From an uncultured Gammaproteobacteria bacterium (lineage in GTDB: Bacteria > Pseudomonadota > Gammaproteobacteria > Pseudomonadales > Ketobacteraceae), in assembly GCA_913063495.1 (NCBI GenBank), contig CAJXXT010000040.1, positions 1 through 32,502 on the forward strand: DNA of 32,502 bases. Direction: 5' to 3'. Made by a program: the position numbers and the translations under genes. Below are positions 1-32,502 of this stretch, piece after piece. Position 1 is the stretch's first letter. The number at the start of each line of letters is the position of its first letter. The notes beneath the pieces are model-generated. The model was not told the origin of the DNA and made no database searches. It saw only the letters and a list, made by a program, of their open reading frames with translations.

Positions 1-1695
1 TCTGCTCGCGATGAAGACGACAACCACCAAGAAGCCAAAATAACCCTGGCAAAACGTTTGTTAGATCAACAAGGCACAGGTCGTGTGTTATTTAGAAACA
101 CACGAGATAGCATTGCAAACTTCCCTAAACGTGAATTACATTCTCATCCACTTCCCTTGCCAGAGTTATACGCTGACCTTCAAAGCCCCGTAGAAAAAAT
201 CACAACCAGCCTATACCCCGAACACGATTTTGATGACGAAACATGGATTGAAGAAGATCCTCGCGTTGAATGGCTTATCAACACATTAAAAAAGAACAAA
301 CTGAAAAAATATTTAATCATCTGTCACCACCAAGCAACCGCCTGCGCACTAGAGAAGTTCTTATCTCTAAAAGGGGCAATATTATGCGCAGCATTCCACG
401 AAAACCTCTCCATTATTGATCGTGACCGTGCTGCCGCCTGGTTTGCAGATCTGGAAGGTGGTGCACAAGCATTAGTTTGTTCAGAAATTGGTAGTGAAGG
501 TCGAAACTTTCAATTCTGTAGCGAACTTGTATTGTTTGATCTGCCGGTTCCCGTTGACTTGCTTGAGCAACGTATTGGTCGCCTGGATAGAATCGGGCAA
601 AAGAATGATATCCAAATCCACGCACCGTATTTTGAAAATAGCACACAAGAAAAATTACATGATTGGTACCACCAAAGCATCAATGCCTTTGAACAAACCA
701 ATGCAGCTAGCAGTGTTATATTTAGCCATCATTATGATGAGTTCAAATCCGCCTGTTACGCAGAACAGGCAACATTTGACCTATTCATAGAAGATACACG
801 TACTGCTACCGATGTATTGCACGAACAATTCAAACATGGCCGTAATCGCTTATTGGAGCTCCAATCTCGTGGCGACAAACATATTGAGCCTATCTTAGAA
901 GAAATCCAAACCGAAGACGCTTCAGATGAGCTAGAACTCTATTTAGAACGTGTATTTAATCAATTTGGTATCGATAGTGAAGACCTATGCAGCACAACGG
1001 TTCACATTCGCCCCGGCTCTGAATTAGAAAACGACCATTTCCCATTTATTTCCGGCGACGGTATTACTGCAACCTACCACCGCAGTACCGCGCTATCTCG
1101 TGAAGATTGCCATTTCCTAACATGGGACCACCCCATGGTTAGAGATGCAATTGATATGATCGTCAGCGGTGAAAAAGGTAAAGCCAGTGTCTGCTTACTC
1201 AAGAACAAACAAATCAAAGAGGGCAGTTTATTGGTAGAGGCGCTCTTCGTAATTCACTGCTCCGCCCCTCCCCACTTACAACTCAGCCGCTTTATGCCGG
1301 CAACACCCGTCAGAATATTACTTGATACACAGGGTCGCGACTTATCTCAAGCCGCCTCAAGTACCGTTCTCGACAAACAATTAAAAAATGCCCGCGGCGA
1401 GTTTGTCGCAGCCATTATCAAAGAGTATCGCAAAGACGTTGATAGGCTGGTTAAGGCTGGTAATACTATTGCACAAAAACAATTTGAAACAACAAAATCA
1501 GACGCCATTGATGCCTACACTACCCAGATGCATGAAGAAATTCATCGCTTAGAGCAACTAAGCGAGCATAATGCTTCAATTGGCCAACAAGATATCGACA
1601 CCCTTAAGCAGAATTTAGCCCTAGGCACAGAGCTACTTAACAACAGCTCTGTTGTCTCGCTAGATGCGGTTCGTGTCATGGTAGCGGTATCCTAA
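1..1695 (+). CDS. rapA: RNA polymerase-associated ATPase RapA (HepA), C-terminal part; 5' end outside the window
   Basis: SWI2/SNF2-family ATPase that binds RNA polymerase and helps recycle it. The frame is open from base 1, and the first in-frame TTG is not a believable start, so the gene is cut by the window edge. About 564 residues remain of a family that is normally about 950-970. Visible are the RecA-like helicase C-terminal lobe, starting with GTGRVLFRNTR, then the segment YLIICHHQATA, the segment SEIGSEGRNFQF, and motif VI with EQRIGRLDRIGQ. A long C-terminal RapA-specific region follows (EDGITxT-like SGDGITATYHRST, LLKNK, TPVRILLD) and ends SLDAVRVMVAVS, like the E. coli protein. The N-terminal lobe with Walker A/B is not in the window. 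rluA follows after 3 nt, so the two are probably co-transcribed, as in E. coli. Confidence 0.97.
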   Translation, partial: SARDEDDNHQEAKITLAKRLLDQQGTGRVLFRNTRDSIANFPKRELHSHPLPLPELYADLQSPVEKITTSLYPEHDFDDETWIEEDPRVEWLINTLKKNKLKKYLIICHHQATACALEKFLSLKGAILCAAFHENLSIIDRDRAAAWFADLEGGAQALVCSEIGSEGRNFQFCSELVLFDLPVPVDLLEQRIGRLDRIGQKNDIQIHAPYFENSTQEKLHDWYHQSINAFEQTNAASSVIFSHHYDEFKSACYAEQATFDLFIEDTRTATDVLHEQFKHGRNRLLELQSRGDKHIEPILEEIQTEDASDELELYLERVFNQFGIDSEDLCSTTVHIRPGSELENDHFPFISGDGITATYHRSTALSREDCHFLTWDHPMVRDAIDMIVSGEKGKASVCLLKNKQIKEGSLLVEALFVIHCSAPPHLQLSRFMPATPVRILLDTQGRDLSQAASSTVLDKQLKNARGEFVAAIIKEYRKDVDRLVKAGNTIAQKQFETTKSDAIDAYTTQMHEEIHRLEQLSEHNASIGQQDIDTLKQNLALGTELLNNSSVVSLDAVRVMVAVS

Positions 1696-1698
1696 CTT

Positions 1699-2373
1699 AT
1701 GGCAATGCCTGATGAAATACTAGCCCCTCCATCGATAGATTTACCCGACTACGGGCTAGACATTCTCTATGAAGATGAGCATCTAATTGCTTTTAATAAG
1801 CCCACTTGGATGCTTTCCGTGCAAGGTCGCCTGCCAGATAATCAGGACTCCATTGCTCACCGGATGGAGCTTTACTGCGGGGTTGCACATGTCGTGCACC
1901 GTATCGACTGCGCTACATCAGGCATATTACTTTTTGCAAAAACTAAAGAAGCACAACGAGAAATTAATCGACAGTTTCGCGACCGAGAAATTGATAAAGA
2001 ATACGTTGCACTAGGTCACGGCCACAGCGTGCTGGCCAGGGGAGAAATACAGTTGCCACTCATCAAAGATTGGCCCAACCGCCCGAAACAAATGGTCGAT
2101 CTCATCAATGGCAAAAAATCCACAACACAATATGAAGTATTGGAACAAAGCAACCAACAAGTAAGGATGCGGTTAATCCCAATTACTGGACGCTCTCACC
2201 AACTTCGCTTGCACATGCGTGCACTTGGCCTGCCTATCATAGGTGATCGGCTTTACGCACCAGAGGAAGTAGCAAAAGCTAGCAGCCGCATGCACCTGCA
2301 CGCTCGTTATCTCGCCTTCGCCCACCCTATAGAGAAAAAGCCAATCACAATCACTGCGCCCTGCCCATTCTAA
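1699..2373 (+). CDS. rluA: Dual-specificity tRNA/23S rRNA pseudouridine synthase RluA
   Basis: Isomerises uridine to pseudouridine; the E. coli enzyme acts on tRNA position 32 and 23S rRNA position 746. The 224-aa length fits RluA (about 219 aa), not the longer RluC/RluD, which carry an S4 domain. The signature HRIDCATSG places the catalytic Asp at residue 70. The family motif GRSHQLRLHMRALGLPIIGD lies near residues 165-184. The ATG lies 3 nt after the rapA stop, so translation is probably coupled; no separate promoter is evident. Adjacency to rapA matches the E. coli order and supports RluA rather than another RluA-family member. Confidence 0.95.
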   Translation: MAMPDEILAPPSIDLPDYGLDILYEDEHLIAFNKPTWMLSVQGRLPDNQDSIAHRMELYCGVAHVVHRIDCATSGILLFAKTKEAQREINRQFRDREIDKEYVALGHGHSVLARGEIQLPLIKDWPNRPKQMVDLINGKKSTTQYEVLEQSNQQVRMRLIPITGRSHQLRLHMRALGLPIIGDRLYAPEEVAKASSRMHLHARYLAFAHPIEKKPITITAPCPF

Positions 2374-2447
2374 TCATACACATCTACTGACACTGACACC
2401 TATCGTCACTGTATATGCATTTTAAATTATAGCGAGAACATCACCTC

Positions 2448-3053
2448 ATGAACGAGAACCTGGAACGCAGAAATCGCATCCTTATTGCGGCTAAAGACAC
2501 CTTCGCCAAAGAAGGGTTTAGAAATGCGGAGGTGAAAACAATTGCTCAGGTTGCAGGTGTCGGAAAAGCTACCATTTACAAACATTTTGATAGCAAAGAC
2601 CATTTACTGCTCACCATTGTTGAAGAGAACTTCAACGCTATGCGAGATGTTGGAATTGCAACATTATTAGGTAATGGCCGGCCACTTGAACGCTTCGAAA
2701 AAACCTGCCTCGCCATCGCCAAATTCCTCGATACCGACAAGGAATTCTCCTTGGTTGTAGTCAAAGAGGCTGGCGAAATAATGACCGAAATTGAACGCCT
2801 CTACAAAACGGTTATGGAAGAAAACAAGCCGTTCTCAGATGCATTTATTAACGCATTGAAAGATGAAAAGCTTATACCTGATCTCCCCAATGAGATTTTG
2901 CTAGAGCTGATTATGAACCTCGCTATTGGCACGGTTTACTCCTGGACCCTTAGTGGAACCGAACCTCTATCCAACAAGGTAACCGAGCTTTTTGGCCTAT
3001 GGAAACAACAAAATGCTTCATCAACAAGCCCTGCCGTCCTAAACAAAAACTAA
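2448..3053 (+). CDS. TetR/AcrR-family transcriptional regulator
   Basis: One-component repressor-type regulator of 201 aa, typical for TetR. The N-terminal helix-turn-helix spans roughly residues 29-50 (TIAQVAGVGKATIYKHFDSK), with the usual YKHF[D/G]SKDxLL recognition-helix ending. The C-terminal ligand/dimerisation half (residues 60-200) is helical and has no recognisable ligand signature; the stretch VVVKEAGEI is common in the AcrR_C/TetR_C subfamilies. No efflux pump or enzyme gene is adjacent, so the target is not evident. It starts 74 nt after rluA with only a weak ribosome-binding site. It could be a local autoregulator or control genes elsewhere. Confidence 0.9.
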   Translation: MNENLERRNRILIAAKDTFAKEGFRNAEVKTIAQVAGVGKATIYKHFDSKDHLLLTIVEENFNAMRDVGIATLLGNGRPLERFEKTCLAIAKFLDTDKEFSLVVVKEAGEIMTEIERLYKTVMEENKPFSDAFINALKDEKLIPDLPNEILLELIMNLAIGTVYSWTLSGTEPLSNKVTELFGLWKQQNASSTSPAVLNKN

Positions 3054-3223
3054 TCATCTTTGTTTTTACTGAACTCTCCATTCTAATCTACTGATAATTA
3101 AGTCTTTTTTTTGCATATAACTTTTGTTTGTTTTTTGATCTATTTCTCTATTTGACGAATATTTACTCTCTAGCTACCTTAAGAGGAGAGTGCATATTAA
3201 TACAGGCAAATAGAGGTGGTAAT

Positions 3224-3547
3224 ATGATTGAGCAGAGAAAAGAGGCGAGAACGCATTTAATTTATTACCTCCGCGTCTTTGATCGTGCAGATGACTCATT
3301 GTTCGGACACGTTGTTGATGTATCACCCACTGGCATGCTGATTACTTGTGACCGCGAACTTGATAAAAACCATCAATACCAGTTGGCCGTTGAAGACACA
3401 ACGTTAATGGATCGCCTTGATGTCATTCACTTCAATGCCAAATGTAAGTGGTATTCGGAAGACGATAATGACCTTCTTGTGGATGGTGGCTTTGAACTCG
3501 TCAATCCTTCAGAGCCTATTGTCGACATGATTGCCGAATACCATTAA
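3224..3547 (+). CDS. Single-domain PilZ protein (c-di-GMP binding)
   Basis: Cytoplasmic c-di-GMP receptor of 107 aa made only of a PilZ domain. Both ligand motifs are present: RxxxR at residues 5-9 (RKEAR) and DxSxxG at 32-37 (DVSPTG). I chose the ATG at 3224 because GAGGTGG sits 4 nt before it and the RxxxR motif then falls at the N-terminus as usual. An upstream in-frame TTG would add 32 residues that do not look like PilZ sequence. Partner proteins are not evident. It could influence motility or surface attachment, and the large chemotaxis cluster further along is a possible but unproven link. Confidence 0.9.
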   Translation: MIEQRKEARTHLIYYLRVFDRADDSLFGHVVDVSPTGMLITCDRELDKNHQYQLAVEDTTLMDRLDVIHFNAKCKWYSEDDNDLLVDGGFELVNPSEPIVDMIAEYH

Positions 3548-3606
3548 TCCACTTTACACAAAAACGAATAATCCCAAGAACCCGCTCTTCTGACAAAAAG
3601 AACAGA

Positions 3607-3646
3607 CATAAAAAAACCTCGCTCAATTGAGCGAGGTTTTTTTATG
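3607..3646. terminator. Bidirectional intrinsic terminator, 40-bp perfect palindrome
   Basis: Two 20-nt arms are perfectly complementary. The GC core is cctcgctcaattgagcgagg (3617-3636), flanked by 7 A on the left and 7 T on the right. It lies between the convergent PilZ gene and the BPI-like lipoprotein gene, and the flanking A/T tracts let it terminate transcripts from both strands. Confidence 0.93.
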
Positions 3647-3656
3647 TTCTACAAAC

Positions 3657-5885
3657 TTAGTTAGTAGTAAAAGTCACTACATCGCAATCTGTATCAACAA
3701 CCATCATGGCGTTACGAGAACAAACAGTCACTTCGTGATCGCCTGTACGTAAACCATACAAGTTTATTTCTGTACGATTCTTCCAAAGACCGAATGGAGC
3801 ACCGTCAACACTGTAACGGTAAGCCATGCCATCTTCAGATCCAGCAACATCAATGGTAACAACATCAGCTTCGATAACCGCTGAGCCTAATCCAAAGATA
3901 CCTTTTGCCTGCACTCCACCAACACTTACATAAGTACGTGATGCTGTTGCAGCAGCCGTTGCTTCAACCTTAATCAAGTTACCCGCTAGTGCTACAAAGT
4001 TAGCAGCTGAATCTTCAACCCACAGGTCGCCAACATTAAATCCATATCCAGCAAAAGTAGGCAATGGAATCGCTGCAGCAGTGTTAAGGATTGTCGGTAG
4101 AACGATTGGCATAAACTCTTCTAATAAGGAGTTAACCAACGACTCGTTCAACCCTATGGTGCTTGAATCATCAATATCACGAACATTAATACTCGGCAAT
4201 CCAACCACTTCAATCGCAATTGCATTGTTCTCTGCTATACCTAGATCAGCAGTTACTTTGATATCCATAGTGGCGCCAACAAACAATGACCATACTTCAG
4301 TTGTTGAGTTGTATGACTCAAAACCGATGTAGAAATCATTAAACTCTAATGTTCCAAGGCCAGCGTCAAGATCCCTTACCAAGTCAATAGTCGGTGCTGC
4401 CGTAGGAACAAATGTCATCCGAACATTGCCCGCAGAAGTATCCACACCACCAAGCTCAGGAATATCATCTGCGCCCAAAGTAATGTTCAACACACCCGCT
4501 TCAGTAGCAGCCATCAACGCTTGGTTTATCGCATTTTCTGACATGATCACACCAACATCTTTCTCATCGCCCGCAGGGGTCGTACTTGTCGGTGAAGGCA
4601 GTGCTGCACTAGTACCAAATGCCGAACCAACATTCTTAGGGCCGTTAGACGTCAACGCGTAGATGTGAGAATCAAGCGTAATATCGATACCATTGTTTGG
4701 TGAAGCAAAAGACTCAGGAAGAATAGAAGGTTTGATAGTACCACCACCAAGAACCAATTCTAAATCAGCAGAGAACGTATCCAAGAAGTCACTCACCAAA
4801 TCAGGGATCATACTCTCAAGCATACCTTCAAGGATCCACTCAAATAGACCTTCAAATACTTCATAGAAAGGAATCAACAACCAATCAGGGAAACTTTCAA
4901 TATCTGTTCGAATAGTATCTAAGTTAAGGTTTAGGTTGTTAACACCTACATTAACTGCAGCACCGCCGGCTGAAACGTTAACGTCACCAGAGAAGTCCAC
5001 AAAATCAACGGTTAAGGTACCATCGATATTTGAGTTCGGTAACGGCCATGGCCAGTCGATAACAACCGTATAACTTGCCCAAAGGTTGTTAAACTTACCG
5101 CTAAGATCAAAGTTTCCACCTGATCCAGTTACATCCATTGCGACATCAGCAGAACCAAGCGATGCACCAGTCACGTAAGCTTTTACAGAAGCAACAATAA
5201 AGCCTTGATCCAAAATAGGATCCGATGGTATCAGCGCACCAAGATCATCCCCTTCTAAAAGGGTTTCAATTTCAGCAACCATGAAGTCAAGGCCGTTACG
5301 ATTAATACGTAACGCCATAGCCTCTTCCATCACTACACTTTCATCAGCGTACTTTTGTGTGCTAGTAAACCCTAGGGAGTCTTGAGCAACAAATTCAATA
5401 TAACTTGCCGCAGCAATGCTTGCGGTAAAGCTATTATCATCAGCTAAGGTAACAGCAGAACCATTCGCTGTTAATGAAGCTACACCCGATGGATCTTCTG
5501 CATAACCAACAACCGTTAGTGTCGCACCATCGGTCACTGACGTTACATGAACGACAGGGCCTGAGATATCATAGATAAAGCTAACAACTGATGTATCGGG
5601 TTTAACAACCTTCAATAAGTTCTCACCTGATAAGATGTAACTCTCAATTGAAGCCGCTGTTGCAGATGCTCCGGCATCGGTAACAGCAAATACAGATGTT
5701 ATGTCTTGACCGTTTAGGCTTACTTCAAACGGATCAGGACGACCACTAGGAAAGGACAGTTGTATGTCTGGAATATCGGTATAAACCTCACCATTCACAG
5801 GATTATCGACAGTAACAGACTTACATGCCGTTAAAAACAGTGCCATAAAGGCAAACATCAAAAACCGACTAATATCGGATCGCAT
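3657..5885 (-). CDS. Outer-membrane lipoprotein with Ig-like domains and a BPI/TULIP-type lipid-binding region
   Basis: 742 aa. A lipoprotein signal peptide ends in the lipobox LTAC with Cys21; Lys-Ser follow and there is no Asp at +2, so outer-membrane sorting is expected. Residues about 22-180 look like two Ig-like beta domains. Residues about 185-640 resemble the two-lobed BPI/LBP fold. ALRINRNGLDF (191-201) matches the start of the BPI N-lobe. EAGVLNITLGADDIP (462-476) matches the start of the C-lobe. FMPIVLPTILN plus IPLPT (591-610) matches the end of the C-lobe. A long amphipathic stretch (333-372) sits where the N-lobe helix would be. The last 90 residues form another beta domain with two Cys (722, 734). 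A GGAGAT ribosome-binding site precedes the ATG. The likely role is binding or moving lipids at the outer membrane. The fold is inferred from remembered family sequences, not a search. Confidence 0.8.
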   Translation of the reverse strand: MRSDISRFLMFAFMALFLTACKSVTVDNPVNGEVYTDIPDIQLSFPSGRPDPFEVSLNGQDITSVFAVTDAGASATAASIESYILSGENLLKVVKPDTSVVSFIYDISGPVVHVTSVTDGATLTVVGYAEDPSGVASLTANGSAVTLADDNSFTASIAAASYIEFVAQDSLGFTSTQKYADESVVMEEAMALRINRNGLDFMVAEIETLLEGDDLGALIPSDPILDQGFIVASVKAYVTGASLGSADVAMDVTGSGGNFDLSGKFNNLWASYTVVIDWPWPLPNSNIDGTLTVDFVDFSGDVNVSAGGAAVNVGVNNLNLNLDTIRTDIESFPDWLLIPFYEVFEGLFEWILEGMLESMIPDLVSDFLDTFSADLELVLGGGTIKPSILPESFASPNNGIDITLDSHIYALTSNGPKNVGSAFGTSAALPSPTSTTPAGDEKDVGVIMSENAINQALMAATEAGVLNITLGADDIPELGGVDTSAGNVRMTFVPTAAPTIDLVRDLDAGLGTLEFNDFYIGFESYNSTTEVWSLFVGATMDIKVTADLGIAENNAIAIEVVGLPSINVRDIDDSSTIGLNESLVNSLLEEFMPIVLPTILNTAAAIPLPTFAGYGFNVGDLWVEDSAANFVALAGNLIKVEATAAATASRTYVSVGGVQAKGIFGLGSAVIEADVVTIDVAGSEDGMAYRYSVDGAPFGLWKNRTEINLYGLRTGDHEVTVCSRNAMMVVDTDCDVVTFTTN

Positions 5886-6425
5886 TGGGTATCTCCATAA
5901 ATAGGATAAAAGATGTACTCAAAAACGATACAACCTCTGCCAAAAAGCAGTACTACGATTGTTCGCTAGGTATTGTTATATTTATTCATCAATTTGAGTC
6001 GCCGTTCATTGGGGTTGACTGACTCGCCTCAACATTTTTCTAACGATCACTTTGCTGCCTAATTGACCACAAAGCCCCGCCATCATACTGAAAGACCTGC
6101 ACCTAATTCAATACTGATAACAGCCATAGTGACAACAAATCACTCTGACGTTACAAATCTTTACACAACACTCCGAATATATTGTTTTGTAAACCAATTA
6201 TACGAAATTGATGACCTGATCAGTCACACTTTGGCGGGCAGCTTTTTATGTACCTAGAACCAAACAATAGGTTTAAAAGAACCTCAAACATCACCAGGAA
6301 CAATGCGTATGGTGATTTACCCAAATACCCTGTTCAAATTTACTGACTAGCGTAAAATGCGCTCCCTGTTCCATCTATCTCAACCCATACAAACCTATCC
6401 AAGACAACGTCGGCTGTTAAATATA
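5886..6425. other. 540-nt intergenic region between divergent lipoprotein gene and dusC
   Basis: This stretch holds the promoters of the minus-strand lipoprotein gene and of dusC. I see no convincing gene, hairpin or repeat. A 64-codon TTG-started frame at 6063-6257 has no ribosome-binding site and no recognisable sequence. I could not identify a clear -35/-10 pair for either gene. Confidence 0.5.
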
Positions 6426-7391
6426 ATGAAAGTAATTCTCGCACCAATGGAGGGCGTCCTTGATCACCCTATGAGAGAACTGTTATGCGAACTGGGTGGG
6501 TTTGATTACTGCGTTACCGAATTTGTCCGGGTCTCAAGCCAGCTGTTACCGAATCGGGTATTTCATCGAATTTGTCCGGAATTAAGACAAGGAGGCAAAA
6601 CGCTTAGCGGTACCCCTGTTATTCTACAACTATTAGGAGGTAATGCTGACTTGCTTGCAGCTAACGCCGCTCGCGCATGTAATCTAGGTGCTCCAGGTAT
6701 CGACCTAAATTTTGGCTGCCCGGCAAAAACGGTTAATCGTCATGATGGTGGGGCCGCATTATTAAAAAGTCCAGACCGTTTATATACCATCGTTTCTGAA
6801 GTACGTAAAAGTGTACCTGCCCACATCCCCGTCACAGCGAAGATGCGTTTGGGGTTTGAGGACAAATCTCTCGCCATTGAAAATGCCTGTGCCATCGAAG
6901 CTGGAGGGGCAAGTCATATTACCGTCCATGCTCGCACCAAAGTAGAAGGTTACGCCCCTCCTGCCCATTGGCAGTGGCTTAACACAATACAACGACAGGT
7001 AAGCCTTCCAATAATCGCCAATGGCGAAGTCTGGAATGTGAAGGACTATGAACGCTGTCGTGACGTCAGCCAATGTATGGACGTAATGATCGGTAGAGGA
7101 GCCATACGTACCCCTGACATCGGCTTGCAAATCAATGCGGCAAACCAAAACAAACCCTACGCACCTCTACAATGGAGTGATGTCTGTTATTTGATTCTAA
7201 ATTTTTATCAACGAATAGAACATATCCCTACTCGCTTCGCTTGCAGTCGCCTAAAACAATGGATAGGCCTTCTCTCAAATGGATATCCAGAAGGCAAATG
7301 TTTATTTTCCCGCATTAAACGCCTAAAAGACATCCAAATAATCCTCACAGAAATTAATAAAGATATCAAAAATGGCCCGTCTTTACGTTAA
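6426..7391 (+). CDS. dusC: tRNA-dihydrouridine(16) synthase DusC
   Basis: FMN-dependent reductase that makes dihydrouridine at position 16 of tRNA. The 321-aa product begins MKVILAPMEGVLD, where the E. coli protein also starts. The longer frame from 6357 would add 23 unrelated residues, so I use the ATG at 6426 although its ribosome-binding site is weak. The catalytic Cys is residue 98 in DLNFGCPAKTVN, the same number as in E. coli DusC. TEFVRV and FHRICPEL near residues 31-53 are DusC-type rather than DusA/DusB. HARTKVEGYAPPAHW and the FMN-phosphate segment VMIGRGAIRTPD are present. It appears to be a single-gene unit. Confidence 0.95.
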   Translation: MKVILAPMEGVLDHPMRELLCELGGFDYCVTEFVRVSSQLLPNRVFHRICPELRQGGKTLSGTPVILQLLGGNADLLAANAARACNLGAPGIDLNFGCPAKTVNRHDGGAALLKSPDRLYTIVSEVRKSVPAHIPVTAKMRLGFEDKSLAIENACAIEAGGASHITVHARTKVEGYAPPAHWQWLNTIQRQVSLPIIANGEVWNVKDYERCRDVSQCMDVMIGRGAIRTPDIGLQINAANQNKPYAPLQWSDVCYLILNFYQRIEHIPTRFACSRLKQWIGLLSNGYPEGKCLFSRIKRLKDIQIILTEINKDIKNGPSLR

Positions 7392-7744
7392 GGCAAAACT
7401 TGTCCACAAAGCGAATATGATGTCAATCAGCATGGTGCCAAAAAAACATCATTTTTTATCAATTTAACAGATAAAAACTTAACCTATTGTTTTTACTCGC
7501 CTTTCGTTCTTTCCGTGCAATATTCACCCAAACCGTCAACACCCTTAGTACCAGGGGGCTACATGATGTTACAAAATCCTTATTCACAGACTTATCCACA
7601 ACAACTGTGGAAAAATCATTTTCTGGACAACGTCAAAAACCCTGCTACGCCTGTTGTCCGATGATTGAGCGCATTCGTCTCTTTACCAACACCGGATGCT
7701 GTTATAGAGTGCTGCAATCTACCTTACTGTTTGAGACTTTTTGA
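7392..7744. other. 353-nt intergenic region between dusC and the 236-aa gene
   Basis: It contains the DnaA-box cluster and an AT-rich tract. The 85-codon TTG-started frame ending at 7744 and a 33-codon ATG frame at 7563-7664 overlap the DnaA boxes. The shorter one has a G-rich stretch (AGGGGG) 4 nt upstream of its ATG, but neither frame has a recognisable product. Confidence 0.5.
7400..7614. promoter_or_regulatory. Cluster of DnaA boxes
   Basis: Two exact matches to TTATNCACA lie on + at 7580-7588 (TTATTCACA) and 7592-7600 (TTATCCACA), 12 nt apart. A one-mismatch box faces the other way at 7606-7614 (TGTGGAAAA), and another one-mismatch box, TTGTCCACA, lies at 7400-7408. An AT-rich stretch (7437-7498) sits between. 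There is no GATC in 7392-7744 and no replication gene nearby, so this is more likely a DnaA-titrating, DnaA-reactivating or regulatory site than the origin. Confidence 0.6.
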
Positions 7745-8455
7745 ATGACAAACTCTGCACACCTCACACCTGCTCTCACTCCATATATAGGATTCAAAAC
7801 AACGGAAGCTTTACGAGGAAAACTAAATCGTTTCCTTGAAGCCGTTGAGGCGAACGACAAAACGGCAGGTTCACTATATATAGAATTTATAGGTGAACTA
7901 ACCGATCACGTTATCGACACATTGCTGATAAAAATGGTTGAGATTGCTGAAATCAATAAAGTTGGGCAAAAAATCATAGGTTTTTGTGCTTCGTCATCTA
8001 CCAAAGTCTCCGGCATGTTGACAAGCAAAATCTACAAAAAAATGCCTGTCAAAGAGTTATTACCCGTTGCAGACCTATGGAATAACTATTTAAAGAACTC
8101 ACAAAGCGATAACCACGGTGAATGGTATCTCATCACCCCTATTTCTGAGGAATTTGGCAGTGCTTTGGATGCAATACTTGCCGAAAAAGGAGATAGCTCT
8201 GAGTTTGCTCCAAACAATCTCAATGATGTAATGCAAAAATACGATCAGCTTATGCAGATCATCATCGACACCTTCTTCTTAGAATCAACCAAAGTTGTCA
8301 AGATTGGCGCTATTACTAACAAGATGTTAACAGTAGGTGTTGATAGCGTAGAAAAAGCCGTTAAGGCCGTACTTGAAAAAGTGATCAAACCTCTTGAACC
8401 TACTCATTTTGGAAGGTTCGTAGAACACACAGAGAATTTCTATATCCGCTTATAA
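7745..8455 (+). CDS. Unrecognised 236-aa cytoplasmic protein, mainly helical
   Basis: I do not recognise this protein. It has no signal peptide, no membrane segment and only one Cys (in GFCASSST, near residue 81). The sequence suggests mostly alpha-helix with amphipathic stretches such as LTDHVIDTLLIKMVEIAEI and VEKAVKAVLEKVIKPLEP. The ATG directly follows an upstream TGA (TGAATG), and the ribosome-binding site is weak. A good intrinsic terminator follows, so it is probably a single-gene unit. Codon use and composition look like the neighbours and it is clearly a real long frame. The DnaA boxes just upstream (7580-7614) may influence its expression. Confidence 0.8.
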   Translation: MTNSAHLTPALTPYIGFKTTEALRGKLNRFLEAVEANDKTAGSLYIEFIGELTDHVIDTLLIKMVEIAEINKVGQKIIGFCASSSTKVSGMLTSKIYKKMPVKELLPVADLWNNYLKNSQSDNHGEWYLITPISEEFGSALDAILAEKGDSSEFAPNNLNDVMQKYDQLMQIIIDTFFLESTKVVKIGAITNKMLTVGVDSVEKAVKAVLEKVIKPLEPTHFGRFVEHTENFYIRL

Positions 8456-8500
8456 CTTAATCCCCTGATCCTAAACGATCACTTTATAACAAAGCCTCAT

Positions 8501-8526
8501 AAGCCCACCTAAATGTGGGCTTTTTT
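8501..8526 (+). terminator. Intrinsic terminator after the 236-aa gene
   Basis: Stem AAGCCCAC (8501-8508) pairs with GTGGGCTT (8515-8522) around a 6-nt loop, followed by a run of six T from 8521. It ends the transcript of the gene at 7745-8455. Confidence 0.88.
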
Positions 8527-8630
8527 GTGTCCAAAAAACGTATAACTCTCACTCTTGTTCTACACTTAATTGACTACAGAGCAACTTCACATACTAACAA
8601 CCTTATCAATAATTTAGCTGGAGAGTCCTT

Positions 8631-9374
8631 ATGCGAACTTACACCAGATCTATCCTTATCACTTCGTTTTTGATGTTGTTTTCTACGTCAGTTTTCTCTG
8701 GGCAGCATTTCACTGTGGGGACAGAGAATTTGGAATACCTTCCATTTGGCACCTCAGTCGATGGCAAAGCCACAGGGTTTTTTAAAGATGTCCTGGATGA
8801 ATTTGGTAAAACTAAAGGTTATACCTTTACATTGGCGCCAACTCCAGTAAAACGGTTAATGAACAACCTCATCACCGATAAGATTGATTTTAAAATCCCA
8901 GACAATCCTATTTGGGCTTCCAGTTTAAAGACCGGTAAAAACATTACCTACAGCACACCACTCACTGTCTATTTGGATGGCGTTCTTGTTGACCCAAAAA
9001 ACAAAGGTACTGGTTATGAAAATCTATCCTCCTTAGTTACCGTGAGAGGTTTTACACCTTTTATCTTTCTAGATGATATTGCGAAAGGTTCCATCAAACT
9101 CCAAGAAACATCAGACTTAGCAGCGGTAATAAAAATGGTATCCGCTGGTAGAGCTCAAGGCGGTTTTGCAAATATCACCGTTGCCCAACGTTATATGAAA
9201 GATACACTTAAAAAACCTAACCTCTTGGTTTATGACGAAGGCATACCTACGGCAAAAAGTGACATCAGCCTTTCAACAACAAAACACCCCAAAGTGATTG
9301 AAGAGTTTAATGCCTTTTTACAGTCTCACGCTCAATGGATAGCTGACTTAAAGAAAGAAAAAAGTGTGCCCTAA
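8631..9374 (+). CDS. Periplasmic solute-binding-type protein (SBP_bac_3-like)
   Basis: 247 aa with a signal peptide (residues 1 to about 23, cleavage near VFS-GQ). The mature protein follows the type II periplasmic binding fold of amino-acid-type binding proteins: GTENLEYLPFGT, then GFFKDVLDEFGK, the RLMNNLITDKIDF segment, and a late GGFANITVAQRYMK hinge region. Divergent members of this family often occur without a permease, and none is encoded nearby. The start at 8631 is supported by GGAGAG 5 nt upstream. It stands alone next to the 3' end of the chemosensory cluster on the other strand. It may feed a transporter encoded elsewhere or present ligand to a receptor; the ligand is unknown. Confidence 0.8.
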   Translation: MRTYTRSILITSFLMLFSTSVFSGQHFTVGTENLEYLPFGTSVDGKATGFFKDVLDEFGKTKGYTFTLAPTPVKRLMNNLITDKIDFKIPDNPIWASSLKTGKNITYSTPLTVYLDGVLVDPKNKGTGYENLSSLVTVRGFTPFIFLDDIAKGSIKLQETSDLAAVIKMVSAGRAQGGFANITVAQRYMKDTLKKPNLLVYDEGIPTAKSDISLSTTKHPKVIEEFNAFLQSHAQWIADLKKEKSVP

Positions 9375-9489
9375 TCACTGAATATAAGTCACAGGACATA
9401 ACTCACAGAATATAGCATTTACGGATATACGCCCAAACCAATACAACGGTATAACGTTCAGTATCAAACTAACATTGCCATATTCCTGT

Positions 9490-10557
9490 CTATTTATGAG
9501 CAACGATTATTTCTGGGATTTTGTGCAACGGTATTTCCTGATCAATGGCCCCTAATTTAACCGCCTCCTGCGGCATGCCATAAACAACACACGTTGCCTC
9601 ATTTTGCGCGATAGTTTTTGCCCCTGAATCATGCATTTCTTTTATTCCTCTGGCCCCGTCATCCCCCATGCCAGTCATAATAATACCCAGCGCATTACCC
9701 CCTGCATACTTCGAAACGGAGCGAAATAACACATCCACGGACGGTTTATGTCGACTCACCAATGGCCCGTCCTTCACTTGTACTGATGCTCCAAACTGAG
9801 TCGCTTGTAATATCATGTGTTTACCACCAGGGGCGATCAGAACTCTTCCTGGAAGTAACGCATCATTATCCTCCGCCTCCTTAACGTCCACCTTACATAA
9901 CTCATTTAATCGATTGGCGAAGGTATGTGTAAACTTTTCAGGCATATGCTGCACGATAAGTATTGGCAAGGTATTCGCCGGTAACGCAGTTAACACCGCT
10001 TCTAACGCTTGGGTTCCTCCGGTGGACGCACCTATGGCGATCATAGGGCCCGTTTTTTTAGTGTTACGACTAATACCTTTACTTAACATCACATCAGCAG
10101 TTAATTTACTAGGCACACGAGGAATAGGAGCGATTCGTCTGGGTTTGACTCCCGCCATATTGGCCTTAGCAGCTGTGCGAATGGCCGTGATTAGCTCCTG
10201 AGAAACCTCCGGCAAGGACGTTTTCAGGTTGGCTTTCGGTTTAGCGACAATGTCAATCGCCCCAAGGCTTAACGCCTGAAGTGATGTCTTTGATCCACCT
10301 TCTGTTAATGTAGAGCACATCACTACCGGTGTCGGCCGCTCAACCATAATCTGCTTGAGGAATGTAATACCGTCCATACGAGGCATCTCGACATCAAGGA
10401 TAATAACGTCCGGCCAGTCCTTCCTCATTTTTGATTGCGCAAATATCGGATCCTGCGCCGAACCGATCACCTCAATGCCTGCAACACCGTCAAGCAGCTC
10501 AGCAAGAACCTTCCTCACAACAGCAGAATCATCAACTATAAATACCCGAATACCCAT
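9490..10557 (-). CDS. cheB: Chemotaxis response regulator / protein-glutamate methylesterase CheB
   Basis: 355 aa, normal length. It removes methyl groups from chemoreceptors, or deamidates them, when phosphorylated by CheA. The receiver domain (1-120) has acidic pocket D9-D10 and phospho-acceptor D55 (ILDVEMP). The C-terminal esterase domain shows the Ser of IGASTGGT, the His of VQHMPEKF and the Asp of MTGMGDDGA, the catalytic triad. It is the last gene of the cluster, 17 nt after cheD. No hairpin terminator is visible in the 115 nt that follow. Confidence 0.97.
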   Translation of the reverse strand: MGIRVFIVDDSAVVRKVLAELLDGVAGIEVIGSAQDPIFAQSKMRKDWPDVIILDVEMPRMDGITFLKQIMVERPTPVVMCSTLTEGGSKTSLQALSLGAIDIVAKPKANLKTSLPEVSQELITAIRTAAKANMAGVKPRRIAPIPRVPSKLTADVMLSKGISRNTKKTGPMIAIGASTGGTQALEAVLTALPANTLPILIVQHMPEKFTHTFANRLNELCKVDVKEAEDNDALLPGRVLIAPGGKHMILQATQFGASVQVKDGPLVSRHKPSVDVLFRSVSKYAGGNALGIIMTGMGDDGARGIKEMHDSGAKTIAQNEATCVVYGMPQEAVKLGAIDQEIPLHKIPEIIVAHK

Positions 10558-10574
10558 TAATTACCTCTTTTTTT

Positions 10575-11117
10575 TCAGGGAATTGTTTTTTGTAACGGTT
10601 CATGTTTAACCCACACATCACCACTTCCTACATCAAAAACGATACGCCGATGCCCAGTTTCTCCAACATGTGCAATCAATAATGAGATACCTAGTTCTTT
10701 CAGGTGCCTAATCGCCGCCTCCGTATTTCGAGTGCCGATGCGTTCGTCTTCTCGTAACGTTGTATTTGTTAACATATTGCTACCACCAAATATCTTAGCG
10801 TGATACTCCTTCAAATTCGTTCCACGTCGAGCAGCCTCATTGGCAAACAAAACCATCGCAGCATCTGAGTAACGTCCATTGAGTTCGCACCCATCACGTA
10901 TCACACTATTCGGTGCTCGCCCCCCAGGAAGCACAAAGTGACACATCCCCCCTATATGAAGAACAGGGTGCCACAGTGTAATTGCAATGCACGACCCCAG
11001 TATTGTGTTGATTTGACAATCTGACTCACAAAAATAAAATTCGCCAGGATTAAGAAACCGACTAATGATACCCTCGTTGCTTTCTCCTTCTTTTGTTGTA
11101 GGTATGATTTTCATCAT
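10575..11117 (-). CDS. cheD: Chemoreceptor glutamine deamidase CheD
   Basis: 180 aa. It converts specific receptor Gln to Glu and can tune receptor-kinase output. The catalytic Cys is residue 43 (GSCIAI) and the His is residue 60 (GGMCHFVLPG); the later AKIFGGSNML segment is also typical. The frame opens with two Met codons; I use the first. It starts 3 nt after the cheR stop, so translation is coupled. CheD can stand in for receptor adaptation steps, and its presence with CheB and CheR gives a full adaptation set here. Confidence 0.95.
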   Translation of the reverse strand: MMKIIPTTKEGESNEGIISRFLNPGEFYFCESDCQINTILGSCIAITLWHPVLHIGGMCHFVLPGGRAPNSVIRDGCELNGRYSDAAMVLFANEAARRGTNLKEYHAKIFGGSNMLTNTTLREDERIGTRNTEAAIRHLKELGISLLIAHVGETGHRRIVFDVGSGDVWVKHEPLQKTIP

Positions 11118-11120
11118 CTA

Positions 11121-11933
11121 TCAACTAACAGCCTTTTTATACACAGTAGGAATAATCGCTTCCAATCCATCATGTATTCCTTTCAAAGATTCGGAATGAC
11201 CAATAAAAAGATACCCATCCGGTTTCATTTTATCAACCAACTGTCTGATAATTTTTATTTTCGTCTCCATATCAAAATAGATTAAAACATTGCGAAGAAA
11301 AATAATGTCAAAAGACCCAATATTTCCCAATGGATTTTTTAGATTCACTGAGGAAAATGACACCTTCTGCCGTATTTTTTTATCAATCAGAAGAGTTCCC
11401 TCCTGTTCATCAACGCCTTTAAGACAATACTTATGTAAATACGCTACAGGAATCCCATCGATTCTGGTTTGTTGATAATGTCCTTTTTGCGCAGCTTTAA
11501 CTACACGGCTACTGATATCGGATCCAAAGATCTCCCAAGGGTGATTACCTAACATGTCATCTAACAACATGGCAATGCTATACGCCTCCTCTCCTGTAGA
11601 TGAAGCTGCACTCCATACTCTAAGCGTTTTCCCACCCTTCCACTTGGGAAGAATCTCCCTTTCCAAAAACGAAAAATGCTTTGGCTCTCTAAAAAAATAG
11701 GTCTCATTTGTTGTCAGTAAATCTATGACAACTTGTCGCTCGCCACTCTGCACAGAAGCCATCATTAAATCAAAGTACTGCTGAAACGAGTCTAGAGAGT
11801 AGTGTCGAAGCCTTTTACTGAGACGAGAGGTAACAAGTGTCTTTTTTTCATCACTCAGGTTAATCCCAGCGTTATCATAGATAAACGTCCTGAAAGAATT
11901 GAACTCACTATCTGTAATAGTAAACTGAAACAT
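11121..11933 (-). CDS. cheR: Chemotaxis protein methyltransferase CheR
   Basis: 270 aa. It methylates receptor glutamates using S-adenosylmethionine. The N-terminal helical domain spans about 1-72, then TTNETYFFR (74-82). The SAM-binding segment SAASSTGEEAYS begins near 108, the acidic SAM contact is at 139, and FLRNVLIYF and IGHSESL follow. The beta-subdomain loop (about 168-183, KYCLKGVDEQEG) has the same length as in E. coli CheR, which docks on receptor C-terminal pentapeptides. I choose ATG 11933, with GAGTGG 5 nt upstream, over a GTG at 11942 that overlaps that site. It sits between the heme-c MCP and cheD. Confidence 0.95.
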   Translation of the reverse strand: MFQFTITDSEFNSFRTFIYDNAGINLSDEKKTLVTSRLSKRLRHYSLDSFQQYFDLMMASVQSGERQVVIDLLTTNETYFFREPKHFSFLEREILPKWKGGKTLRVWSAASSTGEEAYSIAMLLDDMLGNHPWEIFGSDISSRVVKAAQKGHYQQTRIDGIPVAYLHKYCLKGVDEQEGTLLIDKKIRQKVSFSSVNLKNPLGNIGSFDIIFLRNVLIYFDMETKIKIIRQLVDKMKPDGYLFIGHSESLKGIHDGLEAIIPTVYKKAVS

Positions 11934-11994
11934 CAATACCACTCATATAACATAATTTTAAGACCTCAACTTCGATTGACCTAGTTCATCAACC

Positions 11995-13596
11995 TTATTT
12001 CAACTGCTTGTTCTCAGATGACCCATTACCTACATGAAAAAATCCCACAACCTGCTGTAGGTTTGCGGACTGTGCCAGCATCTCCTCGGCGGTTGCCGCA
12101 AGCTCTTCAGATCCAGCTGCATTTTGCTGCGTCACTTTATCCAGCTGTTGCATTGCAGTATTGATCTGGGAAACACCACTTGACTGCTCTTCAGAAGCTG
12201 CCGTAATTTCCTGTACCAGGGCCGCAGTTTTTGTAATATCCGGCACCATTTTCTGAAGTAGTGTACCGGCTTTCTCTGCCACTTTCACACTATCACCGGT
12301 CAGCGCGCTAATTTCCGCAGCAGCAACCTGACTTCGCTCAGCCAGTTTTCTAACCTCCGAAGCAACCACTGCGAAACCTTTACCATGTGCACCTGCTCGC
12401 GCAGCTTCTATTGCTGCATTCAACGCAAGCATATTAGTCTGGTAGGCAATATCTTCAATAATTGAAATTCTCTCCGCAATTTGCGTCATAGCTTTAACGG
12501 TGCCCTCCACGGCCTCACCACCTTCGGCTGCTGCAGAAGCCGATTCCTGAGCAATTTTATCTGTCGCTTGAGCATTTTTACTATTCTGACTAATTGACGC
12601 CCCCATTTCCTCCACCGATGCACTAGTCTCTTCGACACTGGACGCTTGCTCACTAGCGGCCCCACTTAATGAGCTTGCAGTAGCGTTTACCTGAGCAGAA
12701 GCAGATGATATCTGATCCGAATTTTCCTGAATCTGCTCTACCACTTCGACCAACTTCTGCTGCATATTGAGCATTGCACCATTGAGCTTTCCAATTTCAT
12801 CATCACCACCGATAGCAACCTCGGTTTGTAAATTACCTTTGGAAATTGCCGTCAACGTGGCACGTGCCCCATCTAACCTGACATTTACAATTCGCTGAAA
12901 GCTGAAGAAAATAACAATACAAACAATGAGCAGAGCAGAAACAAATACACCGACGACAATTTGACTTATCGACGTGCTCTGCGCGACCATGTCATCTATA
13001 TCGACAACAATTTCCAGTACTCCGCGCACATCACCCAGCTTCCAGTTATTTTTGGGCGTATCTGCTCGTGAGTTATGACAATCCACGCACCCCTGCGCAA
13101 CCATGATGTCAGGAATAGCAACTCGAACAACTTGCTTACCACTCATCTCTCCTGTCTCAACAAATCGACTGTCTGGATTTTTTATCAAGTAATTCCAGGC
13201 GTTTTTACCAAAAGTATCTAACTGCCTTTTCTGCCGATTGGGAAAAGGAAAGTCACTGTATAAACGTAAATCCGTTCCATCCTTTTTCAATATTTTACTA
13301 AGGTCATGAATCAGGGTGGCAGGAAGTGGGATAGCGTTCTTTTCGCTGGCATGATTAAACGAAGGTTTTAATGAAGAACCAACCAGCACTTTTTTGACAA
13401 CGTTTTTCGTATAGTAACCACGAATTGTTTTAAATTGATTCACTGTTTTTATAGCAGATGCGATCGCATTATTCTGGGCATTCGTATTGCCTAGTCTGGG
13501 AATTAGGATCGCCACAAAAATGGAAATAACGACCATAGTAATAAAGACTGGCATCAACAGTTTAAATCTCACGCTTCTTTTGGTGAATACATTCAT
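11995..13596 (-). CDS. Methyl-accepting chemotaxis protein with Tll0287-like (DUF3365) heme-c sensor domain
   Basis: 533 aa. TM1 lies at about 13-33, a periplasmic domain at 34-205, TM2 at about 207-230, then HAMP and a signalling hairpin. The periplasmic domain carries CxxCH at residues 170-174 (CVDCH) followed by [15 protein letters not shown], the pattern of the DUF3365/Tll0287-like domain, which binds c-type heme covalently. A redox- or gas-sensing role is inferred. The hairpin tip reads [19 protein letters not shown]. The signalling half is nearly the same as that of the dCache MCP two genes upstream. There is no C-terminal CheR-tethering pentapeptide (it ends ENKQLK). A GGAGG ribosome-binding site precedes the ATG. 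Confidence 0.93.
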
Positions 13597-13638
13597 GGCA
13601 ACCTCCGTCGCAGTTTCTTTATGTTAAAACCCTGTTAC

Positions 13639-13690
13639 ATTTCTATTTCTCTCTTCTGTTTATCTCTACTGTTTATTTCTTCTGTTTTCC
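13639..13690. repeat. Three imperfect CTGTTT-containing repeats, 13-bp period
   Basis: In the gap between cheW and the heme-c MCP, the element ctgtt recurs at 13656, 13669 and 13682, each within a pyrimidine-rich context (tcttctgttta-like). On the transcribed minus strand this reads as repeated aaacag. Function unknown; it may be a leader or protein-binding element, or simply low complexity. Confidence 0.4.
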
Positions 13691-13708
13691 TATCGAAATA
13701 CAGGCTTT

Positions 13709-14233
13709 CTATTGCATTTCAGTAGCAGATAATTCCGCTACCGATAGAATAACCCGGGTATCTAAAAGCACCAGTAACTGATCATTGATCTTTCCCATCC
13801 CATCAATAAAATCCGTACGGATTTTAGTACCAAAAGGAGGTGCAGGCTCTATCTCATTCGGTAAAATTCCAATAACCTCATTGACTACATCAACAGTGAT
13901 ACCTATTTCAAGCTTTTGTTCTTCGTACTCGACTTCTAGAATTACAATGCTACTGCGTTTTGTCCTCTCAGACGGCAATTCAGAAAACCGAAGCGCTAAA
14001 TCAACCACCGGCACAACACTTCCTCGTAGATTAATAACACCGGCAATAAAAGCCGGCATCATCGGAACTCGAGTAATATTTCCATAGTCAATAATCTCTC
14101 GAATATTGAGTATATCAATGCCGTAAGCCTCACCATTCAACTCAAATGTGAGAAACTGACAACGATCTCTGCCAGAATTATCTTCCGTTAGATACCCTGT
14201 TACACTCTGCTGCGATACCTGTTGCTGCATCAT
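13709..14233 (-). CDS. cheW: Chemotaxis coupling protein CheW (second copy in the operon)
   Basis: 174 aa. It links receptors to CheA in the signalling array. The whole length is a CheW domain: FLTFELNGEAYGIDILNIREII, then RVPMMPAFIAGVINLRGSVVPVVDLALRF, then a C-terminal GIGKI-like MGKINDQLLVLLDTRVILS. A short polar N-terminal tail (about 25 residues) precedes the domain. AGGAG lies just upstream of the paired Met codons. It is followed by the heme-c MCP and preceded at 13 nt by the dCache MCP. It is clearly related to the other CheW at 16577, which suggests a duplicated cheW-MCP module. Confidence 0.96.
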   Translation of the reverse strand: MMQQQVSQQSVTGYLTEDNSGRDRCQFLTFELNGEAYGIDILNIREIIDYGNITRVPMMPAFIAGVINLRGSVVPVVDLALRFSELPSERTKRSSIVILEVEYEEQKLEIGITVDVVNEVIGILPNEIEPAPPFGTKIRTDFIDGMGKINDQLLVLLDTRVILSVAELSATEMQ

Positions 14234-14246
14234 TAACTCCTATGAA

Positions 14247-16484
14247 TTAAAAGCGCTTGAACTTTGACTCGTCAATCTCGTCACCCTCATCCCTACTAGT
14301 CACAACGGTAACGGATGACTTGATTTGTGCAGCAGGTCTGGATGTAGAATTTGGCTCGCGCTGCGCACTGGTATTCGCTGCCAGTCGAAAGAACCCGACC
14401 ACCTGTTGTAAATTCTCCGACTGTGCCTGCAGCTGCTCTGCCGTAGCCGCTAACTCCTCGGAACCCGCTGCATTTTGTTGGGTGACTTTGTCCAGTTGTT
14501 GCATCGCACTATTGATTTGCCCTACTCCACTCGACTGCTCCTCAGAAGCCGCACTTATTTCCTGGACCAATTCTGCCGTTTTGGTAATATCGGGGACAAT
14601 TTTTTCAAGTAACATGCCAGCCTTCTCTGCTACTTTCACACTATCTCCTGTTAAGGTACTGATTTCTGAGGCGGCTATCTGACTGCGCTCTGCAAGTTTT
14701 CTTACTTCGGCAGCAACAACGGCAAACCCTTTACCATGCTCCCCTGCTCTCGCCGCTTCAATTGCCGCATTCAACGCCAGCATATTCGTCTGGTAAGCAA
14801 TATCCTCAATAATTGAAATTCTCTCCGCAATCTGCATCATTGCATCAACCGTTCCATGAACAGCCTCCCCACCTTCCGCTGCGGATTGGGCAGACTCGCT
14901 GGCAATTTGATCCGTCGTCTGAGCATTCTCACTATTCTGGCTGATTGAGGCCCCCATCTCTTCAACCGATGCACTGGTCTCTTCGACGCTGGCCGCTTGC
15001 TCACTGGCGGCTTCACTTAATGAACTTGCGGTATCGCTAACTTGTGCGGCGGCAGAAGAGATCTGATCGGAATTACCCTGAATCTGCTCCACTACCACAA
15101 TCAATTTTTGCTGCATATTAATCATTGCAGCATAAACTCCCACCAACTTACTTTTATCCAGATGACTTAGATCCATACTAAGGTCACCCATTGCAATACT
15201 TTCAGCCAGCACCCGAACCTCTGCAGGATCTGCTCCTAGCTGCTTCATTACACTGCGGACAAAAAGAACGGCAATTAATACAATAAACATTGCGGCAACT
15301 CCCATCGCAATCAAAATGGCTAACTCAAGCGCATTCACCGTTTCAAATGCTTCGTCTTCATCAATTTCTGCAAGGAGAACCCAATCCAGCCCTTTAATTT
15401 TAAGTGGGGTGTAGGCCGAAAGGACGTTAATACCACGATAATCAGGCGTAATCTCCGCCCCTTCATTTCCCGCAAGTGCATCAATAGCGGTAACAGTCTC
15501 TATCTTTGTCGCTAGAATGGTGTTCTCTTCAGAAAAACGAGACTGCGACCGCATCAGTTTATCAGGGCCTACCAAGTAGACCTCACCGGATTTACCAAGA
15601 CCTTCTCCTACCAACAACCGGCGGTTAATTTCATCCACTGGCATTTGAAAAACAAGAACACCTGTCATTTCATCGCCATCAAAGATCGGCGACGCAATGA
15701 ATGAAGCCGCTGCATTGAATGAGGGAATGTACCAATCAAAATCGTTAACAACGGTTTCATCCTTAGAGCGAGAACTTGCAGCTTTCCTGACAACATCAGC
15801 TATGCCAGAATCTTTGTGAGCCCCGACATATAAATTAGTAGCGTAATCAATCTCTTTAAATACCGAATACACAATGTCGCCTGTCTCATTATCCACAAGA
15901 AAAATATCATAATAACCAAACTTTTCCAGGTAACTGCGAAACATTGGATGGGATTTCGAATGGTTATTCGAATAACGTGAGCCATCTTTTGGGTCATCAA
16001 GCTGCGACTTACTACCTAAGGGGTGTTTGTTATCGGAAATATAAAGATATTGAGCGATAACTCCTGAATCTGAAGACGCCATTAACTGACCTGAGGAAAT
16101 AGATTCCCCCGTATCCTTGGTAAATTTCGAGCCAAATTCATTATCGAAAAAACGGCGTACATCACGCCTATATTCAGCCAATTTATTTTCGTCAACACTA
16201 AGATCCCCTGCTAGGGCATGAAAGCTGTCTTTCGCATCACGCATCATATCAATCGTCATTTGATCTTCAGATAAGGTAATAATTTGATTTTCTATCTGAT
16301 GAAAATAGTTTTCAATTTCACCCTTTTTAACGGTTTTGAGTGACTTAAGTTGATCAAACCCCTTCGTATATAACGCTTCCTGTGCTTCATTCAATGCATA
16401 TAAACCCGTTCCAATTAACGGCACCAGTCCCGCCACAAGCATAGAAATTATCAACATCCATTTCATTTCAATATTTTTTAACAT
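14247..16484 (-). CDS. Methyl-accepting chemotaxis protein with dCache periplasmic domain and CheR-tethering pentapeptide
   Basis: 745 aa from ATG 16484. AGGAG touches the ATG at 16490 directly but is 6 nt from the second ATG (16484), so I prefer the latter. TM1 is at about 7-30, a large periplasmic dCache-type domain at 31-385 ([22 protein letters not shown]; later [10 protein letters not shown] and [11 protein letters not shown]), and TM2 at about 386-410. HAMP and a long signalling hairpin follow, with tip [19 protein letters not shown]. The C-terminus KFKRF fits x-[HFYW]-x-x-[HFYW], the pattern of CheR-docking pentapeptides. It belongs to the operon and lies between the two cheW genes. 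The ligand is unknown; dCache domains often bind amines, amino acids or organic acids. Confidence 0.94.
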
Positions 16485-16576
16485 TTTCATCTCCTAGAAA
16501 TAACAAATATCAAAAACTTTAAAAAACATCTTTAACGAAAAAAAACGATCATATCAACGCTGCTCTAAATGCTGCT

Positions 16577-17083
16577 CTAAATGCTGCCCACCATTGAAAG
16601 CTCATCAACCGACAAAACATGTTCAATGTCCAGCAAAATTAGAAGTTTGCCGTCAACCTTTGCCATGCCATTGATGAAATTGGTCTGAATCTGATCGCCC
16701 AGAGAGGGCGCAGGTTCAATTTCGCCAGGATGGATATCCAGCACCTCATTAACCATATCGACCATAACGCCAATTTCTATTTTCAAATCAGCGCTCTTAA
16801 CTTCAAGAATAATAATACTGGTACGTTTGGCAAGTTCTGTCGCTTTACCTGAAAAACGTTGACTCAGGTCTATGACTGGAACCACGCTACCTCGTAAATT
16901 TATGACTCCCGATATGAATTCTGGGGTCATGGGAACTTCCGTTATGTCACCATATTCAATAATCTCTTTGATATTGAGTATGCCCAAGCCGTAAACTTTC
17001 CCACCCAACATAAAGGTAAGGTATTGCTCAGAATCTTCTGAACCAACATCGCCCATTTCGACTTTCATTTCAGTTTGGTGCAT
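16577..17083 (-). CDS. cheW: Chemotaxis coupling protein CheW (first copy in the operon)
   Basis: 168 aa from ATG 17083. It couples CheA to receptors. The CheW domain covers the whole protein after about 20 residues: YLTFMLGGKVYGLGILNIKEII, VPMTPEFISGVINLRGSVVPVIDLSQRF, and NGMAKVDGKLLILLDIEHVLS. The frame stays open to a GTG at 17104, but GGAG is correctly spaced only for the ATG at 17083, and E. coli CheW is of similar length (167 aa). It follows cheA after 34 nt and precedes the dCache MCP. Confidence 0.95.
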   Translation of the reverse strand: MHQTEMKVEMGDVGSEDSEQYLTFMLGGKVYGLGILNIKEIIEYGDITEVPMTPEFISGVINLRGSVVPVIDLSQRFSGKATELAKRTSIIILEVKSADLKIEIGVMVDMVNEVLDIHPGEIEPAPSLGDQIQTNFINGMAKVDGKLLILLDIEHVLSVDELSMVGSI

Positions 17084-17117
17084 CACGCTCTCCACAAACG
17101 CCACAAGTTATGATTCA

Positions 17118-19427
17118 TTAAATGGTTTTAGAAGACATAAACGTTTTCTGTTCAGAATTAACAACCCGACTCACCATTTCAGGAATATCGATAATCATTG
17201 CAACCTCACCACTACCGAGAATGGTGGTACCACTAATGCCTTTCAGGTTACGAAATACTTTTCCGAGTGGTTTAATGACGGTTTGATGCTCTCCCAATAA
17301 TTCATCAACCACAAATCCCGCCTTCTTACCCCCAAATTGAACCACAACGATATTATCGCGATGCCTACCTTCAATATCCTTCATTTCAGCGTTTCTTTCG
17401 CTACCCTCATATCCCTTCACTCGAAACATATCTTTTAAATGTACAAAGGGAAGAATCTCACCACGTAGATTGAGGTAATTTGCATTTCCATCCTTTTCAC
17501 GAAGCGACTCATTCAGTTCGATACATTCATCAACCATATCCAACGGCACGATATATTGAGCGTCACCCACTCGCACTTGAAAGCCGTCAATAATGGCTAA
17601 CGTCAAAGGCAGCCGGATAGCAATAGTACTTCCTTTTCCTTCCTCACTTTCAATTTCTACTTGACCTCGAAGTGACTCAATATTCCTACGCACGACATCC
17701 ATTCCAACACCTCGACCCGATATATTACTGACACTCTCAGCAGTTGAAAAACCGGCCTCAAATATAAGCTGAAATATTTCTTGGTCACTTAACTGTTGGT
17801 TTTCATTGACGAGCCCTTTTTCAATGGCCTTATTAAGTATTTTTTCTTTTGAAAGTCCACCACCGTCATCAGTGATTCTGATTACAACGCTGCCTGACTC
17901 ATGAAATGCACTGAGACTGACGACTCCCTTAGCCGCTTTTCCTGTTTCCTTTCTTATTGCAGGTGATTCAATACCATGATCGATGGCATTACGAACGAGA
18001 TGCATAATAGGATCACCTATTTTTTCAATCAATGTTTTGTCAAGTTCAGTTTCCGCGCCACTGATTCGCAGCTCGATATCCTTACCCGTATCACGGCTGA
18101 CTTCACGTACAACACGTTTAAATCGATTAAAAGTCTCACCGATCTGTACCATACGCAACCCAAGAGCCGTATCTCGCACCTCCTCAACCAGACGCAATAA
18201 GTTTTCCATGGCTTCATTTAAATTTGCATCCGATAATTGACGCGCATTGAGATCGGCATTAGCCGAACCAATAACCAATTCACCCACTAAGTTAACCAGG
18301 TCTTCTAATTTAAGCGCGTTAACCCGAATGGTCTGCTGCGAGCTAGTGTTCTGTTGCTGTACATCTTTCTGTTTCTTGATGGCCGCATCGACCACTTCCT
18401 GTTCTACGACATTTTCACCAACCGCTATCTTGCCAAGCAGGGGGGCATCCCACTCTCGACCACCAGCGGTTATCCCATCGTTAAAATCATCTTGAATATT
18501 AAGAATGTGATCCTTCTCTCGCTCGGTGAGCGCACCGCACGCAACCAGGATATCGCCAATTCGTAATTCGTCTTCCGGAAGGTCTTCAATCAGTTGAATA
18601 TAGGAATTGATATGGCTATGTGGCGGAAGGATACTGATATGACAATCATCTAGAACAAACTCAAAGACTTCCTCAATTTCCTCCTTATTCGTATTTGATG
18701 AAACCAACACAATTTCAAAACCGAGATAACAGCTCTCCGGATCAAATTCAGCCCAACCTGGTATTGAATCGTCGATGAGATTAACGCTTTTAAGCTCACC
18801 TATGTTAGCAAGGTATTTAATAAATGACGCGGGGTCCATACCATTGCGCAAAGCAGCAGGGCCAAATCGCAAGGAGATATGCCAGTTTCCACTAACAACA
18901 CCATCAGATTCGTCTAACCTATCATCTAGTCGAGCTAGTATTTTTGAAGCACCTTCCTGTTCCGTTTCTGCTCTAAGTTCTTCCTTCTTTGGTTCCGTCA
19001 CTGCCCCTTTATCTACGCCTATCGCTGTAGGAGCCAAGTAGGCATTTAACTTGCCAACGAGATAATCATCTCTCTTTTTAACCTCGACACTCATGTGATC
19101 CTCATCACTTAGCGCTATCTTCACGAGATATTCCAGGTGGTCCAGGTTGGCCAGAAAGAGGGACACCATATTTTCATCAACAGTAATAATACCTTCTCGA
19201 ATTTTAACAAACACACTTTCTACAATATGGGTAAAATCAACAATCTCATTAAAACCGAAAAGCCCTGCTGCCCCCTTTATCGTATGGAAGGTACGAAAAA
19301 TCTCATTAACACACTCCAGGGTATCAACTTCATCCTCCAGATTGTCCATACGGAGTAATGCCTGCTCTGCCGAAGCCAGTAGATCTTCCGCTTCATCAGC
19401 AAAGATATGTAATCCTTCGTCACTCAT
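17118..19427 (-). CDS. cheA: Chemotaxis histidine kinase CheA
   Basis: 769 aa. It autophosphorylates and passes phosphate to CheY and CheB. The P1 domain has the phospho-accepting His48 (RTFHTIKGAAGLFGF). A ferredoxin-like middle domain (about 182-268) ends at ISILPP. Residues 289-354 hold two copies of a G-[D/K]-I-x-V...-x-Q-style repeat, resembling the N-terminal domain of type II secretion ATPases and found in some CheA linkers. P3 dimerisation begins near 368. The P4 kinase has the N box HLVRNAIDHG (476-485), DDGGGL and GRGVGMDVV. The C-terminal P5 CheW-like domain begins DGFQVRVGDAQYIVPLD. The start codon overlaps the STAS stop (ATGA), so translation is coupled. Confidence 0.97.
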   Translation of the reverse strand: MSDEGLHIFADEAEDLLASAEQALLRMDNLEDEVDTLECVNEIFRTFHTIKGAAGLFGFNEIVDFTHIVESVFVKIREGIITVDENMVSLFLANLDHLEYLVKIALSDEDHMSVEVKKRDDYLVGKLNAYLAPTAIGVDKGAVTEPKKEELRAETEQEGASKILARLDDRLDESDGVVSGNWHISLRFGPAALRNGMDPASFIKYLANIGELKSVNLIDDSIPGWAEFDPESCYLGFEIVLVSSNTNKEEIEEVFEFVLDDCHISILPPHSHINSYIQLIEDLPEDELRIGDILVACGALTEREKDHILNIQDDFNDGITAGGREWDAPLLGKIAVGENVVEQEVVDAAIKKQKDVQQQNTSSQQTIRVNALKLEDLVNLVGELVIGSANADLNARQLSDANLNEAMENLLRLVEEVRDTALGLRMVQIGETFNRFKRVVREVSRDTGKDIELRISGAETELDKTLIEKIGDPIMHLVRNAIDHGIESPAIRKETGKAAKGVVSLSAFHESGSVVIRITDDGGGLSKEKILNKAIEKGLVNENQQLSDQEIFQLIFEAGFSTAESVSNISGRGVGMDVVRRNIESLRGQVEIESEEGKGSTIAIRLPLTLAIIDGFQVRVGDAQYIVPLDMVDECIELNESLREKDGNANYLNLRGEILPFVHLKDMFRVKGYEGSERNAEMKDIEGRHRDNIVVVQFGGKKAGFVVDELLGEHQTVIKPLGKVFRNLKGISGTTILGSGEVAMIIDIPEMVSRVVNSEQKTFMSSKTI

Positions 19428-19744
19428 GCTACATCCCCAATAGGAAAGCGCTCACCGATACCGTAAGTTTTTAGTAGTTTGGTGACCTCACTACTAACGG
19501 CGTTCAGCTTGAATGTTTTGTTTCTTCGCTTCAGTTCACCCTCTAACGCAAACAATAATTGAATACCTGCGGTATCAATCTCTTCTACTCCAGATAAATC
19601 TAGCTCAAAACAATCATAACTATCCAGCAGAGTGGTAATCGTTTGCTTCATGGGCTCAATCACATAGATAGTCATCTCCTCCTCAACCACCAATGTACAC
19701 AAGCCCTCGGTGCTATTGCTAACCGTCTTCATGTTAAGTGCCAT
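19424..19744 (-). CDS. STAS-domain protein (anti-anti-sigma/MlaB-like) in the chemotaxis operon
   Basis: 106 aa, a single STAS domain: CFELDLSGVEEIDTAGIQLLFALEGELKRRNKTFKL. I choose ATG 19744, with AAAGGTG upstream, over GTG 19753. At the position of the regulatory Ser of SpoIIAA-type proteins (DSSG) this one has DTAG, so classical Ser phosphorylation is unlikely. STAS proteins of this kind are recurrent next to cheY/cheA in non-enteric proteobacterial chemosensory clusters, but their role is poorly defined; scaffolding is possible. It overlaps cheA by 4 nt and follows cheY by 38 nt. Confidence 0.9.
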   Translation of the reverse strand: MALNMKTVSNSTEGLCTLVVEEEMTIYVIEPMKQTITTLLDSYDCFELDLSGVEEIDTAGIQLLFALEGELKRRNKTFKLNAVSSEVTKLLKTYGIGERFPIGDVA

Positions 19745-19782
19745 GTTTATCACACCTTTAGATAATCACGTTTATTTGCTCT

Positions 19783-20148
19783 TTATAAAACCAGTTTTGA
19801 TACTACATTCAACAATTTAGGGGGCTGAAATGGTTTTACAATCCAGGCTTTAGCGCCTGCAGCTTTCCCTTCCGCCATTTTCGACTGCTCAGCTTCAGTC
19901 GTTAACATGCAAATAGGGGTAAACCTGTAACTCGCGAGTTTCCTCACTTCTTTCACCAATGTAATGCCATCCATATTAGGCATATTCACATCACTCACAA
20001 TCAGGTGAATTTTTTGGCCCGTTAATTTCGACAGTGCATCTTTTCCATCACAGGCTTCAATCACCTCGTAACCAGCCCCTTTTAAAGCGATTCCTACAAC
20101 ACTGCGAACTGACGCAGAATCATCAACAATCAATATGGTTTTCGACAT
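19783..20148 (-). CDS. cheY: Single-domain response regulator CheY
   Basis: 121 aa, a receiver domain only. The acidic pair is D9-D10, the phospho-acceptor D53 (IVSDVNMPNMDG), the switch Thr83 (MLTTEAE) and the conserved Lys105 (VKPF). It is the likely output or phosphate sink of the CheA in this cluster. It lies between the short-loop MCP (14 nt upstream) and the STAS gene. Whether it binds the flagellar motor cannot be told from the sequence; F7-type cluster CheYs often do not. Confidence 0.96.
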   Translation of the reverse strand: MSKTILIVDDSASVRSVVGIALKGAGYEVIEACDGKDALSKLTGQKIHLIVSDVNMPNMDGITLVKEVRKLASYRFTPICMLTTEAEQSKMAEGKAAGAKAWIVKPFQPPKLLNVVSKLVL

Positions 20149-20162
20149 GTTTTACCTTCCTG

Positions 20163-21323
20163 TTAAAAAAATACGACATCACCATCGTCTGACTCTTCGG
20201 ACGTTTCAGCGATTTCTATTCCCGTAAGTTTTTTGTGAACGTCACGTTCACTTGTAGTGGTATACTCTCCAGCCATCTTCTCTAGAAAACGACCAACATC
20301 CAAATTCTTATGATCCTCAATCAAACCAGATAATTCAGACATGTTGCCTCTCACGTGATCTAGAATTTGTGATACACGATCCCAAAACTGCAAAGATACT
20401 AATGCGTTCTCAATTTCTGACGTAATACTTGACGAGAATTGTTCAAGACTTTCAAGTCCTTCATCTCGCTCTCTCGTTATCTCAGCATGCTCATCAATAA
20501 CCGCTTGAATATTCTCGCGGGCAGCATTAAGAAGCTCACCTTCAATTGAGGCATTAGTGGAAGATTTTTGTTCCATGCTGTTAAACATTTCGTTAGCTTT
20601 CACCACATTGGTGATGATATCTGAAGCAATTTTTCCAGAGCGACTTGCCAGATTCCGCACCTCATCGGCAACTACGGAAAACCCTCGGCCGGCCTCTCCA
20701 GCTCGTGCAGCTTCTATCGCCGCATTAAGGGCTAATAAATTAGTCTGATCAGCAATACTGCCAACATCACGAGCCATTGACTCCAATTTTTCAATAAACA
20801 CTGAAAGCTCTGCAATTTCCTGCTGCAACTCCTCTCTCATACCAACCAGTTTAACCAGCGAAGATGATATGCTATCTAACTTCTCTTTTATCTCTATAAC
20901 AGAGTGCTCATCGCTCTCATTTTTCCCACTGACAATAGCGCGCAGGTCACTTACAATGCCAGAAAATCGTTCCGCCAGACCATTCATTTCAGCAGTAGAT
21001 ATGTTAATACAATCATCAATTTGATGAGCCCAGATTGGAAGATTGCTATTTCCAATTGTTTGCAATGAACTGATAGTATTTTGATATTCCTGCATTTCCA
21101 CTTCAATAACAGACAACCGCTTATCCGTCTTAACGCTATGATCATTCAGACGCGTATAGAGTCTCCGCTTTCTTATACCTAATGCTAATTCTACAGTGAT
21201 CAACACGAATGCAGCTACTGTCGAAAACAGCATATCGCTAGACATAATTAGAATAACAGCTATCAAACCTGCAACGCCTGCAGGTACACGATCTAAGGAT
21301 ATATCATTTGGTTTGGTCACCAT
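20163..21323 (-). CDS. MCP-like membrane protein with a CheZ-type FxDxxxQ motif
   Basis: 386 aa. Two closely spaced hydrophobic segments (about 14-29 and 32-50) leave almost no periplasmic loop, so it has no external sensor domain. A short signalling hairpin follows, with tip [25 protein letters not shown] (192-215). Near the C-terminus, [10 protein letters not shown] (312-321) matches the CheZ catalytic pattern F-x-D-x-x-x-Q. The protein ends in an acidic tail closing with two Phe (GDVVFF), reminiscent of the CheY-docking tail of CheZ. It is the first gene of the operon and directly precedes cheY; no cheZ is present. In P. aeruginosa Che2 an MCP gene (PA0180) occupies the same position. The phosphatase idea is inference. 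Confidence 0.85.
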
Positions 21324-21454
21324 TATTCAGCCCCTACGGCATCAAAAAAATGGTTCAAGAAAAATAACCTGGAGTCTTTAACTTATAGTTTAAAAGCACA
21401 CTTTTTACTAGATCATTGTATAAAAAAACAACAACACAGAAACAACCTAAAAAG

Positions 21455-21508
21455 CAGACATTAAAAAAGGCTTCCAATATTATTTTTAGAAGCCTTTTTT
21501 AATGTCTG
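21455..21508. terminator. Bidirectional intrinsic terminator, 20-bp perfect stem
   Basis: Arms at 21455-21474 and 21489-21508 are perfectly complementary around a 14-nt loop. Each arm contains a GGCTTC/GAAGCC core next to six A or T. It ends the MCP gene at 21547-23064 on the minus strand and isolates it from the chemotaxis operon, whose promoter must lie in 21324-21454. Confidence 0.9.
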
Positions 21509-21546
21509 TTATAAATAATATCTAAATCAACGACACTTAGAATCAA

Positions 21547-23064
21547 CTACACCTTAAATCGTGTTACCTGTCCACGCAGCTCATCACACAATCCAAGCAG
21601 TTCTCTGCTAGCACCATTAGAAGCACCCGTATCCGATGCTGTATCCACTGCGATATCTTGGATACGTGTTAAGTTACGATTAATATCTTCACTTACCGCA
21701 GACTGCTCTTCAATAGCACTGGCAATTTGAGTGGTCATATCACTTATCGTGGAAATCGCAGTGGTTATCTCATCCAATGAACCTTCAGCAGCATTTGCCT
21801 TTCCAACCGTTAAATCACCCGACTCTTTACCACCTTCCATCACCTTAACTGCTTCACTAGCACCGCTCTGCAAACGCTCAATCATATCTTGGATTTCTTG
21901 TGTGCTTTCTTGTGTCCGGCTCGCCAACGTACGAACTTCATCTGCAACAACAGCAAATCCTCGTCCTTGCTCTCCCGCTCGCGCCGCTTCAATCGCAGCA
22001 TTTAATGCCAGCAAATTGGTTTGTTCAGCAATACCTCGAATAACGTCCAATACTGTCACGATGTTACCAACATCACCTTGCAACGCATTTACCACGTTTG
22101 CGCCATGCTCAATTTCTTTCGCCAATTGAGAAACCGATTGTACCGTATCCGTCAGCACACCCTTTGCTGCAAAAACACTTTCCTCTGCGTGACGTGCCGA
22201 ATCTGCAGCTTCCAAAGCATTTCTGGATACCTCTTGAGAAGCCGTACTCATTTCATTCATAGCAACAGCGGCTTGATCTGTTTCTGAGCGCTGATGATCC
22301 ACCCCTTTACTTGTTTTCTCTGCAATAATCGCCATTTCAGTCACAGAACGATTCATACCGTTCATCGTACCGACAATTTGCACAATCAAAACCTGAATCT
22401 TTTCTACGAACACATTAAAGTTACTCGAAAGCGCACCTATTTCACCAGAGCCTTCCTTTAACCGCACAGTAAGATCCCCCTCACCATGAGCAATATCTTC
22501 TAATGCACGAATAACATCATCAATGGGTCGAATGACAACAGAGCGCATTAACATCGATAACAGAAATGATAAAACAACATCTAATACCAGTGTTTGCACG
22601 GCCAAACGTATTAACGTTTCTTCTAGCAACTCCGTGATATAACCATCATCTTTTACAACGATAGCCCGGCCCACCTTATTAACAGTACCCCCATCATCAT
22701 AGGTTAACTCTCGATCAGATAAATTTTCTTCTGTTATTAACGCCTCATCTTTGACAATAACACCAGAGAGCGACTTCGAGCGGCTCGCAATTAGCTTTGT
22801 CCCATCGTATAAAAACAACCCTTTGACAAACTCTGCCTGAGCTTCAGATTCTAATATTTTCCCTGTTTGCTCGCCTTCGAAGTTCCATAAGGTTGTAGGT
22901 AAACTGAGTTGTAAACGATCGAGCAATAAAACAACCTGGGCATCCAGTTGTTTTCTCAAGGTTTTTTCGGTAGATATGTAATTATATGCACCAAAGCCAA
23001 CCAACAACACTGTCACACAAGCAACTGCTAGCACATTAAATTTAACACTTATAGAATCCTTCAC
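21547..23064 (-). CDS. Methyl-accepting chemotaxis protein, separate transcription unit
   Basis: 505 aa, GTG start with AAGGTG 8 nt upstream. TM1 lies at about 8-28, a periplasmic domain of about 120 residues (30-150) that I cannot assign but which contains [16 protein letters not shown], and TM2 at about 152-176. HAMP ([21 protein letters not shown]) and a signalling hairpin follow, with tip [25 protein letters not shown]. It has no CheR-tethering pentapeptide. Its signalling domain belongs to a different sub-class from the two operon MCPs (different tip flanks), so it may serve another array. It is divergent from a periplasmic binding protein gene, a possible ligand partner. Confidence 0.94.
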
Positions 23065-23121
23065 GGCACAAACACCTTTTAAACGCCTTCACGCTCGTTA
23101 TTTCTCATAACGGCAATGTAA

Positions 23122-23137
23122 TTAGTTAGTTAGTTAG
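23122..23137. repeat. Four tandem TTAG tetramers
   Basis: TTAG is repeated four times without interruption in the promoter region between the divergent MCP and binding-protein genes. Short tandem repeats there can change length by slippage and alter promoter spacing; four units is short, so this may be chance. Confidence 0.55.
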
Positions 23138-23184
23138 CTTCTATCCTTATCACAAACGACAAATCCTCTTTTAAAAGTAGACGA

Positions 23185-23207
23185 TTTATGTGTTTTATAC
23201 ACATAAA
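23185..23207. promoter_or_regulatory. Inverted repeat tttatgtg-N7-cacataaa between divergent genes
   Basis: A perfect 8-bp inverted repeat with a 7-nt AT-only spacer lies about 120 nt from the MCP start and 135 nt from the binding-protein start. Its symmetry and central position suit a dimeric regulator's operator. No specific regulator family can be assigned from the sequence. Confidence 0.35.
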
Positions 23208-23341
23208 AAGAACGTCGAATCAGTAAAAACACCCTTATAAAGTAAACAAAGAGACTCACATACTTGCGAACACACAAACTTCAACAATAATCAGGAGACA
23301 GCGCCCTCAAATCAAACACAACAAAGTCCGTGGATATTCCT

Positions 23342-24127
23342 ATGTTGAAACTTGCCATCATAAAAAAAATAGCCCCTAAAATAGCAGCACCAGTAGCGCT
23401 CTTACTATCGCTGATGCTCGGTGTCTCCACATCATATGCAGACAGCAAAACGGTACACCTTACCTCATTAGGATGGCCTCCTTATTCTGGTAAAGAATTA
23501 CCTAATAACGGGCCATCGATTGAAGTGGCAAAAGCTGCATTTAAAGCCATGGGATATGAACTTGTTGTCGATTTTTACCCTTGGTCTCGTGCAGTTGCCT
23601 TAGCTAAAGATACGGGCTCAAAATACTCAGGTTATTTCCCTGAATACTACTCTGGCGATGTAGCCAAAGAATTTCATTATTCCGGCGTTATGGGTAATGG
23701 GCCTTTAGGTTTTGCGCAACAAACCGCAAAACCTATCAACTGGGCAACTCTGGATGATATCGGGAAACTAAATGTTGGCGTTGTACAAGATTATGTAAAT
23801 ACCACAGAGTTTGATGCTCGTGTTGCCGATGGACGTATAAAAGCAAAAGCAGTTACCAGCGATTCAACCAATTTAGTAAAGCTTGCAAATGGCCGTCTTG
23901 ATTTAGCGGTTGTCGACCAAAACGTGATGAATTATCTTAAAAAAACCGATGCTCGCTTAAAGCCGGTGGCAAGCAAAATTGAATTTAATAGCAAGCTCTT
24001 GGAAGATAAAAAACTCTACATTTGTTTTAAGAAAAATGCAGAAGGCAAAAGGTTACAAGAAATCTTCGATCAAGGTCTGACAAAAATTGACGTGGCCGCC
24101 ATTATGAAAAACGGCCTAGGTCAATAA
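23342..24127 (+). CDS. Periplasmic solute-binding-type protein (SBP_bac_3-like)
   Basis: 261 aa with a Sec signal peptide (residues 1 to about 34, cleavage at SYA-DS). I use ATG 23342, with GTGGA 7 nt upstream, rather than the in-frame GTG at 23330. The mature part has the type II binding-protein pattern: SLGWPPYSGKELPNNGPSIEV, YPWSRAVALA, an NVGVVQDY segment after the hinge, and RLDLAVVDQNVMNYL. This sub-type is common as orphan proteins in marine gammaproteobacteria. No permease is nearby. It is divergent from an MCP gene and convergent with dinG. Its ligand is unknown; it may serve a distant transporter or a receptor. Confidence 0.85.
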   Translation: MLKLAIIKKIAPKIAAPVALLLSLMLGVSTSYADSKTVHLTSLGWPPYSGKELPNNGPSIEVAKAAFKAMGYELVVDFYPWSRAVALAKDTGSKYSGYFPEYYSGDVAKEFHYSGVMGNGPLGFAQQTAKPINWATLDDIGKLNVGVVQDYVNTTEFDARVADGRIKAKAVTSDSTNLVKLANGRLDLAVVDQNVMNYLKKTDARLKPVASKIEFNSKLLEDKKLYICFKKNAEGKRLQEIFDQGLTKIDVAAIMKNGLGQ

Positions 24128-24140
24128 CTCGATTGTCAGT

Positions 24141-24157
24141 TAGCTACGTTGTAGCTA
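24141..24157. other. Small perfect hairpin at the binding-protein/dinG convergent junction
   Basis: tagctac (24141-24147) pairs with gtagcta (24151-24157) around gtt. It lies directly before the dinG stop codon on the minus strand. It has no T tract, so it is at best a weak or factor-dependent terminator. Confidence 0.35.
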
Positions 24158-26305
24158 TCAACCTGTAACAACAGGAAACGGGGGAAGGCTGTTTAAAATG
24201 GCCTTCCCGTAGCGTTTTTTAACAATACGGCGATCTAAAATAGAAATTTGACCTTGATCCATTTCGGTCCTTAACAATCGCCCTACCGCTTGCTTTAACT
24301 TAATCGCTGCATCCGGCACTGCAATTTGCATAAACGGATTACCTCCCTGCCCTTTAATCCATTCCGACAGTGTTTCATCCACAGGATCATCCGGTACTGC
24401 AAACGGTAATTTTGCTATAACCACGTGTTCACAATAAGCACCGGGCAAATCAATGCCTTCAGCAAAACTAGCCAAACCAAAAATCACACTATAATCACCT
24501 GCATCGATGGCTGCTTTGTGCTTTTTGATAATTTCAGATTTTGCAACGTGTCCTTGAGCCAATACGATTTCTTGATATTCAAAAGGCAACAAATCATAGA
24601 CGTCTTGCAACTGTTTTCGAGATGTAAACAACACCAGAGTCGCTATACGTTTGCCTGAGTCAATAAGAAAATCCACAACAAACTGGGTATGACGTACACT
24701 GTCCGATGGGTCGAAATCCATTACAGGTATAACAATCTTACCTGCATCTGCATAATCAAAGGGACTGGGAACAACATGAAACCCACCACTACTGGGTATT
24801 CCTGTACGCATTTTAAAACGCTCAAAATCCCCTACCGCCGCGATAGTTGCTGACGTAACTATACTTGCAAAACATCGATTCCACAGATATTGACTAAGCA
24901 CATCAGCAGCGAGTATTGGGCTGGAGCAAAGCTCAATATCAATACCTTGCGATACCTCGTGAAAATTCAACCAGCGCGCAGCTGGAATTTTGCTGGTTAT
25001 CTCATCACGGCAATAACTTTGCCACAATCGATCAATGGCTTCCGCCCTCGCCAATTGTGCGCCAACAATCGGGTACCATTGTTCCGCCTCTGATTTATTA
25101 ATATCAGAGCGCTCTCCCTCTAGCGCATCATCAAGAATGTCTGCCATTTGTGACAAATACTTTCGTACTGCTAGCGTTTCTACACAGCTTATTTTTGCCT
25201 GTTCTTTTAGTTCCGATGGAATTTTACCATTCTCAAAACGATACACGCTGTAACCATTTTGCGCATCATTACCAAACCCTCCCCTGAAATTATCCGTCTG
25301 ATCCGCCAAAGGAGACAACATAACCTGCACAAGCGGCAACTGTTGTTGTAATTGCTGAATAGGGTCAATTAATTGCTCAGCAGAGGTTTGAATTCCTGTA
25401 TTCGAAAATGTCTGTGCCACCGAACCTAGCAGTTTTTCTAATTCAGTTAACCAGGATTGCGTGCCACGTAAATAACTCGACGAAGAAAAGTGCCCCAATG
25501 CCTTATCAGGTAGGTGGTGACCTTCATCAAAAATGTAAATAGTATCTTCAGGAGCAGGTAAAATCGCCCCGCCACCAAGAACCAAATCTGCCAACACCAA
25601 ATCATGGTTCGCGACAATCACATCAACTTTATGTAAGTTTCCACGATTTTGGTAAAACACACATTCATCGTAAAAACTACAGTTACGACCGGTACAACGA
25701 TTGTGATCTGTCGTCACTCGCCGCCATACCACATCATCAATTTCGTCTTCCCAACTATCCCGATCCCCATCCCAACGCCCCTGATCGACAGCCATTGCCA
25801 ATGATTGGTAAAGTTCGGCGCTCGCCTTGTCAACGGTTACAGCACGAAGTTCCTGCCACAATGCCATGTTAGGGTCATCTTCTCCTCCCGCCGTCATCAA
25901 CTGATCAAGCTGAGACATGCATAAATACCGACCTCTACCTTTCGCTAGTTGATACGAAAAACGTAAGGGTGAATTCAACAATAAATCTGGAATATCTTTA
26001 GAAACAATCTGATCCTGTAAAGCAACCGTTGCCGTTGAAATGACAATTTTTTTCCCCATCGCCTGTGCCATAGGAATTGCCGATACCAGGTACGCTACCG
26101 TCTTTCCTGTACCAGTCCCCGCTTCAACGACGCAAACATGGTCATTAGATGTTCTGATACCGTCGGCATCTGTTTTTATCGCTGCTAATGCTTTGGCAAT
26201 TTCTGCGATCATTAGACGCTGGCCATACCGAGGAGAAAGCCCTTTTTTCTTTAAAAAACCGCTATAAGCGGTTTGAATAGATAATTTAATGTCGTCAGAA
26301 AGCAT
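24158..26305 (-). CDS. dinG: ATP-dependent DNA helicase DinG (Fe-S, XPD-like)
   Basis: 715 aa, matching E. coli DinG (716 aa). It is a 5'-3' helicase that unwinds R-loops, D-loops and blocked forks. Walker A is EAGTGTGKT with Lys68. Four Fe-S cluster cysteines are at 129 (GRYLC), 204, 209 and 215 (CTGRNCSFYDEC). Walker B reads FDEGHH. The second RecA lobe has VTSATI, the LASFAEGIDLPG segment and motif VI QAVGRLLRT. The C-terminus PVVTG is short and normal. No LexA-type operator was recognised in its upstream region. It is a single-gene unit convergent with the binding protein. Confidence 0.95.
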   Translation of the reverse strand: MLSDDIKLSIQTAYSGFLKKKGLSPRYGQRLMIAEIAKALAAIKTDADGIRTSNDHVCVVEAGTGTGKTVAYLVSAIPMAQAMGKKIVISTATVALQDQIVSKDIPDLLLNSPLRFSYQLAKGRGRYLCMSQLDQLMTAGGEDDPNMALWQELRAVTVDKASAELYQSLAMAVDQGRWDGDRDSWEDEIDDVVWRRVTTDHNRCTGRNCSFYDECVFYQNRGNLHKVDVIVANHDLVLADLVLGGGAILPAPEDTIYIFDEGHHLPDKALGHFSSSSYLRGTQSWLTELEKLLGSVAQTFSNTGIQTSAEQLIDPIQQLQQQLPLVQVMLSPLADQTDNFRGGFGNDAQNGYSVYRFENGKIPSELKEQAKISCVETLAVRKYLSQMADILDDALEGERSDINKSEAEQWYPIVGAQLARAEAIDRLWQSYCRDEITSKIPAARWLNFHEVSQGIDIELCSSPILAADVLSQYLWNRCFASIVTSATIAAVGDFERFKMRTGIPSSGGFHVVPSPFDYADAGKIVIPVMDFDPSDSVRHTQFVVDFLIDSGKRIATLVLFTSRKQLQDVYDLLPFEYQEIVLAQGHVAKSEIIKKHKAAIDAGDYSVIFGLASFAEGIDLPGAYCEHVVIAKLPFAVPDDPVDETLSEWIKGQGGNPFMQIAVPDAAIKLKQAVGRLLRTEMDQGQISILDRRIVKKRYGKAILNSLPPFPVVTG

Positions 26306-26450
26306 AGTAAGTTGTCAGTTCAAAAGGATTAACACGTCATATAAAAAGACACGACTCAAAAAAGATCGTCATTTTACACGGTTTTTAACAATGACAACAC
26401 ACCACCAATAAAACAGTACGGTTGCCCCAACAAGTTCATAAAAATCACCG

Positions 26451-26483
26451 CGCTATTTATGCATCAGCATTGCATAAATAGCG
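26451..26483. repeat. Inverted repeat with 13-bp perfect arms
   Basis: cgctatttatgca (26451-26463) and tgcataaatagcg (26471-26483) flank a 7-nt loop. There is no T tract on either side, so it looks more like an operator or an mRNA structure than a terminator. A further tgcata follows at 26504. Confidence 0.6.
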
Positions 26484-26623
26484 ACACTATCCACCCACTG
26501 TAATGCATAAGCACAATTTATTACTTTATCAAGAAAATTAGTTCAATAACTTGCTAACAGACACACTCTTCGATACCTTATTGTCCAGCCTGAGCAACGC
26601 CTTTCGTTTATCGGCAGTACTCG

Positions 26624-26657
26624 TAAGTAGTACCTAAAGTAGTGACTAAGTAGTACC
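26624..26657. repeat. Two direct repeats of taagtagtacc, 23 bp apart
   Basis: taagtagtacc occurs at 26624-26634 and 26647-26657. The 23-bp period is about two helical turns, so a regulator could bind both on one face of the DNA. They lie about 100 nt upstream of the lipoprotein start. Confidence 0.5.
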
Positions 26658-26750
26658 CATAAGAAGAACCAATAAAACTTGAATACAATACCAAAAGTTA
26701 TGTTTACTCGCTGTATTCAACATAATAATAATGAAATAGGAGCACTCCCA

Positions 26751-27797
26751 ATGGAATTGACTTTCGGCCAGTCATTTAAACGCGCCAGTCTTGCGCTTTT
26801 TGCTGTCGCCTCACTAACCCTAACGGGTTGTAGCTCACTTGTTTACAAAGTTGCAGGGGACACTACCGCTACATTTGGCCAAGACGTCATGATGCCTTAC
26901 TTAATGACCACCGATGATACAGGCATAGCCTGTGTTGCCGGGGAATCAATGACGCCTCTAATGCTCTCTTTTAGCAAATACACCACCAGCATCGACCAGC
27001 TTGCTGTATTAACACATATGGTCGGTGGCACCTGTGCCGATAGCCTTGCAAATGAAGCCAATCTTGAATATCTGCGCCTAGCCAACGATCGACGCATATC
27101 TGCAGCAAAAGATGCCCGCATTCGATCTAAGCGCTTTCACGCTTTAGCAGCAAAACGTCAATACAAAGCGTACAAAGCATTGGTTCGTTCTTTTGGTGAA
27201 ATTGGAGAAGAATGCCCTAGCTTCTCTAGTGAGCAAGAACAGTTTGTATGGATTATTGGTACCGCTACAGCCCTACAAGCAGTACTCAGTGATACATTGG
27301 GCGGTATGGAAGCTGGTGTGCCAAAAACCATCGCGCCCAAAGCGATGCGCGCAGCAGCATGTTTAAATACCCCTGAAGGAAATAGATTGTGGTGGGGCTT
27401 ACCCAAAGCAATCCACGCAGTGCTTTCGACAGTTCTTCCTGGCGCGGGCATAGAAGGCGTTGATCCCTGGAAAGAAATGAAAAAAGCAGCCCGTATTGGT
27501 GAAGATGAAGGGGTTCGAATGTCTCAAGCGCTGATGGCATTGGCTGCTAACAACGCTTCAAAAACAGCACTTGTAAAAGACACTATCCGTGCTCACGCTC
27601 ATTCATTAAAGAATATAGCTTCTAATCGCGAATTTAACCTCGTAGATATCATGGCAACCGACATGATAACCGCTCTATCTGACGCATTATGGACAGAAGC
27701 CACTGGCCATAGAACACCTCATGGTGGTCTAGGCACCTTCTGGGATGACGTAGACGAAGATGACGTTGAGTTGGATATCGATATTGACGATTTATAA
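26751..27797 (+). CDS. Lipoprotein, possible TatT-like TRAP transporter T-component
   Basis: 348 aa from ATG 26751, with AGGAG 8 nt upstream. The signal peptide ends in LTGC with Cys27, followed by Ser-Ser, so it is probably an outer-membrane lipoprotein. The mature protein is helical. The region GTATALQAVLSDTLGGMEAG...PKAMRAAACLNTPEGNRLWWGLPKA-like (about 165-235) is loosely like the helical-repeat T-components (TatT) encoded with some TRAP transporters; this is weak resemblance plus context. The last 17 residues are strongly acidic (DDVDEDDVELDIDIDDL). It is the first gene of a cluster with a binding protein, TRAP permease and porin. Several Cys (at least 5 after the lipid Cys) could form disulfides. 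Confidence 0.8.
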   Translation: MELTFGQSFKRASLALFAVASLTLTGCSSLVYKVAGDTTATFGQDVMMPYLMTTDDTGIACVAGESMTPLMLSFSKYTTSIDQLAVLTHMVGGTCADSLANEANLEYLRLANDRRISAAKDARIRSKRFHALAAKRQYKAYKALVRSFGEIGEECPSFSSEQEQFVWIIGTATALQAVLSDTLGGMEAGVPKTIAPKAMRAAACLNTPEGNRLWWGLPKAIHAVLSTVLPGAGIEGVDPWKEMKKAARIGEDEGVRMSQALMALAANNASKTALVKDTIRAHAHSLKNIASNREFNLVDIMATDMITALSDALWTEATGHRTPHGGLGTFWDDVDEDDVELDIDIDDL

Positions 27798-27920
27798 CGT
27801 CGTTCAGTAACACCATCCAATAATAACAACTCATTAGCAATCGATAACAATCGATAGCAATACCCACAACATTACCCACAATAATACTAACCATTTACAA
27901 TAAGACTTCAGGACGAGGCT

Positions 27921-28952
27921 ATGAAATCCATTTTAAAAAAAATCATCATGCCAGCAGCTATTGGTGCCACCATGATTACCGCATCCGTTACTGCTACTTC
28001 GGCTAACGCTGCAATAGAAAAGCGCACTTTCTGTGTCTTTGATATCGTGGGCAAACAGGGCGATGTCTATAGCCTAATGCAAGATTATCGACTTGAAGCT
28101 ATGAACTGGGGTGTCGATTTAACACTAAAAGCGTATACCGATGAGAAGATAGCCTCTGAAGACCTGAAGTCTGGAAAATGCGATGCTGCAGCCCTAACCG
28201 GCTTACGAGGAAGAAGCTTTAACTCCTTCACTGGAACACTAGATTCTATTGGATCAATCCCAACCTATGACCACATGCGCCAAACCCTTAAACTGCTACT
28301 AAAACCTAAGTTTGCCAAATATATGAAAAGTGGTGACTATGAAGTAGCAGGTATATCTCCTGGTGGCGCCGGATACTTATTCACTAATGACAATACCGTA
28401 AACACCGTCGCTAAAATGTCCGGTAAAAAAGTAGCCGTTCTAGACTTTGATAAATCACAAGCTGTATTAGTCGCCTCTGTCGGTGCTTCACCAGTGAGCG
28501 CAACAATCGCCACATTCGGCCCAATGTTTAACAACGGCTCGGTTGACATTATCGCTGCCCCTGCAATTGCCTACGAACCACTAGAGCTTTATAAAGGGCT
28601 GGGTGAAAACGGTGCCATTGCAGATTTTGCTATTGCTCAACTGTCACTTCAATTGGTCATTCGCCATGAGCGGTTTCCAGCGGATTTTGCTCAAAAATCA
28701 AGAGACTATTCCTGGTCTCAATATGATCGTGCTATCGAACTCATCAAAGTTAGCACCGCCAAAATCGATCCAAAATACTGGATGAAAATCCCAGAGCAAG
28801 ACAAACTTGGTTATGCTGAAATGTTCAGACAATCACGCATCAAACTGCGAGACATGGGCATTTACAACGGAAAAATGTTGAAATTTCTGGCTCGAATCCG
28901 ATGCAAATTGGATGCAGGGTTAGCAGAGTGTACCGCCAAAGATAAAGAATAA
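27921..28952 (+). CDS. Periplasmic solute-binding protein, AdeT1_2 (DUF6091) family
   Basis: 343 aa. The Sec signal peptide is cleaved near SANA-AIE (about residue 31). The mature start FCVFDIVGKQGDVYSLMQDY, then KAYTDEKIASEDLKSGKCDAAALTGLRGR, AGISPGGAGYLF, AVLDFDK and NNGSVDIIAAPAIAYEPLELYKGL, are hallmarks of the AdeT1_2 putative solute-binding family, which is related to TRAP DctP proteins. It delivers substrate to the permease encoded next. It follows the lipoprotein after 123 nt, with AGGACGAGG just upstream of the ATG. A terminator follows directly, suggesting it is made in excess over the permease. The substrate is unknown. Confidence 0.92.
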   Translation: MKSILKKIIMPAAIGATMITASVTATSANAAIEKRTFCVFDIVGKQGDVYSLMQDYRLEAMNWGVDLTLKAYTDEKIASEDLKSGKCDAAALTGLRGRSFNSFTGTLDSIGSIPTYDHMRQTLKLLLKPKFAKYMKSGDYEVAGISPGGAGYLFTNDNTVNTVAKMSGKKVAVLDFDKSQAVLVASVGASPVSATIATFGPMFNNGSVDIIAAPAIAYEPLELYKGLGENGAIADFAIAQLSLQLVIRHERFPADFAQKSRDYSWSQYDRAIELIKVSTAKIDPKYWMKIPEQDKLGYAEMFRQSRIKLRDMGIYNGKMLKFLARIRCKLDAGLAECTAKDKE

Positions 28953-28971
28953 GCAAAAACAGTGATGACCA

Positions 28972-29000
28972 CAAAAAAGCAGGCAACGCCTGCTTTTTTG
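28972..29000 (+). terminator. Intrinsic terminator between binding-protein and permease genes
   Basis: caaaaaagcaggc (28972-28984) pairs perfectly with gcctgcttttttg (28988-29000) around a 3-nt loop, ending in six T. It lies inside the transport cluster, so permease expression needs read-through or a promoter in 29001-29055. Confidence 0.88.
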
Positions 29001-29055
29001 TTGCTAACCAATCCACCTTCAGTCCACAGTAATCATCATTAGGTAATTTACGGCT

Positions 29056-31203
29056 ATGATCCCCCAGCGTTCTTCTAGGGAATGGTTCTCCTCCTTCCCC
29101 GTTATGCTTTTATTAGTCGGTGTTCTTTTCTTTAACACCGCTGAAATGGGCTACTCTCAATTCCTTAAGCTGGGCGAAAGCCTGTGGCAAGACTATTATC
29201 TGTTACGTGGAGATATAGCCACTCCATCCTGTGACCCCAATGCCAACATAGACCAAGAACTCCAAAAGCTTCTCGCTGAACAAGAGCTAGAGAGTGACGA
29301 TGAATTCGGAGACATGTTTGGCGATGACGAGGTAGATACAAGCGCCAACGAAGCTGCGCTTCGTAAGTCAATTACCGGGCAACTCCGTTTATGTAACGAA
29401 AAACATAAAATTGCCAGCGAAAACCAAGCACGAGTTACCAATAGTGTTAGAGCATTTCGAGAGGTTGATTACTTTATGCTTAAAATCGCGGCGTTCAGCC
29501 GTGATAACCAACGCTCAATTCTATCCTTACTTCTGTTCATTTGCGCCTTAACAGCCACACTTACATACCATCATATTGGCTTGCGCCCAATAATGTCTAA
29601 GCTTGATCATAAAGTTGGAGCTGGTGCACAGTTATTTGCAAACCTTGCGCTTTCCTATTCGGCATATGCCTACCTGTACAACGGCTATAACACCGGGGTT
29701 GAGATGTTATACCCCCAGATACGCTGGACTTACATGATTGGTTTTAGCGCATTAACTTTAGTATCACTCTATCAGTGTTTTAAGATCCCTAAAGATGCTG
29801 AGGAAAGTGGTTCAATCGGCAAAGCCTTTTTATCAGTTCCCTTGTATTGTTACATGGCATTTAGCGCCGCATACTTTTACATACTGAAAGAATCAAATCC
29901 TCAAGGGGTTGTTCTCTACATTGACAAAATGATGGATATGGCCAGTATTTTTACCAAAATTGGCTTATATATCTGGATTGGTATGATGCTAAAACAAACC
30001 TTCATTGGTGAGTTAGCATTCCGAATATTTAAACCCTGGAAACTTCCTCCAGAAATGCTGGCATTTGTTGCGGTTCTTGTAATGGCTGTACCTACCGCTT
30101 ATACCGGCGCATCAGGTGTTATCATTATCGCAATGGGTGCCGTTGTTTATAGTGAATTACGTCGTGCTGGTGCTCGTCGTCAACTCGCCCTAGCTGCCAC
30201 CGCAATGTCTGGCAGCCTCGGTGTTGTATTGCGCCCCTGCTTACTGGTTGTGCTTATTGCCGCGTTAAATAAAGAAGTCACCACCGATCAAATGTTTGGG
30301 TGGGGTGTTAAAGTATTCTTACTAACCTCCTTTATGTTTTTTATAATTTCATTGGTTGCCAAGCAAGGCCCCTTAAAAGTTGCGCCGGTTAAAAAAGCAC
30401 TAGTACCAAGTTTATTCGCTTTTATTCCCTTGATTCCTTATGCATCGGTATTTGTCCTAACAGCGATCTTTTATGCCTATGTAATGGATGCACATCTTGA
30501 TGAGTTCTCAGCGCCAACCATTCTTCCGGTTATTGTGTTGTTAATGCTTATTTATGAAAAGGTGTTAGCAAAACCTTATATGAACGCTTTCTCTCGTAAA
30601 TACCCTGAGATTTACTTGAAATCTTACGGTGAAACGTTAGAACATGAAGATGATTATCATGACATTGAAAGGGAAGAAAAGTTAGAAGGCTCAGTAAGAA
30701 CTGCTACCACTAACGGCATTGTTCACATTGGTGCACTGTTATTGTTAATGGGCCTATCATTAGCCGCTGGTGGCGTTATCGAAGATTCACACATCATTCA
30801 AGACTTCTCTGAAAATTCAGACCTATTCGGCAATATGTGGCAAACCATGGTGGTGTTATTGATTGCACTTGTCATTATCGGAATGTGCATGGATCCGTTT
30901 GGTGCGGTTGTACTGGTATCCGGAACTATTGCTCAAGTCGCCTATCAACAAGGTATAGAACCCATTCACTTCTGGATGATTACCTTAGTCGCATTTGAGT
31001 TGGGTTATTTATCCCCACCCGTTGCGGTTAACCACCTATTAACAAGACAAGTGGTTGGAGAAAAAGAGGTATTACTCGCTACAGAGGAAACGATAGGGAA
31101 ATCATTCTGGCTACGCCATGAGAAAATATTATTGCCATTAACAGTGATGGGGATATCTCTAATACTTGTAGCGTTCGCTCCGCTAATTTATATGAACACG
31201 TAA
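29056..31203 (+). CDS. TRAP-type transporter permease (fused small and large subunits) with periplasmic insertion
   Basis: 715 aa. TM1 is at 13-29, then a soluble, strongly acidic and helical segment at 30-150 with two Cys (59, 113), then about 15 further TM helices. The N-terminal membrane half to about 300 would correspond to a DctQ-like part. The remainder is DctM-like: YTGASGVIIIAMGAVVYSELRRAG (about 349-372) and MDPFGAVVLVSGTIAQ with LGYLSPPVAVN near the C-terminus. It imports organic solutes using the sodium or proton gradient together with the binding protein upstream. The insertion between TM1 and TM2 is not usual for DctQM proteins. The ribosome-binding site is weak (AGGT 12 nt before ATG). 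Confidence 0.9.
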   Translation: MIPQRSSREWFSSFPVMLLLVGVLFFNTAEMGYSQFLKLGESLWQDYYLLRGDIATPSCDPNANIDQELQKLLAEQELESDDEFGDMFGDDEVDTSANEAALRKSITGQLRLCNEKHKIASENQARVTNSVRAFREVDYFMLKIAAFSRDNQRSILSLLLFICALTATLTYHHIGLRPIMSKLDHKVGAGAQLFANLALSYSAYAYLYNGYNTGVEMLYPQIRWTYMIGFSALTLVSLYQCFKIPKDAEESGSIGKAFLSVPLYCYMAFSAAYFYILKESNPQGVVLYIDKMMDMASIFTKIGLYIWIGMMLKQTFIGELAFRIFKPWKLPPEMLAFVAVLVMAVPTAYTGASGVIIIAMGAVVYSELRRAGARRQLALAATAMSGSLGVVLRPCLLVVLIAALNKEVTTDQMFGWGVKVFLLTSFMFFIISLVAKQGPLKVAPVKKALVPSLFAFIPLIPYASVFVLTAIFYAYVMDAHLDEFSAPTILPVIVLLMLIYEKVLAKPYMNAFSRKYPEIYLKSYGETLEHEDDYHDIEREEKLEGSVRTATTNGIVHIGALLLLMGLSLAAGGVIEDSHIIQDFSENSDLFGNMWQTMVVLLIALVIIGMCMDPFGAVVLVSGTIAQVAYQQGIEPIHFWMITLVAFELGYLSPPVAVNHLLTRQVVGEKEVLLATEETIGKSFWLRHEKILLPLTVMGISLILVAFAPLIYMNT

Positions 31204-31507
31204 CACAATAGAAAATAATGGGTTGAGGGACTCTGTCTCCTCAACCCATTATGTGAGTTGCAAAATCATTTTCCCAAAAAACCTCCCGCTTTATCTTTAA
31301 ACTCTTTTGTCTCTCTAATTTTTGCAATGTAAGGCATCCAGCCTTAAGTTTTCGTCTAACTACCCACCTCCTTGCCCCGGCTCAAACTCGCCAGCCTACT
31401 TGACGGATATCAAATAGCGACTATTAATTAGTTGACTAAAAACAATACCTTCACTGCTTTGGTCAGCTTAAATACCAAGTAAGGCAAACTAAACTGGGGA
31501 TACATAC
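31204..31507. other. 304-nt intergenic region between permease and porin
   Basis: The left end holds a stem-loop with a 14-bp perfect stem (31215-31228 with 31239-31252). The rest, about 250 nt, should contain the porin promoter and leader. I see no gene and no other clear structure. Confidence 0.5.
31215..31252. terminator. Stem-loop after the permease gene, no T tract
   Basis: ataatgggttgagg (31215-31228) pairs with cctcaacccattat (31239-31252) around a 10-nt loop. It sits 12 nt after the permease stop. No run of T follows on +, so it may act as a processing or stability hairpin or a weak terminator. Confidence 0.55.
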
Positions 31508-32476
31508 ATGAAAAAAATCAATGTATTAATGACGGGATTAACACTCGCTGTTTCTGGAAGTGCTGTTGCAGGTATGCCAACGATAAAGACACAGATCAGA
31601 GGTGACCTTGTTAGAAGTGATAGCGATGGTGCTCACGAAAGCACCTCTCTCCAAATCCCCTATATGCGCTTTGATATAAAAGGCAAAATCACAGACGATT
31701 TATCCTATCGCTTAAAGTTCCGATTAAACAAAACCTTAGCAGGGGAAAATGACGATGGCTCTGGCAAAGGTGTTGATTACGCCTATATCCAGAAAAGATT
31801 TGATAATGGAATAAAAGTTAAGCTCGGCAAGCAGTATATAAACCTGGGTGGTTATGAATCCATATTTTCTTCTCGCGACACATACTCACAAGGATCTCTT
31901 ACTTGGAATAATGCATCTTTCTATCGCAATGCTGTCGGGGTATTCTATAATATCGGCGACCATAGCTTTAATGCACAAGTCGCCAATAATGATGAAGACC
32001 CTGATGATAATGCAGAAGCTAGAAGTGAAAATTTGTTATACGGTGCTCAAGCCATATTTTCCTTCGCTGATGGCATGATAAATCCCCTAATTTCCTATCA
32101 TACTGATACAAATCATGATGATATTGCTGTCGGGTTACAGATAAAAGCCTCAACTTTGACCGTTGAAGTGGATAGAGTCGTTACCCAACATGATGATACC
32201 GACGCAGGTGCTAAAGTTGATGATGACAAATCTTCAACCGTATTTATAAAATACAAACAGGGAAAGTGGTCACCTCAACTACGTTACACCGTCGCGAATG
32301 GAGAGGCATACAAAGACTTTGACAGCTACAATGTCGCACTCGAATACTATCCATATGGCAATAGTTCCCTACGCTATCACGTCGCCTATGCCAAAAAAGA
32401 CAACACCAAAGATGATGCAACCAGTACCAAAGACGAATCAAAAACGCTTACCGTCGGCTTTGCCATGTCATTTTAA
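31508..32476 (+). CDS. Outer-membrane porin
   Basis: 322 aa. The signal peptide is MKKINVLMTGLTLAVSGSAVA, cleaved before Gly22. The mature chain alternates polar and hydrophobic residues in strands and has turns rich in Asp/Asn. It ends in Phe (VGFAMSF), the usual signal for insertion by the BAM complex. Segments such as MRFDIKGKITDDLSYRLKFRLN and KVKLGKQYINLGGYES resemble phosphate-selective porin O/P-type or general 16-stranded porins. It follows the TRAP permease and is probably the outer-membrane entry for the same substrate. GGGGA lies 7 nt before the ATG. The C-terminus is inside the window, so the gene is complete. Confidence 0.9.
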   Translation: MKKINVLMTGLTLAVSGSAVAGMPTIKTQIRGDLVRSDSDGAHESTSLQIPYMRFDIKGKITDDLSYRLKFRLNKTLAGENDDGSGKGVDYAYIQKRFDNGIKVKLGKQYINLGGYESIFSSRDTYSQGSLTWNNASFYRNAVGVFYNIGDHSFNAQVANNDEDPDDNAEARSENLLYGAQAIFSFADGMINPLISYHTDTNHDDIAVGLQIKASTLTVEVDRVVTQHDDTDAGAKVDDDKSSTVFIKYKQGKWSPQLRYTVANGEAYKDFDSYNVALEYYPYGNSSLRYHVAYAKKDNTKDDATSTKDESKTLTVGFAMSF

Positions 32477-32502
32477 TTTATTGGAATCTAATGCAGCAAG
32501 GA

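Follow-up and report, generated by a model that had tools for sequence, protein, structure and literature searches.

Structural work on CheZ, the CheY-P phosphatase of the E. coli type (PF04344), has shown that an Asp holds the active-site Lys of CheY and a Gln positions the attacking water; the C-terminal tail of CheZ docks CheY-P, and the protein is a homodimeric four-helix bundle built from two hairpins. The CheC, CheX and FliY phosphatases would serve the same function with a fold and an active-site motif unrelated to those of the CheZ type. Among receptors, a ligand-binding sensor domain is typical of MCPs without being universal. The McpA-like receptors (CttP/McpA/PA0180, VCA1088) are, according to PMC7184735, transmembrane proteins encoded beside an F7 cluster, with a conserved C-terminus that lacks a CheR pentapeptide; the excerpted literature treats this C-terminus as important and leaves its role unaccounted for. 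The 24H chemoreceptors, for example VC1394 (PMC7534058, in excerpt), resemble by description the receptor analyzed below, combining a short signalling domain with a transmembrane segment in a che cluster, and little is known about them. Among the titles and abstract openings found by searching the open-licence PMC library, none describes a receptor with a CheZ motif; other papers may hold one.

We analyzed a 32,502-nt window (the whole stretch of DNA presented here) in which a gene for a 386-aa protein with an ATG start (20163..21323, minus strand) heads a chemotaxis operon. With a probability of roughly two in three (about 0.68), sequence comparison points to a membrane-anchored, sensor-less chemoreceptor with a putative CheZ-type CheY-P phosphatase site. 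MCPsignal was the only Pfam domain above cutoff (PF00015, 94.5 bits; cutoff 34.6), and this score together with the conserved hairpin tip places the protein in PF00015. An N-terminal transmembrane hairpin at residues ~13–52 (21168..21287, minus strand), its two segments separated by just a few residues, is followed by RKRR and was identified from the sequence, a hydropathy script and AlphaFold2 helices at residues 15–26 and 31–133. No ligand-binding sensor domain was found by Pfam, the coiled coil being preceded by the transmembrane hairpin alone. The MCP hairpin tip lies at residues 195–225 (20649..20741, minus strand), the CheZ-type Asp/Gln motif QFWDRVSQ at residues 312–319 (20367..20390, minus strand; D315 codon 20379-20381 and Q319 codon 20367-20369, by arithmetic) and the C-terminal tail GDVVFF, a candidate docking peptide, at residues 381–386 (20166..20183, minus strand). 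The initial annotation had described this anatomy from the letters alone: a membrane-bound, sensor-less protein with an MCP hairpin, encoded by the first gene of the operon next to cheY, F-x-D-x-x-x-Q within residues 312–321 and an acidic-Phe ending. Pfam, the sequence, the model and a comparison of loci all agree with it, and the motif coordinates it gave are exact.

AlphaFold2 modelled the monomer as a single long hairpin (mean pLDDT 76, pTM 0.38), with low-confidence breaks at residues 134–138 and 286–289, roughly symmetric around the tip, and with the D315/Q319 motif in the membrane-proximal part of the coiled coil. By script, the membrane-to-tip span is 158 residues, or ~23.7 nm if straight, and those of the operon's two other MCPs are 167 and 164 residues. 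Excerpts of published work give 23–25 nm for F6-type arrays and 20 nm, as measured, for a 34H receptor of 165 residues, a length to which the two other MCPs come close. In length, the protein suits an F6-like array no less than the operon's own receptors do, which is a fit and not evidence of array membership.

The protein belongs to a family of ~400-aa proteins from Gammaproteobacteria and beyond that usually have a transmembrane hairpin, lack a sensor and keep an intact MCP tip; 10 of 43 LF-tailed frames had no transmembrane segment by script, some of these being cut frames. The family has no curated name here, no NCBIfam model scored over cutoff for the six members scanned, and tblastn of the window protein gave no match in plasmids. 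One MAG, Gammaproteobacteria bacterium isolate SZUA-229 (L005), encodes a protein 62% identical, with MQFQDRVSQ and the tail GEVVFF, and has the same first five genes. When 96 genomes (the genome itself and its relatives) were searched with the whole protein, 22 had matches, almost always in frames of 384–435 aa (the exceptions being one frame of 554 aa and another of 184 aa), and [FY]xDxxxQ was present in the C-terminal arm of 28 of the 30 matches fetched, self included (25 by script; L020, L027 and L031 by reading). The two that lack it in this arm are L023 and L024; the former is a 403-aa short MCP that ends STELF and has no F-x-D-x-x-x-Q. A C-terminal profile built from 25 rows picked for carrying the motif matched 113 of 370 class genomes at E ≤ 1e-6, in part through stand-alone short proteins; at E ≤ 1e-10 it matched 87 of 397 genomes of the phylum. 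Because of this choice of rows its matches lean towards the motif, and the whole-protein set of 30 is less biased.

Conservation of D315 and Q319, on which the initial annotation had staked its proposal, held across 92 members from 89 loci, window gene excluded (69 members from 69 loci, then 23 from 20). In the same alignment columns, Asp was found in 90/92, Gln in 90/92 and both in 89/92, while the residues between them vary. One deviant, L167, has Arg for Gln; the other two, the related paralogues L197_441 and L198_8579, have Glu for Asp (with Pro for Gln in L198_8579), a degenerate tip and no tail. Each of these two (L197:441 and L198:8579) sits in a tandem pair in a genome of another class of the phylum, and the partner copy keeps motif and tail. 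The tip has 17 columns invariant among 58 aligned members (the window protein and 57 of the 69 first collected, mostly 22–35% identical to it, with L167 among the 12 left out), and outside the tip only F120, Q312, F313, D315, Q319 and F386 are invariant in these rows. The distance from tip to motif is constant, with the same register in all 62 members whose tip the script located. After the tip of ordinary MCPs from the same loci, F.D...Q was found in 0 of 80 and the relaxed [FYLMI].D...Q in 9 of 80. The motif observation is real, and much stronger than could be known from the single sequence.

The correspondence to Asp143 and Gln147 of CheZ, also noticed at the outset, was borne out by the 1kmi_Z alignment, which reads DFQDLTGQ, with D143 and Q147 placed by counting from the printed numbering. 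Using hhalign, the C-terminal profile aligned to a profile of 21 true CheZ sequences (a subset of 29 collected) with E = 1.1e-5 and a probability of 82% over 61 columns, Asp and Gln being in register. As controls, the best of 30 column shuffles gave E = 0.0091, the next 0.13 and the reversed profile 0.14. Masking the motif raised the E value to 0.0067 with the register kept, so the motif itself supplies the bulk of the similarity to CheZ and its surroundings add a little. The window protein had no match to PF04344 at E ≤ 1, and the best PF04344 score in its own genome, 17.7 bits on a family paralogue, is below the cutoff of 30.7. In a PDB sequence search with the family profile, a designed helix bundle ranked first (E = 3.2e-6) and CheZ appeared at E = 4.7, which shows that helical composition inflates such scores. 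Foldseek matches of the full-length model began with MCP structures and did not list CheZ, and a short stand-alone model gave nothing below E = 0.001; a second look with VIA-align returned generic helical hairpins, with CheZ absent among the 50 matches listed. The family protein and CheZ are alike in having F-x-D-x-x-x-Q in a long helix, a C-terminal Phe and in-register profile similarity, but differ in that the family motif is fused to an MCP hairpin and a membrane anchor and that the window protein has no Pfam CheZ match. The tails differ as well, being acidic-[IV]-x-[LF]-F in the family and DDLLSSLGF in CheZ.

The operon reads MCP-cheY-STAS-cheA-cheW-MCP-cheW-MCP-cheR-cheD from the window gene, followed by a frame read as cheB, all on the minus strand. 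Immediately downstream lies cheY (19783..20148; 121 aa, with D53, N55, T83, E85 and K105; Pfam and alignment), the putative substrate. Among 60 CheY sequences (the window's own and, for 59 of 90 loci, the best match, which does not always adjoin a family member), Asp53 and Asn55 were conserved in 60/60, Thr83 and Glu85 each in 58/60 and Lys105 in 59/60; the closest PDB entries are 4hnr and 4h60. There follow a 109-aa STAS-domain protein (19424..19753; PF13466, PF01740), a 769-aa CheA (17118..19427; Pfam and linkage survey), cheW (16577..17104), a 747-aa MCP that ends KFKRF and has a dCache_1 match below the Pfam cutoff (14247..16490), a second cheW (13709..14233), a 533-aa MCP with a Tll0287-like sensor and HAMP that ends ENKQLK (11995..13596), cheR (11121..11942) and cheD (10575..11117), whose tail, LQKTIP, is not of the candidate docking type. 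These last six were assigned by Pfam, with a script used for the two MCPs. The frame at 9490..10557 (355 aa, receiver domain found) we take to be cheB from its place beside cheR and cheD and the recurring order in relatives, and not from the Pfam scan. A further MCP of 505 aa, ending TRFKV, is encoded at 21547-23064 on the same minus strand, 223 bases upstream of the window gene.

The initial annotation had also stated that the cluster has no cheZ, cheC or cheX. This stands for the cluster, where no CheZ, CheC or CheX was found among the ten proteins scanned with Pfam (cheB being outside the scan), and does not extend to the genome, which encodes a CheX outside the window operon, or to the genus, in which G001, G002 and G003 (91–96% complete) have CheZ. 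CheZ was not seen in the window's own genome (G000, 84.5% complete) or in G004 of the same genus (87%), and at 84.5% completeness its absence from the former may be an assembly gap; in G000, no CheC match reached the cutoff. The genome's CheX (G000:C228:1257-1811, L230) ends SDVELF, a tail of the family's class, and a CheX-like frame of G002 ends likewise. Across the class, CheZ was found in 161 of 370 genomes (160 over cutoff), and 101 of the 113 family-bearing genomes also have CheZ and 12 do not, which rules out the family as a general CheZ replacement. Together, the CheX of this genome and the CheZ of three of four same-genus genomes mark the family protein as a system-specific extra. The original interpretation is upheld in part: conservation, hairpin, tip and operon place bear it out, the phosphatase activity is putative, and the protein is no simple CheZ replacement.

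In eight loci, ranging from the same genus to the same order and including the MAG L005, a family member lies directly 5' of cheY in seven (L005, L079, L081-L085) and just 3' of cheB in L080 (G002). A ninth locus, L078, holds the type-B paralogue of the window's own genome (G000:C10, L078:8586-9785), which carries ALQFGDITGQVV and the tail DIDLF and lies at a contig end with no che genes recognised near. Of the 45 CheA genes most like the window's (E ≤ 1e-115), 33 lie no more than 12 kb from a listed member, always on the same strand, and 29 no more than 3 kb; for the remaining 12, the contig carries no listed member. Among 48 less similar CheA tested, 17 have a member within 12 kb, 13 of these on the same strand.

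In a second arrangement, the member follows cheB on its 3' side or sits at the opposite cluster end, next to an MCP whose C-terminus is WEEF or resembles it. Three genomes (L186-L188), inferred from their Che2-like gene order to be Pseudomonas, match the P. aeruginosa Che2 order (PA0173-PA0180), with a member at the McpA place that has LQFQDMSSQ and the tail GEVELF. Vibrio sp. THAF191d (NZ_CP046066.1) has cheY-cheA-cheW-cheW-MCP(WEEF)-cheR-cheD-cheB-member, labelled by similarity to the window's genes, and its member has LQFTDIIVQ and the tail EGEVELF. These sister members resemble McpA-like receptors in position, beside a WEEF-ending MCP, and have the motif and tail; their branch occupies the McpA/CttP position in F7-type clusters as judged by gene position, architecture, motif and tail. 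The window gene is one branch of this much wider family, which by gene position includes the McpA-like receptors of F7-type systems. It differs from them in operon type (member-cheY-STAS-cheA), in having no WEEF-ending MCP nearby and in its FF tail; where McpA-like receptors sit beside an F7 cluster with an Aer2-like receptor ending WEEF, the window operon has a STAS gene and two other MCPs, ending KFKRF and ENKQLK.

The last residue was Phe in all 69 members of the first set (FF in 37, LF in 31 and MF in 1). The strict tail [DEN][IVL]x[LFM]F was found in 56/71 members, 11/13 short proteins and 15/39 CheD, compared to 1/99 cheY-like frames, 2/4118 unlabelled frames and none of 73 MCPs, 57 CheA, 53 CheB, 52 CheR, 61 CheW, 33 STAS proteins and 1 CheZ. 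A similar [IVL][DE]LF tail ends CheD in 18 of 22 loci with an LF-ending member (an example frame in an F7-type locus is L176:9932-10627, plus strand) versus 1 of 27 with an FF-ending member, the window's operon type. At the DNA level, [DE][IVM][DE][LF]F-stop had 26 matches in six genomes, and its backward control had 10. Frames of at least 100 aa that close with it number 17, and every one encodes a chemotaxis or signalling protein (4 family members, 3 short proteins, 3 CheD, 1 CheX, 3 receiver proteins, 2 GGDEF proteins and 1 histidine kinase; ten identified by Pfam scan and seven by motif and length); of the other nine, six lie in frames of at most 32 aa (one cut by a contig end) and three lack a following stop. 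Three of these proteins (L218, L220 and L227; 416–433 aa) have an N-terminal receiver and no further Pfam match and end DVELF or DIELF. The tail is perhaps a common docking peptide. It may bind CheY-P, as the tail of CheZ does, or else a polar scaffold, and its presence on GGDEF, histidine-kinase and receiver proteins leaves room for a partner other than CheY.

QF(Y/E/G/Q)DxxxQ is also carried by twelve small proteins that lack an MCP part and come from frames of 167–239 aa, one of them in the window's own genome at G000:C285. This 219-aa protein (G000:C285:2317-2976, L066) has AFQFYDRLSQ and the tail DDIELF, with relatives in several genomes. A profile of eight stand-alone proteins matched the C-terminal family profile at E = 2.9e-15 (4.4e-10 with the motif masked) and had no match to the CheZ profile (E = 0.1), and AlphaFold2 modelled one of them as a helical hairpin (H22-75 and H77-130; mean pLDDT 80.5). 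Such proteins are possibly an undescribed soluble CheZ-like family.

A mechanism can be proposed on this basis. The conserved MCP tip would place the protein among CheA and CheW in the receptor array, and the membrane-proximal coiled coil, set off by the breaks at 134–138 and 286–289, would present D315 and Q319. Their roles would be those of Asp143 and Gln147 in CheZ, with Asp holding the active-site Lys of CheY and Gln positioning the attacking water; the flexible acidic tail would bind CheY-P in the manner of the CheZ tail. The first substrate would probably be the CheY encoded next door. Catalysis, the docking partner and a place in the array are what we infer from conservation and likeness to CheZ.

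Several other explanations would account for part of these data. F.D...Q does occur in 100 of 5,851 other stop-to-stop frames of at least 80 aa in the examined loci (QF.D...Q in 8), but a chance motif in a helical protein is already refuted by conservation, both residues occupying the same columns in 89/92 relatives, and its probability is practically nil. The tail could instead tether CheR or CheB like the WxxF pentapeptide of other MCPs, making the protein an ordinary receptor; this would suit an MCP with an aromatic C-terminal tail, and a number of ordinary MCPs from these loci have C-termini of the WEEF or FxRF type. It is nonetheless very improbable, given the same kind of tail on stand-alone non-MCP proteins and on CheX, and given P. 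aeruginosa McpA, which interacts with none of the four CheR proteins because its second pentapeptide residue is Val (PMC7184735, in excerpt). An EVELF tail would fit that Val.

In another reading, the C-terminus may serve localisation or assembly through a polar hub protein or other array partner, its resemblance to CheZ being convergent. That 17 of 17 tail-ending frames of at least 100 aa in six genomes are chemotaxis or signalling proteins implies that the partner may be wider than one CheY, but such an element covers the tail and leaves Q-F-x-D-x-x-x-Q in fixed register from the tip, as well as the CheZ profile match, unexplained, and we consider it quite unlikely. A non-catalytic binder, which would use motif and tail to retain CheY(-P) at the array as a local pool, a sink or for kinase delivery without hydrolysis, has a small but appreciable chance of being right: two paralogues lost motif and tail together, and CheD, not known to be a phosphatase, bears a similar tail. 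It is not obvious, however, why binding by itself should call for an invariant Gln at the fourth position after the Asp, and the intervening positions vary where Asp and Gln do not.

For the phosphatase reading, work on S. oneidensis cuts both ways. Overproduction of McpAso increases swimming, an effect abolished without CheA3 (PMC9855816, in excerpt), which is compatible with this reading if McpAso is a family member; deletion of mcpA left swimming unaffected in the same excerpt, which we counted against it. A broader proposal, which we offer tentatively and with the odds somewhat against it, is that McpA/CttP-type receptors and many relatives are array-embedded CheY-P phosphatases, and that the acidic-[IV]-x-[LF]-F tail is a docking code. 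Through it a common partner, either CheY-P or a polar scaffold, would gather stand-alone CheZ-motif proteins, CheX, F7 CheD and some c-di-GMP proteins at one site. If so, F7 and related systems would possess a signal-termination device of their own within the flagellar (F6) array, and this would link both systems. The CheZ-type site also offers a testable answer for the conserved C-terminus of McpA. Conserved CheZ catalytic residues in sensor-less receptors suggest that some receptor arrays hold their own off-switch, and a single protein would then join kinase control and CheY-P removal in the array.
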